Of a stretch of DNA of 64,000 nucleotides, positions 1 to 64,000 are shown piece by piece; positions within the stretch are counted from its first letter, which is position 1; every line of letters starts with the position of its first letter. A program made the position numbers and the translations under genes. This DNA is from Stygiobacter sp. RIFOXYC2_FULL_38_25 (GTDB taxonomy: Bacteria; Bacteroidota; Ignavibacteria; Ignavibacteriales; Melioribacteraceae), in assembly GCA_001803165.1 (NCBI GenBank), contig MHAZ01000019.1, positions 186,001 to 250,000 of the forward strand, read 5' to 3'. The notes under the pieces were generated by a model, which did not search any database, had not been told where the DNA came from, and was given only the letters and a program-made list of their open reading frames with translations.

Positions 1-1
1 T

Positions 2-1747
2 TTATCAATGTGGGAACAAGCTACTCCGGGAAAGAAAATCATCAATGCTTATGTAGCTAAAAGATATTTCTCAAATGTTAAGAATCCCCCAACAACTATC
101 GAAGATGTTTTCGATTCATCCAAAGCTGAAAATTCCTTTCGTGTGTTTGTACTTGGAGAAAGCAGCGCCGCCGGTTATCCATATATGCCCCTCGGCTCTT
201 TCTCGCGCTACATCCGTAAACGTTTGGAGCTTGCATACCCCGGCAATAAAATAGAAGTTGTTAATCTTGGTATGACTGCAATTTGCAGCTATACAATTAG
301 AGATTTCATGCCGGAAGTGATAAAACAAAAACCGGATGTTGTACTTATCTACACAGGGCATAATGAATACTACGGCGCTCTGGGTGTCGGCTCGCTGGAA
401 TCGCTGGGTAAATCGCGGACACTGGTTAATCTTTATTTATCGCTGAACAACTTCAAAACAGTACAGCTCGTAAAAGATTTTCTGCAATGGGTAGTAAAGT
501 CATTCAGCGGGGAAGAGAAAAAAAGAAACGGAACATTGATGTCTCGCATGGCTAAAGAGCAATCCATAGGACTTGATTCGGGAAGTTTCAACGACGGCAT
601 TGATCAGTTTGACGGTAATATGCGGGATGTTATACAGATGTGTAAGAATGCCAACATACCTTTGATTCTTGGAACACTCACCTATAATCTCAAAGATCAG
701 AAACCGTTTATTTCGGTTAAATCAGTTTCAAAACCGGATGCAAATTCTACTTATGCCGAAGCACAAAAGGCTTACGCCAGCGGTAATTATAAACTCGCTT
801 TAGAATTATTCCGCAAAGCAAAGGATTTAGATGCCCTTCGTTTCCGTGCCCCGGAAGAGATTAACTCTCTTATCCGTAAGTATAAAGATGAATACAGCAT
901 TGCTGTTGCCGATATAGATTCGGTATTTAATGCAAAAAGCCCAAACGGAATTGTTGGTGATAATCTAATGACCGATCACCTTCACCCAACTCTTGAAGGC
1001 TTTCAGTTAATGGGAAGTGTTTTTTTTGATAAGATGAGAGAGATGAACCTATTGCCAAAGTCAGATCCGGTTATTACCTATGATGCGCAGGATTACAAAA
1101 CACGTGAGGCATTTCTATTTTCTTCTCTTGATTCTACAATGGCAAAGTATAGAATAGCTTTACTGAAAAACGATTGGCCATTTATTGATCCTAAAAATAA
1201 AATTGAAATGCATACACTTCTTCACCCTGCAAATTTCTCAGATAGTATAGCGTACCAATTTATGGAAGATGTAATTACTTGGCCTGAAGCACATGAAAAA
1301 TTAGCCAACAAATTGTCTGCAGAAAAGAAATATGATGAATCAGTAAACCAAATGCGTGTTTTGATTTACCAGTATCCGGTTATCACAGAATATTATAACT
1401 ATATAGACAACGTAGCATTATCATTACTTAAACAAGAAAATTTTGAGCTCGCATATAAAATATTGCAAAAGCGGTATATGATTGAGCCGAATGCTTTCGT
1501 TACAAAATGGCTTGGTAATATTGATTTGAACAACAAGCATATCGCCTCCGCCGTAAAGTATTTGGAAGAAAGCGTTAATTATGATGCCAGTGATATACAA
1601 ACTCTTTACAATCTTGCCGGAGCTTATGCGTTAGATAAACAATACAGCAAAGGTTTCCAGACAATTGAGAAAGTATTACAGAAAGATTCAAATTATCCCG
1701 GTGCCAGAGAATTAGAAATTCAGCTTCGTGGTTTGATTAGTAAATAA
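2..1747 (+). CDS. SGNH/GDSL-type hydrolase with TPR repeats (5'-truncated by window)
   Basis: The visible part has the SGNH hydrolase blocks: a GES nucleophile motif near residue 51 of the visible protein (FVLGESSAAG), a GHNE block near residue 117, and a DHLHP motif near residue 325 that would supply the catalytic Asp/His. Tetratricopeptide-like helices follow the hydrolase core and fill the C-terminal third. Proteins of this type act as esterases or acyl-transfer enzymes on envelope glycans or lipids; the substrate here is unknown. The frame is open to the window edge and relatives usually carry an N-terminal membrane segment, so the ATG at 8 is probably internal. The gene ends at a hairpin terminator shared with the convergent neighbour. 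Confidence 0.8.
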   Translation, partial: LSMWEQATPGKKIINAYVAKRYFSNVKNPPTTIEDVFDSSKAENSFRVFVLGESSAAGYPYMPLGSFSRYIRKRLELAYPGNKIEVVNLGMTAICSYTIRDFMPEVIKQKPDVVLIYTGHNEYYGALGVGSLESLGKSRTLVNLYLSLNNFKTVQLVKDFLQWVVKSFSGEEKKRNGTLMSRMAKEQSIGLDSGSFNDGIDQFDGNMRDVIQMCKNANIPLILGTLTYNLKDQKPFISVKSVSKPDANSTYAEAQKAYASGNYKLALELFRKAKDLDALRFRAPEEINSLIRKYKDEYSIAVADIDSVFNAKSPNGIVGDNLMTDHLHPTLEGFQLMGSVFFDKMREMNLLPKSDPVITYDAQDYKTREAFLFSSLDSTMAKYRIALLKNDWPFIDPKNKIEMHTLLHPANFSDSIAYQFMEDVITWPEAHEKLANKLSAEKKYDESVNQMRVLIYQYPVITEYYNYIDNVALSLLKQENFELAYKILQKRYMIEPNAFVTKWLGNIDLNNKHIASAVKYLEESVNYDASDIQTLYNLAGAYALDKQYSKGFQTIEKVLQKDSNYPGARELEIQLRGLISK

Positions 1748-1770
1748 AACTAATGGTTTAAAAAGAAAAA

Positions 1771-1789
1771 CCCCGCTTGTTCAGCGGGG
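1771..1789. terminator. bidirectional hairpin terminator
   Basis: A perfect CCCCGC/GCGGGG stem with a 7-nt loop lies between two convergent genes. It is flanked by A-rich sequence on the left and a T-rich stretch on the right, so it can end transcription from both sides. Confidence 0.8.
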
Positions 1790-1817
1790 TCTTCTTGTTT
1801 CCACCATAAAACTAGAA

Positions 1818-3668
1818 TTACTTCAACAAAAGCATCTTCTTTGTTAAGTTAAAGCTGCCTGCTTCTATTCTGTAGAAATAAACACCGCTGCTCAAGTTTG
1901 AGGCGTTCCAATCAAATGAATATGAACCAGCTTTCATTTGTTTGTTAACAAGAGTTGCAACTTCTTGTCCAAGAACGTTGAAAACTTTTAAGCTAACATT
2001 TTCCTCAGCAGGAATAGAAAACTTAATCTTTGTAACCGGGTTAAATGGATTCGGATAGTTTTGATCTAAAGAATACTTTGTTGGTATTCCTGTGTTGAGT
2101 TCTTCGATATCGGTTGGATCATATCCGGTTGGGAATTTTTCAACTTGATCAGACTTATCTTCTTTATCTGTCCATTTATCAGTTGGGGCTGTGTAAGGTT
2201 GAACGAATTTATTCTTACCGGTTTGAGCAATAAATCTTACTCTGTATGCATTCTTTCCGAAACCGGCAGTTTCAACTGTCCAAGATTTATCAGCAGCTCT
2301 AAGAATTCCATAACGATATTCAAAGGCATTGAATCCACCAGCTTTCATTGTAACAGAGCCTTCATAAATCTTGTCACCATCAGCATCAGTTAATTCAGCA
2401 TAGGTCTGGTTATCAGAATCTCTCCAGCCCATAACTTTGCAGAATAATGGCTGTTCTGAGATATAGTAGACTTTATCTCCTGCTTTCATAACAACAGCAA
2501 TTTTTGTAGGGTCAAAAGCATCTTTCATGTCAACGCGGAATTTGATAGTTCCTGCCGCGCTCATAAAATAACCAGGATATACGTCATCGTAGAAAACAGC
2601 TGCGGTTTCTTGGTTAGCTTTGCCTTCAAATGTAAATTCACGGTTACCACCGCCTTGCGATAATGGTCTTTCCCATCCGTCAGGCCATCCTGCGGTATCT
2701 TTTTTAGCAACAAAGAACTTGTACTGATTTACAGAAGGGACTTCTGTCTTAACAAAACCTACAGGTAAGAACCAGTTTGCTGGAGCTAAGAAATCTTGAA
2801 TCATCCAAGAACGGTCTTTATCGTCTCCGTTCCAACCGTTAAAACCGCCGCGTACTTGAAGTCCATCATTAGCGGCATTGTAAACTTTCAATTGTTCAAG
2901 AACAGACATATTTACATAAAAAGATACTGTACCATCTTTCAATTGAACATTTGGATTTACATCGTTGAAAAATCTTTCAACTTTGTTAGTTCCGTCCAGA
3001 ATAAGAGCAGTCTTGTTTGGATCGTTTTCCCAAACTAAGCCGTTGGATTTGTTGCTGTACAAGAATTTGTAATTAATTGTTGTACCGGATTTAATTGTAT
3101 CAACAGTTGCGGTGTACAAAGAATCACCGTCATCATCTTTCAATTCGGTAGCAGAAGTACTCCAACCGTTGAAATCACCGGCGGCAAATACTTTACCAGG
3201 AAGAGGAGTTTTTACAAGATCGCCTTGTTTCAAAGGCAATTTCATGTTAGCAACAAAATTAACTGTGGCATTTACACCGGATGCGCCTTTGTCGTCATAC
3301 CAAAGAACATCCAATACTTTGTCACCTGTAATATCAATTTTTCTATCATTGATGCTTTCCCAACCGGTATTGGTTGCTTTAGCACCGTTGTGGAAAAATT
3401 TGAAAGCAAGAGTTTTGCCGTCCGTTAATTTGGCTTTATCGAAGCTTGCTTGAACTTCGTAAATCTTATCGCCATCGGCATCTAACATTTGTGTTTCACC
3501 CCAGTCGTTAAAGTTTCCGCGTACAGAAACTTTATCTGCGGTGGTAAGCTTACCTAACTGTAGCTCAAGTTTCATGTTCACTTTGAATGTAACTTTATAT
3601 GTCTGAGCCATTGAGCCAGACCAAGCTACAACAAGAAGTGCTAGAACTAGTACTGTTAGTTTTTTCAT
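1818..3668 (-). CDS. Secreted protein with glycogen-binding-like E-set modules and T9SS sorting domain
   Basis: The 616-aa protein starts with a typical signal peptide. It then has repeated modules with the pattern VRGNFNDWG...DADGDKIYE, VFAAGDFNGWS...DDDGDSLYT and VRGGFNGWNG, which resemble the AMPK/CBM48 glycogen-binding E-set fold. The last ~85 residues hold the type IX secretion sorting domain (LDQNYPNPFNPVTKIKFSIP, GVYFYRI, KKMLLLK ending). This predicts export through the T9SS and attachment to, or release from, the cell surface. A carbohydrate ligand is inferred from the module family and is not shown. It sits downstream of a PorV-like gene on the same strand. Confidence 0.85.
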   Translation of the reverse strand: MKKLTVLVLALLVVAWSGSMAQTYKVTFKVNMKLELQLGKLTTADKVSVRGNFNDWGETQMLDADGDKIYEVQASFDKAKLTDGKTLAFKFFHNGAKATNTGWESINDRKIDITGDKVLDVLWYDDKGASGVNATVNFVANMKLPLKQGDLVKTPLPGKVFAAGDFNGWSTSATELKDDDGDSLYTATVDTIKSGTTINYKFLYSNKSNGLVWENDPNKTALILDGTNKVERFFNDVNPNVQLKDGTVSFYVNMSVLEQLKVYNAANDGLQVRGGFNGWNGDDKDRSWMIQDFLAPANWFLPVGFVKTEVPSVNQYKFFVAKKDTAGWPDGWERPLSQGGGNREFTFEGKANQETAAVFYDDVYPGYFMSAAGTIKFRVDMKDAFDPTKIAVVMKAGDKVYYISEQPLFCKVMGWRDSDNQTYAELTDADGDKIYEGSVTMKAGGFNAFEYRYGILRAADKSWTVETAGFGKNAYRVRFIAQTGKNKFVQPYTAPTDKWTDKEDKSDQVEKFPTGYDPTDIEELNTGIPTKYSLDQNYPNPFNPVTKIKFSIPAEENVSLKVFNVLGQEVATLVNKQMKAGSYSFDWNASNLSSGVYFYRIEAGSFNLTKKMLLLK

Positions 3669-3737
3669 TGTGCCTCCATTTAGTTGGTTATGGAATATTT
3701 ATTTATAGTGGTGGAATTTATCATTTTAAATCCTCAA

Positions 3738-4763
3738 TTAAAAACCTAACATAACACCAAAACTGTGCATATTATCCAAGTATTTCATCTTCTGGTAAGA
3801 ATAATCTACCGAAATTCTGAAAAAGCTTAGACCATCATATTTGATACCTGCGCCAAGTGTTAACCCTTCCTGGGTGTCCTTCAAGAAAAGAGTCTTGTAG
3901 CCGCCGCGTAGCGAAATTAAATTATTAAACAAAGAAATTTCGCCGCCTACGTTTACCCATTGGTTATTATCGTTTGGATGGATTGCATCTACCGCAATAG
4001 TTAATCTGTGTTCATCCATAATTGTAAAGTCGCGGGCAATACCAATTTGCAAACGCAACGGTAACTCAAATTGATCTGTTTTGTAGTAAGCATCTATCGT
4101 TTGATTATTGCCGGCTCTAGTAGGATCCGGATCATGACGGATTAATAAATCATCGCCAGCCATCTGCAACTTTGAGCCATAGTTGGAAATGCTTGAAGCA
4201 AACTTAATTCCGTAGAATGGCGTTTTGAAAACCGTTCCAATATCGAATCCGAGACCATCTGCAGAAGAATTGAAAATGTCTTCCCGGATATACTTAATGT
4301 TGAAACCCACAGCAAAGTCTTCTGTAATAAAGCGCGAGTAAGTTAAAGCGAAAGCATAGCTGCCCGCACTAAACTTCTCGCCGGTTCCTTCCGGGTAGTC
4401 TTCCGATGTTACATCCATCTCGCCAACATTTAAAGCCGTAATGCTTGCACCAAATGTTCCAAACTCGCCGGCTGGGAAAACAATACCGAAGTAATTAACA
4501 TTTATATCGGCAAACATTCTTGTATATGTAAACAAAGTTTGAACTTCATTTACATTCGCAATGCCTGCCGGATTCCAATACATAGCTGAGACATCGTTAG
4601 CTATTGCAGTATAGGCGCCGCCCATTGCATTAGCCCGCGGTCCAACGCCTATGCTAAGAAACTTGGCAGCAGTAGTACCGGTTTTGGTTACCTGCTGTGC
4701 CAAAATCGGCTGCAGCAATGCTGCAACCAATATGACCATTGTTATTATTCTTTTATGTAACAC
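3738..4763 (-). CDS. PorV/PorQ-family outer-membrane protein
   Basis: The 341-aa protein has a signal peptide ending near AQQ, followed by a conserved segment (AAKFLSIGVGPRANAMGGAYTA... YWNPAGIA) typical of PorV/PorQ proteins, and many short amphipathic strands of a beta-barrel with a terminal Phe. PorV proteins shuttle type IX substrates at the outer membrane. The neighbouring genes encode a 1224-aa protein and a 616-aa protein with C-terminal sorting domains, which supports this role. Whether it is the true PorV of the T9SS or a paralogue dedicated to these substrates cannot be decided here. Confidence 0.85.
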   Translation of the reverse strand: MLHKRIITMVILVAALLQPILAQQVTKTGTTAAKFLSIGVGPRANAMGGAYTAIANDVSAMYWNPAGIANVNEVQTLFTYTRMFADINVNYFGIVFPAGEFGTFGASITALNVGEMDVTSEDYPEGTGEKFSAGSYAFALTYSRFITEDFAVGFNIKYIREDIFNSSADGLGFDIGTVFKTPFYGIKFASSISNYGSKLQMAGDDLLIRHDPDPTRAGNNQTIDAYYKTDQFELPLRLQIGIARDFTIMDEHRLTIAVDAIHPNDNNQWVNVGGEISLFNNLISLRGGYKTLFLKDTQEGLTLGAGIKYDGLSFFRISVDYSYQKMKYLDNMHSFGVMLGF

Positions 4764-4797
4764 GATTAAACTCCTTAAAATTTTTCGTCCATTTACG

Positions 4798-7700
4798 TTA
4801 TTTAATTATTGCAAACTTGCCAATCTTATCACCAACACCAGGTGCTGTAATGTGATAAACATAAATTCCGTATGCAACATTTAACTTATCCTTGGTTAAC
4901 ATCTTCCATTCTTCAGAACCATCGTTAAACGGACTATCGTGCTCAATCATATCAACTAATTCACCATTTATCGTAAAGATTCTAATTGTACACATATTTG
5001 GTAAGTGCGTAAAGTGAAGCGAGCGTGGTCCTCTTCCGCTGGCGTACGGGTTCTTTGCTTCCCACTGTGCGCTGGCTACGTAAGGATTTGGTACTACTTT
5101 AATTTTATCCATGTCTTGTTTTGCTAAGTCAGGATCAATCAAAGCTCTCTTTGCAACAAATCTAAATTTGTCTGACGACAAGAACGGCTTCTTAAGCTTT
5201 AGTTCAATCTTATCACCGCTTTTTGGTAGGCGGGTTCCGGCAGTTACATCCGGAGTATCGAACAAATAGAACCACCATGTATAAACAAGATTGTTGCTTT
5301 GATCTGGTTCAAGGAACACAATTCTATCTCTGCGCGCACCATCCGTTGAAAGAGTTCCATCTGTACCATCAACTTCCAAGAAAGCGAACTCGATATACTT
5401 TTGGGTACTAAGATTATACACTTTAAAGTTTACATTCTTAGATGGGAAAGTTGTAGCTCCGAGTTTTAATTCTTTCGATTTACCAAAACCTAAATCGCCA
5501 AATTCGATTCTATAATCGTTTGGTCTTTCTTCACCTAAAAATCCTCCGCTTGCCTGGAATTTCTCGAAGCGGTAATCAACTATTTTAGGGTCATTCCAAA
5601 TAGCGGTTGTTCTATCAAGTTCTACACGTGCTTCATTTCTAAATTTCAGTCTGAAACCATCTACCAGTGGCTGTTCGTAATCCGTAGCAAAATATTTGCT
5701 CTTACTAATCAGAATAGCTCCGGCGGTAGAGTCAGTTAATGTCCAGTTCTTGGTTGTAAGTGTATCTGGCTGACCAACTCGTTTAGAAACTTTGATTGTA
5801 TCTTCAAAAGTAATGTTATAAACATGACCATCTTTAATCTTGTTCAAATCTACAATCTCGTAAGCAGCGTTACCGCTGGTTGTTCCTTTAACTAATTGTA
5901 TTGTTCCAAGTGTAGGACCAACAAAGCCGGCGGCAGGGGCTTCCGGTTTAACTCGTGCAACATTTTGTCCTAACTTAACAGAACCATCAGGCAATAAAGA
6001 AAGACGTATTGGTGATTCTGAAGGGGCAATCTCACCAGCAGGAAAGCCAAAATCATAGGCTACAATTGCATAGTAATATGAAAATCCATTCTGAACTGTT
6101 GAATCAACAAATGTATGTTTGATACCGGTATCTTCTCCTAAATAATATCTTATTCCATCAATTCCGACAGAATCGAAACCGGCAAGACCATCTTTAAGAT
6201 CGAATTGAGCTATTGGAGTTTTAAATTGTTTTACGCCGTAACCGTTAGTAATATTTTCCGCATCCTGAAATGCAGCATCCGAAGCGCGGTAAATTTTGTA
6301 GCCTTCAAAATCTCTTCCTCTTCCGCCAATAGCATCTATATATTGATCGAAAGAATTTTCGGCTACATCATCCCAGTACAATGTAACGCGGTTGTTACCC
6401 GGAATTGCTGTTAGTGTTGGACTAAGCGGAGCGTTGGCAAAGCGGTAATCGTTGTTATACGTTTCTTGAGCACGGACTCTCTTACGAAGAATTTCATTCT
6501 TTCTATAAGCACCGCCCGGATCCGGAACAGGGCCGTTGGAGAATAATACTGCAATTGAAATTGGTTCAGTTTGACCCGATCTCAATGGGAATAATCCGGA
6601 AGAAACAAATAAGTCATATTCGCCGGCAACAACTTCTTGCGGATCATAAAACTTTCCGGGAATCATAAAATCGAACCACATTTGTGCATCGCTGTTTATG
6701 TTTAATCCGCCGGCAGGTACATAATCCGCATTGGTAATACCAATTTGATCCGTTTCGGAAACGTCGGTTACGTCAACCTTAGGTTCGCCAGGCAAGCCGT
6801 ATTTAGCGCCGCTTGTTGGTTTGCCATCATTCTCTCCAGGGTCACCAGTATCGGCAACGCCGTCTAAACCAACGTCATCACGTAATACATTCCAATCAGA
6901 ATCGTTATCAATACCGTCATCACGGGCTTCATCTATCATTACATCTATGCCATCATCAATTCCTTCATCAATCGCGCCGTTGCCGTCGTTATCTTTTCCA
7001 TCTGCATACTTCTGACCTAATGAAGTAGCAAGCAGGTTATAAAGAATTACTTTTTCGCTTACGCGGTAGCGGTAAAATGGAGCGTCTTTAGAGGCTTGAT
7101 CAATCATTGCTTGTGTAACAACCGGCGATCCGCTTTCACCATCGGCGTCATTATCAATTCCGTCTTTAAACGGCAATCCAAGTTTATCGCTTGAAACACC
7201 AATCAAATGAACTTGCTTATTCTGGAACGCATCGAGCGGAGGCCAAATGTGATATTTATTTGAGGCAGGAGTTACTAAATCAATCATAGCTTGTGTAACA
7301 AGGGGACTGTTTTTTTCAACTTTGAATTTTGGATGCTTTGAAATGAATTCTGCACTTACAGTTTGTCCAATTCCATCTGCATAAGAAACACCTTTCTGAG
7401 TGCCGAAAGGAATATGTGTTTCATTTTCATCTATCAAACCATTTCCATTATCATCAATTTGATTATCAGGAGATTCACCTTCAATCATTGCTGCTGTAAT
7501 CAAATTATTTTGTTCAGGACTATCGCCATCATTATCAACTCTATCTAAAGCATTACCCGGAGTTTCAAGGAAGGTTACTCCAACCATACCAACCGGGTCA
7601 CTTCCAAAATCGGGAGCTTTATGGTCATTATCTCGGGACCAAGCAATATCTTGAATAAGATCAAACTCGGAAATATCATCTTGAGAATCTCCGTTGCCGC

Positions 7701-8472
7701 CAACGAAATCCGCATACCAAAGTGTTACGCCAACTTTGCTGATATCTTTAGTTCCGTCGTTCTTAACATAATGAAGAAAGTAAAGAGCATCTTCAACAAG
7801 TACTTGCGACCATGCAAGAGCTCTCACATCAAGTAAAACTCCTAACCCTTTTCTTGTAAGATCAGTTTCGTCCGGAAAATAATTTACATAGCGGTCATAT
7901 CTATCATCGGAAGCTCTGTAAAACATTTCTTGATCTGCATTAAAAATATTTTTACCAAAGTAACCATTCCAGGAACCTCTCCAGCCCGGATCAACTTCAT
8001 CGCCCATTCTATCTGGCCAAGAATCCGGCCATGTATCTTTATCAACACTTGTGGCTATTTGGTTTTCATTTGTTTTTAAATTTGGCGTGCTGTAGCCTGC
8101 AACCGGTTCAATGTTCCAGGTTTTACCTTCGGGCGATCTTCTATAACTCATCACATCAATCGGATGCTGAATTTCACCTTTGTTATCTACAACTTCTCCA
8201 CCTACCAAAATTCCTAATAACGCAAGGTAAACATGACCGGTGTTCTTAGGCCATTCATAAGGTGTTTGAACCGCAATTGGTACACTTCCGGTTTCGCGGC
8301 CGGATAAACCGAAGTTGAAAACAGAAGTTCTGATTTTGTTTCCTTCCATCTGTCCTTTGGCACGTTTGGTAGGGTCTCCCCTTTCTTTGCCGGGCTTATA
8401 TTGAGCATCAACATTAGCCGTCATAATCATCGCGATGAAAAGTATCATCAAGATTTTGAATGCTCTAGTCAT
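4798..8472 (-). CDS. Large secreted protein with calcium-loop-like DxDxDG arrays and T9SS-type C-terminus
   Basis: The 1224-aa protein has a signal peptide (ending near ANVDAQ). Between about residues 300 and 560 it has several acidic D-x-D-x-D/N-G loops (DRVDNDGDSP, DDNGNGLIDENE, DGIDNDADGE, DGKDNDGNGAIDEG) that look like calcium-binding loops. Fibronectin-like segments follow. The last ~90 residues resemble a T9SS sorting domain (VVPNPYVAS, IRIFTINGELV, GIYVYHI, GKFAIIK). It lies 29 bp downstream of a TonB-dependent receptor and 34 bp upstream of a PorV-like gene, so the three probably form one operon. The function is unknown; a surface or outer-membrane-associated structural protein is the likely role. 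Confidence 0.75.
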   Translation of the reverse strand: MTRAFKILMILFIAMIMTANVDAQYKPGKERGDPTKRAKGQMEGNKIRTSVFNFGLSGRETGSVPIAVQTPYEWPKNTGHVYLALLGILVGGEVVDNKGEIQHPIDVMSYRRSPEGKTWNIEPVAGYSTPNLKTNENQIATSVDKDTWPDSWPDRMGDEVDPGWRGSWNGYFGKNIFNADQEMFYRASDDRYDRYVNYFPDETDLTRKGLGVLLDVRALAWSQVLVEDALYFLHYVKNDGTKDISKVGVTLWYADFVGGNGDSQDDISEFDLIQDIAWSRDNDHKAPDFGSDPVGMVGVTFLETPGNALDRVDNDGDSPEQNNLITAAMIEGESPDNQIDDNGNGLIDENETHIPFGTQKGVSYADGIGQTVSAEFISKHPKFKVEKNSPLVTQAMIDLVTPASNKYHIWPPLDAFQNKQVHLIGVSSDKLGLPFKDGIDNDADGESGSPVVTQAMIDQASKDAPFYRYRVSEKVILYNLLATSLGQKYADGKDNDGNGAIDEGIDDGIDVMIDEARDDGIDNDSDWNVLRDDVGLDGVADTGDPGENDGKPTSGAKYGLPGEPKVDVTDVSETDQIGITNADYVPAGGLNINSDAQMWFDFMIPGKFYDPQEVVAGEYDLFVSSGLFPLRSGQTEPISIAVLFSNGPVPDPGGAYRKNEILRKRVRAQETYNNDYRFANAPLSPTLTAIPGNNRVTLYWDDVAENSFDQYIDAIGGRGRDFEGYKIYRASDAAFQDAENITNGYGVKQFKTPIAQFDLKDGLAGFDSVGIDGIRYYLGEDTGIKHTFVDSTVQNGFSYYYAIVAYDFGFPAGEIAPSESPIRLSLLPDGSVKLGQNVARVKPEAPAAGFVGPTLGTIQLVKGTTSGNAAYEIVDLNKIKDGHVYNITFEDTIKVSKRVGQPDTLTTKNWTLTDSTAGAILISKSKYFATDYEQPLVDGFRLKFRNEARVELDRTTAIWNDPKIVDYRFEKFQASGGFLGEERPNDYRIEFGDLGFGKSKELKLGATTFPSKNVNFKVYNLSTQKYIEFAFLEVDGTDGTLSTDGARRDRIVFLEPDQSNNLVYTWWFYLFDTPDVTAGTRLPKSGDKIELKLKKPFLSSDKFRFVAKRALIDPDLAKQDMDKIKVVPNPYVASAQWEAKNPYASGRGPRSLHFTHLPNMCTIRIFTINGELVDMIEHDSPFNDGSEEWKMLTKDKLNVAYGIYVYHITAPGVGDKIGKFAIIK

Positions 8473-8501
8473 TTATTTATTTCTCCTCTTTATAATCTTT
8501 T

Positions 8502-11183
8502 TTAGAATGAGAACTCGAAACCAAATTCAACTCTTCTTGGTTCGCCGTAATTCCACGGATAACGTAAATATTCTTCAACTGTATTTGGTCTGTTCGGATC
8601 ATAACCAATATTTTTTCCTTCGGTTGTGTAGTCAGGCTTTCCGGTATCTCCAAACACATTAACAGTAACTTTATTATCAAGTAAGTTAAACACTCTTAAG
8701 AATGTTGTAACATTGAGACCAAATACTTCCAAAGTTTTGTGAAGTCTTAAGTCAAGAGAAAATTGGGTTGGTCTTCTTCTGCTGTTACGTTGTAAACCGC
8801 TTGTAATACCTCTATCTGCTGTGTATTGTGTAATGGATGGAGAATATGGCAATCCGGTTCCGTATCTGGCAATTGTAGAAACACCCCAATCCGTATCGCC
8901 AATAAACATTGAAAAATTAAGTAAGTGTCTCTGATCCCAATCAAGTGGAATTAAATAAAGAGTTGGTTCGTTGTTGCCAAGCTGTGCGTAGAATTCATCT
9001 TCAGGATTTGAGTTGCTGCCTTCTGCTACTTGGTATGTATAATTCAAATCAACTGAATAATGATTTGTAAATCTCTTATTCAAGTTGAACGTAATACCTT
9101 TTACGTTAGAATAATCTTTGTTGATGAATGTAGAATATGTAACAAGATTTCTTGTTGTAATAAGCGGACCGGCAGTAATCCAGTTTCTGATGTCGCGGTA
9201 GAATCCGGTAACATCAAGAGAGAAGTCTTCAAAGAACTGCTGCTTAAATCCGATTTCATACATGATAGTTGTCTGCGGTTTCAAATCCGGATTTCCATAT
9301 GGTCCGTAACCTGTTCCAGTGTTCGGAACGTAAAATGGTCCGCGGTTAAATAAATACTGAAATGAAGGAACTTGCAAAAATTGTCCGTAAGAAAAGTGAA
9401 GTACACCCTGATCGCTGATTGGATAAGCGATACCAAAGCGTGGACCAACCGACCATTTAGGTTCTGCTTTTTTGTAGAAATACTGTTCGCGGTCTACTAA
9501 GCTCAAGTTTGCTAATTCACTTCTTAAAGGAAGATTAATATTAGGATCGGTTGGATCTACTAAAATGTTTCCCTTGGAATCGAAGTAATCTAAACGCAAG
9601 CCGATATTAATAATCACATTTAAAAATTCAATCTTGTCTTGTAAGTAAGCTGAAAACTCAATCGGTTCAGAATCATACTTTGTTCTATTAGGTGTATTTG
9701 CTTCCGGAATTGAAGGCTGAAATGGTTCAACCGGAAGTCCGTTAATGCGCAGCGGTTCAAGGTTGTAATCATCAAAAGAAAGTTTGTGCATTCTTCCTTC
9801 CAAACCAAACTTAATCATGTGATTTTCTGAAACCTGGCTTGTATAATCTAACTTAGCAATTAAAGTATTTGTCTTTCTGTAAAATCTATGGTTGTTAGTT
9901 CCTTTAGTAACAAAAGAATAACCAACTGTACGCAATGAATCCGGATGCACGTAACGGGCATCAAAAGGATCTTCATAAAGATATTCGTTAAAATCTTTGA
10001 AGAAGTCGGAAACCTTCAATGTGTAGAATGCTGAGCTGGAAATGGTGTGAGTCATTGTAAAAGTTGCATTGTAGCTGTTTGCATACTTATTTACATCACC
10101 GCTTGGATTCCATTTATAGAAATGGCTGTAGTCTCTATACTTTTCATCAGAGAAAAGAACTTCGGCGTTGAATTTAATAGAACCGGAAGCCATCCAGCTT
10201 AGGTTAGCCTGTCCAATCAATCTCTTATTCCAATTCATCGAGGTCAAAGCGCCGTCTGCGGAATCGCCTAAAGTTGTGTACTTATTGTAGCCGTATAGAT
10301 AACCATCATCGTAAACGTAGCGTAAGTTTGCAAAAAAAGATGCTTTATCATCGGTTAACGGAATTGGTCCGCTTAAACTTCCCTGCACATTGTAATTAGC
10401 AACCGGATTGTATTTATCAATCCCTACAAAGTAATCTTTAAAATTGCTTGCATAATCGCTGCCGTAAACTTTGAAGTCGCCTTTGTAACTGCGTCCCCCT
10501 TCTTTTGTAACTGTGTTGATAATGCCGGAAAGAGCTTGTCCATATTCGGCATTAAATGTACCGCTAATCACCTGTAGTTCTTGAACGCTGGAGTTGTCAA
10601 TTTCAATACCGCGGCTGTTATCGAAGGCATCCGTAATTGAAATACCATTTACCCAGTATGCAATTTCGGAAGAACGTCCGCCTCGAATATGGAATTCGCC
10701 GCCGGCACCCCTTGTAACACCTGCTTGTAATTGTAAAATGTCTGAAAGTTCTGCTACCGGTAGGTTTTTAATTTCGTCTGAAGTTACTCTTGTTTGACTG
10801 GATGTAACGTCTCGTTGAATTTTTTCAACGTTTCCTTGAACAACAATTGCCTGCATCTCTACGGCAGTTTCCTCAAGAACAGCATCTTGAGTCGTTGTTA
10901 AGTCTATTGAGATTTGTATGTTTTGGGCAACAATTGTTTGATAGCCAACATACTGAAACTTCACACTATACTTTCCAGGTGCAATATTAAGTATAGTGTA
11001 CTTTCCATCAAGGTCTGTCGCTGCACCAAGCGAAGTGCCGTCAATAACGACATTTACGAATGGCAGCGGCTCGCCAGTTTTTTTATCGGTTACTTTTCCC
11101 GTCAGCTTACCGGTTGTTCCGGCCAAAAGACAATACGGTACCAAAGCAACCAATAATAGTAACTTGGTAACTAGTTTTTTCAT
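8502..11183 (-). CDS. TonB-dependent receptor with carboxypeptidase-like regulatory domain
   Basis: The 893-aa protein has a signal peptide, then a carboxypeptidase-regulatory-like beta-sandwich (GKVTDKKTGEPLPFVNVVIDGT, LDGKYTILNIAPGKYSV), a plug domain (LPVAELSDILQLQAGV, FHIRGGRSSEIAYWVNGI, SGTFNAEYGQALSGIINTVTK), and a long outer-membrane barrel ending in Phe (RRVEFGFEFSF). It imports a substrate through the outer membrane using TonB energy. The partner at 4798-8472 takes the place of a SusD-like lipoprotein but has no SusD features, so the substrate is open. It is first in a leftward operon of surface genes. Confidence 0.9.
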   Translation of the reverse strand: MKKLVTKLLLLVALVPYCLLAGTTGKLTGKVTDKKTGEPLPFVNVVIDGTSLGAATDLDGKYTILNIAPGKYSVKFQYVGYQTIVAQNIQISIDLTTTQDAVLEETAVEMQAIVVQGNVEKIQRDVTSSQTRVTSDEIKNLPVAELSDILQLQAGVTRGAGGEFHIRGGRSSEIAYWVNGISITDAFDNSRGIEIDNSSVQELQVISGTFNAEYGQALSGIINTVTKEGGRSYKGDFKVYGSDYASNFKDYFVGIDKYNPVANYNVQGSLSGPIPLTDDKASFFANLRYVYDDGYLYGYNKYTTLGDSADGALTSMNWNKRLIGQANLSWMASGSIKFNAEVLFSDEKYRDYSHFYKWNPSGDVNKYANSYNATFTMTHTISSSAFYTLKVSDFFKDFNEYLYEDPFDARYVHPDSLRTVGYSFVTKGTNNHRFYRKTNTLIAKLDYTSQVSENHMIKFGLEGRMHKLSFDDYNLEPLRINGLPVEPFQPSIPEANTPNRTKYDSEPIEFSAYLQDKIEFLNVIINIGLRLDYFDSKGNILVDPTDPNINLPLRSELANLSLVDREQYFYKKAEPKWSVGPRFGIAYPISDQGVLHFSYGQFLQVPSFQYLFNRGPFYVPNTGTGYGPYGNPDLKPQTTIMYEIGFKQQFFEDFSLDVTGFYRDIRNWITAGPLITTRNLVTYSTFINKDYSNVKGITFNLNKRFTNHYSVDLNYTYQVAEGSNSNPEDEFYAQLGNNEPTLYLIPLDWDQRHLLNFSMFIGDTDWGVSTIARYGTGLPYSPSITQYTADRGITSGLQRNSRRRPTQFSLDLRLHKTLEVFGLNVTTFLRVFNLLDNKVTVNVFGDTGKPDYTTEGKNIGYDPNRPNTVEEYLRYPWNYGEPRRVEFGFEFSF

Positions 11184-11233
11184 AGTGCGCTCCTATATTA
11201 CAAACGATAAATAAAGAACAAATAAAAGTAATG

Positions 11234-12904
11234 CTAGTTCACAGTTAATAAACTTAACTGATTGTCATCCCATTTTACAATGGTCTTCTGTCTTAAACCG
11301 GTTATGTATTCTTCCATAATCGGTTTTGACTTTTCTTTCCTCAATAACTTTTCTGCTAAGTTTTTTACTTCATCAAATTTTTTGATTGCACCGGTTTTTT
11401 TGCCCAATACTTTAAATATTCCAAACATATCTTGAATCTTAACCGGTCCAATAATATTGCCGACCTCTGATTTAGAGAGAGTATCTTTCAATCCGCCAAA
11501 CTTTGATAAATCGGCAAAACCCATAACTCCTTTGTTTTTTGCAGACCAGCTTCTTTTTGAATACATGAAAGCTAAGTTGCCAAAATCAGAACCGGATTTT
11601 ATTTTTTCCAATAAGGTATCGGCAAATGTTTTTCTGCTTACAATAATCTCTTGAATGTTAATCTGATCTTCATTCTTGAAATAAGCCGGGTTATCATCAT
11701 AGAACTTTCTAACATCACTTTCCGGGAACGTTTTCGCTTCCGCTACTTCCGCCCTTTTATATTTTAGGAAAATGTTGCTGTTGTATTTTTCTATTGTAGC
11801 TAAAACTTCTTCGGATTTTGTATATCCTTTCTTTTCTGCCAACCCAAATAATATATCTTGAAGTACTAACCCTTTTATTGTTGCCTCAAGAGCTTTTACT
11901 GAACTAATTTTTTCTCTGTGAAAAAACGGAATAGCGTTGATACGCTGCAAAATATCTTTTTGTGAATAAACTCTGTTTTGATATCTAACCAACACACCGG
12001 AAGTTAATTCTTTCGGTGCAGACTCAACCAAATCTGCCGTTGAATATGATAAATTATCTAATGTTTTGCTAAGTATTTTTTCATCAACAGTAACCTTGCC
12101 GGCATTGAAATATTTGCTTACAAATTCAGCTTCTGCAATACCTCTTTTCCTCATCCGCACAGTTCTTTCAATATGTTTTTTATTCTTCAGAAACTCGGTT
12201 TCCGTCAGTAAGGGATTCGGAACTCTCTCTTCAACCTTAATTACACTATAACCAAATTGTGTCTTAACCGGTTTGGAAATTTCGCCAGGTTTCAAAGAAT
12301 AAGCTGCATCTTCAAACGTCGGGTCCATATCTCCCCACGAAAAGAAACCAAGATAGCCGCCGTTATTGCGCAGTGTGGAATCTGTAAAAACTTGTTTAGC
12401 TAATGTTGAAAAATCTTGCCCGGTTTGAAGTAATTGATAAAGACTTTTTGCTTCTTCTTCTGTTTCGGCAAATAAATGTCTGGCAGAAATTTTTAGATTA
12501 GTTTTATAAAACGCATCACGTAATTCTGCCTCAGTAACTTTCATCTTTGCGTAAATATCCCGGTCTTTTAGGAAAGCTAAAACGGTCTGCTTTTCCGCCC
12601 ACTTTAATTCTTTTTTGTATTCTGGGTTATCAAAAATTTTCTTGTTATCATCATATTGGCGCAGTAATGTCTCGTTAATCATGTTATTAAGAATTGCTCT
12701 GCGAGTCACAATATTATCTTTAATACCGGAAGCGAGAATGTATTCCGAATAACGAGTTACAAAATCCGTAGTATTAATTTTAGTTGTTCCGACTTCTGCA
12801 AGGACTTCTTTAGGTAGCGCTAACTGTTGTGATTGGAAGGTATGGCTGATAAGTAATAAAAAGATGCAAATAAATTTGAATACAGTTCTGTACTGTTTAA
12901 TCAT
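11234..12904 (-). CDS. Periplasmic parvulin-type peptidyl-prolyl isomerase (SurA/PpiD-like)
   Basis: This protein has an N-terminal signal peptide, a SurA_N-like helical region with trigger-like segments, and two parvulin-type domains. The first parvulin region contains ISARHLFAETEEEAKSLY and GGYLGFFSWGDMDPTFEDAAY...PVKTQFGYSVIKV; the second is shorter (INIQEIIVSRKTFADTLLEKI...GVMGFADL). It should help fold exported outer-membrane proteins, which fits the adjacent TonB receptor and T9SS substrates. The start at 12904 (ATG, MIKQYRT) leads directly into the signal peptide. A TTG 45 bp upstream is also open but would add a charged extension before the signal peptide. Confidence 0.85.
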   Translation of the reverse strand: MIKQYRTVFKFICIFLLLISHTFQSQQLALPKEVLAEVGTTKINTTDFVTRYSEYILASGIKDNIVTRRAILNNMINETLLRQYDDNKKIFDNPEYKKELKWAEKQTVLAFLKDRDIYAKMKVTEAELRDAFYKTNLKISARHLFAETEEEAKSLYQLLQTGQDFSTLAKQVFTDSTLRNNGGYLGFFSWGDMDPTFEDAAYSLKPGEISKPVKTQFGYSVIKVEERVPNPLLTETEFLKNKKHIERTVRMRKRGIAEAEFVSKYFNAGKVTVDEKILSKTLDNLSYSTADLVESAPKELTSGVLVRYQNRVYSQKDILQRINAIPFFHREKISSVKALEATIKGLVLQDILFGLAEKKGYTKSEEVLATIEKYNSNIFLKYKRAEVAEAKTFPESDVRKFYDDNPAYFKNEDQINIQEIIVSRKTFADTLLEKIKSGSDFGNLAFMYSKRSWSAKNKGVMGFADLSKFGGLKDTLSKSEVGNIIGPVKIQDMFGIFKVLGKKTGAIKKFDEVKNLAEKLLRKEKSKPIMEEYITGLRQKTIVKWDDNQLSLLTVN

Positions 12905-13193
12905 TTTTACCGTTTCAAAACACCAAATAACAAAAGATCGGAAAAACAATCCGATTTGATTTCTGATTTCAAAATACTAAATCCTCCCCTTTAAAATCAA
13001 ATACATAAATGAGTTATATGCATGGAATTTGTCTTGGAATAGGGCGTAATTCTATCTAAAAAGCTTAATCTTTAATTCATTATATTAACACTCAGTTTAA
13101 GGAATTTGGTTTTTCATTAAGCTCAGATCAAATTTCATTCACAAATTAATTTTTTAGATGTTGCTATAATTCAACAAAATTTTTGGTATTCTC

Positions 13194-14249
13194 TTGAAGA
13201 AACAAAAAATAAATAATGCTCAAACTACTAAGTTGATTACCCTTAACGACATTGCTAAAAAGTTAGGGGTTTCTACAATAACTGTCTCCAAAGCTTTGCG
13301 CGGGCATCCGGATATTTCAAAAGCTACTACCGAATTAATTAAAAAAACAGCTGATGAACTTGGCTACTCTCCGAATTTTATGGCAAGAAGTTTAGCCGCT
13401 AGGAAATCCAACACTATTGGCGTTGTTCTTCCCCAGATTGATCATCATTTCTTTAGTTCGATTATAGACCATATTTACAATATAGCTTTTGCGCGCCAGT
13501 ACCAAGTTTTTTTAACGGTTTCTCACGAAAATGCGGAAATGCAAAAAAAACAAATTCAAGCTCTACTTTCTATGCGGGTAGACGGAATTATTATTTCCGT
13601 TTCGCAAGATACTACCGACTTTGAGATTTTTGAGACTGCAAAGAAAAGACGCGTACCTTTAGTCTTTATGGATCGGACTCCAGATTTAGCGGATTGCAAT
13701 ACAGTTGCCGTAGATGACATGGGCGCTGCCTACAAAGCAATTGATCATGCAATAAAGCTTGGCTACAGAAAAATTGCCCACTTTGCCGGTCATACAAATA
13801 TCAATATTGGTAGAGAAAGAATGCTCGGATTCCATCAAGCAATGAATAATCATGGCTTGGAAGTAAATCCATCTTGGGTAATTGAAGGTGATTTTGGTGA
13901 AAAAAGCGGCTACGATTCATTTATGCAATTATACCGGGAAAATAATCTGCCCGATTTTATTCTTTCCGTAACATACCCAACAGCAATTGGAATTTATACA
14001 GCCGCTCAAGAAGTAGGTTTAAGAATTCCGGATGATATTGATTTAATTTGTTTTGGCAATTCCGAAGTACAGAATTTCTTATCGCCTCCGTTAAGCTGTG
14101 TTAATCAGCCAACCGAGCAGTTAGCGGCTAAATCAATGAATTTGCTAATTGAGAACATTAACAACATAGATAATTTTAAGAACAAGAATATTGTAATAGA
14201 TACAGAGTTAATTCTTCGCGGAACTTGTGTCAAGTTCAATAGAAGTTAA
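13194..14249 (+). CDS. LacI-family transcriptional regulator
   Basis: The 351-aa protein has a LacI helix-turn-helix (ITLNDIAKKLGVSTITVSKALRGHPDIS) followed by the hinge (NFMARSLAARKSNTIGVVLP) and a periplasmic-binding-protein-like sensor domain with the usual DGIIIS, VDDMGAAYKAI and IDLICFGN blocks. It represses or activates sugar-related genes in response to a small ligand. The start is a TTG, because no in-frame ATG exists before the HTH. It is transcribed away from the parvulin gene across a 290-bp intergenic region that probably holds its operator. The gene next on the strand is RNase HIII, so its targets may be elsewhere. Confidence 0.9.
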   Translation: MKKQKINNAQTTKLITLNDIAKKLGVSTITVSKALRGHPDISKATTELIKKTADELGYSPNFMARSLAARKSNTIGVVLPQIDHHFFSSIIDHIYNIAFARQYQVFLTVSHENAEMQKKQIQALLSMRVDGIIISVSQDTTDFEIFETAKKRRVPLVFMDRTPDLADCNTVAVDDMGAAYKAIDHAIKLGYRKIAHFAGHTNINIGRERMLGFHQAMNNHGLEVNPSWVIEGDFGEKSGYDSFMQLYRENNLPDFILSVTYPTAIGIYTAAQEVGLRIPDDIDLICFGNSEVQNFLSPPLSCVNQPTEQLAAKSMNLLIENINNIDNFKNKNIVIDTELILRGTCVKFNRS

Positions 14250-14320
14250 TGTAAGCGAGTGAATTACTCTCTAATAAACTGCTTCTGCAATTAATTTCCG
14301 TCACCAATTCCACTTATAAA

Positions 14321-15223
14321 ATGATTAAAGAAAAAGCTCATTCAAAAATTTCACAACTCAAATCAATTATAGAAAAATCCGGCCTCAATGCTTCTTCAAT
14401 CGTTCATAAAGAATACAACTACGAGTTTGATGCTATTCAAGAGGGCAAGAGAATAAAGGTGCTGCTTTACTTCGGTAAAAAGGGATTAAAATTAATTGTT
14501 CAAGGTGATCAAAAATCTTCCATGTATAATCTGGTGAATAGTCTTGTGAGTGAACAACCAACTCTTGCACTTAATGAGCAGAAGGTAGATGAACCCGCAG
14601 CTTACATTGGTACAGACGAAGCCGGCAAAGGAGATATCTTTGGTCCGCTTGTTATTGCTGCAGTTTATGTTAACGAAGAAACTAAAGATGAGCTGTACAG
14701 AATAGGCGTTCGTGATAGCAAGGACTTGAGCGACACCCAAATAGATATTCTTGCAGTAAAGATTAAAAAAATTTGCAAGAATCATTTTTCGTTGGTCGAG
14801 TTCAAGCCGGAACTATATAATCACACCTATGAAAGGTATAAAAATCTAAATAAGCTTTTGAGCTTCGGACATTCTAAAGCTATTAGAAATTTACTCGATG
14901 ATATAGATGCAATTACAGTGATCTCAGATAAATTTGGAAATCGCGGACTTGAGATACACAGCGATAAAGCATTTTCGCATGTAGAATTTATTGATACTGA
15001 AAAAGCCGAGCGGTTTGTTGGCGTTGCTGCCGCATCAATATTGGCGCGCAATTGCTTCAATCAATGGTTTTACAAACATGAAGAACTGGGAGTTTTATTT
15101 CCCAAAGGTGCTTCCGAAAAAGCTCAGAGTTTTCTTAAAATGTTTGTAAAACAAAATGATCCGGCTCAGTTAAAACATTTTACCAAACTTCATTTTAAGA
15201 CGATTAAGCAATATTTGCAGTAA
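14321..15223 (+). CDS. rnhC: Ribonuclease HIII
   Basis: The 300-aa protein has the size and order of RNase HIII: an N-terminal TBP-like substrate-binding domain (about residues 1-85), then the catalytic domain beginning YIGTDEAGKGDIFGPLVIAA with the first acidic residues, RDSKDLSD, and the later ISDKFG and FIDTEKAERFVGVAAASILAR blocks. It cleaves the RNA strand of RNA/DNA hybrids. It sits 17 bp before the phosphofructokinase gene and probably shares its transcript. Confidence 0.93.
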   Translation: MIKEKAHSKISQLKSIIEKSGLNASSIVHKEYNYEFDAIQEGKRIKVLLYFGKKGLKLIVQGDQKSSMYNLVNSLVSEQPTLALNEQKVDEPAAYIGTDEAGKGDIFGPLVIAAVYVNEETKDELYRIGVRDSKDLSDTQIDILAVKIKKICKNHFSLVEFKPELYNHTYERYKNLNKLLSFGHSKAIRNLLDDIDAITVISDKFGNRGLEIHSDKAFSHVEFIDTEKAERFVGVAAASILARNCFNQWFYKHEELGVLFPKGASEKAQSFLKMFVKQNDPAQLKHFTKLHFKTIKQYLQ

Positions 15224-15240
15224 TATAAATGGAGTAAAAA

Positions 15241-16341
15241 GTGAAACCGAAAATTAAACGTATTGGAATTCTAACCGGCGGCGGCGACTGTCCCGGTCTA
15301 AACGCAGTTATTCGCGGCGTTACAAAGCCAGCTCACGACTATGGTATTTCTGTAATTGGTATTCTTGATGGATTTGAGGGTTTGGTCGAAAGAAAATCAA
15401 TTGAGCTTTACAACAAAGATGTCTCCGGGATACTTGCTTCGGGCGGAACAATTTTAGGCTCATCTAACAAAGGCGATCCGTTTCACTGGCCCGAAGAATC
15501 TGGCGGGAAAGTAAAAATTGTTGATCGCTCCAAAGACGCTCTTAAGAATTATGAAGGATGGGGCTTGGACGCACTCGTTGCAATTGGCGGCGATGGCACG
15601 ATGAACATTGCTCACAAAATGAGTTTGATGGGGATGAACATCGTTGGTGTTCCTAAAACTATTGATAATGATCTTGAAGCTACCGATTTAACATTTGGAC
15701 ACGACTCGGCTGTTTACGTTGTTGCTGAAGCATTAGACAGACTGCACACAACTGCATCGGCTCATCACCGTGTTATGGTTTGCGAAGTGATGGGAAGATA
15801 TGCCGGATGGATAGCACTAAACGGAGGAATAGCCGGCGGTGCCGATATAATACTCATTCCGGAAATTCCATTTAACTGGAATACTGTTTACGAAAAAGTT
15901 TTACAGCGCAATATGCGCGGAAAACGTTTTAGTATTGTTTGTGTTGCAGAAGGCGCTAAACCCAAAAACGGTTCATTAGTTACAAAAGCAAAAGACTTGA
16001 AAAGAACCGATCCCATTCAACTTGGAGGAATTGGTGAATACGTTGCCAAAATGATTAGTGACAATACCGGTTTGGAAACAAGAACTACTGTGCTTGGGCA
16101 TTTGCAGCGCGGAGGAAGCCCCACTCCTTTTGATAGAATTCTCTCAACAAAATTTGGCACTAACGCTATACAGCTTGTTATGAAAAGACAATTTGGAAGA
16201 ATGGTTGCGCTAAAAGGGTCGGAAATCAAAAGTGTTAGAATTGCAGATGCTATTTCTAAACAAAAATTAGTGAGCCCAAAAGATTCGACAGTGCTTACAG
16301 CAAGAGCTGTTGGTGTAAGTTTTGGTTCCGAAAATTTATAA
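15241..16341 (+). CDS. pfkA: 6-phosphofructokinase (group III / mixed-substrate type)
   Basis: The 366-aa protein has the PFK signatures GILTGGGDCPGLNAVIRG, AIGGDGTMNIA, PKTIDNDLEATDLTFGHDSA, and MGRYAGWIAL. It phosphorylates fructose 6-phosphate in glycolysis. Two positions decide the phosphoryl donor in this family. GGDGT carries the Gly found in ATP enzymes, while PKTIDND carries the Lys found in PPi enzymes (E. coli ATP-PFK has Gly at both). That combination is seen in group III PFKs, so ATP use is likely but PPi is possible. The start is GTG, chosen by a GGAG ribosome site 6-9 nt upstream. Confidence 0.9.
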   Translation: MKPKIKRIGILTGGGDCPGLNAVIRGVTKPAHDYGISVIGILDGFEGLVERKSIELYNKDVSGILASGGTILGSSNKGDPFHWPEESGGKVKIVDRSKDALKNYEGWGLDALVAIGGDGTMNIAHKMSLMGMNIVGVPKTIDNDLEATDLTFGHDSAVYVVAEALDRLHTTASAHHRVMVCEVMGRYAGWIALNGGIAGGADIILIPEIPFNWNTVYEKVLQRNMRGKRFSIVCVAEGAKPKNGSLVTKAKDLKRTDPIQLGGIGEYVAKMISDNTGLETRTTVLGHLQRGGSPTPFDRILSTKFGTNAIQLVMKRQFGRMVALKGSEIKSVRIADAISKQKLVSPKDSTVLTARAVGVSFGSENL

Positions 16342-16395
16342 CTATCCTTGCATTGGATTAGTTAGAATCACTATTTTTGCTCACGTTATTTGAAA

Positions 16396-16444
16396 GGGGT
16401 CGTAGTTCAGCCTGTTCGCCTCTGGTGGATTGTGTTAGAACGGC
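16396..16444 (+). pseudogene. Degenerate 5' half of tRNA-Asp
   Basis: The first 15 bases (GGGGTCGTAGTTCAG) are identical to the 5' end of the intact tRNA-Asp 81 bp downstream. A later segment (TTAGAACGGCTGCC) matches its D-stem/anticodon-stem region with one change. About 24 bases replace the D loop between them, and the 3' half is absent. It cannot fold as a tRNA. It is a relic of a duplication or of an earlier integration event. Confidence 0.7.
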
Positions 16445-16476
16445 TGCCGAAAAATTTTACTTTGTTTTTAACGTAC

Positions 16477-16550
16477 GGGGTCGTAGTTCAGTTGGTTAGA
16501 ACGCCTGCCTGTCACGCAGGAGGTCGCGAGTTCGAGTCTCGTCGGCCCCG
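16477..16550 (+). tRNA. tRNA-Asp (anticodon GTC)
   Basis: A complete cloverleaf is visible: a 7-bp acceptor stem (GGGGTCG with CGGCCCC), an anticodon stem CCTGC/GCAGG around the loop CTGTCAC with anticodon GTC, a T arm with GTTCGAGTC, and discriminator G as expected for Asp. CCA is not encoded. The integrase gene starts its 3' side 87 bp away, so this tRNA is the likely integration site of the mobile element. Confidence 0.95.
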
Positions 16551-16558
16551 CACAAGAT

Positions 16559-16591
16559 AAAAGCCTGTAAGATAATCACTTACAGGCTTTT
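16559..16591 (+). terminator. Rho-independent terminator after tRNA-Asp
   Basis: A perfect 13-bp stem (AAAAGCCTGTAAG with CTTACAGGCTTTT) with a 7-nt loop is followed by T-rich sequence. It ends the tRNA transcript and, being A/T-flanked on both sides, may also stop the leftward integrase transcript from reaching the tRNA. Confidence 0.85.
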
Positions 16592-16637
16592 GTGTTTTTA
16601 AATGGTTTTTTGTTCGCTACGATTTGGCTACGATTTC

Positions 16638-17591
16638 TTAAGACAGCATTTGAAGGTATAACTGAGTGGTCTTTAATTGGCTATGTCCTAGCTTTATCAT
16701 TATCTCAAAAAGAGGGATATTCTTCTTTGACAGTAGGCTTGCATATCTATGCCTCAGAGAGTGCCAACCCCAAACTTTCATTTTATTTTCCCGCAAGGTT
16801 TTGTCCAAAAATTTGGGGGTGTCATTCCATTCCGGGAATACTCTTCCCTTGCCGGTTAATCCTTTTATGCAATCCGGTATCTCGACCTTTCTAGGAACTC
16901 TGTCGCTATTCTTTGATTTCCTGGTATAGAGGATTAAATAGCTTTCATTGATATCCTCAAAGGACAAGTTTAACGCTTCATTAATTCTACAGCCAGATGC
17001 TAAAACAAAATCAAATAAAAGTTTTTGGCGTGGATTAAAATATTCTCTTACTTTATTTATCTCGCTATCCGGCGGAATATATTTCAACATTTTTTTTACT
17101 GAATAAGGTTTGATCTTCCTTGCGGGATTTCTGATTACCAAGTCATAGCTGTCTATAATATAGTTGAATAATGATTTGATATTCTTGAGGGCTGAGTTTA
17201 CCTGATAATTATCAACCTCATTTCTCTTCAGTTTTTCGGAATAGTCTAATAAGAAATCTTCAATCTCCTTTCTTGTGATTTCTCTAATTTCCTGATTCCC
17301 AATGAAGTCTGCAAAACGATTAAGGTGATATTCACTATCTTGCTTATGCTTATCGCTGTATTTGACGGACAGATATTTTAACCGGTCGTCAATTACCGAA
17401 CAGAGTAATAAAGGTTTGTCCTGCTTACCGAATCTTTTTTCCTCGTCTAGGTAATTATATTTTTCTCTTTCGGCTTGTTGCGCTTCCCTCTTGCTGTGGT
17501 AAATACATTTTGAATAATAGGTCTTACTATTGAAATCAAACTTATAGTAGAACCTAATACCTTTTCTGAGTTTCCTATAATAAGTTGCCAT
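16638..17591 (-). CDS. Tyrosine recombinase / integrase
   Basis: The 317-aa protein has a SAM-like core-binding domain (about residues 60-160) and a C-terminal catalytic domain with the tyrosine recombinase residues: Arg in ASGCRINEALNL, His-x-x-Arg in WHSLRHRYAS, His in KLGHS, and the nucleophile Tyr in TTQLYLQ close to the C-terminus. It integrates and excises the element at tRNA-Asp, which its 3' end faces. The N-terminus (YYRKLRKGIRFYYKFDFNSKTYY) resembles an arm-site DNA-binding domain. It is followed toward the element by a divergent excisionase-like gene. Confidence 0.92.
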   Translation of the reverse strand: MATYYRKLRKGIRFYYKFDFNSKTYYSKCIYHSKREAQQAEREKYNYLDEEKRFGKQDKPLLLCSVIDDRLKYLSVKYSDKHKQDSEYHLNRFADFIGNQEIREITRKEIEDFLLDYSEKLKRNEVDNYQVNSALKNIKSLFNYIIDSYDLVIRNPARKIKPYSVKKMLKYIPPDSEINKVREYFNPRQKLLFDFVLASGCRINEALNLSFEDINESYLILYTRKSKNSDRVPRKVEIPDCIKGLTGKGRVFPEWNDTPKFLDKTLRENKMKVWGWHSLRHRYASLLSKKNIPLFEIMIKLGHSQLKTTQLYLQMLS

Positions 17592-17717
17592 TGTTAAATC
17601 TCCTATAAATCGTTAAATTATTTTCGTGGAAAAATTAATAGGTATGTATGTGGTGGTTTTAGGTGTGCGACTATGTAAAACAAAAAAAGGAGGTTGGGGA
17701 GCATAGGAGTTAATCTT

Positions 17718-17894
17718 ATGGATACCCCGATTGAAGCCAAATTTTTCTCTGTTAAAGAGGTGGCTGTAATGCTTGGAAAGTGTAATAAGTGGGTTTATCA
17801 ACGAAAGGAGAAAATCCCTGGTTACACTAGAATTGCAGGAGCGATTTTGTTTAACAGAGAGGTTTTTCTGTCCGGACTTAGGCCTCGCAGTTAG
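17718..17894 (+). CDS. Excisionase/AlpA-like helix-turn-helix protein
   Basis: This 58-aa protein (MDTPIEAKFFSVKEVAVMLG start) has one MerR/excisionase-type winged helix: FFSVKEVAVMLGKCNKWVYQ then a basic wing region and ILFNREVFLSGL. The ATG at 17718 is chosen because AGGAG lies 9-13 nt upstream; an upstream in-frame start exists but has no ribosome site. It is divergent from the integrase, a usual arrangement for directionality factors, and probably controls excision or integrase expression. A generic HTH regulator is the alternative. Confidence 0.75.
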   Translation: MDTPIEAKFFSVKEVAVMLGKCNKWVYQRKEKIPGYTRIAGAILFNREVFLSGLRPRS

Positions 17895-17998
17895 CCTATT
17901 AAAAGCCAGTAGGTTGTAATGGCTTATTGGTTTAGACACCCCCCGGTGGTGTAATGCCACCGGGAAGTATTTCGCTGGCACATCTTGATTGCGCCGCA

Positions 17999-18193
17999 TT
18001 AAATCCAGCCTCTACTTTTAGCTCTTAGTTGTGCTATTTCAAATGACTTCTTGTTTTCAAACGCCGCCTGTTTAAGTTTGTACATTACCTTTTCGTAATC
18101 TCTGTCTCGGGGTTTGCGGTTGTTTGAATGCTTGTGTTTTTTAGGTGTGTAAAAAATCTGGTGGGCGATTTCTTGAAGTAATGTTCGTGCCAT
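17999..18193 (-). CDS. Small basic hypothetical protein
   Basis: The 64-aa protein is rich in Lys, Arg and His (YTPKKHKHSNNRKPRDRDYEK) with a helical C-terminal half. No family was recognised. A good ribosome site (AGAGG, 6-10 nt before ATG) supports it. It is read leftward from a likely promoter at 18414-18441, through a leader that holds three 10-bp repeats. A DNA- or RNA-binding role is possible from its charge but is only inference. Confidence 0.6.
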   Translation of the reverse strand: MARTLLQEIAHQIFYTPKKHKHSNNRKPRDRDYEKVMYKLKQAAFENKKSFEIAQLRAKSRGWI

Positions 18194-18246
18194 TTTATCC
18201 TCTGTTTAATTACAAAGGAAAACTATTTTATATGTTGTTAAAGGGC

Positions 18247-18276
18247 ATTGGAAACGATTGGAATTGATTGGAAGAT
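18247..18276. repeat. Three tandem 10-bp iterons
   Basis: ATTGGAAACG, ATTGGAATTG and ATTGGAAGAT follow each other with an exact 10-bp period, one helical turn, so the ATTGGAA boxes lie on one DNA face. The site is 54 bp upstream of the 64-aa gene and near the integrase/excisionase pair. It could bind an arm-site protein, an excisionase or a replication initiator. Confidence 0.6.
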
Positions 18277-18413
18277 AGTCTAAGAATTGTCTATAAATTC
18301 TTGTTGTCCGCTATTATTTGCTTAATAGTCTATAATAGCTCGCAATAGGGTTTACCGAATATCCTACGATTTAAGATTTTAGATTTGGTTGTAAGTAAAG
18401 CCTCTTATGTTTA

Positions 18414-18441
18414 ATTATACCACACTCTATTAAAAATTCAA
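18414..18441 (-). promoter_or_regulatory. Sigma70-like promoter, leftward
   Basis: On the minus strand TTGAAT and TATAAT are separated by 16 bp, with the extended box TGTGGTATAATTA that recurs at two other promoters of the element. It would drive the 64-aa gene. Confidence 0.6.
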
Positions 18442-18549
18442 TCTTCTTATTCTGATTACAAAATTATATTTCATAATAATATTTTACAGTTAAATAATAC
18501 TTTGCTCTTCCACTTATGCCCAATTATAACAAAAATATTTAGATGCTGT

Positions 18550-18577
18550 TTGACATGATCGCTTACTGTGGTATAAT
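18550..18577 (+). promoter_or_regulatory. Consensus sigma70 promoter, rightward (P1)
   Basis: TTGACA and TATAAT match the consensus in full with a 16-bp spacer and the TGTGGTATAATTA box. No reading frame follows. The transcript would begin with two tandem small hairpins, each GTCC-N15-GGAC, at about 18585-18634. Confidence 0.75.
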
Positions 18578-18648
18578 TAAATCAGTCCTCCAGCTAGAAT
18601 ATCGGACAAGTCCATATCTCCGGCTAACGGACTAGATAATCATAGCCC

Positions 18649-18677
18649 TTGACAAACAAAACGGTTAGGTGTAAAAT
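18649..18677 (+). promoter_or_regulatory. Consensus sigma70 promoter, rightward (P2)
   Basis: TTGACA, a 17-bp spacer and TAAAAT form a near-perfect promoter. Transcription would start near 18685, directly before the long structured segment, with no coding frame behind it. Confidence 0.75.
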
Positions 18678-18684
18678 AAAAGAG

Positions 18685-19137
18685 TAGTTTAAAATATAAG
18701 ACGGGGGAACAGAAAGCAGTATTATGAGCTAATCACTCATGCCCGTTGTTTGGCGTTCCCCCGTCGGCAGCGTGCAGATTAACTCAGAATATTGCTTTTT
18801 TTATTTACAATGAAGCCTGACTGCGTTTAGGAATTGGATAAATAGGCAGTCTTATAAAACTATTCCTTTAAATCCTGTGTGGTGGATAGATGAAAAAAGT
18901 GCCGGCAATGTTTTAACCTTAACAACCGGCGACCTGATTTATTCATCACACGATCGACAAAATAAATCCCGAATAAACAGACGCTTTTATAAGCGATAAA
19001 AATCATTGAATATTGCATCAATTGATTCTGGTGGGGAGACCCGAACATCTAGGGTGGGAAGTTATTAGTCGGAAAAAGGTTTCTACATAGAACAGCATAA
19101 TTAAATCCCTAAAGTATCAGGGAGTTAAAAGGTTTTT
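18685..19137 (+). ncRNA. Candidate large structured non-coding RNA
   Basis: About 450 nt without a supported gene lie behind promoter P2. Stems found by hand are an 11-bp perfect pairing 18700-18710 with 18755-18765 (GACGGGGGAAC/GTTCCCCCGTC) enclosing an ATGAG/CTCAT hairpin; GACTGC/GCAGTC at 18819-18851; GCCGG/CCGGC at 18902-18931; CGCTT/AAGCG at 18980-18993; a GGG-GAGA-CCC GNRA hairpin near 19033; and TCCCT/AGGGA at 19106-19123, followed by a T6 run that could end transcription. The next gene on this side is on the opposite strand, so this is not a leader. It resembles large ornate RNAs of phages and mobile elements in general form only; no named class was recognised. Confidence 0.5.
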
Positions 19138-19191
19138 TATGGATAATGTCTTAAGAAGTAGACTATCTTAGAAAAATTACTTGGAATAGAC

Positions 19192-19800
19192 TTAGCAACG
19201 CCTTTCGGGGTTTGAATAAACAATTTTCTTAATAATTATTTCAGCTTCTTTTTTCGGTGATTTTCCATTCTTCAACCAAAAATTAATATGTAGATGGGCC
19301 GTTTTAGGATTAACTAAAATATCGGTTGGTGAAATCCATTTCTTAATCAAGAGATCTGAACGAAATCCGTGTCCGTGATAGCTTTTGAAACTTATTAGAT
19401 CAGAATAGAATAATATTGTATGTGTTGAATAATCCCCTTGAAGATTCATTTTGAACCGTTTCGGTTTATGAGGCTGAACGGTATATAATGTTTCTTTATT
19501 ATGAAACTCGATGTCAATTTCTTTCTTATCATTTTCATAAATAAAGAGACCAACAACGATATTCTTATCTGAAAGCTCGACATTACTAGAAACATAAAAA
19601 TCATATTCTCCATACCTAATGGGATCTTCGGTAATAATCTCGGCACAATACCATTTGTCATCAATCTTATTAATTCTCAGATGTAAATTCCCTGCGCGGT
19701 CAACATAGACATTATTCTCGTTCCAATTATTACTTCCTGGTCCTTTGCCATTTCCACTTTTAATAATCCATTTCTGACCGGAGAATATAATTGTCTTCAT
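19192..19800 (-). CDS. GH16-like beta-glucanase-fold protein
   Basis: The 202-aa protein matches the concanavalin-like fold of glycoside hydrolase family 16. NNWNENNVYVDRAGNLHLRI near the N-terminus, YGEYDFYVSS in the middle, and the active-site strand KKEIDIEFHN carrying the ExDxE catalytic pattern of lichenase-type enzymes. The C-terminal strands include HLHINFWLKNG. Such enzymes cut beta-1,3/1,4-glucans. Oddly, it has no signal peptide, although family members normally act outside the cell. It is a lone cargo gene between the structured RNA region and a small regulatory-looking gene. Confidence 0.75.
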   Translation of the reverse strand: MKTIIFSGQKWIIKSGNGKGPGSNNWNENNVYVDRAGNLHLRINKIDDKWYCAEIITEDPIRYGEYDFYVSSNVELSDKNIVVGLFIYENDKKEIDIEFHNKETLYTVQPHKPKRFKMNLQGDYSTHTILFYSDLISFKSYHGHGFRSDLLIKKWISPTDILVNPKTAHLHINFWLKNGKSPKKEAEIIIKKIVYSNPERRC

Positions 19801-19940
19801 AAAGAAATTTAATAAATAATATTTTTGCCTCCTATAATCGGCAATCTTTTATATCAGGTAGTCGCAATACTTGTAAATACTCAATTATCTTCTAAATATT
19901 TACAATTTCTTCCATTTCATGTTTTCAACTACCTGGCTAA

Positions 19941-19958
19941 GTTTAGTCCACACTAAAC
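19941..19958. promoter_or_regulatory. Palindromic operator-like site
   Basis: GTTTAG-TCCACA-CTAAAC is a perfect 6-bp inverted repeat immediately before the AGGAG ribosome site of the 56-aa gene. It could be a repressor site or an RNA hairpin beside the start. Confidence 0.5.
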
Positions 19959-19968
19959 AGGAGTATAT

Positions 19969-20139
19969 ATGCCGGACTTAGCGCAAATGGCAAAAGCCGA
20001 ATATGACAACCTTATTAAACAACTTGAGACCAAGGAAAATGAGGTTGCCGATCTAAAAAAGAAAATACACCCGATTGGTATCTTTCTGAAAGAATCCGGT
20101 GTACTGGAAAAAGAGACCAGAAAACGGGAGAAAAAGTAG
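19969..20139 (+). CDS. Small coiled-coil protein (56 aa)
   Basis: The 56-residue frame begins MPDLAQMAKAEYDNLIKQLE and continues as a charged amphipathic helix (ENEVADLKKKI), a short hydrophobic turn (PIGIFLKESG) and a basic tail ending KREKK. It has an AGGAG site 6-10 nt before the ATG, an inverted repeat upstream, and a strong terminator after the stop, so it is a self-contained transcription unit. No family was recognised. A small regulator or phage-like accessory protein is a guess from its shape. Confidence 0.65.
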   Translation: MPDLAQMAKAEYDNLIKQLETKENEVADLKKKIHPIGIFLKESGVLEKETRKREKK

Positions 20140-20163
20140 GGGTTTATTTGCCCTAGGACAGCA

Positions 20164-20206
20164 AAAAAGGCTCAAACTGGTACTTTATACCTTTTTGAGC
20201 CTTTTT
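20164..20206 (+). terminator. Rho-independent terminator
   Basis: A 13-bp stem (AAAAAGGCTCAAA with TTTGAGCCTTTTT) is followed by more T. It closes the 56-aa gene's transcript. Confidence 0.85.
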
Positions 20207-20631
20207 CTTCGTCTAGTAGGCTAATTTCAAGGATTTTTAAGCATAAAATGGGTGTTCTAGACAATAGAAGAAGTTGCTTGCCTCTTTTTTCCCACTTTTA
20301 ACATTTTCCTTCAAGTTTGAACAGCTTATATATTTTTTGGCGTGCATTTCGATTATGTAATGAAGCATGAACTTTATTATAAATCGGTCTTGGTGGTTAT
20401 GTTGTTGGCAGAACTGGTGAGAAGATTGTTGAGAAGATTAGGAAATGATTTGTAATTGGCAATTATCCAAATTAGTTTTCAAAAATATGTGGAAATAATG
20501 AGTATATGAAAAGATAAACTAGTCTGGGAACCGATTGAAAAAATAATTATTATGAAAGTGTTTCCAATTATGTAAATTGACAGTACGAAATAATATTCGC
20601 ATGTTATATTAATAAAGAAATCAGAACTAGT
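20207..20631. other. Intergenic region before the IetA-like gene
   Basis: About 425 bp without a supported gene. It is A/T-rich and must hold the promoter of the AAA ATPase gene at 20632, but I found no convincing -35/-10 pair or repeat in it. Confidence 0.5.
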
Positions 20632-21657
20632 ATGACTCAGTTTAGTTACATAAAAGAAATAGTTAAATCCGGTTTGGAAAATGATCAAGAAAAATTCAAG
20701 GAAGCTTTGAATGAATTGATTGAGCATTCCAAAAAAACAAAAAAGATTAACTATGCATTACAGCTACAGTCTTTGCTTAAAGATGCCATTAGACAAGAGC
20801 AATCCAAAGGACCTAAGTTAGTTGGCAGCCACGCGTATTTTGCCAGATTGGAAGACAAAGAACTAAACGATTTTGTATTAGAAAAAATTACTTCGGAGTA
20901 TAAGTTTGAAAATCTGATTGTGAGTGATGAGGTTCAGAATCAGCTAGAGTTTTTAATTGACGAACATAGATCAAAAGAATTAATTCAGAAATTTAATTTA
21001 CCAGTTTCGAACAAAGTATTATTATATGGTCCTTCTGGTTGTGGGAAAACTCTTGCTTCTTATGTTATTGCTGGTGAGTTAGAAAAAATGATGTATGTTA
21101 TAAATCTCGGAGCTATAGTATCTTCAAAACTTGGTGAAACTAGTAAAAATTTAGCGAAGGTTTTTAGACAAGCATCAATGGAAGACTGCATAATTTTTAT
21201 TGATGAATTTGATTCATTAGGAAAAGTTAGAGATTATGCTCATGATCATGGGGAGATGAAAAGGATTGTTAATACGATTCTTCAATTGTTTGATTATTTA
21301 CCTCAAAGCAGTATTGTTATTGCAGCAACCAATCAGATAGAAATGATTGACAATGCATTATTGAGAAGATTTGATGTAAAACTTAAACTTGATCTTCCAA
21401 ATAAAAAGCAAATTAAAGAACTAATAGAACTTGTACTAAGAAATGGTGAATTTAAGTTTGACAAAATAAATGCAATTACAACAGTTCTTAAAGCTGCCGA
21501 AGGTTTATCATATTACAGCATTCAAAAAGCTTTAATAGGAGCTATTAAAAGAAGTATCCTTGATAAAAATATTACTAAAAATAAGAATGGATTATTAATT
21601 ACATCGTCCATCTGGTTGGATCTTATTAAACAAGAAAAAGAGAAAATTACGAATTAA
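20632..21657 (+). CDS. ietA: AAA+ ATPase, IetA-like defence component
   Basis: The 341-aa protein has a helical N-terminal region (about residues 1-95) and one AAA+ domain: Walker A GPSGCGKT at about 133-140, Walker B CIIFIDEFDSL at about 186-196, sensor 1 AATNQIE and an LLRRFD arginine-finger segment. Size and pairing with a subtilase of 814 aa match IetA/IetS, first seen as a plasmid incompatibility locus and later shown to protect against phage. The ATPase is thought to sense or remodel a target and license the protease. Here the two genes are tail to tail, not in tandem, and their stop codons overlap. Confidence 0.8.
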   Translation: MTQFSYIKEIVKSGLENDQEKFKEALNELIEHSKKTKKINYALQLQSLLKDAIRQEQSKGPKLVGSHAYFARLEDKELNDFVLEKITSEYKFENLIVSDEVQNQLEFLIDEHRSKELIQKFNLPVSNKVLLYGPSGCGKTLASYVIAGELEKMMYVINLGAIVSSKLGETSKNLAKVFRQASMEDCIIFIDEFDSLGKVRDYAHDHGEMKRIVNTILQLFDYLPQSSIVIAATNQIEMIDNALLRRFDVKLKLDLPNKKQIKELIELVLRNGEFKFDKINAITTVLKAAEGLSYYSIQKALIGAIKRSILDKNITKNKNGLLITSSIWLDLIKQEKEKITN

Positions 21658-24098
21658 TTCTCCAATTCAGCTTCAAGCTCCGCGATTACTTCTAGATTAT
21701 TTATTAAAATCAGTTCATTATACAATCTATTTGAAACAGCGCCCTTGTGCGACATTTCTTTTACTGTAATTACTAAAGAAAATTTGTGTAAAATATTATA
21801 GTCGTCTTGCAAATGAGCCGGTAACAATTTATGAAGCTTCGAATGAATTGCTATCTTAAACTGATTATTCTCTTTGAGTAATTTATTCTTAGTAATCCCA
21901 AAACTCATTTTATGACAATTACTCAAAAGTTTTGCTTTGAAGTAGTAATCTTCTGACCATCCTTGAAAGACTTTAAAATCTTCAACTCTAGCACCACTTA
22001 AGCCAAAGTTTTCTTCCTTTCCTTTATCATTTAAGCGTTTTTCTTCAAGAGCGATATCTTTAAATATACCAAAGGAGATATGAACCGGGCAATAAGCAAG
22101 GTGATTGTGAGGGATGGGCTCAAAACTAAAACAAAGGGTTGCATCAATATGGACTACTGATTTACCATGTAAAAGCGTAACAAGATATTCCGGAAGTTTC
22201 AAGGTATATGTTTTTATATGTCCAGGTTTTATTGAATCTTCTAAAACAAGAGTTACATTATTTTCATCAGAATAAATCGGAAGATTATCATCGGGTATTC
22301 CTTTCCCAATAAGGTCTTGTAATTTGAAGTGCTCAAGATTCTTAAATGCTTTGCCAGTTTGTGGATGTTCCGCGGAGTTAACTAAAAGAGCTTTTATTGT
22401 TTGCATATTTTCAGCAAGTTGAGGATACTCCTTTAAAATTTTTGCTGCAAGATTTGCGAGAAATGGTGCGGAATAACTTGTGCCGATTTCCCTTGAATAA
22501 TACTGACCCATTTCAGCACTAAGAACTTTAAGACCAGTATTATCAGTTAGAGTATTATTATCAATATCGCCTCCAAAATAACATAGATCCGGTTTAGTTA
22601 GATGTTTACTAAAGCGAGTTGATTTATAATATGAGGCAGAGCGATCGCAATTAAACTTACGCGTATAACTTGCAGGGAATGAACTTTCAGCTGAATAGCA
22701 TTCAGCGCTATATGGTTCCAGATTATCAGAAATTGCACCACAACCAATATTATTCATACTTTCTGATGGAGAACGAAGATTAAAGTCTGGCTTAAGAAAT
22801 TGATGAGGGTAAATGCCTTTGTTTTCATTATCAAAGAAGTGACCAACAAAATTTGTGAAGTTACCTACAGATATAAATATTAGGATATTCAATTCATTGG
22901 ATAATGAATCAAGAGTACAAGCATAATTGGAAACGAGCGAATTATTTGGAAGAGGATTACAATAACCAAGAGACAGGACAAATATTTTTATACCATATTT
23001 TTGATGCGATTCTTTAATCATACTAATTACTAGCGATTCTGAAATGTATCCTTCTTCCCTATCGAGGACTTTTATTGATAAGAGTTTTGCATCCGCGATG
23101 ATTTGATTAGATGAAGAATTATATAATGACTTACCTAGAGCCGCAATTGCGGAGACACCTGTACCATGATTAGCACTGTCTATTTTAGGACTAGTGCCAG
23201 TAATATCGAATTCATTCCCGTCATTTATAATTAGAGGGGCAAGCGGTGTCGCACTGCTGATACCAGTATCAATTATTCCAATAATCGGTAAATCTTCAGC
23301 TCCATTTGCGATTGCAAAACCATACTCTCTAATAGGAAGGTTGAATACAGATGGCCTTATGATACCTGCAAAAGGAGAATTAACTATATGGATTACATCA
23401 TAGTTGTCAACAATTTCTTGAATAGTAACAAACGGGACATTTAGCAATTCAATTCTGTTTGATGAAACGTCTTGAATAAAATTCAAGCCATTTGAAGAAC
23501 AATAATCAATTAGCGAGCTTTTTATTGCTGAAAGCTGAGGGTATAATTCAAGTGACTCAAAGAGATCAAGTATGTAGTAATCTTTTGGTTCAGCAATTTT
23601 TTTTATGTCATCTGATGAATGAAAATCGAAGCGTTTTATATAGCGGATTAACCGGTTGTAATCCTCCGAATCATCAGGATTTACTGAATTAATAAACACA
23701 TTAATGCTATCAATAAATTCTTGAAACTTTTCTTCGTTACTGATAGCATAGTAGCCAATAGTATTAAACTCATCATATCTAATTGGACTTAAGCCGAAAT
23801 ATTCTCTGTATTTGTTTTCATATTTTGATGAATCAAAATAATCGAAGAAGTTTAGAATTATGTAATCAACTTTTGCAGGTATATTTAATTGAAGATTGCG
23901 ATGAGTTTCTCTTTGATTTCTTTTTGTTGTGAAATTAGTTAATGAATATCTGAATGATTCTTGCATGAGCAAATAATTTCTAGGAACAATTTCAATTGGC
24001 TCATCAGCGCCTTCATCATCACCGACTTTCCTTTGATGAGGTTTATATGTGACAACACCTTCAACAGGATTTCTAAAATATAAGTGAGGTTTTTTCAT
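21654..24098 (-). CDS. ietS: Subtilisin-like serine protease, IetS-like defence effector
   Basis: The 814-aa protein has a long N-terminal region of about 265 residues, then an S8 peptidase domain with all three catalytic motifs: Asp in IGIIDTG (about residue 277), His in NHGTGVS (about 311) and Ser in GTSYSAPF (about 541). A beta-rich C-terminal region follows. There is no signal peptide, so it works in the cytoplasm. Its partner is the convergent AAA ATPase. The triad is intact, so the effector should be active. The gene converges on ietA with a 4-bp overlap at a TTAA that supplies both stop codons. Confidence 0.82.
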   Translation of the reverse strand: MKKPHLYFRNPVEGVVTYKPHQRKVGDDEGADEPIEIVPRNYLLMQESFRYSLTNFTTKRNQRETHRNLQLNIPAKVDYIILNFFDYFDSSKYENKYREYFGLSPIRYDEFNTIGYYAISNEEKFQEFIDSINVFINSVNPDDSEDYNRLIRYIKRFDFHSSDDIKKIAEPKDYYILDLFESLELYPQLSAIKSSLIDYCSSNGLNFIQDVSSNRIELLNVPFVTIQEIVDNYDVIHIVNSPFAGIIRPSVFNLPIREYGFAIANGAEDLPIIGIIDTGISSATPLAPLIINDGNEFDITGTSPKIDSANHGTGVSAIAALGKSLYNSSSNQIIADAKLLSIKVLDREEGYISESLVISMIKESHQKYGIKIFVLSLGYCNPLPNNSLVSNYACTLDSLSNELNILIFISVGNFTNFVGHFFDNENKGIYPHQFLKPDFNLRSPSESMNNIGCGAISDNLEPYSAECYSAESSFPASYTRKFNCDRSASYYKSTRFSKHLTKPDLCYFGGDIDNNTLTDNTGLKVLSAEMGQYYSREIGTSYSAPFLANLAAKILKEYPQLAENMQTIKALLVNSAEHPQTGKAFKNLEHFKLQDLIGKGIPDDNLPIYSDENNVTLVLEDSIKPGHIKTYTLKLPEYLVTLLHGKSVVHIDATLCFSFEPIPHNHLAYCPVHISFGIFKDIALEEKRLNDKGKEENFGLSGARVEDFKVFQGWSEDYYFKAKLLSNCHKMSFGITKNKLLKENNQFKIAIHSKLHKLLPAHLQDDYNILHKFSLVITVKEMSHKGAVSNRLYNELILINNLEVIAELEAELEN

Positions 24099-24246
24099 TG
24101 GTTGTAATTGCTTTTTAATACTTGATTACGAATTACTTGTTTTTATTTTGTATTGATTACTGCATTAATCTACCATTCTTGTTCTTGCGCCGGGAGTGTT
24201 AGATATATATTAATTTATTCCTCAAGCGCAGAAATCCGTTTGCGTT

Positions 24247-24477
24247 TTATTTGAAGATTTTCTCAATCGTCTTTCTTTCCTCTTGAATAATTGTTTTAGC
24301 ATTATCTACTATGATGTCATATAATAACATCATATTGGCTTTACTGTTATCATCATAAACTTTACCATTAACTATTTTTTTCATCTCTGCAACGTTAACT
24401 AATATTATTTTTTGTTCTGGGATATTTTTATCAAGGATGAGATCTAGTTTAATTATTGAAATAGCAATGGCATCCAT
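24247..24477 (-). CDS. Hypothetical small protein (doubtful)
   Basis: A 76-aa frame with alternating hydrophobic and charged residues (ILVNVAEMKKIVNGKVYDD, IIQEERKTIEKIF). No family was recognised, and AAGGA lies about 20 nt before the ATG, too far for a usual ribosome site. It sits among gene debris between the protease and a SET-like fragment, so it may be the remaining part of a larger lost gene. Confidence 0.35.
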   Translation of the reverse strand: MDAIAISIIKLDLILDKNIPEQKIILVNVAEMKKIVNGKVYDDNSKANMMLLYDIIVDNAKTIIQEERKTIEKIFK

Positions 24478-24502
24478 TATTACGCCGAAATTTCCTTTAA
24501 CA

Positions 24503-24742
24503 TTACTTTACAATATTTCTGTGTCTTTCAAATGAACGATCAAAAAAGCATTTACAATTATTAGCTGCTGGTTTTTCCCAATCCAAGTAAGTTCTAATTT
24601 TGGTTTGTGGTTCATAAGATTTTATATGGATATTCTTCTGAATAAGTTGAATAATCTGCTGTTAGCTCTTCACCGATTTTAATATTTCTTTTAGCAAAGA
24701 AATTGAAATGCAGATAATAACCGTCTGTTAATTGCAATCTCA
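24503..24742 (-). pseudogene. SET-domain C-terminal fragment, frameshifted
   Basis: On the minus strand one frame reads LTDGYYLHFNFFAKRNIKIG then EELTADYSTYSEEYPYKI and stops at 24612. The first part carries the typical SET motif (A-R-x-I-x-x-GEELTxDY). Reading continues sensibly in the next frame (YEPQTKIRTYLDWEKPAANN, then CKCFFDRSFERHRNIVK) to a stop at 24503, with a Cys cluster like a post-SET region. The fragment has lost its N-terminal half where it meets the AlbA_2-domain gene. SET proteins are lysine methyltransferases and uncommon in bacteria. The product is not functional as it stands. Confidence 0.55.
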
Positions 24743-26251
24743 CTAATTCAATTCCTCCATCAACAGTTTCCCTTTCTCTGTAATAATATATTTTTGATTT
24801 GGGCTATTCGGTTTTTCCGGTGATGACATTTTTAACAATAAGTTTTCAATTAAAGGAATTAATATCGTTTTACGAAAATGTTCTCTATCCGCCAATCCAA
24901 GATGGTCTTGGATTTCTTGTCTAAACTTGTATTCTACGCAAAATTGCAAGGTTTTTACAGCTTGCGGGGTGCTTTCCAAATACTTGCGGGGCACTTGCGG
25001 GGTACTTGCGGGATGGTTGCTGGGTACTTGCGGAGAAGCTTGGTCCCAACTTGGTTCCAGCATGGTTCCAGCTTGATCCCCGCCTTTTTCAGACTGATAA
25101 TCCCTTTTAATGAACTGAATTTGAAAAGAGAGACCTGGTTCGTTTATTTTTAGCTCAATTTCGGGGTATTCCTTTAATTCATCGGAAAGTTTTTGAAAAC
25201 CGGTTCCCCATTGTTCAATAAGCTGAAGCTCCTTGAATATTGGCCCAAGTGTTTTGTTTCGTATTTCCGATTGCCCGGAATAAAGGTTGTTTAGATCAAT
25301 ACTTGGAGGAATTGTGCCGGGGCTTGTAATTTCCAGCATATCATCGAAAATGGCAATTTTAATATCCTTGCCTTGAAGCGAATAATCTCTGTGTATAACG
25401 GCATTAATAATTATTTCTCTTACCGCAAGCATTGGATATTCCCAACGTTCTTCACGATAAACTCTTCCGATCTTTGAACCTTTCTTGATAGTACGTTCAA
25501 CAAATGCAACTGCTAAGTCGGGTTGTGAACAAATGGATTCGTCTATTGTTTTAGAATCTAAGGTTGCATCTGTTTTTGTTCCCTTGAAACGGGCACACTC
25601 TATTTTTGCGTATGGAAAATAACGTTGTTTGATTTCTCTTTCGGATAAGAGAATTGCAGAAACAGTTGGGTATTGTTTTTCGTTTTCTGTTTTTATTAAA
25701 CCAAGTTTTGCTAAGGACTCAATATTTATTTTCTTGCCGGTCTTTTCTTGGTATAGTTTTGTGAATGAGCTTAAATCTAATTCATCCGGTTTAAGCTCAT
25801 AGACAGAAGTGGAGTCGTAAGAGATGCTTCTACTTTTTCTTTCAAGCTCTTCTATTATTTCTCTGTCTGCAAGTCGATTTGATGAGCCAACACGAATAAA
25901 TGTTCCATTTTCTTTACCAAGTGATTTTATGTAATAAGGGGGTAAACTACCGCGTGGAATTTTAACAACTAAAATATATTTGTCTTCAATTTTTTGTACA
26001 AGTATGTCCGGCAAAATTGTAGGGTTGCAGTTCTCATAAATAATATTGCTAATCTGTTCTTCTAATTTTATTAATTCATTTTCCGGAATGCCGGTAATTT
26101 CTCTTGGATCGTTTCTGATGCCGATATAAATTTCACCCCCGGCATCATTGCTGAAAGCAACTGCTGTTCTCTCTATCTTATTACCGGAAGGAAGAGTTTC
26201 TTTGAATTCAAGTTTCCTGGATTCTGGTATGTTATATTCTTTCTCAACCAT
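24743..26251 (-). CDS. AlbA_2 (Schlafen-like) and HATPase_c_4 domain protein
   Basis: The 502-aa protein starts with an AlbA_2 domain (ESRKLEFKETLPSG, AVAFSNDAGGEIYIGI, FIRVGSSNRLAD), followed at about residues 250-370 by a GHKL-type ATP-binding domain (REIIINAVIHRDYS, LEITSPGTIPPSID, GTGFQKL). A low-complexity linker with repeated PQVP units (about residues 385-425) leads to a C-terminal winged-helix segment. Such proteins are predicted nucleic-acid-binding regulators and are common in mobile elements and defence islands. Its place beside the IetAS pair suggests a defence or regulatory role, which is inference. No toxin partner was seen. Confidence 0.8.
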   Translation of the reverse strand: MVEKEYNIPESRKLEFKETLPSGNKIERTAVAFSNDAGGEIYIGIRNDPREITGIPENELIKLEEQISNIIYENCNPTILPDILVQKIEDKYILVVKIPRGSLPPYYIKSLGKENGTFIRVGSSNRLADREIIEELERKSRSISYDSTSVYELKPDELDLSSFTKLYQEKTGKKINIESLAKLGLIKTENEKQYPTVSAILLSEREIKQRYFPYAKIECARFKGTKTDATLDSKTIDESICSQPDLAVAFVERTIKKGSKIGRVYREERWEYPMLAVREIIINAVIHRDYSLQGKDIKIAIFDDMLEITSPGTIPPSIDLNNLYSGQSEIRNKTLGPIFKELQLIEQWGTGFQKLSDELKEYPEIELKINEPGLSFQIQFIKRDYQSEKGGDQAGTMLEPSWDQASPQVPSNHPASTPQVPRKYLESTPQAVKTLQFCVEYKFRQEIQDHLGLADREHFRKTILIPLIENLLLKMSSPEKPNSPNQKYIITEKGKLLMEELN

Positions 26252-26703
26252 AACAAATCATATACATGTTATTTTATTGCAACTCCAAAATATATTTTGA
26301 TTTTTCATATAATAGAATACTTCTTGCATCAATTTCAGCTTCTTATATGTATAAAGCTCAACACCCGAAAACTCGTTTTAGGGGAATAATAGTATTCGTT
26401 CTGATAGAGCTTATTCACTACGAAGACCTATTTGTGTTAATAATTTTTTCAATCTACACTAAAATATCCAAAAATACAGCCATCGCAAATGATTCAATTT
26501 CAAAACTTTGTAAATCTCTTAGAAAAAATGATGAACGAGTAACAAAATATTGTTCTAATACTTCCAATTCGTAATATACGAAATGAACTATATGTATTTT
26601 AGGATATTATGCGGAACTTAGGTGATCTATGTTTTTCGATCAATCAAAAAAAGCGGTTCGCTATTCGCTTACCACCTTTTTAGCTATCAAGTTTTAGAGT
26701 ACC
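26252..26703. other. Intergenic region with an operator-like palindrome
   Basis: About 450 bp. It must contain the AlbA_2 gene promoter. At 26568-26582 lies the perfect palindrome TTCGTA-ATA-TACGAA, a plausible dimeric repressor site. A rightward frame of 102 codons exists but has no ribosome site and no recognisable protein, so I do not call it a gene. Confidence 0.45.
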
Positions 26704-26868
26704 TTATTGAATTGCGTTGATAATTTGCGTGAGCAGTAGTATTATCAAATCGAAGACTCTGGACATAGCTGAAATTAACCCGTTTACAATTTCGGGATGA
26801 ACCATTACAAACCAGATGAAGAAAATCGCAACTATAAATTGTAGAACACAACCCGATATGGCTTGCAT
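26704..26868 (-). CDS. Small membrane protein (54 aa)
   Basis: The frame reads MQAISGCVLQFIVAIFFIWF with a strong first membrane helix, a short polar loop (HPEIVNG), and a second hydrophobic helix (FDLIILLLTQIINAI). No family was recognised. Its place downstream of the primase-like gene, together with a VirD4-like ATPase upstream, would suit a small transfer-channel, holin-like or inhibitor protein, but none of these is shown. The ribosome site is weak, as in several genes of this element. Confidence 0.5.
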   Translation of the reverse strand: MQAISGCVLQFIVAIFFIWFVMVHPEIVNGLISAMSRVFDLIILLLTQIINAIQ

Positions 26869-26978
26869 ATTATTGTTTCTTAATGTTTAAGAGTCTGAAG
26901 GAGATTGGTAATAATCATTTATCATATCACTTTATTATAGCCGTCCTACCCGGAGTGTCAAGTTTAAAAAAGCCCTGC

Positions 26979-27713
26979 CTAAGCAGAGCTCACTTTTACA
27001 TAAGAGTTTCTTGCCAGCCGGACTAGAATATTTTCTGGTTCCGGGTGAATAACAAGAATATTAATAAACTTAGCCAATTGTTCGGCTTGTTTATCCGTCA
27101 TGGTTTTGCCAATTAGTGAAACACTTGGAATACCTTTTTCAAGATAATCTAAGGTCTCCCATATTGAAATTGTTAGAACAACTTCTTGAGCAGTAATGCG
27201 GTGGGCGTTGTAAAGGGTTCGCTTGAATCCTTTAGGGAAAAACCATTCGTCTTTGGAGATGTTATAAGCAACATATCCACTGTGGTTAGAAAGCTCGTCA
27301 TAGACTTTAAAGGCTAACTTTCCGGAAATAATAGAATGCTGCTTTACCAAACCGATCTCATATTCCTTGGCCATTTCCTGGCTGATTCCTTTTTCCTCTA
27401 AGAACTTACAGTAGTGTAATTCAAGATTAGGCAGTTCTCTTTTCGGTTCTTTGGACTCCATTAGGAAATTCTTTTTAAGCTCTAGCGCTGCGATTCTTAG
27501 ATCCAGTCCTTTCTGCTTGGCTAGAAAATTAATGACACTTCCTTTATCCTCGCCGATTGGATTGAAATAAAGATTCTTTGAGGTGGTGATTATAAATCCT
27601 TCGCCTTTAAGCTCTCCGTTTTGTGTTGCGGTGTATGGAATATTAAGCCAATCCAGTAAATCTTTGAAAGGGATTTTTTGGCTAATCTCTGAGAAATTAA
27701 TGAACTCACTCAT
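26979..27713 (-). CDS. TOPRIM/DnaG-primase-like replication protein
   Basis: The 244-aa protein resembles short plasmid and phage primases. The N-terminal part (IPFKDLLDWLNIPYTATQNG, YFNPIGEDKGSVINFLAKQKG) matches the CHC2-type zinc-binding region, but the Cys/His ligands are absent. A TOPRIM-like C-terminal part includes VVLTISIWETLDYLEKGIPSVSLIGKTMTDKQ and ILVIHPEPEN, with the acidic motifs degenerate. It probably serves element replication or transfer. A start with AGGAG 8-12 nt before ATG fits. It has its own promoter at 27747-27775. Confidence 0.65.
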   Translation of the reverse strand: MSEFINFSEISQKIPFKDLLDWLNIPYTATQNGELKGEGFIITTSKNLYFNPIGEDKGSVINFLAKQKGLDLRIAALELKKNFLMESKEPKRELPNLELHYCKFLEEKGISQEMAKEYEIGLVKQHSIISGKLAFKVYDELSNHSGYVAYNISKDEWFFPKGFKRTLYNAHRITAQEVVLTISIWETLDYLEKGIPSVSLIGKTMTDKQAEQLAKFINILVIHPEPENILVRLARNSYVKVSSA

Positions 27714-27746
27714 TGCAAACTCCTATGATTTTTAAGAACTGCCTTT

Positions 27747-27775
27747 ATTATATCATAGGTAAAATAAAAGGCCAA
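27747..27775 (-). promoter_or_regulatory. Promoter of the primase-like gene
   Basis: On the minus strand TTGGCC and TATAAT are 17 bp apart. The -35 overlaps the terminator stem of the upstream RNA. An inverted repeat (CCTATGAT/ATCATAGG, 27722-27758) spans the -10 and the ribosome site and could control start or translation. Confidence 0.5.
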
Positions 27776-27984
27776 GTTTCCTTAGCCTTTTATTCTTGGA
27801 TTACCAACAAATAATATCCGAAAAGGTATGTCCTCAACTTCCCGGCTTATCATAATCGAACCGCTGGACATTCCTCTTAAGCTAGGTCGTTACCCTCCCG
27901 TTAGCCTTTCGGCATGCTTAAAAGATTATAGGCACTTTGCGGCAAGTTCGATTCGGCTAAGAGCTTCCCCTTAGCAGTCTTGGC
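27761..27984 (-). ncRNA. Candidate structured RNA with own promoter and terminator (~220 nt)
   Basis: A promoter inside the 3' end of the ATPase gene and a terminator (AAAAGGC/GCCTTTT stem, then TTTT) bound a segment without a coding frame. Pairings on the minus strand: GCTAAG/CTTAGC hairpin near the 5' end; a long-range AATCGAAC/GTTCGATT helix; inside it CTTTTAAGC/GCTTAAGAG; and a GCC-GAAA-GGC GNRA hairpin in the centre. ATGTCC/GGACAT crosses the long-range helix and would make a pseudoknot or an alternative state. The 5' GCCAAG can pair with CTTGGC of the terminator, an arrangement that suits a regulated switch. No known RNA family was recognised. Confidence 0.55.
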
Positions 27985-27990
27985 ATTTTA

Positions 27991-28018
27991 ATTATACCAC
28001 AATCGGGTCGTTAGACAA
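27991..28018 (-). promoter_or_regulatory. Promoter of the 220-nt RNA
   Basis: TTGTCT and TATAAT with a 16-bp spacer on the minus strand, carrying the same TGTGGTATAATTA box as promoters at 18.41 and 18.57 kb. It overlaps the stop codon of the ATPase gene. Confidence 0.6.
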
Positions 28019-29248
28019 AAAGAAATAGCCAATCATATCATCGGGAGATAATTTGTTGTCTTGAATTTTCTCGACATCTTCCGGCAGTTCAGGTACTTCT
28101 TCCATCAGAGGCGGTAATGTTTCTATTAAAATATTTTCATTCCCTATTCTAAGCCAAGCGTTAAACTTATCAAGATTAAAAAGATCTTTCGGCCTAACGT
28201 CAAACATCGGAGCCAGTTTATCAGCTTCATCCAATCCACATCTAAAAATAACATAAGTGTTAGTGTTTCCGAAAATACTGCTTAGAATTTCCGGCTTAAC
28301 TTCCAAAAGGTTATGATGTGCTAAAACAAAACCGACTTTCTTTCCCCTGCTTCTCGCTAACAGTTCGGTAAATAAAGAAGAAACAACTGTCTGAAATTCG
28401 TCAACATATACGATTAGCGGTTTTGTCTTTCCTTCATAATACTCGCAATAAGACAGAACGGAATAAACTATAAGGTTAGATAAATATATTCTGCTATTCC
28501 TGCTCATTCGGGATGTATCCACAAAAAGAGATTCGCCATTGTTAATTAAGTCGTGAATATAAAGTTCGTTCTCTCCGTGTACTATATCTTTCATTTTGCC
28601 TTCAGAGATTTCGAGCAAGCGGCTCGCCACTCTTTTTGCACTTTCTATTTTATCTTTGTTTTTAGGGTATCCGTTCTTTTCTGTAAAATCAAACTCTGTC
28701 CAATATTTTTTATACCGGTCATTATTAGGCAGGCTTTGAATATGTGTTTTTCTTGTATCGCTGTATAAAAGGAAATCAACTAAGTAATTGAGATTTTTTT
28801 GTTCCTTTGTAAAAGTTCTTAAGGCCATTCCGACTATCTCACGCATTAAAACTGTCGATTCAGGATTTGAAGCGGTAAGAGTAATAAGAATATCAAGTAT
28901 CTGAACGAACTCTGCTATAATATCATCTATATCAAAACCAGTTTTATTAAGGGGGTTAATAACAATTGGCTTTTTAATGGATACATATTTTATCTTAGAT
29001 TTATCAGGGGCAAGACTATAAAGTCTTTTACAACTTTCTCCCTTTGGGTCGATATAGATAGTGCTTATACCTTTTGAGATGTCATTGAAAACCATCTGTT
29101 CCATTAAGACAGATTTTCCAGTTCCGGTTTTTCCTAAAATATAGGAGTGTTCAAACCTTTCCTTTATATCATAAATAACCGGCTCTATATGGTCTAGATT
29201 AAGCTGAATACCAAAATCTAAACTATAATTTTCCTCGTTTTTTATCAT
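27992..29248 (-). CDS. VirD4/HerA-like conjugative coupling ATPase
   Basis: The 418-aa protein has an FtsK/HerA-type ATPase core: Walker A YILGKTGTGKS at about 36-46, IYIDPKGES, Walker B PLIVYVDEFQTVV, and the ARSRGKKVGFVLAHHNL and FGNTNTYVIFRCG segments typical of type IV coupling proteins and related DNA pumps. It lacks the N-terminal membrane helices of VirD4, so it would be a soluble or membrane-recruited pump. It is the only transfer-type protein recognised in the element. It overlaps the upstream gene by 26 bp, and its 3' end hosts the promoter of the structured RNA. Confidence 0.75.
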   Translation of the reverse strand: MIKNEENYSLDFGIQLNLDHIEPVIYDIKERFEHSYILGKTGTGKSVLMEQMVFNDISKGISTIYIDPKGESCKRLYSLAPDKSKIKYVSIKKPIVINPLNKTGFDIDDIIAEFVQILDILITLTASNPESTVLMREIVGMALRTFTKEQKNLNYLVDFLLYSDTRKTHIQSLPNNDRYKKYWTEFDFTEKNGYPKNKDKIESAKRVASRLLEISEGKMKDIVHGENELYIHDLINNGESLFVDTSRMSRNSRIYLSNLIVYSVLSYCEYYEGKTKPLIVYVDEFQTVVSSLFTELLARSRGKKVGFVLAHHNLLEVKPEILSSIFGNTNTYVIFRCGLDEADKLAPMFDVRPKDLFNLDKFNAWLRIGNENILIETLPPLMEEVPELPEDVEKIQDNKLSPDDMIGYFFLSNDPIVV

Positions 29249-30068
29249 TCATCTTTTTCCTTTCTCTTAGTTCATCAACTTTAATTTCCTGCTCTGTAGC
29301 CTGGTGTTCAAGTATGTCAGCCTTAGCTTTTTCTGATTTTGAAAAACTATCATTTAATGATTTTTCAATGTTAGGGTCTGTATATTCAACGCCAGGAGCT
29401 ACAGAACTAATAAATATCTTAACTTTTAATTCATCACTTAATTTAGACGGGTCGAATGATTCGTTAAATTTATTAATCGAATTTACCCTCGCCATAATCA
29501 AATCAGCTTCTGCCCCAGTCTTATCGGCATTAGCATTTAATATTCTTGCTTCACCATCATTTAATTTTATCTCTGATAACTTTTTTTGTTTATCAAGACT
29601 ATCGTGGTCGATTAGAGAAATTGTTAAGGTTTTATCAACTTCTTTCTTAGTAATACTTAATTTGTGAGCAGCTATAACCTCTTCAAAACAATGTTCGGCA
29701 TCCAATAATTTCATATCAACAAGATATTTAAGGAGCTTCGGGCCATATATTTTATCGGCTTCTAAATTCAGCAACTCATTGGATATTGCTCTAACATTTT
29801 GGATTTGATTAAACATCAAAACCTGAGCTTCATTATTAAGTCTTATTTTTTCATTACGTCTTTTAACATTGAAAACAAAAAATGGAGTATTCGTATTCAT
29901 AGTATTAGAAATTTCATCTAATAAATTCCCAACTGTTTTTTGGATAACCTCATACTCTGCTTCATAATTAACGACTTCTTTTTCGGGATCTATAGACGAC
30001 TCTTGCTTAAGCACGATAGAATCATCTCTGTAACCATAAATAGTTGTTTTACCTGGGAATTTACTCAT
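29223..30068 (-). CDS. Hypothetical coiled-coil protein
   Basis: The 281-aa protein is mostly helical, with predicted coiled coil around residues 25-95 and a charged C-terminal helix (EHQATEQEIKVDELRERKK). No family was recognised. It overlaps the coupling ATPase gene by 26 bp and the zinc-ribbon gene by 8 bp, so the three are translationally coupled. It may be an adaptor or structural partner of the ATPase, which is inferred from position alone. Confidence 0.6.
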   Translation of the reverse strand: MSKFPGKTTIYGYRDDSIVLKQESSIDPEKEVVNYEAEYEVIQKTVGNLLDEISNTMNTNTPFFVFNVKRRNEKIRLNNEAQVLMFNQIQNVRAISNELLNLEADKIYGPKLLKYLVDMKLLDAEHCFEEVIAAHKLSITKKEVDKTLTISLIDHDSLDKQKKLSEIKLNDGEARILNANADKTGAEADLIMARVNSINKFNESFDPSKLSDELKVKIFISSVAPGVEYTDPNIEKSLNDSFSKSEKAKADILEHQATEQEIKVDELRERKKMNDKKRGKL

Positions 30069-30417
30069 AACGCCTCCTAATTAGTTCTTCCTCGTTATAT
30101 TCTATTAATAAATCAATTTCCTTACCACAATCTGGATTTGGACAAATATAACCGGGCATAACCCCTCCACATTTAGGGCAAGGTAAAAAAAGACCAGAGC
30201 AACCCTCATTTACATTATCACAAAATGGGCACTCAGTACCCTGAATTTTATCTGCTAATATAGTTTTAAGGCAATGTGGGCAGATAAAATTAAATGGATT
30301 AGTATTTTTTATTAAGGAAAGTATAGAATTTTTAAAAGGGTTTTTCATATAATCAAAATATTTACCCCGAATACCATTTTTACCCAATTCATCATTATTA
30401 GATTTATATATTTTCAT
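30061..30417 (-). CDS. Double zinc-ribbon protein
   Basis: The 118-aa protein has two zinc ribbons: CPHC...CPFC at about 46-74 and CPKC...CPNPDC at about 85-105. The linker contains another Cys. Such ribbons bind nucleic acid or act as scaffolds. It overlaps both neighbours and belongs to the leftward ATPase operon. Confidence 0.65.
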   Translation of the reverse strand: MKIYKSNNDELGKNGIRGKYFDYMKNPFKNSILSLIKNTNPFNFICPHCLKTILADKIQGTECPFCDNVNEGCSGLFLPCPKCGGVMPGYICPNPDCGKEIDLLIEYNEEELIRRRYE

Positions 30418-31108
30418 TTAGTTTCTCCATAAAATTAAACCACTCTTCAAAATTATATTTTATCTTTCCAATTATACAAACTGAAAACTTAAATTTATTT
30501 ATATCAGGAACTGGTAAATCAAGTAATTTACATTGCGACACCCAATAAGAAAATGGTCTTTTCTCTTGAGCTAATTTAAAGTAATTAATTCTCTTTTCTT
30601 CTAACCAATTACCCCAATTAGACTTGCTCGCTTCTACTTCTAAGAACTCTAAATAATACTTCTCTTTAACCCCTCTAACAAGTAAAGCATCTGGTCTTAT
30701 GTATTCAAAATTTGGATAAAGCAGTGCTAAGAAATCCGGTAACTTAAGAGCTTGAATAAAAACTTCTGTATTATTTAGCTCGTTGATTGAGCCTTCGCCT
30801 TTAATGTTTTTAGGGAGTATCGAGGTGTTATAATTAAGCTGCTTGAGAAGCTCTAAAGAATATTCTGTTGAGATTAATATTTCGTTATCGGTTTTCTTAA
30901 TTAAGCCTAATTCTAATAGTCGGTTAATCTTTTTCTCAGAACAAGTTTTATTATAGCGTTTATCAATAGAAGCTATTTGACTTCTGCGGATATACTTAAG
31001 CCTCCTTATATCGTGAAGCATATCCCATATTGCTTCGTAACTCCCCCAAGAGTTGAGAGGAATTCCTAAAATTAGTTTCCGCTTAATATCATAAATGTCA
31101 ACTTTCAA
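30404..31108 (-). CDS. Replication-relaxation-like protein (wHTH plus nuclease-like fold)
   Basis: The 234-aa protein has an N-terminal winged helix (SWGSYEAIWDMLHDIRRLKY, INRLLELGLIKKTDNEIL) and a C-terminal domain with the pattern RPDALLV...YYLEFLEVEASKS, which fits a PD-(D/E)xK-type nuclease fold. This layout matches replication-relaxation proteins that help relaxase or initiator action on plasmids and ICEs. A second protein of the same layout lies at 38824-39609. It is the first gene of a leftward operon with the coupling ATPase. Confidence 0.65.
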   Translation of the reverse strand: MKVDIYDIKRKLILGIPLNSWGSYEAIWDMLHDIRRLKYIRRSQIASIDKRYNKTCSEKKINRLLELGLIKKTDNEILISTEYSLELLKQLNYNTSILPKNIKGEGSINELNNTEVFIQALKLPDFLALLYPNFEYIRPDALLVRGVKEKYYLEFLEVEASKSNWGNWLEEKRINYFKLAQEKRPFSYWVSQCKLLDLPVPDINKFKFSVCIIGKIKYNFEEWFNFMEKLNENI

Positions 31109-31373
31109 TAAAAACCTGTAAAAATGGCTGTAAAAAGGAGTTTTTATAAAATAATAAATATTTACAGAAATTGAAAGCTAAGTTGTTGTTTTATTACATT
31201 TTATAGATAAATTTACATACTAATATATTAAGGCGTAAGACTTAAAGGCCGAAGGTCGAATCCTCCGTTTCGTGCGGAGGGTGAGAAAACTGAGGTATTA
31301 AAGTCTAGGGATCGGCATCGGGTTTATATATAAAAAAATAATAATATATTTATACATTAAAATATAAGGTAAA
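31109..31373. promoter_or_regulatory. Divergent promoter region with structured segment
   Basis: The region separates the leftward ATPase operon from the rightward 31.4-kb pair. At 31238-31306 the plus strand can form an AGACTT/AAGTCT helix enclosing a GGCC-GAA-GGTC hairpin and a strong CCTCCG/CGGAGG hairpin. It could be a leader of the rightward gene, whose ATG lies 67 bp further. The rest is very A/T-rich. Confidence 0.4.
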
Positions 31374-32531
31374 ATGGAATTAACCCTAATCGTTCTAATG
31401 GCAATCTTACTAATATCTTTAGTGATATTGACAGTATACATATTCGTGTTAAAAAATATCGCAATCGATTTACTAACGAAAGGACACTCATATAACTCAA
31501 ATAAAGTAAAAGAGAAAATAAAAAAAGTTAAATTATTCATAGCACCAATAATAATAATACTGATTATACTATCCGCCTGGAAAGCATTCCTACCAGAAAA
31601 CTACTACTCGTTAAAAAGACTATTTGGCTCAAACGAAAAATTATTAAACAAAACTCTTAATAAAGAAAGCTTCAAGAATGAAGTGGAAGCTCTCGTTACT
31701 TATGGCTCTATTCCTCATGATATTAATGTGTTATATAAGGCAAAATTAGATGACGCCGGAAATATCCTAGAACTAAAGCTAATCCCAATTAAATTAAACG
31801 CCCATACCTTAGTTAAGGTGTTTGATGTTAAACAACCAGTGAAATCATATGAAGGACAGGGATTCATTGAAATACAGATACAAAACCAAAATGGAAGTTA
31901 TGTAAATAGTCCTAGATATTGGATAGAAGCAGACTATATCTCAATAGTTACTCCTAATGATATTTCGTCTAAAGACAAGGATAAGATTGAAATCGAAAAA
32001 ACCGATAACAGTTATCAAAAGTTAAATTCAATTAAATATGATGAGTTAAGCGTTTTTAATTCTACAATCAATAGAGAAATTGTTAGCACCAATAACATGT
32101 CTAAAATTGCCGTTGTTATTGAATCCAGCAATAATAATTATAGCACTATTGAAAATGATTTTTTAAGTAAGTTAGAGTCCAATATAATACTGAATAATTA
32201 TTTTAAAAATACATTTAAAAGTAAAGGTTACTTTGATAAAATATTTTTAGGTGAGACAACATTATTAAGCAAATCAAAAGTATTTTCTAATGTTAACTAT
32301 GTTGCGTTAGGTAGAATTAACTATTCATTCAGAACAAATACAACATTAGATAAAGATTTAATTTCATGTGATATTAATCTATCATACAAAATATTTAATA
32401 GACACGGGGTAATTGTAGATTCAAATGTTATTAACGCCGTCGGTCCAGGTTTTTCAGAAGACCTTTCACTAAAACAAGCCATCAAAATAATTGCCGAAAA
32501 GTATTCAAAAATATTAAATAAAATAATCTAG
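31374..32531 (+). CDS. Membrane-anchored hypothetical protein with possible FlgO/CsgG-like domain
   Basis: The 385-aa protein has two N-terminal membrane helices (LTLIVLMAILLISLVILTVY and KLFIAPIIIILIILSAW) and a large extracytoplasmic part. The C-terminal ~140 residues (IAVVIESSNNN, FLSKLESNIIL, VNYVALGRINYSF) resemble in pattern the FlgO/CsgG-like domain of the next gene, so both may share that fold; this is inference. No family was recognised. It is 19 bp upstream of the FlgO-like gene and has no visible DNA-processing role, so the pair is probably envelope cargo. Confidence 0.55.
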   Translation: MELTLIVLMAILLISLVILTVYIFVLKNIAIDLLTKGHSYNSNKVKEKIKKVKLFIAPIIIILIILSAWKAFLPENYYSLKRLFGSNEKLLNKTLNKESFKNEVEALVTYGSIPHDINVLYKAKLDDAGNILELKLIPIKLNAHTLVKVFDVKQPVKSYEGQGFIEIQIQNQNGSYVNSPRYWIEADYISIVTPNDISSKDKDKIEIEKTDNSYQKLNSIKYDELSVFNSTINREIVSTNNMSKIAVVIESSNNNYSTIENDFLSKLESNIILNNYFKNTFKSKGYFDKIFLGETTLLSKSKVFSNVNYVALGRINYSFRTNTTLDKDLISCDINLSYKIFNRHGVIVDSNVINAVGPGFSEDLSLKQAIKIIAEKYSKILNKII

Positions 32532-32550
32532 TTAAATTATTGGAGAAATT

Positions 32551-33627
32551 GTGAATAATAGAATTTCGCATTGGGCACTTATTGTTTATTTCTTATCATT
32601 TACTCCATACATAGAAGCTCAAAACAGTTTAGATAATCATAATAATAAGCTTGTCGAACAAATCGTAAACAGTATGAGAGAAGCGGGAAAAACTAAAACT
32701 GCTGTGATAGAATTTTCTGATTTGAATGGTAATACGAATGACTTTGGAAAATTTCTCGCTGAAGAATTAATAACAAAACTATTTCTCACTAAGAAATTCG
32801 AAGTTATAGAAAGACAATTATTAAATAAAATAATAACTGAACATAAACTTAATTTGTCGGGATTAATTGACCCAAATTCTGCTAAAGAATTGGGGAAAAT
32901 ATTAGGTGTAGATGCAATTATTTCAGGTACAATTACTGACTTAGGTGATGCTATAAAAGTAAATGCAAGATTAATTTCAACAGAAACGGGACAGATATTT
33001 TCAGTTGCGTCCGAAGAATATATAAAAGATAATACTGTAAAAAAACTTATGGGTGTCTATATTACGGGCGAATCTAAAGCGAAAAATACTAATACCAACA
33101 CTAGCGGTGATATATTTTTTAAAGAAGATTTTTCAAATTATGAGATTGGCGATATAGCTTCTGACTGGGGTAAAAATGTTGTTGTTCAAAAATCAGTAAG
33201 TAATGAATACTATATTCAAAATCAAGCAGGTGTAGTAACACTGACGCATGATATTAAATTTCCTAAAAATTTCTCATTTGAATTTGATTTTTGGGGATAT
33301 ACTGGTGGAATGGGGGAATCTTTTGTTCTTGTTGACAAGGAAGGAAAGGAACTATTAATTAGGATAGATGCCGCACCATATGCTGATATTATTGAATTGG
33401 AAGGAATTCGCTCCAATAGATTAAGCAAGGGCGAGTGGAGTTCAGTATCCAATGACAGGGGGTGGAACACTATAAAAATAGTTTCTAATAATTCTGTATT
33501 TAAGATTTATTTAAATAGTGTTTTTGCTGTTTCTGGAAGTTTCCCTCAGTATACAAGCTTTGTGAGAATTAAATATACTGTGAAGGAAAAGCGAAATCTT
33601 AAAAATTTTATTGGCAGAATGCTGTAA
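32551..33627 (+). CDS. FlgO/CsgG-like secreted protein with C-terminal lectin-like domain
   Basis: The 358-aa protein has a signal peptide (ending near IEAQ), then a FlgO/CsgG-type domain (KTAVIEFSDLNG, GKFLAEELITKLFLTKKFEV, LGKILGVDAIISGTITDLGD, VNARLISTETGQI) at about residues 45-160. A C-terminal domain of about 165 residues (FKEDFSNY, FSFEFDFWGYTG, WNTIKIVSNNSVFKIYLN) looks like a concanavalin/LamG-type sandwich. The FlgO family is periplasmic or outer-membrane associated. The start is GTG with GGAG 6-9 nt upstream. The fusion suggests binding of a glycan or surface ligand. Confidence 0.7.
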   Translation: MNNRISHWALIVYFLSFTPYIEAQNSLDNHNNKLVEQIVNSMREAGKTKTAVIEFSDLNGNTNDFGKFLAEELITKLFLTKKFEVIERQLLNKIITEHKLNLSGLIDPNSAKELGKILGVDAIISGTITDLGDAIKVNARLISTETGQIFSVASEEYIKDNTVKKLMGVYITGESKAKNTNTNTSGDIFFKEDFSNYEIGDIASDWGKNVVVQKSVSNEYYIQNQAGVVTLTHDIKFPKNFSFEFDFWGYTGGMGESFVLVDKEGKELLIRIDAAPYADIIELEGIRSNRLSKGEWSSVSNDRGWNTIKIVSNNSVFKIYLNSVFAVSGSFPQYTSFVRIKYTVKEKRNLKNFIGRML

Positions 33628-33657
33628 AGCTACGCTATTTTGCTCGTTTCCCTACTG

Positions 33658-33690
33658 ACTATGGTTTTTCACTCTTGATAGGACCATAGT
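33658..33690. repeat. Inverted repeat after the FlgO-like gene
   Basis: ACTATGGT and ACCATAGT form an 8-bp stem with a 17-nt loop about 30 bp after the stop codon. It lacks a long T run, so it is only a weak terminator candidate between convergent genes. Confidence 0.4.
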
Positions 33691-33754
33691 ACTGTAAATT
33701 ATTCTGTACTAATTAATAATTTAATCACTGTTTAATTCGTGTTCCACTTTTTAT

Positions 33755-33976
33755 TTAATTATCTAATCTTCTAATCTCCCATTCCTTCTGAACTCCGACC
33801 CAACCCTCTTTCCAGATAGGGTCTTCACTATATTCAAAATTACTCATCAGGTCTTCGTTATTCTTAACCTTATAACAATTCGTTCCTCGTTCATTTCTAT
33901 ATCTCCCAACAATTATATAATGCCAATTCCATCTGTTAATTACTGCATCGCCATTCTTATATTTAAACTCTTTCAT
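33755..33976 (-). CDS. Hypothetical small protein (SH3-like strand pattern)
   Basis: The 73-aa product begins MKEFKYKNGDAVINRWNWHY and continues with a short beta-rich pattern (IIVGRYRNERGTNCYKVKN). The ATG at 33976 is favoured because the protein looks compact from there, although a longer frame to 34033 is open. No family was recognised; the opening VI...W pattern resembles small SH3-like barrels. It follows the zinc-ribbon gene by 4 bp and is the last gene of a leftward operon. Confidence 0.5.
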   Translation of the reverse strand: MKEFKYKNGDAVINRWNWHYIIVGRYRNERGTNCYKVKNNEDLMSNFEYSEDPIWKEGWVGVQKEWEIRRLDN

Positions 33977-33980
33977 ATTG

Positions 33981-34172
33981 TTAAAAATTAATTTGATTAA
34001 AATCTTTTTCGGAATATATTTTTTCACAATCACGGCAAATAATACTTTCTATTTCGTTTGCTTGATTAGCATAAACGGTTAAATCTCCATCGCAATCTAA
34101 TTCTGCACTGTGAGATATCCCTTCGTTAATAATAAAATGATTACTTCCACATTCGCATTCTTTAATAAACAT
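33981..34172 (-). CDS. Small zinc-ribbon protein
   Basis: The 63-aa protein has CECG near the N-terminus and CRDC at about residue 46, which together would hold one zinc. The middle is acidic (ELDCDGDLTVYANQ). It lies just downstream of the structured segment at 34200-34318 and is one of at least six small zinc-binding proteins in the element. Confidence 0.55.
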   Translation of the reverse strand: MFIKECECGSNHFIINEGISHSAELDCDGDLTVYANQANEIESIICRDCEKIYSEKDFNQINF

Positions 34173-34199
34173 ATTTTTAATTCTTGTGATGACTTAATC

Positions 34200-34318
34200 G
34201 TCATCTATGCCAAACGAGTGGCGAGCTTAGAGCCGCTAGTCTAATGTGGAGATTTGCAAAGCAAATACTACATTGACTTGTAAAGGCTCAAGCTTGCTAT
34301 AATTGTAAGGCAGATGAC
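34200..34318 (-). ncRNA. Multibranch structured leader upstream of the zinc-ribbon gene
   Basis: The outer helix pairs 34200-34206 with 34312-34318 (GTCATCT/AGATGAC) and continues with GCC/GGC past a 2-nt bulge. Inside it are hairpin AGTGGC/GCCGCT (34217-34237), directly followed by AGTCTAATGT/ACATTGACT (34238-34278) with an inner ATTTGC/GCAAAT hairpin, then a small AGGC/GCTT stem. The structure ends 28 nt before the ATG at 34172. It may be a cis-regulatory leader or a DNA-level structure. Confidence 0.45.
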
Positions 34319-34433
34319 AAATTAATATTTATTGAAAGGGCTCGTCTGAGACCTACATTATCGAATTACTTTCCGTACTATTCTCAATCTATTTTGATGC
34401 AATTTCTAATTCTTCTTATTCCAGATTCTCAAA

Positions 34434-34637
34434 TCATAGCTTCTCAATATTTTCCAAGGTCTTTCTTCTTGAGACATATTTATAAATATATTTAAGCAAG
34501 AAGTCTGTCATATTTTTCCCCTCATCTGAAAGCTTGGACTTGAAAGCTCGTTTAGTTTCTTTGGGTAGGGCTATATGAATATGTTCAATTCCATTTGTCT
34601 CTAAATATTTTTTATTTTTTCTGCTTTGCTTGGTCAT
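34434..34637 (-). CDS. Ribbon-helix-helix DNA-binding protein
   Basis: The 67-aa protein has a basic N-terminus (KQSRKNKKYL), a short strand (IEHIHIALPKETKRAFKSKL) and two helices (SDEGKNMTDFLLKYIYKYV) typical of CopG/ParG-type ribbon-helix-helix proteins of plasmids. It may act as a repressor or a partition protein. It is 2 bp downstream of the 125-aa gene. Confidence 0.65.
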   Translation of the reverse strand: MTKQSRKNKKYLETNGIEHIHIALPKETKRAFKSKLSDEGKNMTDFLLKYIYKYVSRRKTLENIEKL

Positions 34638-34639
34638 AT

Positions 34640-35017
34640 TTATTTGTCTCTTAAATAATCCACTAAGATGTCAAAATTATTTATGATTTTGTTTACGATC
34701 ATTTGATAAAACATTTCGGGATCTGTGTCGTCGTTTTCAGCCGTCCAGATATAAGCTCTTCCTCTAAGTCTTTGGCTTGCGCTTTTCTTTTTATTCCCCT
34801 CAATCTTCTCCCGATCAGAAATAAATTCAACTTCGGATATCTCGCTAATCTTAACATTATACACCTTGTAAAAACTTCCATCATGATTATTAATTACCCG
34901 ATAGTCTAAGCAATCTGCCCGATTTATTTTAAGATCAATAGTTGCATTGGTTAATATTTCTCTCGGTATAGTAACTGTTCCCGATAGCTTAACTTTCAGC
35001 TCATTTATTTTTTCCAT
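34640..35017 (-). CDS. Hypothetical protein
   Basis: The 125-aa protein opens with a beta-rich segment (ELKVKLSGTVTIPREILTNA) and ends with a helical region (MFYQMIVNKIINNFDILVDYL). The central part has a basic loop (GNKKKSASQRLRGRAYI). No family was recognised. Its start codon overlaps the end of the 49-aa zinc-ribbon gene by 17 bp, so translation is coupled. Confidence 0.5.
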   Translation of the reverse strand: MEKINELKVKLSGTVTIPREILTNATIDLKINRADCLDYRVINNHDGSFYKVYNVKISEISEVEFISDREKIEGNKKKSASQRLRGRAYIWTAENDDTDPEMFYQMIVNKIINNFDILVDYLRDK

Positions 35018-35150
35018 ATCGTTTTCTATGTAGATTAATTATCAATCTCTCTTTGGCTAAATCTTTCTTACATTCAAAGCACGTAGCGACTGGATTATTT
35101 ATTTGTCCTTCTACATCTTTGCCGCAATACTGACATTTGAATAGATACAT
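35001..35150 (-). CDS. Small zinc-ribbon protein (49 aa)
   Basis: The frame reads MYLFKCQYCGKDVEGQINNP, then VATCFECKKDLAKERLIIN and a basic tail. Two CxxC knuckles (CQYC, CFEC) form one zinc ribbon. It overlaps the next gene by 17 bp. A strong hairpin (CGGCTC/GAGCCG, 35181-35203) lies in its leader, and the sequence TAGATGACG just before its start also occurs at the end of the 34.2-kb structured leader. Confidence 0.55.
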   Translation of the reverse strand: MYLFKCQYCGKDVEGQINNPVATCFECKKDLAKERLIINLHRKRYGKNK

Positions 35151-35218
35151 ATTGTAATAATTAGCGTCATCTATAAGGCTCGGCTCGGTATTCCGTGGAG
35201 CCGAACCCTGAGAGGTAA

Positions 35219-35509
35219 CTAAAAAGGAATATTTTCTATTTTGATTTCCTCATCTTCTCTCATTGCCCGTTCAATTGGTTCAGGTTTTTCCAGATTACCC
35301 GTATTTGGTTTCCATTCGTTTAATTTCGGATAAAGGTTTCCGTCCTTGCTTTCAAGCATATCAATATTAACATAGCCTTTCGCATTGGCTTTAGATTTTA
35401 GATAAGGAATAAATTTATCAGCTTGAATTGATAAACTTCCCTTAACAAAATCAGGTGCGTTCTCTCTTGGATTATTAACGAATAATCCGTCAACGAATTC
35501 TTTTGACAT
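35219..35509 (-). CDS. Conserved-looking phage/plasmid protein, probably single-strand DNA related
   Basis: The 96-aa protein (MSKEFVDGLFVNNPRENAPD, FVKGSLSIQADKFIPYL, KGYVNIDMLESKDGNLYPKL) has the look of small proteins encoded beside single-strand annealing genes, and the acidic C-terminal tail (EDEEIKIENIPF) resembles the tail of SSB-like proteins. The function is inferred from this tail and from the ERF gene 6 bp upstream. No family can be named firmly. Confidence 0.55.
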   Translation of the reverse strand: MSKEFVDGLFVNNPRENAPDFVKGSLSIQADKFIPYLKSKANAKGYVNIDMLESKDGNLYPKLNEWKPNTGNLEKPEPIERAMREDEEIKIENIPF

Positions 35510-35515
35510 AGATTT

Positions 35516-36070
35516 TTATTTTAAATAATTAATAATATTGTCGTAATTGGCAGGCAACAACTCATAACCTGTTAAAGTCATACAAGTCTCTTTGTAATCT
35601 TCGGCGGTTTTTATTCCAGGTGTTTTCTTTTTTAATAAAGAAGCGATTATAGTTTTTTTATCAGTTGGCTTTGATGGTGTTTGTTTGGCTATCGACTTAG
35701 GAACTTGCGCTACACTATTTCCGTCATCATCTTCCGCTTGTAAGAATAATAAAGATTGAATAGCATACCGGCGGTAATAAGTTATGATACTCCCAATTTT
35801 TTGCGGGTCTGGATTTTCCGGTAAAATAGCGCATCCTTCAATCAATGTTTTTCCGTTTTCTGCATCCACAATAATTGTTTTAATTGCTAACCTGTCACTA
35901 TTTGAACTAGAAGTTAACGGCTGTAATAAGATCAGCCCTAACTCGTTTAATACCGGCTTCACTTCTTCTATTAATTTATTGATGTCGAAGTATTTACTTT
36001 TGAAAAATGGATTAGTACTATCTTTAGCAATCGCCCCAACTCTCTTTTGAAATTGTAATAGCTTGTTCAT
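35516..36070 (-). CDS. ERF-family single-strand annealing protein
   Basis: The 184-aa protein has the ERF core: NPFFKSKYFDINKLIEEVKP, GLILLQPL, GSIITYYRRYAIQSLLFLQAE and an acidic turn (EDDDGN). ERF proteins anneal complementary single strands during phage and plasmid recombination. The C-terminal ~60 residues form a separate helical segment. It lies in a leftward operon with a probable ssDNA-binding partner. Confidence 0.85.
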   Translation of the reverse strand: MNKLLQFQKRVGAIAKDSTNPFFKSKYFDINKLIEEVKPVLNELGLILLQPLTSSSNSDRLAIKTIIVDAENGKTLIEGCAILPENPDPQKIGSIITYYRRYAIQSLLFLQAEDDDGNSVAQVPKSIAKQTPSKPTDKKTIIASLLKKKTPGIKTAEDYKETCMTLTGYELLPANYDNIINYLK

Positions 36071-36075
36071 ATTGT

Positions 36076-36360
36076 TTAATTAATTATGTTTTCTACAATT
36101 ATATTTCTAGCGATTAACACCTTATAGCCCTTCTCTCCCTGCCAGGCTTTTATGATGTAGTTTGCTTGAGATGAAGTTAATCGGCTAAATCTTTCGGCCA
36201 AAATGATCTGGGTATAATCGCATTGGGTATCAGCATGCTGTCGATTATTTCTGGGTGTATCTAACCAAATCTTTTTTAAATAATTCGTGTAATTTTTCTT
36301 TCGGTAAATCAGGTTGGCTATGAACTCTTTTTGTTGTGGACTAGCAAAAATTTTACCCAT
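36076..36360 (-). CDS. Hypothetical basic protein
   Basis: The 94-aa protein begins GKIFASPQQKEFIANLIYRK and contains LTSSQANYIIKAWQGEKGYK, a pattern seen in small phage and plasmid proteins that precede recombination genes. No function is known to me. It lies 5 bp upstream of the ERF gene and is read in the same operon. Confidence 0.55.
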   Translation of the reverse strand: MGKIFASPQQKEFIANLIYRKKNYTNYLKKIWLDTPRNNRQHADTQCDYTQIILAERFSRLTSSQANYIIKAWQGEKGYKVLIARNIIVENIIN

Positions 36361-36375
36361 AATATTTGAAGGTTA

Positions 36376-36543
36376 TTAATTATAGAAAAGAATAATGTTT
36401 GTTAATTCCTTGACCATTTTGGGAGTTTCCCATTTCACTGGTTGATCATAAATATATCCTTCTGTCGTTTCCTTTTTACTAAGTATTTCGTCTTGAGATA
36501 CTTCGTTTGATTTTTTGTTTGAATGCTTTCTACGGTTGGACAT
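36376..36543 (-). CDS. Small basic hypothetical protein (55 aa)
   Basis: The frame reads MSNRRKHSNKKSNEVSQDEI and ends VKELTNIILFYN. It is the first gene after the promoter at 36623-36650 and is followed 15 bp later by the 94-aa gene. No family was recognised, and the disordered basic N-terminus says little about function. Confidence 0.45.
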   Translation of the reverse strand: MSNRRKHSNKKSNEVSQDEILSKKETTEGYIYDQPVKWETPKMVKELTNIILFYN

Positions 36544-36622
36544 ATTATTTAGATATTTGATTTGCTACTTCACTCAGATTAATATTCAAAATGGAGATGC
36601 ATGCAGTAATGTTGATATGTTA

Positions 36623-36650
36623 ATAATACCATATCCATAAAGAAAGTCAA
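36623..36650 (-). promoter_or_regulatory. Promoter of the ERF operon
   Basis: On the minus strand TTGACT and TATTAT are 16 bp apart with ATGG before the -10, the same spacing and extended style as other promoters in the element. Confidence 0.6.
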
Positions 36651-36762
36651 TACAACTAACATTAGCCAAAATGTAGACTTGTTAACAGCCATTAAAACAT
36701 CAAATGATTTTATTAATTATTATTTTTTTTATCGTCATTTAATTTGCTACAACCAATAAAAA

Positions 36763-36783
36763 ACCCTCTGTTTTAGAGAGGGT
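36763..36783 (-). terminator. Rho-independent terminator
   Basis: On the minus strand ACCCTCT and AGAGGGT form a 7-bp stem with a 7-nt loop followed by a T-rich run. The stem contains the stop codon of the 62-aa zinc-ribbon gene and closes the operon from 39609. Confidence 0.8.
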
Positions 36784-36961
36784 CTTCTTTTAAGATTTCG
36801 TCAGTTATAGGATAATTACAATGCGGACAATTTTGTTCGCCTGCTATTGAATTATCTATATTGCCTTGAGTGTCTCCGTCTTCCACTAAAAGTATTTCGA
36901 TTTTGTTTTCGCAAGACGGGCAGATAATAAAGTCTTCAAACCATTCCAACCATCCGCTCAC
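36773..36961 (-). CDS. Small zinc-ribbon protein
   Basis: The 62-aa acidic protein has CPSC (about residue 14) and CPHC (about residue 45), which make one zinc ribbon separated by a 30-residue loop. It overlaps the radC gene by 4 bp (ATGA type). Its stop codon lies in the terminator stem. Function unknown. Confidence 0.6.
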   Translation of the reverse strand: MSGWLEWFEDFIICPSCENKIEILLVEDGDTQGNIDNSIAGEQNCPHCNYPITDEILKEDPL

Positions 36962-37425
36962 ATAAGCCTCCTTTCAACAAAAGAAGTAAACTTATCTTCG
37001 GCAAATATTATGTGGTCAAAGATATTTATACCGATAATCTTTCCGGCTTCAACCAAGGTCTTGGTTATTGAAATATCCTCCTGAGATGCCTCAACGTTGC
37101 CGCTAGGGTGATTATGGGAAAGTATGATGTTGGCGCAATTCGCAATAATAGCTCCTCTGAATACGCTTCGCGGATCCACAAGAGAAGAATTAAGAAGCCC
37201 AAGAGTAACTTTTTCAAAACCTACTACTCGGTTGCTACTACTTAACCATGCGACAACAAATAATTCCGATGGCTCCTCCTTAAACAGGGGTTGGAATAAT
37301 TCGAAGAAGTCTTTAGGGGAGGTTATTTTTTTCTTTGGTATTTCCGAATGGTCGGGATATTTGAAACTTGTTTCTCTAAACTTCCAGACTAGGGTTTTGA
37401 ACCTTACTATTTTATCGTTCATCAT
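36958..37425 (-). CDS. RadC-family JAB-domain protein
   Basis: The 155-aa protein is a JAB/MPN metalloprotease-like domain: SVFRGAIIANCANIILSHNH then PSGNVEASQEDISITK, with the HxHPSGN...D zinc site intact, and IINIFDHIIFAED near the end. RadC proteins are common on mobile elements next to antirestriction genes. The N-terminal helical domain of chromosomal RadC is absent. It overlaps the zinc-ribbon gene and follows the 136-aa gene by 6 bp. Confidence 0.85.
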   Translation of the reverse strand: MMNDKIVRFKTLVWKFRETSFKYPDHSEIPKKKITSPKDFFELFQPLFKEEPSELFVVAWLSSSNRVVGFEKVTLGLLNSSLVDPRSVFRGAIIANCANIILSHNHPSGNVEASQEDISITKTLVEAGKIIGINIFDHIIFAEDKFTSFVERRLM

Positions 37426-37431
37426 AGCCTC

Positions 37432-37842
37432 CTAAGCATTTCCTTTTGCTTGTATTTTAATTGTCATTTTGCAGCTTCCATCAAAACGATTTGCGACTTC
37501 AACTAAAGTGCGAGTAACTTTTTTCCTTATTCGTTTTATTTCTTGCGGAGTAATGGGAGTGTAATCAAGCGGTTTAGCAAATATCAGGGATATAGTTTTT
37601 TCTGAGATCATCTCGGCCTCCTTAATTAAGAAAATAAATGTTTTTACTTCGGGGAGTTTTTCATAGCAGAACGGACAATGAATGTAATCCTCAATAAATA
37701 TTTTGCCTTTGCCTTTTATCTTTTGAAGTGAAATCTTGATGGAAGTAAAATCAGTGTTGAGGATATTTCTGAGGTTATCAAACATTAAATGACTTCTGTC
37801 TATCTCAGCGCAATTTTCATTGCGGCACACTACACAACTCAT
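37432..37842 (-). CDS. Hypothetical protein with Cys motifs
   Basis: The 136-aa protein has CVVCRNENC at the N-terminus and HCPFCYEKL at about residue 55, enough for a zinc site. The C-terminal part is basic and helical (PQEIKRIRKKVTRTLVEV). No family was recognised. It overlaps the end of the ArdC-like gene by 26 bp and is part of the same leftward operon. Confidence 0.55.
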   Translation of the reverse strand: MSCVVCRNENCAEIDRSHLMFDNLRNILNTDFTSIKISLQKIKGKGKIFIEDYIHCPFCYEKLPEVKTFIFLIKEAEMISEKTISLIFAKPLDYTPITPQEIKRIRKKVTRTLVEVANRFDGSCKMTIKIQAKGNA

Positions 37843-38614
37843 GCTCTGCCTCCTTTAGAAGAAAGTTTAAGATCTTTTCAGTGCGTGATAATACTTTCAG
37901 CACTGCGCAATAAGGTGTCAATTCTAGCTTTTGAGCATAGCTTTCAATATAGCGGTAGTGATTTCCGAAATGTTTAGAACCGTCTAATCCAACTATCTGA
38001 CAGAGTGCTAAGGCTCCTAATTCGGCGGTAATTTCTTGGATAGGGTCTTGGCCAGCTTGTATCCCGCTTATCTTATCATCAGCTAGATGACATATTTCGT
38101 GAAAGAAAACGGCTTCCTCCGGACTGGCTAGTGCGATGACTTTTTTAGTTTGGGAGTAATATCCATAATGATCATAACTTCCCGGTATCGCCGCAACATT
38201 TACGCCCAATTCTTTAGCCCGGTCCATCAGTGGAAACGGAGGAAGTTCTAATTTCTGATAATCCAACGGCTCACCGTCTGTTTGCTCAACTGCGAAAACT
38301 GAAGCTGTAATAAATCCTGCCAAGAAAGATTTTTCTTCATTGGTTTGTTCATCTTTATCTTTCCTAATCCAGGGTACTAAAATGTTGGTGGCCTTTTCTC
38401 CTTTTTTTACATAACGTTTAACTTCAAGCCATTGCTTATATCCTCTGAAATCATTTAGTCCGGTTATATAACAGACAAGTTGATTTAATAAAGACCACTT
38501 GTTCATTGGAAGAATGGAAACCGGATAAGTTGAGAGTGCGACCAGTTCAGGAATATTCCCATTCAGGAATTGGTCAAGGATTGTGTCTAATACTGCTTTT
38601 ACTTTAGCGTTCAT
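37817..38614 (-). CDS. ArdC-like antirestriction protein
   Basis: The protein has the ArdC layout: an N-terminal ssDNA-binding domain (NGNIPELVAL, LLNQLVCYITGLNDFRGYKQW, VKKGEKATNILVPW) and a C-terminal zinc metallopeptidase-like domain with the HEICH motif (EEAVFFHEICHLADD) and a later Glu (EITAELGALALC). ArdC proteins protect incoming DNA from host restriction, which fits a transferred element. The ATG at 38614 has AGG 5-8 nt upstream; an ATG 12 bp earlier is the alternative. A structured segment at 38671-38784 precedes it. Confidence 0.8.
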   Translation of the reverse strand: MNAKVKAVLDTILDQFLNGNIPELVALSTYPVSILPMNKWSLLNQLVCYITGLNDFRGYKQWLEVKRYVKKGEKATNILVPWIRKDKDEQTNEEKSFLAGFITASVFAVEQTDGEPLDYQKLELPPFPLMDRAKELGVNVAAIPGSYDHYGYYSQTKKVIALASPEEAVFFHEICHLADDKISGIQAGQDPIQEITAELGALALCQIVGLDGSKHFGNHYRYIESYAQKLELTPYCAVLKVLSRTEKILNFLLKEAEHELCSVPQ

Positions 38615-38670
38615 TTCATACCTCATTTTATTGATTGACGGATTTGTTTTAAGTGAAATGGCAGAGCGTC

Positions 38671-38784
38671 TTAATACTCATTTCTGCCACGAGTGCAGCG
38701 ATTGGTTGCCTACCCTTGTCAAGGTGGAATTTACCTTGATAAGGGAAAGGCTATCGCTATACTGAGAGAGCAGATGAGTATTAA
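38671..38784 (-). ncRNA. Multibranch structured leader upstream of the ArdC-like gene
   Basis: An 11-bp perfect outer helix pairs 38671-38681 with 38774-38784 (TTAATACTCAT/ATGAGTATTAA). Inside are a CTGC/GCAG hairpin (38684-38698) and an arm closed by GCGAT/ATCGC with GCCT/AGGC further in, capped by a long CCCTTGTCAAGGT/ACCTTGATAAGGG hairpin (13 bp with one wobble, 38713-38745). It lies between two genes of one operon and ends 57 nt before the ATG. No coding frame is present. Confidence 0.5.
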
Positions 38785-38823
38785 TTTTGGGAGATTTTAT
38801 TGAGTTGTTAAAGAGCTGTTTAA

Positions 38824-39609
38824 TTATTCAATTATCTTCACCTTAACTCCGCTTGGCATTCTCCAGATCGGCTTAGCTATTGAGGTAAATTCAGGAAAAG
38901 GTATAAAACGATAATACTTGTCACTTTCCGCCTGTATAACATTCATAAAATGATTAAACTGCCTATATAGTAAGTCAATAACCGGTATAGCTTCTGAATA
39001 TTGCTGCGGCCTTAGATATGAATCATATCGGAGATTTGAACAAACAAATAAGACTTTAGATTTGGGGGATAGATTATGCTTGGCGAATAATCCTGCCTTG
39101 ATAAATCTATTATACTTCAAAATCTTATCGCTGTAAATACGGGTTAATTCTTTCTTGCGTTCGATCTCAACTAAAAAAGTAAATTCCCTATTATCTTCGA
39201 TGTGCTTTGCCTTTACTAAAATATCCGGCTTCAATCCATCTAAATCAGCTTTGTAGTTAAAACTGAACTCGTAATCCGAATAATTCCTGATAAAAGCCAA
39301 AGCAATATCAAACTTCATAGACTCATGTTCGGCGTTATGCAAAGACTTGGTTATTTTCTGCTTATAATCCTCTAATCTGTCAATAGCCATTGCACCTTTT
39401 CTGGTAACGAAGTAGAAATATTGTTTTCTTCTTTCGCGTGGTTTGATGTCGAAGGGTATCTGCTGTATCAAGCCTGCTTTCTGATATTCTTTCATCTTTT
39501 TGTCAACACCCAATAAAGATCCTTTATAGGTCTTGGCATCATAAGAAAAGAGGTTGTTTTTACTTCCGGCTTGAATTGATAAAAGCTCATGGAGGGTTTG
39601 ATGTTTCAT
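38824..39609 (-). CDS. Replication-relaxation-like protein (second copy)
   Basis: The protein has an N-terminal winged helix (TLHELLSIQAGSKNNLFSY, AIDRLEDYKQKI) with a basic strand pair (KPRERRKQYFYFVTRKGAMA), then a nuclease-like fold (LKPDILVKAKHIEDN, FTFLVEIERKKE) with the PD-(D/E)xK pattern. The layout is that of replication-relaxation proteins, which assist relaxation at oriT or replication initiation. The ATG at 39609 is preferred; a GTG 24 bp upstream would enter the structured leader. It is the first gene of the operon that ends at 36773. Confidence 0.65.
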   Translation of the reverse strand: MKHQTLHELLSIQAGSKNNLFSYDAKTYKGSLLGVDKKMKEYQKAGLIQQIPFDIKPRERRKQYFYFVTRKGAMAIDRLEDYKQKITKSLHNAEHESMKFDIALAFIRNYSDYEFSFNYKADLDGLKPDILVKAKHIEDNREFTFLVEIERKKELTRIYSDKILKYNRFIKAGLFAKHNLSPKSKVLFVCSNLRYDSYLRPQQYSEAIPVIDLLYRQFNHFMNVIQAESDKYYRFIPFPEFTSIAKPIWRMPSGVKVKIIE

Positions 39610-39625
39610 ATTATTTATATTATTA

Positions 39626-39760
39626 GCCGACACTCGTTCGTAAGAACGGCTACCGAGCTTATCTTGTGCGAAATATTGATTTTATTATGAGTCAAGTAAG
39701 GTAGGTAGCTGTTCTTTTTAAGCGAGGCATATTGCCCGATTAAAAGAACGTAGTGTCGGC
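39626..39760 (-). ncRNA. Four-way-junction structured leader
   Basis: Four helices are packed with almost no linkers: P1 GCCGACACT/AGTGTCGGC (39626-39634 with 39752-39760), P2 CGTTC/GAACG with a GTAA loop (39635-39648), P3 GCTACC/GGTAGC (39649-39654 with 39704-39709), and P4 GTTCTTTT/AAAAGAAC (39711-39718 with 39742-39749). Linkers are 0, 0, 1 and 2 nt. A promoter at 39876-39904 would transcribe it, and the gene starts 17 nt after it. It could be an RNA switch or, as single-stranded DNA, an origin of transfer or single-strand origin. Confidence 0.55.
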
Positions 39761-39875
39761 ACAATTAATTCTGTTTTTTCCAAGTCATTTGTGATAAAAA
39801 CGGATTGTAATTCAACCGGGAGGATTAATCTGGTTATATACTTTTGCAGATAATTTCGGGAGTATTGCCAATTAT

Positions 39876-39904
39876 ATTCTAGTGCATATAATTAAGTTTG
39901 TCAA
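39876..39904 (-). promoter_or_regulatory. Promoter of the replication-relaxation/ardC/radC operon
   Basis: TTGACA and TAGAAT with a 17-bp spacer on the minus strand. The transcript would begin near 39868 and include the four-way-junction segment as its leader. Confidence 0.65.
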
Positions 39905-40060
39905 TACGCATCCTCAAAAATCCAGCGGTTAAATATATTAGACTACTACTCAAATCCACCACCATCTTCAGCAACAGAATTTAAGAGATGCGGTGAATTT
40001 GCTGTAATGAATAAGCCTTTGACCATTGGTTACCTCACATAATTCACACAACGGGTTTAT
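39905..40060. other. Probable right boundary region of the element
   Basis: No gene was seen here. The sequence lies between the last element promoter and the host enoyl-CoA hydratase-like gene. I looked for a copy of the tRNA-Asp 3' end and found none by eye, so the exact att site is unresolved. Confidence 0.4.
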
Positions 40061-40843
40061 TTAATGTAAATCCATTTGGGATTCTAATTCCGTATAGACT
40101 TGAAATTCATTAAGTATTTTATGATTTATTAGTTGTTTCGTATAAAAGAAATATTCATAGCTGGTTGACTCTAACATTTCGATCGCATGAGAAATTGCAT
40201 CACTTCTGTAATTATTTGGAGAAGTTAGATGGTTTATTATTCCAAGGAGTTTTGCTGTTAATGCATCCATATATCTTTGGCTATAAAGTATCTCTTGAGT
40301 TTTTGATAATCCTACCTGCTTTATCATAAAAAAAGGAACGCCGCCACTTGGATGTAACCCATACTCTTTGGAATTTAGATGAATTAACAAATTTGGGCTG
40401 GCAATTCTATAATCTGCAGCAAGACTTAATCCAAAAAATGGGGAGACAACACAACTTGTAATTGCAATAAAAATCATTTTAGGTGTTTCTATTATTTTTC
40501 TAATGTAATTGTTTAGCATGTTAATTTGTATTGATCTCTTTTTATCATCAATAATTTTTTTTACCAAACGAGGTTCTTCGGGATTAATATACTCACCAGT
40601 TAAAGTAGCAAGATGTTTAGCATAAGCTTTATCACAAAAACAATTTTCATTTCCTATAAAAAGAATTCCCTTCACTGATTTATCTTTACCAGCAAGATCA
40701 ATCCATTCTATTAATTCGAAACTTTCGTCAACATTTAAAAGAGTCCGAAACCCATCTGTTTTCGGCTCTAAAATAACCAGAGACCCGATTTTATAACTTT
40801 TAATATCTTCAAATTCAAATTCGAGTTTTAATTCTTTTTTCAT
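40061..40843 (-). CDS. Enoyl-CoA hydratase/isomerase-family protein
   Basis: The 260-aa protein has the crotonase fold: KGILFIGNENCFCDKAYAKH, the segment IFIAITSCVVSPFFGLSLAADYRIA (the central crotonase helix and strand), and GGVPFFMIKQVGLSKTQEIL. The usual oxyanion and catalytic residues are not clearly conserved (the second catalytic Glu region reads SKEYGLHPSGG), so the reaction is uncertain. It follows the PG0541-like gene by 17 bp, as last gene of the efflux operon. Its link to efflux is not obvious. Confidence 0.7.
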   Translation of the reverse strand: MKKELKLEFEFEDIKSYKIGSLVILEPKTDGFRTLLNVDESFELIEWIDLAGKDKSVKGILFIGNENCFCDKAYAKHLATLTGEYINPEEPRLVKKIIDDKKRSIQINMLNNYIRKIIETPKMIFIAITSCVVSPFFGLSLAADYRIASPNLLIHLNSKEYGLHPSGGVPFFMIKQVGLSKTQEILYSQRYMDALTAKLLGIINHLTSPNNYRSDAISHAIEMLESTSYEYFFYTKQLINHKILNEFQVYTELESQMDLH

Positions 40844-40860
40844 AGTAACCTCTTAGGGAA

Positions 40861-41154
40861 TTAAATCATTTTTTCAATACTCCATACAAAGGCGTGAATT
40901 CCTTGTTCTTCAGCTTCTGCATTTATTTCTTTTACTTTTTCCAATAAACTTTCAACTAAATTATCGTCTATAACCGTTATGACAACCGCATTTTTACTTG
41001 GCCAAATATGAGTTCCCAAATGCGGTTCGCCTTTATCGCTGCCTTGTCCGTGGACATCTACAAATCTTGTAAATCCTTTTATATTTAATTTATTTAGTGC
41101 TTCATCAACTTCTTCGGTAATCCCGTGATTATATACTATCATTACCGCTTTCAT
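40861..41154 (-). CDS. PG0541-family transporter-associated protein
   Basis: The 97-aa protein (MKAVMIVYNHGITEEVDEAL, GFTRFVDVHGQGSDKGEPHL, HAFVWSIEKMI) matches the small PII-like proteins encoded next to RND efflux permeases in Bacteroidota. It probably binds a metal or small ligand and modulates the pump; the HGQG and HLGTHIWP segments could carry the site. It lies 9 bp after the permease gene, as expected for the family. Confidence 0.8.
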   Translation of the reverse strand: MKAVMIVYNHGITEEVDEALNKLNIKGFTRFVDVHGQGSDKGEPHLGTHIWPSKNAVVITVIDDNLVESLLEKVKEINAEAEEQGIHAFVWSIEKMI

Positions 41155-41163
41155 AATTTCTCC

Positions 41164-44100
41164 TTAATCAATTTCTTTTTTTTGTTTAATTCTTGTTTCA
41201 AAAATGGAATAAAGTACCGGCACAAGAACTAAGGTTATAACACTTGAGAAGAACAATCCGCCAATCGTAGCTATTCCCAATGATTGCCACATTTCAGAAC
41301 CTTGCCCTTTACTCATCGCTAATGGCAAAGTGCCAAGTAGAGTTGTTAAAGTTGTCATAAGTACCGGTCTTAATCTGTTTCTACCTGAATAAATAATTGC
41401 TTCGTACAGCGGAATATTTCTTGCGCGGGTTATATTTATGTAATCAACAAGAACGATAGCATTTTTTACGACTATACCAACAAGCATAACCGCACCCAAT
41501 AACGACATTATGTTTATAGGGAAACCGGTAACTAACAACGCTATTATAACTCCGGTAAATGCAAAGGGAACTGAAAACATAACTATAAACGGATCAAGGA
41601 ATGATTCAAATTGCGCTGCCATAACCATATAAACCAATATAATACTGAGTAATAACAATAAGCCCAAATCCCGGAACGAATCTGATTGTTGTTCGATTTG
41701 TCCGCCATATTCAATAGTTACCGAGCTTGGTATGTACATTTTATTAACATAGTTTTGTATGTCAGTTGTTACGTCCCCTAAAGGTCTGCCTTCAATATCG
41801 GAAACTACTGTTATAACTCTCTCTTGATTTTTTCTTCTCACCTCAGAAGGAGAATATTTTTCAACAATTCTTCCTACATCTTTTAATTTAATAATTCCTC
41901 CCATTGGTGTGGTTAAAGGAAGGTTTTCAATTTGATTAATCGAGGTTCTTTCATTTGGCGGATATCTTAGAAAAATATTATATTCATCACCAAGTTCTCT
42001 ATATTTTGAAGCTGTTAAACCGTAAATATTATTCCTAATTGCATTTGCAACCATAGCCGTGTTTAATCCGTTTAACGCTAATTTTTCTCTATTAAGTGCA
42101 ACTTGTAATTCCGGTTTGGGATCAGTAACGTTTAATTTTACGTCTCTGGTACCTTTTAGATTGTACATAAATTCTTTAATTTGATTAGCAATCCCTTCGG
42201 TTTCGTCAAGATCTTGACCAACTACATCAACGGCAATCGGAGCGCCTCCCATCATAGCAGCTCCCGTACTAGTTGAGATAGTTAATGATTTTATACCAGG
42301 TATGTGTGAAAGTTTTTCTCTAAAGGAATCTGCCATATTAAAAATTGATCTTTCTCTTTGATCTTTTTTTGAGGTCCTTATCATTATACTAGCAATATTA
42401 GATCCTTCACTTTGTCCTATTATAATAGAAGAAAAGCCTTTAGTACTGGTTCCGGCTCTGCCGGAAAAATAAATTACTTCTGGAAAATCTCTTTTAATAA
42501 TATCTTCAACTTTAGCGACTAAAGCAGATGTTTCTTCAAGCCGGGTGCCTGACTGCAGTTCCATTGAAATGGTTAAAGAAGCGGCATCTGATTTCGGCAT
42601 AAACTCTGTCCCTACCAGAGGTATTAAAGCAAGCGATCCTGCAAAAATTAAAACCGAAATAATTATCGTTGTACCCTTATGCCCCAAAACCCAAATAAGC
42701 ACTTTCTTGTAAAACTCGTCTAATGAATCGAGCATTTTTCCTAAAGAACTATCAATTGTTTTTAAGGCTTTGTTTTTGATAGGTTTTTCATCTTTTCGGG
42801 ATGCCAGTAGTTTTGAAGAAAGCATAGGGACTATAGTTAAAGCTGCAAAAAGAGAAATTAAAATAGTTATTGTAACCATAAAACCGAGCTGTCTAAATAA
42901 AATGCCCGAAAGCCCGGTGATAAATACCAACGGGAAAAAGACCGCTACAATCGTTAACGTTGAAGCCATTACAGCTAAACCGACTTCAGTGGATCCGAAA
43001 ATTGCGGCTTCTCTTGGCCTTGAACCTCTTTCCACATGTCGTGTTACATTTTCTATAATTACAATGGCATCATCTACAACCATCCCTATGGCTATTGCTA
43101 ACGAAGAAAGTGAAATAATATTTAATGTGTTGCCGGAAAAGTATAGATAAACAAAAGCGCCTATTAATGAAACCGGTATAGTCAAAAGAACAATTACAGC
43201 TGCGCGCCATTTTCTTAAAAAAACCAAGAGTACAATTGTAACAAAAACGAATGCGTAAAGAATTGTTTCGGAAAGATTACTTATTGAATCTACGATATAT
43301 TCAGAGCTATCCATTATTTTTTCTACGCTTACATCAGAGGGCAATTCATTTTTAATAGTTTCTATTTTAGCCAAAACCTCCCTTGCTACATCAACAGTAT
43401 TCGCGCCGGATTGCTTTTGGATCATCAACATCAAACCACGCTTTCCTCCCATCAGCCTCACATCTCTCGTGTTTTCTTCCAATGTATCGCGAACAGTAGC
43501 GACATCTTTAAGATAAACTATTCTTCCGGCTTGTTGACCGACTACAACCTTTCCCATCTCTTTAGCGCTTGTGAATTCGCCTACAGTTCTAACATTATAT
43601 TCTATTCTTCCCATTTTTATAGAACCGGCCGGCAAATTTAGGTTTTCGCCTGCTAAAACATTGCCAATCCCCGAAGTAGTTAAGTTAAATGCTTGTAATT
43701 TATTGGGATCAATATCAATTGAGATTTGCCTTACCGGACCACCTAAGTTTTGGACGGTGCCAACACCGGGTAGTCTTTTCAACTGATTCGCAATCTTATC
43801 TTCTACTAATTTATTCAAACCGATATAGCTTTCATCAGCAGTTATCCCCAGCATAACTATAGGCATCATATCTGTGCTGAATTTAAATATTATCGGTTCA
43901 TCGGCATCATTGGGCAAGTTTCTTTTTACTAGTTCTAATGCGTTGCGTATATCATTGGCAGCTTCGTCTAAGTTTGAACCGTATTCGAATTCTAAGGTAA
44001 CAGCCGATACATTATCAATTGATGTTGATGTAATCTTTTTAAGGTTACTGACGGAGCTAAGACCTGTCTCAATTTTTTTCGATAAATTTATTTCAATATC

Positions 44101-44271
44101 TTGAGCAGTTGCCCCGGGATATGAAGTTAAGACACTTATCATCGGTATTTCAATTTCCGGTAACAAGTCAATCGATAATCTTTGGTAAGAAACTAATCCT
44201 AAAACTATAATTGCCAGATAGAGTATTATTGTTAATACCGGTCTTTTTACAGATATTTCGGGTAAAGTCAT
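41164..44271 (-). CDS. RND efflux permease (HAE1/AcrB-like)
   Basis: The 1035-aa protein has twelve membrane segments in two halves with two large periplasmic loops. It starts with SVKRPVLTIILYLAIIVLGL, has the central NxxD-like proton relay region (AIAIGMVVDDAIVIIENVTR with the two Asp), and repeats the layout in the second half (GIVVKNAIVLVDYI). It exports drugs or lipophilic compounds with its adaptor and TolC partners, using proton motive force. The gene overlaps the adaptor gene by 4 bp. Confidence 0.93.
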   Translation of the reverse strand: MTLPEISVKRPVLTIILYLAIIVLGLVSYQRLSIDLLPEIEIPMISVLTSYPGATAQDIEINLSKKIETGLSSVSNLKKITSTSIDNVSAVTLEFEYGSNLDEAANDIRNALELVKRNLPNDADEPIIFKFSTDMMPIVMLGITADESYIGLNKLVEDKIANQLKRLPGVGTVQNLGGPVRQISIDIDPNKLQAFNLTTSGIGNVLAGENLNLPAGSIKMGRIEYNVRTVGEFTSAKEMGKVVVGQQAGRIVYLKDVATVRDTLEENTRDVRLMGGKRGLMLMIQKQSGANTVDVAREVLAKIETIKNELPSDVSVEKIMDSSEYIVDSISNLSETILYAFVFVTIVLLVFLRKWRAAVIVLLTIPVSLIGAFVYLYFSGNTLNIISLSSLAIAIGMVVDDAIVIIENVTRHVERGSRPREAAIFGSTEVGLAVMASTLTIVAVFFPLVFITGLSGILFRQLGFMVTITILISLFAALTIVPMLSSKLLASRKDEKPIKNKALKTIDSSLGKMLDSLDEFYKKVLIWVLGHKGTTIIISVLIFAGSLALIPLVGTEFMPKSDAASLTISMELQSGTRLEETSALVAKVEDIIKRDFPEVIYFSGRAGTSTKGFSSIIIGQSEGSNIASIMIRTSKKDQRERSIFNMADSFREKLSHIPGIKSLTISTSTGAAMMGGAPIAVDVVGQDLDETEGIANQIKEFMYNLKGTRDVKLNVTDPKPELQVALNREKLALNGLNTAMVANAIRNNIYGLTASKYRELGDEYNIFLRYPPNERTSINQIENLPLTTPMGGIIKLKDVGRIVEKYSPSEVRRKNQERVITVVSDIEGRPLGDVTTDIQNYVNKMYIPSSVTIEYGGQIEQQSDSFRDLGLLLLLSIILVYMVMAAQFESFLDPFIVMFSVPFAFTGVIIALLVTGFPINIMSLLGAVMLVGIVVKNAIVLVDYINITRARNIPLYEAIIYSGRNRLRPVLMTTLTTLLGTLPLAMSKGQGSEMWQSLGIATIGGLFFSSVITLVLVPVLYSIFETRIKQKKEID

Positions 44272-45320
44272 TTGGTCTCTCCTGTTCTTTTGATATTTAC
44301 AGTCGAACCATCTTTAACGCGTACTTGTCCGTTAACAATTAAATTATCGGCTTCTTTTAATCCTTCAATTATTTCTATTTGATTATTAAATTCTCTTCCG
44401 GTTTTTACTGTTCTTCTAACAGCTTTATTCCCTTCGGTTACAAATGCGTAGAAAGTAAATGTACCCGTTTGTTTCAAAATTGCGGAGCGATCAACAACTA
44501 GTGCGGATACCTGCCCAAAATTTATAGTTGATCTTATATACATTCCCGGTCTAAGCTTTCTCCCATCGTTAGGTATTTTTATTTCTATATCAAAAGTTCT
44601 GGTTGCGGAATTAATGGTAGGATTGATTTTGCTAACGACTCCAGTAAATTTTATTCCTGGATATGCATCTGCTTGAACATCTGCTTTTTGCCCAAGACGT
44701 AAATCTTTGAAGTTTAACTCGCTCACACTGGTTTTTAATTTAAGGGGATTCAACTGCATTAGTGTAACAACTGCCGGCGCCCCGCTTCCACCCGGTGCAA
44801 GAAGAAATACTTCACCATCATTCATTTTTTTCGATGTTATTATCCCGGAGAAAGGAGCTTTGAATTGAGTATTTGCCAACAATAAATTATAAGCATATTC
44901 TGCTGTTTCATATCCGGCTTTCACTTTATCAAATTGCTGCTTGCTAATAGAGCCCTGTTCAATCAGAGGTTTCATTCTATTGAAATCATCCTTAGCAACT
45001 TCATATTGAATCTTAGCTTGGGCTAATTGTGTATCATCCATCTGAAAAAGAATATCACCCTCTTTAACCTCGTTGCCTTCTTCAACAAATATTTTTTCAA
45101 TTCTCCCTGTTGTTTGCGCTCCAAGATTGGCTTCTTTCCACGCATAAAGAGTTCCTACCAAATAAATTGTTTGATCGAGATTACTTTTCTCAACTTTCTT
45201 TGTTTCAACGGGAATAGCTTCATTTATATTTTTTCCGTTAGTATTATTATCTTCTTTTGAGCACCCTATGGCAAAAAGTAGAGATAAGGCAAAAAATACT
45301 ACTAAAAATTTCTTCTTCAT
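44268..45320 (-). CDS. RND efflux periplasmic adaptor (membrane fusion protein)
   Basis: The 350-aa lipoprotein begins with a signal and lipobox (LLFAIGCSKED). The family blocks are visible: the lipoyl half-motifs (ANLGAQTTGRIEKIFVEEGN, FKAPFSGIITSKKMNDGE), a short alpha hairpin, a beta-barrel (RPGMYIRSTINFG) and a membrane-proximal domain. It links the permease to the TolC protein across the periplasm. Confidence 0.92.
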   Translation of the reverse strand: MKKKFLVVFFALSLLFAIGCSKEDNNTNGKNINEAIPVETKKVEKSNLDQTIYLVGTLYAWKEANLGAQTTGRIEKIFVEEGNEVKEGDILFQMDDTQLAQAKIQYEVAKDDFNRMKPLIEQGSISKQQFDKVKAGYETAEYAYNLLLANTQFKAPFSGIITSKKMNDGEVFLLAPGGSGAPAVVTLMQLNPLKLKTSVSELNFKDLRLGQKADVQADAYPGIKFTGVVSKINPTINSATRTFDIEIKIPNDGRKLRPGMYIRSTINFGQVSALVVDRSAILKQTGTFTFYAFVTEGNKAVRRTVKTGREFNNQIEIIEGLKEADNLIVNGQVRVKDGSTVNIKRTGETK

Positions 45321-45342
45321 TTTATTCTCCTTAATCTTTTTT

Positions 45343-46671
45343 TTATTTTCTACCTAATAAGTATTGAAGATCGGCTTCTGCAACTTTCAAATCGTAAATT
45401 GCTTGTAATTTATTTAGCTTGGCTTGCCGCAATGCAAGTTCTGAATCATTTAATTCAAGTTGAGTTCCGATACCATTTTCTAACCTTGTCTTGGCTATAG
45501 CATAACCTTCTTCTGCTTGCTGTACTGTTTTCATTTGACCATTTATTCTTTTAACAGCTTGTTCAATTCTGTAAACAACGCTCTGTGTTTGTGTTTTAAG
45601 AACTTCAATCAAGTTTTTCTTTTGTTCATCTACCTGTGTCGATGCAATCTCTGCCTGTTGCACTCTTGATGGTGTTTTAAACCCGTTAAAAACCGGTATT
45701 TGAAGTTGTACACCTACAACAAAAGTACTTACCCACTTATAGTTCTCAAATTTGAAATCATTTGCTTGTGTTTGATATTGATAATTCCCGAATGCAGCTA
45801 GAGAAGGGAAATATGCTGATTTTTCAAGTGATATTGAGGTATTCGTGATCTCTAACTGTTTATTAACTATATTTAATTGCGGATTATTTATTAGCACTTG
45901 ATTTATTATTTCATCTATGGAGGGAATTTGATAATCTTCTGCAAATTCTAAATCACCTGTAATTTCTATCTCTTTTTCATAACTTAATCCTATTGTTATT
46001 CCTAATCCATCCTTAGCTAACTTATAATTGTTCTCAGCTTGTTGTGCCAGCGGTTTTAAGTTCTCAACTCCCACTTCAGCCCTTAACAAGTCGTAATTAG
46101 AAAGAACTTCATTTTTATTTAGTCTTTTTACATTTTCAAAATTATCCAAAGCATTTTGCAAACTCTGCTGCATTACATTCTTAAACTCTCTGCCAATTAT
46201 CACATTTAAAAAAGCTTTTTTCACATCGGTAATGGTCTTAACCTCCATTGATTTAAGGTTTTCAGTGCTTAATTCAACTCCTGAGGAGGCAATTCCAATT
46301 CCATCATATAAACCTAAAGCGAAAAGAGGTACACTCGCTCCTACTGTTCCAACATATGAATTATCGGAACCTATTTCTAATATACTTGGTTGACCCGGAG
46401 GACTGAATGGAGAACCCGCTGGTAAGAATATGACCGGCTTCTCAATAAATCGCTGATATTGTGCACTCGCATCAATCTTTGGAAATAATCCGCTCCGTGC
46501 TTCGCGTAATTTTTGTTCGGATTTTTCCACTTCCATCTTCGATATTCTTATGTTAGAATTTTTTTCTAATGCAAGCTCTACAGCTTTATTTATATCTAAG
46601 ATTAATTTTTCTTGTGTTTGACCATAGAGCAAGTTTGTCAATGTAATTAAACAGAAAAGTATTTTCTTCAT
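45343..46671 (-). CDS. TolC-family outer-membrane efflux protein
   Basis: The 442-aa protein has a signal peptide (ending near LYGQ) and the two-fold repeat of long helices and strand pairs typical of TolC (NKAVELALEKNSNIRISKME, DLKVAEADLQYLLGRK end). It forms the outer-membrane exit duct of this pump. It is 22 bp upstream of the adaptor gene in the same operon. Confidence 0.92.
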   Translation of the reverse strand: MKKILFCLITLTNLLYGQTQEKLILDINKAVELALEKNSNIRISKMEVEKSEQKLREARSGLFPKIDASAQYQRFIEKPVIFLPAGSPFSPPGQPSILEIGSDNSYVGTVGASVPLFALGLYDGIGIASSGVELSTENLKSMEVKTITDVKKAFLNVIIGREFKNVMQQSLQNALDNFENVKRLNKNEVLSNYDLLRAEVGVENLKPLAQQAENNYKLAKDGLGITIGLSYEKEIEITGDLEFAEDYQIPSIDEIINQVLINNPQLNIVNKQLEITNTSISLEKSAYFPSLAAFGNYQYQTQANDFKFENYKWVSTFVVGVQLQIPVFNGFKTPSRVQQAEIASTQVDEQKKNLIEVLKTQTQSVVYRIEQAVKRINGQMKTVQQAEEGYAIAKTRLENGIGTQLELNDSELALRQAKLNKLQAIYDLKVAEADLQYLLGRK

Positions 46672-46730
46672 TTATTACTACTCCAATTTATTCTCTTATT
46701 TGCTAATCGTTTTAAAATCATCGTCTATTT

Positions 46731-47354
46731 TTATTTTTTGAGACCTTCAAAAAGTAATTTTAATATGAACTCTATATCTTTTTCTACTTTACTAAAATCA
46801 ATTTGATTTACTTTTGGTGTAGAAGTATTATATAACTCCCGGTATCGTATAGCTTCTGAAATGGTAACTATTGATTTTGCTAATCCGTTTGAATCACATT
46901 TTTTTATATCGTTGTTTTTTATTCCTTCGTCTATAATTTGTTTGACAATTGTTTCCTCATCTTTAATTATTTCTTCCAGTACCGTTTGAATTTTGTTCTT
47001 AATCTCCAGATAAAGACTCACAGTCATATCGTAAGGATTTATGGCTGCCCTGAGATATTTTATTTTTGCTCTTTCATACTCTAGAACTTTATCACATATT
47101 TTTGATTTACTTTTTATCGCAGCGGTTAATCCACTTAAATACGTTTTTCTTTCGTTTTGTATTACGTCAAAGAGAATGGCTTCTTTGTTGTTGTAATAAT
47201 AATAGAGTGAGGTTTTTTTCATCCCTATGGCGTTTGCTATATCATCAAGTGTCGTCTTAGAAAATCCGTACTTCGCAAAAAGATCTCTTGAGACTTCTAA
47301 AATCATTCTCTTCTTATTTTCTGCACTAGCTTCTTGCTTTTTGTCTATTGGCAT
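46731..47354 (-). CDS. TetR/AcrR-family repressor
   Basis: The N-terminal HTH is typical (KKRMILEVSRDLFAKYGFSK, TTLDDIANAIGMKKTSLYYY, YNNKEAIL), with a helical ligand domain behind it. It is the first gene of the efflux operon, so it probably represses the pump genes and itself. The start at ATG 47354 is preferred because GAGAAGA lies close upstream; an upstream TTG adds four residues. The 100-bp region above it includes GTTCGAAAC, a TTCGAA-centred near-palindrome that could be the operator. Confidence 0.88.
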   Translation of the reverse strand: MPIDKKQEASAENKKRMILEVSRDLFAKYGFSKTTLDDIANAIGMKKTSLYYYYNNKEAILFDVIQNERKTYLSGLTAAIKSKSKICDKVLEYERAKIKYLRAAINPYDMTVSLYLEIKNKIQTVLEEIIKDEETIVKQIIDEGIKNNDIKKCDSNGLAKSIVTISEAIRYRELYNTSTPKVNQIDFSKVEKDIEFILKLLFEGLKK

Positions 47355-47480
47355 TATTCTTCTCAAACTTATTATTAGAATGTTCGAAACGTATGAATAA
47401 TCATGATATTTGTCAAGTAGTTATACTCGCTTTCTTGCATTACAAAAAAAATGTGTAGAATATTTGGCAGTTATATTTTT

Positions 47481-47975
47481 CTAATATAAAATCAAAAAGA
47501 AGGAAAGACTTTCAACACCGGGATTGTAATCGGCAAATCCACCATTAGATATGTGATTAAAGCTCATACCAACGCGCAGACCCTTTTTTTTAACGTAGGA
47601 AATCCCAACTTGTGATCTAAATTCTAAGAGATTACCAAGATCTTTACCCCTGCCTTTTGTATAAAGACCTATTGCAAAACTTGGTGTAATAAAATAAGAA
47701 TCGAAGATTATCTCTTTGCATAAACCAAAGTAAAAATAATTACTCATCTTTGAAGTAGTCATTATTCCAATGATTTGATTTAATGTCAGAAAGTCGGTTA
47801 TATTTGCCCGAAGCTCAATTCCGCTCTCAAGTACTCCGATATCTTTTTCTAATGCATTAAATTTTCCAAATGAGAATACAAAAGATGAGAAGTTTTGTGA
47901 AAAGGCGCTATTATAAAGGACAAAGCTTAGAATCATTATAAATAGCGCCTTCGTTAAAGTGTTTTTACTTTTCAC
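47481..47975 (-). CDS. PagL-like lipid A acyl hydrolase
   Basis: The 164-aa protein has a signal peptide (ending near AFSQ) and alternating beta-barrel strands. The C-terminal part holds the family signature GLRVGMSFNHISNGGFADYN with NPGVESL, where His, Ser and Glu match the PagL catalytic set. PagL removes an acyl chain from lipid A in the outer membrane. It is shorter than average, and the last strand ends with FFLILY. Confidence 0.75.
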   Translation of the reverse strand: MKSKNTLTKALFIMILSFVLYNSAFSQNFSSFVFSFGKFNALEKDIGVLESGIELRANITDFLTLNQIIGIMTTSKMSNYFYFGLCKEIIFDSYFITPSFAIGLYTKGRGKDLGNLLEFRSQVGISYVKKKGLRVGMSFNHISNGGFADYNPGVESLSFFLILY

Positions 47976-47987
47976 CGAGTAAATACC

Positions 47988-49004
47988 TTATTGATTAACT
48001 ATTCGATCTTGCTGCATAAAATCAACCATCCAGCCGGGATATTCCGGATCAAGTTTGCTTACTTCATCTAATTTTCTCAGCCCATCTTCTGTAAAAGTTA
48101 TTTCAGTGGACTTTAGATTATCTTTTAACTGGGTTTCATTTTTAACGCCTATTATAACACTCGAAACAACTTTCTGATGTAATAACCACGCTAAAGCAAC
48201 TTGAGCAACTGAAGCATTATGTGTTTTACCTAATTCATTCATCACATCAATAATATTAAAAGCTTTTTCTTTATTGATTGGTGGAAAGTCAAATTCTTTT
48301 CTTCTCGAATTTTCTTCCGGCATTTGATTTCTTCTGTATTTACCGGACAAAAATCCTCCAGCAAGTGGACTCCATACCATCAAACCCAATTTTTGATCTT
48401 TAAGCAATGGTACAATTTCTCTTTCCAAATCTCTCCCAGCAATCGAATAATAAGCTTGAAGCGATTTGAATTTATTGAAACCATTTTTATCAGATATCCA
48501 CAAACTCTTCATCAATTGCCAGGCTGTTAAGTTAGAACATCCGATGTACCTGACTTTTCCGCTTTTGACCAAATCATCTAAAGCACGTAATGTTTCTTCA
48601 AGAGGTGTAAGTATATCGAAACCGTGAATCTGATAGAGATCAATATAATCTGTTCCAAGTCTCTTTAAGCTTTCATCAACTTGCTGCATAATGTGAACTC
48701 GTGATAAACCAACATCATTAACGCCTTCACCCATTTTGCCTCTAACTTTCGTTGCAAGGATTACATTTTTTCTTTTCGTAGCTAAAGACTTCCCGAGTAT
48801 CTGCTCTGAAATACCAGTCGAATAAATGTTCGCAGTATCAAAAAAGTTAATACCGGCGTCTATTGCAATACCCACCAATCTATCGGCTTCGTCTTGTTGT
48901 GTTTTACCAACATTAGCCCACATATCAGTGCCTCCAAAACCCATAGTGCCAAAACACAATTCGGATATCAAAACACCTGTATCTCCTAAAGTTCGATATT
49001 TCAT
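47988..49004 (-). CDS. Aldo/keto reductase
   Basis: The 338-aa protein has the AKR pattern: RTLGDTGVLISELCFGTMGF, DAGINFFDTANIYSTGISEQ with the catalytic Asp and Tyr, VILATKVRG with Lys, and YIDLYQIHGFD with His, plus NADPH-binding residues near the C-terminus (VVSSVIIGVKNETQLKDNL). It reduces aldehydes or ketones with NADPH. The substrate is unknown. It ends 12 bp before the PagL-like gene's start, so the two may share a transcript. Confidence 0.9.
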   Translation of the reverse strand: MKYRTLGDTGVLISELCFGTMGFGGTDMWANVGKTQQDEADRLVGIAIDAGINFFDTANIYSTGISEQILGKSLATKRKNVILATKVRGKMGEGVNDVGLSRVHIMQQVDESLKRLGTDYIDLYQIHGFDILTPLEETLRALDDLVKSGKVRYIGCSNLTAWQLMKSLWISDKNGFNKFKSLQAYYSIAGRDLEREIVPLLKDQKLGLMVWSPLAGGFLSGKYRRNQMPEENSRRKEFDFPPINKEKAFNIIDVMNELGKTHNASVAQVALAWLLHQKVVSSVIIGVKNETQLKDNLKSTEITFTEDGLRKLDEVSKLDPEYPGWMVDFMQQDRIVNQ

Positions 49005-49122
49005 ATTTTCACCTTTTTTTGAATCTTTAAAATTATTTAGTAACTATATGTTTTTTATATAATATTTGCTTGCAACCGGAGTTGCTAAAGTGATTGTGTG
49101 AGAATATATAATCAGAAAGCGA

Positions 49123-49326
49123 TTACTTCACTTCCACTTCAACAACTTCACCTTTAAACTCACATTTCTTATGAGCTCCATCGCAAAATGGTTTATTTGA
49201 TGATTGCCCGCATCGGCAAAGTGCAATCATTTTTTGAGAAAGAATCTCTTCTTTCCCATCTTTTATTAACTTTGCTTCGGTTACTTCAAGCAAATATGGA
49301 CCGTTTTCAGCAGCTTTAATTTTCAT
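49123..49326 (-). CDS. CDGSH iron-sulfur domain protein
   Basis: The 67-aa protein has the CDGSH cluster motif (CRCGQSSNKPFCDGAHKKCEF) that binds a redox-active 2Fe-2S cluster through three Cys and one His. It lies 14 bp downstream of the NmrA-like gene in the same direction and has a role in redox or iron-sulfur handling, which is known for the family only in general terms. Confidence 0.9.
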   Translation of the reverse strand: MKIKAAENGPYLLEVTEAKLIKDGKEEILSQKMIALCRCGQSSNKPFCDGAHKKCEFKGEVVEVEVK

Positions 49327-49340
49327 GGTATTCTCCTTTA

Positions 49341-50201
49341 TTATTTTTTATAAACATTTAACAGAAAATCTTTAAGATCAACCGGTTTTCTTCCAAGTAA
49401 TTTCTCGAGAGTAGGATCAATAAAATCAAATTCACCGGCTTTCATTGATTCTGCTATGCTTCCCATTAATTCAGCAACTTCTTTCGGCATTCCGAATTTT
49501 ATGATGTTTTCCTTCAATGCTTCAACTGGAATATCAACATATTTAATTTGTTTTCCGGTTATCTCAGAAAGCATTCCCGCGATTTCATCAAATGTATATT
49601 TACTTCCGGAAGTAATTTCATAAATTTTATTTTGATGATTTGTTATATCTGAAAGCACAACTGCATTCGCTTCTGCCATATTAATTCTTGCAGCAAAATT
49701 AATCTTTGCATTGCCGGAAGAATAATAAATAGCTCCGCTTTCAAGAGCATTGCCAATTATATCCGGTAAGAAATCGGCGTAATAAGTATTGCGCATAATT
49801 GTGTAAGCGATGCCGGAATTTTTTATATCTTCTTCTGTTTTATAATGATCTATCCCGGCAGAAAATTTTGAATTTGGATTACCTCCTAAAACACTAGTAT
49901 AAACAATGTGCTTTACACCGTTTTGTTTAGCTGCTTTAATTGCATTAGCGTGTTGTGCGTGTCTATCACCCATCGTGCTTGATGAAACAAGCAAAAATGT
50001 TTCAACACCTTTAAATGCATTTACTAAAGAATCGTAATTCAGGTAATCGCCGATTGCTAATTCAACACCTTTGGCTTTAAAATCTTTACCTTTCTCTTCG
50101 GCTCTTACTAAAGCTTTTATTTTTGAATTCGGATTTTTCTTTAGTAAAAAATCAATTGTTGCACCGCCAAGATGTCCGTTTGCACCAGTTATTAGTATCA
50201 T
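49341..50201 (-). CDS. NmrA/NAD(P)-binding oxidoreductase
   Basis: The 286-aa protein begins with a Rossmann motif (MILITGANGHLGGATIDFLL) and continues in the style of NmrA/QOR2-like atypical SDR proteins (VELAIGDYLNYDSLVNAFKG, THIVYTS-like VKHIVYTSVLGGNP, YTIMRNTYYADFLPD). The SDR catalytic Tyr-x-x-x-Lys is not obvious. Such proteins act as NAD(P)H sensors or quinone reductases. Confidence 0.85.
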   Translation of the reverse strand: MILITGANGHLGGATIDFLLKKNPNSKIKALVRAEEKGKDFKAKGVELAIGDYLNYDSLVNAFKGVETFLLVSSSTMGDRHAQHANAIKAAKQNGVKHIVYTSVLGGNPNSKFSAGIDHYKTEEDIKNSGIAYTIMRNTYYADFLPDIIGNALESGAIYYSSGNAKINFAARINMAEANAVVLSDITNHQNKIYEITSGSKYTFDEIAGMLSEITGKQIKYVDIPVEALKENIIKFGMPKEVAELMGSIAESMKAGEFDFIDPTLEKLLGRKPVDLKDFLLNVYKK

Positions 50202-50329
50202 TTATTTTCCTCTTAATTATTGTTTTAAATTATATTTCTCTACTTCAGTCTTTTTTTTAAATGTTATTTGAGCAAGCATTGTTATTCTTGCTCATTGTTT
50301 CTTCCGAGTTTTCTTTCAAAGTCAGCAGA

Positions 50330-50710
50330 TTAAATAATGGCAGCAATCAGACCAACTCCAATTCCAATTAAAACAGAATAATAAATTATTTGCCTTGCTC
50401 TCTTCTTATCTTTTCTCACAAATTCATTATTATTTACTTTGTTTGATTTTCCTAATGAATCATAATTGAACATCTCAGCCAATCCGTAGTAAGCACAGAA
50501 ACGCATTCGTGCTTGTAAAAAACCAATTGCAGATATTACAGCCGGAATAAATGTAAGAAAACGAACTCCCTTTGAAACTTCAAAATAAACGAAAAGAGAA
50601 TGTGTAAGAACGGTTAAAATTAATCCTACAATACCGGCTCGTTTCCGCTTATTTATTTCATCTTTACCGATGTTACAAACACCGGGGATGTAATTATTAG
50701 TGCTCATCAT
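50330..50710 (-). CDS. Hypothetical membrane protein
   Basis: The 126-aa protein has membrane helices at about 26-45 (VGLILTVLTHSLFVYF), 50-67 (RFLTFIPAVISAIGFL) and 107-125 (IIYYSVLIGIGVGLIAAII). A Cys-containing turn (RMRFCAYYGLAEMFN) lies between the second and third. No family was recognised. It stands between the NmrA-like and DoxX genes in a leftward group linked to redox functions. Confidence 0.6.
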   Translation of the reverse strand: MMSTNNYIPGVCNIGKDEINKRKRAGIVGLILTVLTHSLFVYFEVSKGVRFLTFIPAVISAIGFLQARMRFCAYYGLAEMFNYDSLGKSNKVNNNEFVRKDKKRARQIIYYSVLIGIGVGLIAAII

Positions 50711-50804
50711 AATTCACTTCTTTTTATTAACAAATATTATTGCACCGCTCAATCTTTAGAGGTGCCATAAAGAAAGTTTTGGATTGTATCCTACTCTCAA
50801 TCTT

Positions 50805-51200
50805 TTAATTGATGCTCAACGGAACATTTGGAACAACTTTATAAAGATACCATATCAATATAGCAGCACCGGTTAATGCCATATTTTTCATAAACATTAT
50901 CATATCGTTTTGTTTCATCATTGGATCTTTAACAGTCCAAAAGTTGTGCATCAAGAAAGAAGTTGGCACTAAAAAAACGACAATTAATAAAGCTCCAATT
51001 TCAACATAAGCTCCTAATAGAACGCTTAGTCCCCCCAGCATCAACATTATTCCGGTAACTATAACACCTAATTTTGGCGCGGGTACTTTTTTAGATGCAG
51101 CATATTGAGCCATTTGTTCAGTTTGAGTGAAATGTCCCAAACCTGAAAATAAAAATATCATTGAAAAAAGAAAACGAGCTGCTAAAACAAGTATGTCCAT
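50805..51200 (-). CDS. DoxX-family membrane protein
   Basis: The 131-aa protein has four membrane helices with the DoxX pattern (AARFLFSMIFLFSGLGHFTQ, VIVTGIMLMLGGLSVLLGAY, LIVVFLVPTSFLMHNFWTV, GAAILIWYLY). DoxX proteins are linked to membrane redox and thiol stress. It is 11 bp downstream of the DsbA-like gene and probably cotranscribed. Confidence 0.85.
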   Translation of the reverse strand: MDILVLAARFLFSMIFLFSGLGHFTQTEQMAQYAASKKVPAPKLGVIVTGIMLMLGGLSVLLGAYVEIGALLIVVFLVPTSFLMHNFWTVKDPMMKQNDMIMFMKNMALTGAAILIWYLYKVVPNVPLSIN

Positions 51201-51211
51201 TGTACTCTCCT

Positions 51212-51853
51212 TTATGTTTGTCTTTTAAGTTGTTCATCAAATGTTTTTAGATAAACTTCAGTTGGAACTGCACCGGAGATTTTTATTTGTTGATTTATTA
51301 CAACGGTGGGAACCGCATTAATATTCATCGACCTGGCAAGTTCAAAATCCTTTGAAATTTTTTCTTTCGTTGAATCATCCTGAAAATTTTTTCCAAATTG
51401 CGCCATATCCAATTTTAATTCTGTGGCTATGCCAAATAAAACTTGTTTATCAGCAATATTTCCGCATTCAGCAGCATGAGCATATTGAACTCGATCGAAA
51501 AATTTCCAATGTAATTCTTGACCACCTTGAAGTTCTGCCGCTTTGCACGCTATAAGCCCGGGTAGCGAATGGGGATAGGGAAATGTTCTTTCACGCATTA
51601 ATCCGACATTTATTTCTACCTCATTAATAGAATGATCTTTTGCAGACTGCCAGTGTCTAAGTATTTCTTCTTTACCCAATATATGATTTCCGAACATCCG
51701 TGTAATATCGTCTTGAGTTGGTGCTAATGCAAAACATCTGTGCTTTACTTCAATATTTCCATCAAACTGTTCGATTGCTTTTCTAAGTCGTGGTGAAGCA
51801 ATATAGCACCATACGCAAAGCACATCGTGGAAAAAATCAATTTTAATTTCCAT
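51212..51853 (-). CDS. DsbA-family (FrnE-like) oxidoreductase
   Basis: The 213-aa cytoplasmic protein has a thioredoxin fold with the active site CVWC (IDFFHDVLCVWCYIASPRLR), an inserted helical domain and the cis-Pro loop SMNINAVPTVVINQ. It belongs to the FrnE branch, which acts as a thiol oxidoreductase or isomerase. It is the first gene of the group with DoxX. Confidence 0.88.
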   Translation of the reverse strand: MEIKIDFFHDVLCVWCYIASPRLRKAIEQFDGNIEVKHRCFALAPTQDDITRMFGNHILGKEEILRHWQSAKDHSINEVEINVGLMRERTFPYPHSLPGLIACKAAELQGGQELHWKFFDRVQYAHAAECGNIADKQVLFGIATELKLDMAQFGKNFQDDSTKEKISKDFELARSMNINAVPTVVINQQIKISGAVPTEVYLKTFDEQLKRQT

Positions 51854-51931
51854 AAATACGTTTAATTATTAAATAATTGCTTGACTATTGAATTACTATG
51901 TAAAAGAAACGGTGAATACATTAATTAACGG

Positions 51932-52225
51932 TCAAGTTTTATTTAGATGAGTTTTCTTAAAACCCGGAAGATATTTATTCAGTACTTCCATATTAAGCGA
52001 AACAAATACATGCTGTCCCTCTTTTCTGGTTATAATTAAATCAGCATTTTCTAAAATCCTGTAATGATGTGATAAAGCCGATTTAGTTGATCTGAATTCT
52101 TTGTCAAAATCCATACAACCCATTTCACCTCTTTCTAAAACCAAAGTAACAATTTGATACCTGGTTGGGTCAGCTAATGCTTTGAAAACTTTTACTGCAT
52201 GATCACTAAATTTGTTGTTTGCCAT
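51932..52225 (-). CDS. ArsR-family transcriptional regulator
   Basis: The 97-aa protein is a winged helix: FKALADPTRYQIVTLVLERGEMG, STKSALSHHYRILENADLIITRKEG and QHVFVSLNMEVLNK. It has few Cys residues, so metal sensing is doubtful; it may respond to redox or to another ligand. It is upstream of the DsbA/DoxX group on the same strand and divergent from the decayed hydrolase, so it may once have controlled that gene. Confidence 0.88.
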   Translation of the reverse strand: MANNKFSDHAVKVFKALADPTRYQIVTLVLERGEMGCMDFDKEFRSTKSALSHHYRILENADLIITRKEGQHVFVSLNMEVLNKYLPGFKKTHLNKT

Positions 52226-52299
52226 TTTAATATTTCAATAATTGTTCAATTATTAAAGTAAAAATAAGACTTCTTATTCATTTAGTCAAGAGAGTATAC

Positions 52300-52674
52300 T
52301 ACTTTGGAAGAGGAATTGTTCTTCACATTGTGCACAAAGGATTCGACTTAGATGGAGTTGTGCGTTTTCGCGGTATTCTTGCTCCTTTATAAATAGCTGA
52401 GAAAGGAAAAGTGAAAGCACAATTTTTAGTTTGTAACGGCGCCAATGATAAATTTGTACCTCAAGAACAAATTGATGCTTTTATAAATGAAATGAGAGAT
52501 GTGTACGTTAATTTTGAATTTGTTAATTACTAAGGAAGTTTACATGCATTTACAAATCCCGAAGCAACCGAATTGGGCAAGAAATTCAATATGCCTATTA
52601 CTGATAACGAAAAAGCGGATAAAGAGACTTGTGTCAAAACGAAAATATTTCTTAAAACAGTTTTTAATGAATGA
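52300..52674 (+). pseudogene. Dienelactone hydrolase remnant
   Basis: One frame reads YFGRGIVLHIVHKGFDLDGV, then APL, stop, then KGKVKAQFLVCNGANDKFVP and SLHAFTNPEATELGKKFNMP, and ends in the natural stop at 52672. Stops interrupt at 52390 and 52531. The YFGRG segment matches the nucleophile loop CFGGG of the family with the catalytic Cys changed to Tyr. The N-terminal half is missing. It was probably a target of the divergent ArsR gene. Confidence 0.75.
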
Positions 52675-52796
52675 ATTTATTTTGAGAATATTTTATTCAA
52701 TACTCAATATGTACTTTTATTAATTATACAAGACATTTTAGTTCTAAGTTAATATATTTGTATAAGTCTTGCAGATAAAAAACTTTTAGTAGAGTT

Positions 52797-53285
52797 ATGA
52801 TCATGAGTTCCCTCAATAAAATTCAAAAACTAAGACCTCTTGATATGGGAGTTTACACTCACTCATTTGTTTCTGGTAAACAGCAGAATTATATTGACAC
52901 ACAATATTATTTCGACAAAGAAACTAAAAGGTTTTATGCAAAAGTCTTTTTCCATAAAGAAGCACAAGGCCAACCACAAATTGTACACGGTGGTGCAATA
53001 GCTGCCGTGCTCGATGAGACTTTGGGTGCTGCATCTTTTATGAATGGATATCCCGCAGTTACTGCAAGTTTCAGCATAACTTACCGCATACCATTATCTA
53101 TTGAAAGTGAAGTGATTGTTGAAACTTGGGTGGAAAAAATTGATGGGAAGAAAGTTTTTTTAATGGGTAAAATGTTAGACAAAGATGAAACAATCATAGC
53201 AGAATCGAATGCAATTTATATTATAATCCCTAAGGATAAGTTAGACTCGTTAATCTTGGAATACGGTCAATTAAATATTTCGTAA
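52797..53285 (+). CDS. Hotdog-fold thioesterase (PaaI-like)
   Basis: The 162-aa protein has a hotdog domain with the signature QIVHGGAIAAVLDETLGAAS and a second half of strands (ASFSITYRIPL, VIVETWVEKIDGKKVFLMGK). It hydrolyses acyl-CoA thioesters, probably phenylacetyl- or other small acyl-CoA. It is alone on the plus strand. Confidence 0.88.
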   Translation: MIMSSLNKIQKLRPLDMGVYTHSFVSGKQQNYIDTQYYFDKETKRFYAKVFFHKEAQGQPQIVHGGAIAAVLDETLGAASFMNGYPAVTASFSITYRIPLSIESEVIVETWVEKIDGKKVFLMGKMLDKDETIIAESNAIYIIIPKDKLDSLILEYGQLNIS

Positions 53286-53355
53286 AATAATAAAATTCGA
53301 AGTAGGAATAGTTCCGTTAATGTAACTGCCGGATGAATTATTGTGATTAAATATT

Positions 53356-53814
53356 TTATCTTTCAAATTGTTTTAAATGATGATTTATATGAGTATAGAT
53401 TAATCTACCCCATTCTTTCCTATTCAGATATCCAAACACTGGGTGTCGAACAGTTTTTTTATCATCAAAGGCAACATTGATTTTCTTAATCAATGTTATT
53501 AATTCAGCTTTATCACTATAAAATTCGGTTGGTTTAGTTCCGCCATCTCCTTGTTTTAATTCTTTTACAGTTTCCACTTTTCCTTTAGGAGCGGGTATGC
53601 CTAAAAGTACTAAATGCTTTAGTATCTTTTCATGTTTTCTATTCCCTACATACTCTGCTGATTTCAATTCTATCGCTAATCTTATTTGATCGCTCACATG
53701 GCAAACCATTTCATGCGCGTTCATTTTGCCCCATTTAGGTTTATCTTTTTCATCTAACCATTTTATTCTGTTTAATAGATCAATTTCATCTTCTTGATTA
53801 ATAATGTTTTTCAT
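53356..53814 (-). CDS. DUF1569/DinB-like protein
   Basis: The protein resembles the DUF1569 branch of the DinB superfamily: RIKWLDEKDKPKWGKMNAHEMVCHVSDQIR gives the helix with the conserved HEMVCH, and HPVFGYLNRKEWGRLIYTHINHHLKQFER gives the C-terminal His-rich helix. DinB-fold proteins are metal-dependent and often thiol-linked. The ATG at 53814 is used because GGGAG lies 7-11 nt upstream; an upstream frame adds seven residues. Confidence 0.8.
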   Translation of the reverse strand: MKNIINQEDEIDLLNRIKWLDEKDKPKWGKMNAHEMVCHVSDQIRLAIELKSAEYVGNRKHEKILKHLVLLGIPAPKGKVETVKELKQGDGGTKPTEFYSDKAELITLIKKINVAFDDKKTVRHPVFGYLNRKEWGRLIYTHINHHLKQFER

Positions 53815-53875
53815 GGCAGACTCCCTTTTTTCCATTAATTAAAAATGACAAATTAATACCTTCCTTATCAATTAA

Positions 53876-54022
53876 TTAAATGATATCAATTAAAGAGTTA
53901 ATCCATTTAAAAAATCCGTGTAAACCAAAATAGCTCGCAACAATTATAACAATTATTAAAAATATTATAAGCAACAAAATTTTAATGTCACGGAGTTTTT
54001 TAAATAGAGAGAAATATTTCAT
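53876..54022 (-). CDS. Single-pass small membrane protein (48 aa)
   Basis: The frame reads MKYFSLFKKLRDIKILLLII with one strong membrane helix (IKILLLIIFLIIVIIVASYF) and a short tail (GLHGFFKWINSLIDII). An excellent ribosome site (AAGGAG, 6-11 nt before ATG) supports it. No family was recognised. It is the last gene of the envelope-lipid group. Confidence 0.6.
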   Translation of the reverse strand: MKYFSLFKKLRDIKILLLIIFLIIVIIVASYFGLHGFFKWINSLIDII

Positions 54023-54094
54023 TTACAGCTCCTTTTCGATTAAACCGTCTATTTTAGTTTTTCAGTCATCGTTGGGCAAAAAAATTATCTTACC

Positions 54095-54424
54095 TCAATA
54101 CTGTAACCGTTCAATATTAAATTCACCTAAATACTGCTTGAGATATTTTCTTATTCGTTCGCTGTCAACAAAATCAGAAGATGAAAGACCCGGTGCGAGC
54201 ATTTTTGCAACCATAGCCCTATCTATTGCGAGAGCTATTTCTTCCATTTCTTTAGCCGTAATATCTGCTGAGTAAAACCCACTTACAAAAGCGCCAATAC
54301 TGGTTCCTACCACTAAATCAACTTTTATATCATTTTCTTCAAGTATTTTTAATACTCCATTATGAGCTAAACCTCTTGCGCCGCCGCCTAATACCAATGC
54401 TAATTTTGGTTAGTATTCTTTCAT
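54095..54424 (-). pseudogene. Truncated patatin-like phospholipase
   Basis: The frame begins MKEY and then meets a TAA stop, after which PKLALVLGGGARGLAHNGVL and the lipase box GTSIGAF continue, followed by an early stop after NIERLQY. The C-terminal two-thirds, including the catalytic Asp loop (DGG), is missing. An intact paralogue with the same start region lies at 57537-58469. The remnant still contains a readable 100-codon piece but is not expected to be active. Confidence 0.7.
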
Positions 54425-54429
54425 CCGGT

Positions 54430-55125
54430 TTACCTTAAGAAAATATTACGGATTGTTAAAACAACGAGCATATAATTCATCATTAGTGTTTTGACTATTT
54501 GTTCTGCAGCTAAAAGATATTCCCTCATAGATTTTGCGAAAGGATACTTTTGTATTTTAATAGGATGCACCAGCCCCCAAAGACTTACGTAAAGTGTTTT
54601 CATATTGTTTGCTTTGTAGTGAAGATTAATTAGTGTCTCTACACCAAAACGAGTTTCTTTCATTTGTTCTATCAAAGGGAAAATTTCATCACGGAATAGT
54701 GAGCGTTCACCTGCTAAAGATATGAATGGATTCAAACGATAGTCCATAACATTTTCTGTTGGTTGTCCGATGACCATATTTGCTTTTCCCTCTAACAAGG
54801 GTTGTATAAGCTGTAGGATATATTCAACCTTAAAATTCGTTAAATCAGCATCTACAAAAACAAGCAAATTATTTTGTGCATTCGCAATACCTTCAGCCAT
54901 TGCAAATCCTTTCCCTCTATTTTCCGGCAGTTCAATAATTCTCAACTTATTAAGCCCTATGAACTTTTCTAAAATTTTTGAGGTACTATCGATTGAACCA
55001 TCGTTTATAACTATTATTTCTTTTAGCTCAGTGCATTTTAGTAATGTTTCTAAAATATCTCCAATAGTTTTCATCTCATTATAAGCGCACATAATTGCAG
55101 TAGCTTTTTGATTTTTTGGTCCCAT
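54430..55125 (-). CDS. Glycosyltransferase family 2 protein
   Basis: The 231-aa protein has the GT2 fold: ATAIMCAYNEMKTIGDILETL, IVINDGSIDSTSKILEKF, LVFVDADL as the DXD-type motif, and GVETLINLHY further on. It transfers a sugar from a nucleotide or lipid donor, with a dolichyl-phosphate-mannose-synthase-like layout. The C-terminus has a hydrophobic helix (LMMNYMLVVLTIRNIF), so it may touch the membrane. Confidence 0.85.
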   Translation of the reverse strand: MGPKNQKATAIMCAYNEMKTIGDILETLLKCTELKEIIVINDGSIDSTSKILEKFIGLNKLRIIELPENRGKGFAMAEGIANAQNNLLVFVDADLTNFKVEYILQLIQPLLEGKANMVIGQPTENVMDYRLNPFISLAGERSLFRDEIFPLIEQMKETRFGVETLINLHYKANNMKTLYVSLWGLVHPIKIQKYPFAKSMREYLLAAEQIVKTLMMNYMLVVLTIRNIFLR

Positions 55126-55135
55126 AAGTTCTCTA

Positions 55136-55813
55136 TTATTTTATGAAAAATTTCATAGTCTTGGGTTTGTTTTTTTTAAGAAATAGAATTAATCCGATAA
55201 TCAGTATAACTTCGCCTATAAAAAATATTTCCCATTGAAAACCCGGATTGGATTCTTCAAGAAGATTTACTGTATATGCATTCCAGAAAAATGAAATCAC
55301 TATTATTATGCTGCCAAGAATTGCTAATAATAGATATTTTTTTTCAACTTTTAGAGTATGACCTTTATTTTGAAAAAATAAACTTAAAACTGAAGCAATA
55401 ATCATTGTCAAAGAAACAATGATTGGAGCCAAAACCGGTGCGATCCAAGGAATGGGGATTAAAAAAAGAAGATCATTTTCTAACAAAGAGGTGGGCCAAT
55501 TGAGAAATATTTTAAGCCATACGTAATAAAAAATATCCCAAACACCAAAACAAAAAATGAAATATAAAAATCTTTCGATGAGCGTTTTCCCGGATAAATA
55601 TCCAATAACGAGCAGCATAATAATAGTTGAGAATTCTCTTCCAATCTCAATAAGAGCCGTACTTAATGGCATAATCTTAATAGGGAACAGAATACCTTCC
55701 GGATAAAAAAGCATTCTTAAATAAACAACTACCACTGCTTCAAGATAAGCCATCGCTATACCGAAAACAGCAATCATGATAAATTTCTTTACTGATGTTT
55801 TTAGTTTAACCAT
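55136..55813 (-). CDS. Polytopic membrane protein of unknown function
   Basis: The 225-aa protein has about six membrane helices, for example FIMIAVFGIAMAYLEAVVVVYL, IIMLLVIGYLSG and EVILIIGLILFL. No family was recognised. A short acidic periplasmic stretch (LEESNPGFQWEI) precedes the last helix. It lies between the glycosyltransferase and PAP2-like genes, with 10 bp to the former, so it probably belongs to the same envelope pathway. Confidence 0.65.
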   Translation of the reverse strand: MVKLKTSVKKFIMIAVFGIAMAYLEAVVVVYLRMLFYPEGILFPIKIMPLSTALIEIGREFSTIIMLLVIGYLSGKTLIERFLYFIFCFGVWDIFYYVWLKIFLNWPTSLLENDLLFLIPIPWIAPVLAPIIVSLTMIIASVLSLFFQNKGHTLKVEKKYLLLAILGSIIIVISFFWNAYTVNLLEESNPGFQWEIFFIGEVILIIGLILFLKKNKPKTMKFFIK

Positions 55814-55883
55814 TATTATATGTTACTTTTAGTTAATTCTTCTTCCATGTTATTTGCAAAGAAATATGATTTATTTTTTTTCC

Positions 55884-56624
55884 TCATTTCATTCTTAGAA
55901 TTGTAACGAACAAATAAATAAAATTACGGCTGATTCGTTTGACGATGAATTCTTTCTCAATGTAATTCGCAAGGTAATGCTTTATTTTTTCAAAAATGTC
56001 AAACAAGGGTTTAGTGAGTTTTCCTGAAACAAAAAGATTATAGCTAAAAGTCGCCATCACAATTCCGCTGAAAGAATCAATAAGAAAATGTTTTCGAATC
56101 ATGAGTGTTGATAATGCAATCCCGCTTGCCCATATTAAATAAGACGTACCAAGTTTCTTTCGGTAATGTTTAATCCCTAAAGCCATTGTAAAAGATAAAC
56201 TAACATGTAAGCTGGGGAAAGTGTTATTGGGAACATCAGAGTCAAAACACCACTTTAAAAATTTTGTTGTAAAAGTATTGGCTTCAAATAAAGGAACCGG
56301 ATAATATGCCGGGAAAAAATAAAATAATGGATAGGTGAATAATAATGTCCCAAGAATTGATGCAATTATTCTGTCAAATGATTCTTCCGTTCTTAAAAAG
56401 AATACCGATAAAACGACTACAACGTAAAAGGACACATAGAGATAAACCATTTCCGGCACAAAAGGGAAAAGTTTGTCCAGGTCGGTGAGCAAATTAAAAT
56501 TGTCGTTAATGTGATGGATACTAACATAACCATATAATACTGAGTGCATTAAATAAATAAGCCCAACAATAAATATTCTTTTAAGATAGAGAATCGTTAG
56601 TACCATTTTCCCGATTTTTACCAT
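55884..56624 (-). CDS. PAP2/inositol-phosphorylceramide-synthase-like membrane phosphatase
   Basis: The 246-aa protein has about six membrane helices and the PAP2 C-terminal signature: NTFPSLHVSLSFTMALG for block 2 and RKHFLIDSFSGIVMA for block 3 with the catalytic His and Asp. The first block is less clear. It removes or transfers phosphate from a lipid, as in the PAP2 and IPC synthase branch. It is in the operon with the glycosyltransferase and acyltransferase. Confidence 0.75.
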   Translation of the reverse strand: MVKIGKMVLTILYLKRIFIVGLIYLMHSVLYGYVSIHHINDNFNLLTDLDKLFPFVPEMVYLYVSFYVVVVLSVFFLRTEESFDRIIASILGTLLFTYPLFYFFPAYYPVPLFEANTFTTKFLKWCFDSDVPNNTFPSLHVSLSFTMALGIKHYRKKLGTSYLIWASGIALSTLMIRKHFLIDSFSGIVMATFSYNLFVSGKLTKPLFDIFEKIKHYLANYIEKEFIVKRISRNFIYLFVTILRMK

Positions 56625-56660
56625 TTAAATGTATCCTTAATAAATCTTTCACTCATTTGA

Positions 56661-57515
56661 CTAATTATATTTTGGAGGCTTCCAGTTAGCTCGTGACCAT
56701 TTAATTAGTTCAATGTTAATGTTGCCGAGTATTACACTCATTTTTGCCCGTATTGGAATTTGCGCAGTATCATTACTGAACCATCCTTTAAAAGGTCCTG
56801 TAAGACCAAATATTCCTTTGAATAATGCTTGACCATCAAACTCGACAACATCGACTGGATATTCAACAGCATCAATTTCTGTGTCTGTATGTTTTTCATA
56901 AAAATTCAATATTGTTAGACCTTTCTTGCTGTTAATCATAGTTGGTACTTTCACCTCTGTGCCTTTTCTAACATTAGCGCGGGCAAAGAATAAGAGGGAA
57001 AGACCGTCTTGCGTTTTTTCTTGTATAGTAACAGTATCAATTTTTTCTATTTTGAATTCTCCGCTGTTTTTGTTGTTTGTTCTGCCGCTTTCAACGAACA
57101 GCCTATTGTTAATTCGGTCATATCGGTATCTTGTTGCCCACCAGGTTTCCCCATCTTTTGTTTTACTTATAAAAGAATTCGAGAAGCAGTTTTTATCCAT
57201 TTCAGTTTCAAATACCGAGTGCAGATCTACAAAGGGAAGCCCGGAATAGGAGTCAATATAAACAGCAGCTTTGATCCCATAATCGTCGTTATGCTTTGTA
57301 ACTTCAATTACCTTAGTACGGATAGTCCCAATTTTGATAAACCACCAGCTAACTTCGTAAGTGAGTTCTTCACCAACAGTAAGAAACTGAATTGCTCCTT
57401 TATTTACCTGTTTATATAATGTATCTTGAAAAGTATTTCCGAAACTGGAAGAATCCATAAAACAAGTAATGAGTAATAAAGTGGCTGCACTATATTTTAT
57501 GTATACATTTTTCAT
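56661..57515 (-). CDS. DUF3108-domain periplasmic protein
   Basis: The 284-aa protein has a signal peptide and the DUF3108 pattern: FLTVGEELTYEVSWWFIKIG, SGLPFVDLHSVFETEMDKNC, and DAVEYPVDVVEFDGQALFKG. DUF3108 proteins are periplasmic and envelope-linked but without a proven activity. It is 21 bp downstream of the patatin gene. Confidence 0.8.
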   Translation of the reverse strand: MKNVYIKYSAATLLLITCFMDSSSFGNTFQDTLYKQVNKGAIQFLTVGEELTYEVSWWFIKIGTIRTKVIEVTKHNDDYGIKAAVYIDSYSGLPFVDLHSVFETEMDKNCFSNSFISKTKDGETWWATRYRYDRINNRLFVESGRTNNKNSGEFKIEKIDTVTIQEKTQDGLSLLFFARANVRKGTEVKVPTMINSKKGLTILNFYEKHTDTEIDAVEYPVDVVEFDGQALFKGIFGLTGPFKGWFSNDTAQIPIRAKMSVILGNINIELIKWSRANWKPPKYN

Positions 57516-57536
57516 CTCAACTATATTCTATTTTAT

Positions 57537-58469
57537 TTACACGAAATCATTGTTTTTTAATTGTTTCTTCGCCGTTTTATAACCAACTTCAATTAATTCT
57601 TTCGCTTTTCTAAACTCAAAAACTTTGAATTCACCGGTATCCGGTTCAATAAGAATATCCGGTTTAGCGATTTGCATAGTTAAATCGCTAATCTGAACTT
57701 GTACGATGATGAACATCTGATACAACACGCTCCAGAATTTGGGATCGGGAGTTTTTTCATTTGCGTTATTATTCAAATACTCTATAGGATGTTTTATAAA
57801 GTATTGTATCTTTTCATTTAATGATAACTCTTTAACTTTCTTATTCACTTCTATAATTTGCTTACCGTTTTCCTGACCTATTCCGTAGGTTCCAAATCTC
57901 CTAAGGTTAACGGCAATTACTTTATCCATTTGCATTTTCTTAACAACATCTACCGGGGTAGGATTAACCAATCCACCGTCAACAAGTTTGTGTTTGCCGA
58001 TTGTTACTGGTGAAAAAAGTATAGGGATAGATATGCTAGCCCTGATAGCAGAAAGAAGATCGCCTTTTTCAAGAACAACCATTTCGCCGGTTTGAATATC
58101 AGACGTTACTGCCGAGAAAGGGATTTTAAGATCATCAAAAGTTTTGTTTCCAAACCAAGTGCTTAGGAATTCTGATAAGTAATTAGTATTCACCAAAGAA
58201 GACAATGAAATAGTCGGCGAAAATATTTTCGCCATAAGTTTCCAATTTGTTTGTAAAGCGATGTTTTCAATTTCTTCAACAGACATCCCGATTGCGTAAG
58301 CCCCACCGATTAAAGCGCCAATACTACTGCCAGATATATAATCTATTTTTATACCGTTTTCTTCAATTGCTTTTAGAACTCCAATATGGGTTAACCCACG
58401 GGCTGCACCACTGCCAAGTGCGAGGCCTATTTTTAGTTCTTCTTTTCTTTGTTCTATTTTTTTTATCAT
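57537..58469 (-). CDS. Patatin-like phospholipase
   Basis: The 310-aa protein has the patatin domain: oxyanion GSGAARGLTHIGVLKAIEE, nucleophile GSSIGALIGGAY, and the Asp loop KLVDGGLVNPTPVD. The catalytic Ser-Asp dyad is intact. It hydrolyses membrane lipid acyl chains and could remodel lipids with the neighbouring acyltransferase, from which it is separated by only 4 bp. Confidence 0.9.
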   Translation of the reverse strand: MIKKIEQRKEELKIGLALGSGAARGLTHIGVLKAIEENGIKIDYISGSSIGALIGGAYAIGMSVEEIENIALQTNWKLMAKIFSPTISLSSLVNTNYLSEFLSTWFGNKTFDDLKIPFSAVTSDIQTGEMVVLEKGDLLSAIRASISIPILFSPVTIGKHKLVDGGLVNPTPVDVVKKMQMDKVIAVNLRRFGTYGIGQENGKQIIEVNKKVKELSLNEKIQYFIKHPIEYLNNNANEKTPDPKFWSVLYQMFIIVQVQISDLTMQIAKPDILIEPDTGEFKVFEFRKAKELIEVGYKTAKKQLKNNDFV

Positions 58470-58473
58470 TTTA

Positions 58474-59088
58474 TTATTCTGATTTACAAAGCAAATTATT
58501 TTGGATTATACTTTTAATTTTTTCTACTTTTATTTGAATCTCTTCCTTAGTTAACTGATTTTTGACAGCATTAAGCTTTATAGGTTTGTTATAAATGACT
58601 TCCACTTTTGCCGGTTTTGGAAATTTTTGATTTTTATTTAATGATTTCTCAGTTCCTTTAATCGTTACCGGAATTATTGGCACATGAAATTGAGCCGCTA
58701 TTTTAATAAAGCCATCTTTAAATTCACCTAATTCACCGCTGGAATTGATTTTTCCTTCCGGAAATATCATTAGTATCCCTCCCTTGTTGAATAGCTGCAT
58801 TGTTTTGGTTAATAGTTCCCTGTTAATACTTTTCGATTGGACCGGAATACCGCCAATCGCTTTTAGATACCAAAGTTTAACCTTACTACCAAAAACGCTT
58901 TTCTTTGCAAAAGCAGAAAGTTTTCTTTTATTAGTTACGGCAAGCAACGGTCCATCCAATAAACTTATATGGTTGGATACTAATAAAGCAGCTCCTTCTG
59001 TAGGTATATTTTCTGTTCCTTCTACAGTTTTATCTAAAAAGAAGAAAAAATAAATTCTGAAGAATAATATGGTCAAATAGTAAATCAT
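58474..59088 (-). CDS. 1-acyl-glycerol-3-phosphate acyltransferase (PlsC-like)
   Basis: The 204-aa protein has the acyltransferase motifs: VSNHISLLDGPLL (NHxxxxD), FPEGKINSSGELGEFKDG (second block) and IPVTIKG. An N-terminal hydrophobic helix (YYLTILFFRIYFFFFLD) anchors it. It acylates a lysolipid, and it sits directly before the patatin gene, suggesting a deacylation/reacylation cycle. Confidence 0.88.
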   Translation of the reverse strand: MIYYLTILFFRIYFFFFLDKTVEGTENIPTEGAALLVSNHISLLDGPLLAVTNKRKLSAFAKKSVFGSKVKLWYLKAIGGIPVQSKSINRELLTKTMQLFNKGGILMIFPEGKINSSGELGEFKDGFIKIAAQFHVPIIPVTIKGTEKSLNKNQKFPKPAKVEVIYNKPIKLNAVKNQLTKEEIQIKVEKIKSIIQNNLLCKSE

Positions 59089-59111
59089 AATCTTTTATGC
59101 ATTTTAGAACC

Positions 59112-60458
59112 CTATCTTCCCGTTACTTGTAAGTAAGTTGTTTTCTTAACTACATAATTTGTCTTTGCATCCGTTAGTTGATCCAGCGTTTGCTGTAATA
59201 ATGCCTGCGCTTCCAACAAATATGAAATAGTTATCAATCCATTCTTATAACTGTCATTATTAACTTTATAATTTTCTTCTGCTTGAGCTTTCGATTCTTC
59301 GCTTAACAAATATTGTTTGTATGCGTCTGAAAAATCCTGCCATGCTTTTTCAATTTGAAGGACAAGAAGTTCGGAGTTGTTCTTAAAATTATTCTTGGCA
59401 ATTTCTTCTTTAATACTTCTTTCCTGAAGTTCATAAGAGCCGCTCCACCAACCGGAAATTGGAACCGAAACAGTTCCGTACACCATACCGAGTGTTCTTT
59501 CTTTGCCTTCATCTAATTTCATATACATCCCGCTAACGCCAATACCTGCCTGCGGTAGATATTCGCCGCGTTTCATTTTTGTTTGAAGTTCTTCTGCTTC
59601 AATTGATTTTTCAAGTAAGGAGTATTCGACTCTTTTTTTTAAGGCTTCGTTTTTATCAACAAAGTAACTTTGAGGTAAATCTGAAATTTTCAATTCTTCT
59701 TTTAACACTAAACTTGAATCGTACAGTATTCCGATAAACTGACAGAAAGCCATCGTCGCAAGTTTTCTCCCATTTTCTAATTTCGATTTGTTCAGAAGAA
59801 CTTCGCTCAGTTTTAGTTTTACTTTTAGTACATCATTCTTCATCACTATACCGGATTTATAAGCATCTTCAACTTGCAGTAAAAGTCGATTTAACAGTTC
59901 TTCATATTTATTGATTGTTTTGGATTTTTCTTCGAGCGATACAATTAACCAATATTGTTCTTCAGTTTTCAAAAGTATCTCATCTTGCGTCATCTTATCT
60001 TTAAATTCAGATACTTCTTCACCCAAAGAGGCAAGTTTATTCCCATAAATTATTCTTCCGCCGGCAAATACAGGTTGAACTACATTCAAAAATCCCACAG
60101 TCCCTTTCTTCAGCAAGCCCATTGTTGAACTCGGGAAATATGCAAACTGAGTTGCACTTCCAAGATTAGCTGGGTCGCCGTCATAAACGGGAAGATCGCC
60201 GCCTTGTGTTTGTATCTCCATCAAGTTTCTTTGTGCCTCGAACATCATTCCACCGGCGCTTATACTTGGGAAATAGTTTGTAAATGCCGATTTTCTAATC
60301 TGTCGTGAAGCTTCAATTTCTAATTTGCTGTTTTTACTTTTTGCATTGTTCTGCAATGCGAGTTGCTTGCCTTCTTCGAGCGTTAAAACTCTCTGAGCAA
60401 AAACCTGGTTGATATTTAGCAGAGTTATTAACAGAATATATAAATTTATATTTTTCAT
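59112..60458 (-). CDS. TolC-family outer-membrane efflux protein
   Basis: The 448-aa protein has a signal peptide (ending near VFAQ) and the two-fold helix-strand repeat of TolC proteins (LEEGKQLALQNNAKSKNSKLE, NDSYKNGLITISYLLEAQALL). It is the exit duct for the adjacent RND permease, whose stop codon region overlaps its start by 4 bp. Confidence 0.9.
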   Translation of the reverse strand: MKNINLYILLITLLNINQVFAQRVLTLEEGKQLALQNNAKSKNSKLEIEASRQIRKSAFTNYFPSISAGGMMFEAQRNLMEIQTQGGDLPVYDGDPANLGSATQFAYFPSSTMGLLKKGTVGFLNVVQPVFAGGRIIYGNKLASLGEEVSEFKDKMTQDEILLKTEEQYWLIVSLEEKSKTINKYEELLNRLLLQVEDAYKSGIVMKNDVLKVKLKLSEVLLNKSKLENGRKLATMAFCQFIGILYDSSLVLKEELKISDLPQSYFVDKNEALKKRVEYSLLEKSIEAEELQTKMKRGEYLPQAGIGVSGMYMKLDEGKERTLGMVYGTVSVPISGWWSGSYELQERSIKEEIAKNNFKNNSELLVLQIEKAWQDFSDAYKQYLLSEESKAQAEENYKVNNDSYKNGLITISYLLEAQALLQQTLDQLTDAKTNYVVKKTTYLQVTGR

Positions 60459-63400
60459 ACTAATTCACTCTCTTCAATTTTTTCAAAATCCTTTCTGTGA
60501 AAAAGGTAATAAAGTACCGGAAGAACTATCAGCGATAATATCATACCAAAAATCAACCCGAAGCAAATTACTGCACCAAGTGGTCCCCACAAAGGCGAAC
60601 GGCTTAAAATCATTGGAATAACGCCGACAGCCGCCGCTGCAGATGTAAGAAATATCGGGCGCATTCTTCTCTTGCCCGAAGATATTGCCGCTTCTTCAAG
60701 CGTGTGTCCGTGTTCGTGCCGAAGTGTTTCAGCATATGAGATATAGATAATTCCATTACGAACAACTATTCCCATCAAACTAATAATTCCAATTAAAGCT
60801 GTAACGCCGAACGGATATCCGGTTATCAATACTCCTAAAGCTGCACCGAATATGCTTAAAGGTAATGTCATCATTATTAGCAGTGATGTTTTTATGTTTC
60901 TGAATTGGAATAATAAAATGATGAATATTATTGCAACCGTTACCGTCATTGCATAATAAAGCGGGGTTAATGTTTCTTCGCCCATTTCATATTCCCCACC
61001 ATAGCCGATGGATACACCTTTTGGTAATTTTAAATTATCTATTAAAGTTTTTGCTTTATTAAATATGCCCGCCGCGTAAAGATCTCTTTCAACATCCACG
61101 CGAACGGTTATAGTGCGGATTCCGTTGCGTCTGGCAATTTCACCTTCCGTCCATTCTGGTTCTAAATCTGCCAATTGCCTTACCTGCACTGAAGAAACCA
61201 AAAACGGTGATGTTACATATTGATTCATAATATCATCAATATTCGTTTTTATTTTTTTATCAACCTTTAGATTTACATTAACCGGATAATCACCTTCCCA
61301 GATTGTTGAAACCGGAAATCCTTTTGTTCCAACCATAAGGGAATAATCCAAAATCTGTTTCGAATAACCGAGCCTGCTTGCCTCATCTTGTTTTAGATTT
61401 AGTTTAACTGCCTGGAGAGGTTGTTCATAATCGGTTCTAACCCATTGAGCGCCTTCGATTCCGCGCACAATGTTCGAGACTTGAGCCGCGACTTGTTTTA
61501 TCGTAGTTATACTGTCGCCGGAAATGCGGATTTCAATCGGAGATGTAAAAAGCGACATTTCAAGCTGCTTCCACTTAATATAAGCCTTCGGATTTGAATC
61601 GCTGTATTTCTTGCTGTATTCATCCAGTATTTCCTTTGTTGCTTCAGTTGATTTAGTTATTACAAGCAACTGACCGTAATGTTTTGCCGGAAAATTCGGT
61701 GCATACAGAGTATTAAATCTTGGTGAACTCGTACCAACAAATGCCCCTACTTCTTTTACGCGAACGTCATTCTTTAGTTTATCCTCAATTTCTCTCATAA
61801 CGAGATCGGTTTGCTGCAAAGAACTGCCAACCGGAAGAAAAACTTCTACTGCAAATTGATTGCGTTCAAAAGGAGGAAACGATTGTTGGGGTGTTATCAG
61901 CAAAAGCAAAAGTCCAAGCAGAAACGATAAGGCTCCAATAATAACAACTATTTTTTTCTTTCTGAATGATCCCTCTAAAATCCTATCATAAAAAGACTGC
62001 ACCCAATTTAAGAAAGCTGCTTTTTTCCCTTTGCTGTTTACCCCTTTTATACCATGCTTTATGAATATATAACTCATCAACGGAACCAACAACACGGAGA
62101 CAAGAAGCGATATAGAAAGTGCATAAGTAATTGTGAGCGGTAACGATTTCACAAAATCTCCTGCCGTACCGGTCAAAAACATTACCATTGGAACGAAGGA
62201 GAAAATAATTATTAATGTAGCCGAAAAGACCGAACCGAAAAGATCTGTTACACTCTGCGATGCGGCATCGTGCGGTGTTATATTGTTGTCAAGTTTTTCA
62301 ACATAGTTATCTATAATTACAATCGCGTTATCCACCACCATTCCCAGAACAATAATTAGTCCGGCAAGCGACACCGTCTGAAGGTCCATTCCGGTTGCCC
62401 ACATTATGCCAAGTGTAATAAAAATCGAAATTGGTATAGTGGCCGCAGCTACTAGAGCCACTCTTCTTGGTAACAAAAGTATGGTTACGAGAATAACCGC
62501 AAAAATTGCCATTCCAAATTCTTTAAGGAAATTATAGATCGACTTAGATACGAATTCGGGCATATCGGAAATAAGTCCTACATGAACATCAGATGGAACC
62601 TCTGTAGTAAATTTTTCAATTTCTTTTTTTACGTCATCTCCATATTGAACAATATTATTACCGGGAAGCATCTCAAGAGAAACTATCAAACATTTTTTCC
62701 CGTTAAGTCGTATATAAGAATCCGGCTCTGCATCTTCCCTTACAACTTTTGCAACATCTTTAACGCGTATAACATTTCCAGTAGGGTCGGAATAAATAAT
62801 TTGATTGGCTATGTCGCTTTCTGTTTTATATCCTGATGGAATATGTATTGGTCTTATAAATTTCCCATCATCAATATCTCCCGCATAATTAACAGTGCCC
62901 TGTGGCTTTAGTGCGACAAATACCATAAGCGGTTTAATGCCGTAATTCGTCAGCTTGGCGTCATCTATATAAACATTAATCTCTTCTTTCTGTAAGCCGT
63001 AATGTTTCACTCTCGATGTTGAAGGTATCTTTCGAACAGCATCTTCAAATTTTTCTATATACTTCTCAAGTTCCCTATAAGTTTTAGTCTCAGATTCAAC
63101 CGCTAATAGTATCGCAGAAGTGTTGCCGAAGTCATCATTCGTTGTCAACGACATGACTCCGGATGGAAGTTGTCCCTTAAACTCATTTAATCCGTGCTGA
63201 AGTTTAGCCCAAAATGCTTTCGGATCATTTTCTTTTTTCTGAAGCTCGACATAAATAACCATAACGTTTTCTTTCGAAATCGAATGGGTCTTTTTTTTAT
63301 CAACAGCTTCATATTGGAATAAATAGTTTTCTACTTTCTTTGTTAATTGTTCTTCCACTTGCTGTGATGATGCGCCCGGAAATATTCCTATTATCAATCC

Positions 63401-63544
63401 CTGCCGTATTTTAAATTCCGGAAATTCATCGCGCGGCATCTGAGTTAGGGCTACAATTCCAAACAATACCAGAAGAACAGTCGAAATTATGATTGGCTGC
63501 TTATAGCGCAGAATTACTTCTATTAACGTTCGTTTCGTTTTCAT
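60455..63544 (-). CDS. RND efflux permease
   Basis: The 1029-aa protein has the RND double-repeat architecture. It begins TLIEVILRYKQPIIISTVLL, has proton-relay helices with VVDNAIVIIDNYVEKL and GIVVRNGIIYISYAE, and large periplasmic domains between. The last helix ends in a charged tail. It pumps lipophilic compounds or lipids outward; its place in a lipid operon suggests envelope lipid transport, which is inference. Confidence 0.92.
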   Translation of the reverse strand: MKTKRTLIEVILRYKQPIIISTVLLVLFGIVALTQMPRDEFPEFKIRQGLIIGIFPGASSQQVEEQLTKKVENYLFQYEAVDKKKTHSISKENVMVIYVELQKKENDPKAFWAKLQHGLNEFKGQLPSGVMSLTTNDDFGNTSAILLAVESETKTYRELEKYIEKFEDAVRKIPSTSRVKHYGLQKEEINVYIDDAKLTNYGIKPLMVFVALKPQGTVNYAGDIDDGKFIRPIHIPSGYKTESDIANQIIYSDPTGNVIRVKDVAKVVREDAEPDSYIRLNGKKCLIVSLEMLPGNNIVQYGDDVKKEIEKFTTEVPSDVHVGLISDMPEFVSKSIYNFLKEFGMAIFAVILVTILLLPRRVALVAAATIPISIFITLGIMWATGMDLQTVSLAGLIIVLGMVVDNAIVIIDNYVEKLDNNITPHDAASQSVTDLFGSVFSATLIIIFSFVPMVMFLTGTAGDFVKSLPLTITYALSISLLVSVLLVPLMSYIFIKHGIKGVNSKGKKAAFLNWVQSFYDRILEGSFRKKKIVVIIGALSFLLGLLLLLITPQQSFPPFERNQFAVEVFLPVGSSLQQTDLVMREIEDKLKNDVRVKEVGAFVGTSSPRFNTLYAPNFPAKHYGQLLVITKSTEATKEILDEYSKKYSDSNPKAYIKWKQLEMSLFTSPIEIRISGDSITTIKQVAAQVSNIVRGIEGAQWVRTDYEQPLQAVKLNLKQDEASRLGYSKQILDYSLMVGTKGFPVSTIWEGDYPVNVNLKVDKKIKTNIDDIMNQYVTSPFLVSSVQVRQLADLEPEWTEGEIARRNGIRTITVRVDVERDLYAAGIFNKAKTLIDNLKLPKGVSIGYGGEYEMGEETLTPLYYAMTVTVAIIFIILLFQFRNIKTSLLIMMTLPLSIFGAALGVLITGYPFGVTALIGIISLMGIVVRNGIIYISYAETLRHEHGHTLEEAAISSGKRRMRPIFLTSAAAAVGVIPMILSRSPLWGPLGAVICFGLIFGMILSLIVLPVLYYLFHRKDFEKIEESELV

Positions 63545-63559
63545 ATATTTTTCCTATGC

Positions 63560-64000
63560 TTACCGGTTAACAATTCGGATTGATGAATTGTCAACAAGTT
63601 TCTGTTGACCGGCAACTACAATTTGCTCTCCGTCATTCAAACCCTCGGTAATTTCAACTCCGTTCTTCAAGAGTTTACCGGTTTTAACATATTTTCTTAC
63701 CGCTTTATTGTTATCCACAACATAAACGAAATTGTCCCCTTGTTCGTCAACAAGAACTGCCCTGCTAGGGATAAACAGTCCCGCAGCTTCATTTGTTTTA
63801 TTTTTATAAATAGTAACATTACAAATCATACCGGGTTTTATTTGCCGGTTTGTATTTACGATTCCAATTTTGATTTTATAAGTATGTGCAATAGGATCAG
63901 CCATTACCCCGATTTCTTCAACCGTTCCCGTAAATTCGGAGTTATTCAGAGCACCAATTTTTATTTTGGCTTTATCGCCATTTTTTATAGATGAAATTTC
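63560..64000 (-). CDS. RND efflux periplasmic adaptor (cut by window end)
   Basis: The visible C-terminal part holds the adaptor's beta-barrel and membrane-proximal domains (IKPGMICNVTIYKN, DNFVYVVDNNKAVRKYVKTG, DGEQIVVAGQQKLVD). The frame stays open to the window edge without a stop or a better start, so the N-terminal half lies outside. It is the first visible gene of the leftward operon and partners the RND permease 15 bp downstream. Confidence 0.88.
   Translation of the reverse strand, partial: EISSIKNGDKAKIKIGALNNSEFTGTVEEIGVMADPIAHTYKIKIGIVNTNRQIKPGMICNVTIYKNKTNEAAGLFIPSRAVLVDEQGDNFVYVVDNNKAVRKYVKTGKLLKNGVEITEGLNDGEQIVVAGQQKLVDNSSIRIVNR

Follow-up and report, generated by a model that had tools for sequence, protein, structure and literature searches.

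Plasmids of the pT181 type carry a terminator in the leader of the replication gene and use an antisense RNA, and in the put antiterminator RNA of phage HK022 promoter-proximal hairpins precede a terminator. OLE, GOLLD, ROOL and HEARO are large ornate non-coding structured RNAs, some of them found in phages or mobile elements, and their classes are represented in Rfam. The systems closest to the locus described here belong to a phage satellite and a prophage. In the sections of PMC4825925 that deal with it, the P4 CI RNA is described as halting expression of the phage replication genes by premature termination; the P4 CI RNA/seqA leader appears there as a phage-satellite leader with termination ahead of the replication genes and complementary leader segments, a layout that the RNA analyzed here recalls. 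IsrK, from prophage Gifsy-1, has its own promoter, a short form that ends at a Rho-independent terminator, readthrough to a small ORF and a phage gene, and alternative structures, and it controls an antirepressor gene (PMC4825925, sections on IsrK).

We analyzed a locus within a 64-kb window (the whole stretch of DNA under study, 64,000 nucleotides). Its center is a core RNA of about 120 nt, a conserved and covarying RNA without an Rfam match that looks like a self-terminating phage leader. Like IsrK, as far as those sections of PMC4825925 describe it, the core has its own promoter, a terminator-like end of its short form and alternative structures, all of them predicted; unlike IsrK, to which no sequence relation was seen, it lies in a window without a nearby co-directional backbone gene. 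The core differs from the P4 CI/seqA leader in having one long cis helix that crosses an outer helix and runs into a T-run (T7), and no relation between the two was seen by sequence or Rfam, descent having been compared through Rfam scans only. The likeness to pT181 lies in a leader terminator ahead of a replication gene. However, no promoter-like site reads against the window core: a sigma-70-type scan of the minus strand from 18684 to 19600 gave none at its threshold. In contrast to OLE, GOLLD, ROOL and HEARO, no Rfam 15 model matches and the covarying core is compact. In contrast to leader-peptide attenuators, a short ORF spanning the structure is absent from all four core RNAs (the window and its relatives G008, G078 and L050). 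A likeness to HK022 put, with the hairpin that we call module A as the promoter-proximal hairpin before the terminator, is only an idea.

The initial annotation of this segment had proposed two sigma-70 promoters ahead of structured RNA, and its observations as a whole were borne out. Promoter 1 (18550-18577, plus strand; TTGACA-16-TATAAT with an extended -10 TG) agrees with the consensus at 12/12 positions and promoter 2 (18649-18677, plus strand; TTGACA-17-TAAAAT) at 11/12, and they were the best two in a 3-kb scan. Since that scan contained an ordinary number of promoter-like sites (14, versus 11.6 +/- 3.4 from shuffles), only the quality of these two stands out. The segment was also said to hold no supported gene; the sole ORF of at least 60 aa in 18550-19138 is a 62-aa minus-strand frame (18860-19048). 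As three of its five substitutions relative to G008 change the residue, this frame does not look like a protein. No conserved protein frame across the segment was found, and on ORF content and the substitution pattern against G008 we rejected protein coding of 18550-19138. The segment contains no tRNA or tmRNA, the one tRNA of the window lying outside it. Together with the covariation described below, these data support a structured RNA behind strong promoters inside a mobile element.

The core RNA (18684-18802, plus strand) is marked out by matches of two models, R1 and R2, in relatives and by covariation. Its start, placed from promoter 2, would be at 18684, for an expected length of about 120 nt. 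The 5' strand of the outer helix P1 (18700-18710, GACGGGGGAAC) pairs with 18755-18765, and this helix is the 11-bp perfect outer helix with a nested hairpin that had been noted before and that is present in the minimum free energy (MFE) structure. Overlooked at that time was a long-range helix, P4, inside the segment. The 5' strand of P4 (18713-18734) lies within the P1 loop and pairs at 20/22 positions with 18777-18798, so that the 22-nt P4 crosses P1 in a pseudoknot topology, with the P1 3' strand in turn within the P4 loop. The P4 3' strand overlaps T7 (18796-18802), and by sequence and by detector score 18777-18802 forms a terminator-like end. A third helix, the P2 hairpin (18724-18740, plus strand; ATGAG-loop-CTCAT, 18724-18728/18736-18740), forms when the unfinished window RNA is folded; since its 5' strand is shared with upper P4, P2 and upper P4 are mutually exclusive. 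A detector for the P1/P4/T-run arrangement, run on both strands of the window, gave the core the best score, 70, with the next at 46.5, and none of 400 shuffles of the stretch reached 70. In terms of sequence features, the locus has a promoter followed by a structured leader that ends in a stem and a T-run.

Homologues were sought at several taxonomic depths. A 573-bp DNA query against 164 genomes of the order gave four matches, namely the genome's own copy, G103 (100%), G008 (95%) and G078 (76%, core only). By the R1 and R2 models, core homologues occur in the ignavibacterial genomes G008, G103 and G078 and in one viral contig, L050/L053. L050 was reached through an integrase alignment; a model without P1 matches its core (51 bits, E 1.6e-10), though L050 has a perfect 9-bp P1 of its own. 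R1 matched one of 395 genomes of the phylum and three of 391 genomes of the class, all of them already-known copies, so the family is rare in the genomes searched; R2 likewise returned only known copies, in four of the 164 order genomes. Pattern scans led to the same set. R1 confirmed none of the seven viral contigs from one scan and, from another viral scan, one of two (L053, the same contig as L050). A scan of genome contigs gave twelve, of which nine were not confirmed and three were (L056, L059 and L065); these are presumably the same copies as G008, G103 and G078. BLASTN of the segment found only two pieces (25 and 38 nt, E 0.2-0.6) in phages and no match in plasmids. The Rfam 15 scan that the initial annotation had suggested returned only the tRNA for the 64-kb window at the gathering cut-off. 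At E<=10, positions 17900-20500 gave four matches, all below cut-off and none convincing, and fourteen relative loci gave two tRNAs and nothing else. The absence of a named class thus holds for Rfam 15 families, and we assert membership in no named family. The core RNA did not surface in a search of open-licence PubMed Central papers on such RNAs, and an earlier listing in large motif surveys is possible. Two separate observations concern these relatives. G103, whose genome belongs to a different family, matches the element at 99.96% identity over 12 kb (L027 1-12000), which reflects either very recent transfer or a binning error. Behind the viral core, L050 6503-6457 (minus strand) shows by eye a stem of 7 bp like that of a tRNA acceptor and a hairpin resembling a T arm (loop TTCAACT), for which Rfam gives no tRNA match.

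Covariation was assessed in a structure-blind MAFFT alignment of the four distinct cores, and as two of the rows are about 97% alike it rests on about three independent sequences. In P4, 98.8% of the cells of its 20 pairs were paired and 7/20 pairs had changed on both sides, whereas slid registers gave 0-1 double-changed pairs; among 500 shuffles none was as high on four measures and 11 were on a fifth. Some of the kept pairs are G-U. For P1 and P4 together in three sequences, 4/29 pairs had changed on both sides versus 0 in slid registers, and 4/500 shuffles were as high on four measures and 174/500 on the fifth. Between the window and G078, two of ten counted P1 pairs had changed on both sides, while the perfect 9-bp helix of L050 is a different P1 whose register MAFFT did not align. 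P2 is the weakest helix of the core: one of its pairs is broken in G008 and its register is shifted in G078, and L050 has a covarying counterpart (ATGGA/TCCAT). The covariation asked for when the segment was first annotated is therefore present in the core. Of the proposed large ornate mobile-element RNA, the structured RNA stands, but the part shown to covary is the compact core of about 120 nt with its own T7.

The same topology recurs, with other letters, in front of phage genes. In G112, a prophage-like locus of the same order, a P1/P4/T7 structure lies directly before a Phage_rep_O gene, and by eye the corresponding place also holds two promoter-like sequences and a module-A-like hairpin. 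The integrase and the 64-aa protein of G112 are related to those of the window (49% and 56%), and the leader is correspondingly placed. A comparable but less pronounced layout precedes a gene of unknown family in L068 (integrase 41%). The helices there were chosen with the detector and by visual inspection, and as the wider version of the detector favors a different P1, we consider the locus weak; searching with the gene downstream returned only L068 itself. R1 and R2 match neither G112 nor L068, so that topology and place are common to these loci and sequence is not. We then took viral Rep-O loci, of which 57 were found and 56 used (L117 was dropped because its upstream region was too short), with the start of rep set at the first matched residue, in several loci residue 7 of the query. 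A score of at least 50 with a T-run within 70 nt of the start was found in 8/56 loci (seven distinct, as L127 and L131 carry an identical leader), versus 0.05 expected from shuffles and 5/784 real control stretches; 48/56 loci scored below 50. At a score of at least 44 the count was 10/56, versus 0.5 expected and 10/784 control stretches. Rep-O relatives occurred in 10/341 genomes, where only the locus of G112 scored at least 44. Since scores of at least 50 also occur at unrelated places (L046, L050 11455, L069 and L149), the detector score alone is not proof. In the integrase-linked remnant of G228 (L149), for example, the candidate scored 47.5 and a site elsewhere in the locus 53.0.

The likeness between the core and the Rep-O leaders may be convergent, the Rep-O leaders being translation-coupled attenuators with a leader ORF and the core something else. 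This concerns only the link between the two and is compatible with every other reading below; we regard it as a serious possibility, if clearly short of an even one. Core and Rep-O leaders have no sequence similarity, and the four core RNAs lack the spanning ORF that is present in G112 and in 7/12 viral Rep-O leaders scoring at least 42 (6/11 distinct); with the helices chosen in L068 none was found there. An ORF of 25-60 codons ending between -30 and +50 nt of the rep start was likewise more frequent in loci scoring at least 44 (8/10, versus 17/46 of the others; p 0.017), a difference that at a score of 50 becomes 6/8 versus 19/48 (p 0.12). Against convergence stands G112, of the same order and with its related integrase, 64-aa protein and correspondingly placed leader. 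In L102, L104, L106, L127 and L046 the pseudoknot upstream of rep is spanned by a leader ORF 31-40 codons long whose end lies no more than 8 nt from the start of rep; these leaders are candidate translation-coupled attenuators.

The order in which the helices could form was examined by folding seven RNAs (window, G078, L050, G112, L102, L096 and L104). Because strong P1 and P4 helices were the ground for choosing them, the fold order partly reflects that selection. When folded up to the start of the P4 3' strand, P1 was complete in 7/7; when the RNA ended at the T-run, the MFE structure had P4 without P1 in 6/7, with a near tie in G078. The MFE structure of the full 573-nt stretch retained P1 and P2 and not P4. 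These computed folds of unfinished and T-run-ended RNAs suggest that P1 forms first and that P4 invades its loop near T7, and in these models the core looks like a co-transcriptional switch. Our preferred reading, which we hold tentatively and at slightly under an even chance, is that the core represents a new family of phage-type self-terminating leader or attenuator RNAs that work like P4 CI RNA or IsrK. Transcription starting at promoter 2, or at promoter 1 and running through module A, would yield an RNA that folds P1 first, with P2 in its loop. The emerging P4 3' strand would then pair back into the P1 loop, forming the T7 terminator, with GAUUA and the P2 loop CUAAUC as the possible site of nucleation. 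Many transcripts would end as an RNA of about 120 nt and a regulated fraction would read on, with P1 a possible state of the readthrough RNA. Such a timed terminator could be tuned by whatever holds P1/P2 or frees the P4 strand. In related phages a short operon, and in some of them the replication operon, would be under the control of the switch.

The surroundings of the RNA agree with the mobile-element setting first proposed for it. A tRNA-Asp (16477-16551) adjoins a tyrosine integrase (16638-17591, minus strand; Phage_integrase, 5.5e-13), followed by an HTH_17-like protein, possibly an excisionase (17694-17894, plus strand; match below the curated cut-off), and by the 64-aa backbone protein that marks the element family (17999-18193, minus strand). 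The element begins at the tRNA-Asp and reaches about 40.0 kb, the point where G008 ceases to match; it also has ERF, RadC, ArdC-like and replication-relaxation-like genes, and three of these stretches recur in the viral contig L051/L067. A Pfam scan covering 20 proteins of the window recognized no virion gene, tblastn of the integrase gave no match in phages, and at the far end of the element a search for an attachment-site repeat yielded only a 12-bp inverted match. We read the element as a phage-related, defence-carrying island. In the window 20632-24098, a convergent IetA-like AAA ATPase and IetS-like subtilase (PADLOC models) form an Ietas-like cargo near the RNA, and the same slot in G008 (L022 2801-9251) is occupied by Gabija (GajA, GajB) together with a PtuA-type ATPase, which marks this position next to the RNA as a slot for defence cargo. 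An insertion that separates the integrase module from promoter 1 in G008 carries an additional 106-aa ORF (L022 10111-10431).

Immediately downstream, the window lacks a co-directional backbone gene before position 19969, and an inverted gene intervenes. The claim that the RNA is not a leader, made because the gene on the far side reads the other way, holds only locally: co-directional ORFs, unnoticed earlier, follow the RNA in G078 and L050, so that a same-strand gene it could regulate is seen in the loci of relatives and is not adjacent here. The first co-directional backbone gene in the window, a 56-aa gene identified by its translation and relatives (19969-20139, plus strand), lies beyond the cargo. 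Related genes are present in G008 and G112, and the L051/L067 contig is 70% identical to it at the DNA level; in G112 and L051/L067 it recurs behind the RNA or at the counterpart place. This recurrence points to an operon, led by the RNA, that cargo has interrupted. On this island inverted cargo separates the RNA from its co-directional backbone gene, and the RNA is retained. The nearest cargo gene reads against the RNA in both the window and G008, and the RNA has been kept in both despite the differing cargo behind it. That it is kept though inverted defence cargo follows suggests that it acts either on its own tail or in trans, for example by providing immunity to, or copy control over, related elements. 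A broader proposal, which we consider somewhat unlikely, is that the core represents an undescribed phage RNA switch, fluid in sequence and conserved in topology (P1 crossed by the terminator helix P4), that controls replication, or small operons, across temperate phages unrelated to one another. In phage-related islands with defence genes it would have lost its operon and persisted as an RNA acting in trans, for example in immunity against related phages or in timing with them. The locus adds a covariation-supported RNA without an Rfam 15 match from phage-related elements of little-studied bacteria. It also draws attention to a terminator of pseudoknot topology that recurs immediately before some phage replication genes, and it offers a concrete candidate for how RNA might control phage replication and for the way in which phage-related defence islands retain ancestral regulatory parts.

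The retention beside changing cargo would also suit a stand-alone regulatory sRNA of lysogenic conversion, with its own promoters and terminator, that pairs with transcripts of the host or of rival phages and whose place before genes is incidental. The near-consensus promoters and the T7 at the end of P4 agree with it, as does the persistence of the RNA in the window and G008 next to differing, opposing cargo. However, co-directional ORFs follow in G078, L050, G112 and L068, and a terminated sRNA leaves unexplained why the tail past T7 is conserved like the core; we judge this explanation unlikely. The tail (18803-19138, plus strand) is a structured, conserved, non-coding, T6-ended region that folds better than its shuffles (z -3.04, 2/100 as low) and is identical to G008 at 319/330 sites. 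Core and tail together differ from G008 at 14 of 452 sites, being about 97% identical with the tail conserved as much as the core, versus 31/318 differences at integrase third codon positions (p 1.4e-4). The similar block stops at about the last T-run, and upstream of promoter 1 the copies diverge through substitutions and the large insertion in G008. Just past the conserved block, the window has a minus-strand gene (19192-19800) with weak GH16 similarity below cut-off.

Could the whole stretch be one large structured RNA of about 560 nt with a single function, the P1/P4 core being one of its domains? As a unit, 18578-19150 has an MFE of -155.2 (z -4.46, 0/100 shuffles as low) that retains P1 and many stems, and taken separately, module A (z -2.74), the core (z -3.49) and the tail are all more stable than their shuffles. 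The equal conservation of core and tail against G008 points in the same direction. Nonetheless, T7 and the second promoter lie inside such an RNA, the core occurs in G078 and L050 without a recognizable module A or tail, covariation was seen in the core only, and the module A region (18578-18648) is identical to G008 at only 64/71 sites. We therefore consider a single large RNA decidedly improbable, and of the initial interpretation the structured mobile-element RNA is supported, while one large ornate RNA and the blanket exclusion of a leader lack support in the form proposed. Module A itself (18581-18637, plus strand) is a nested hairpin that would lie close to the 5' end of a promoter-1 transcript (fold -17.5; 2/200 shuffles as low), and its weak sequence match to the corresponding place in G112 was equaled by 4/300 shuffles. 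A purely DNA-level feature, in which interleaved inverted repeats serve a recombinase or replication initiator, draws on the nearby integrase and on the fact that Rep-O proteins bind origins, but the strand-specific layout, with a promoter upstream and a T-run downstream, and the G-U pairs kept in P4 make it very improbable.

Two further structures had been described in the tail. The GNRA-capped stem, GGG-GAGA-CCC at 19033-19042, is present in the MFE structure, and its loop in G008 is GGGA. Of the terminal hairpin followed by T6, both parts exist (19106-19123 and 19133-19138), but a 9-nt gap separates them and T6 is partly paired in the MFE structure; a terminator scan gave no plus-strand site. 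No convincing homologue of the tail was found beyond G008 and G103. The L051/L067 contig, in which neither R1 nor the detector finds a core, was the only contig recovered by a motif scan built on the match between the tail and L051. At the corresponding place of this virus of the group, L051 5660-5390 (minus strand) appears by eye to be a different non-coding stretch, with a short piece like window 19024-19050 whose best alignment was equaled by 9/300 shuffles.
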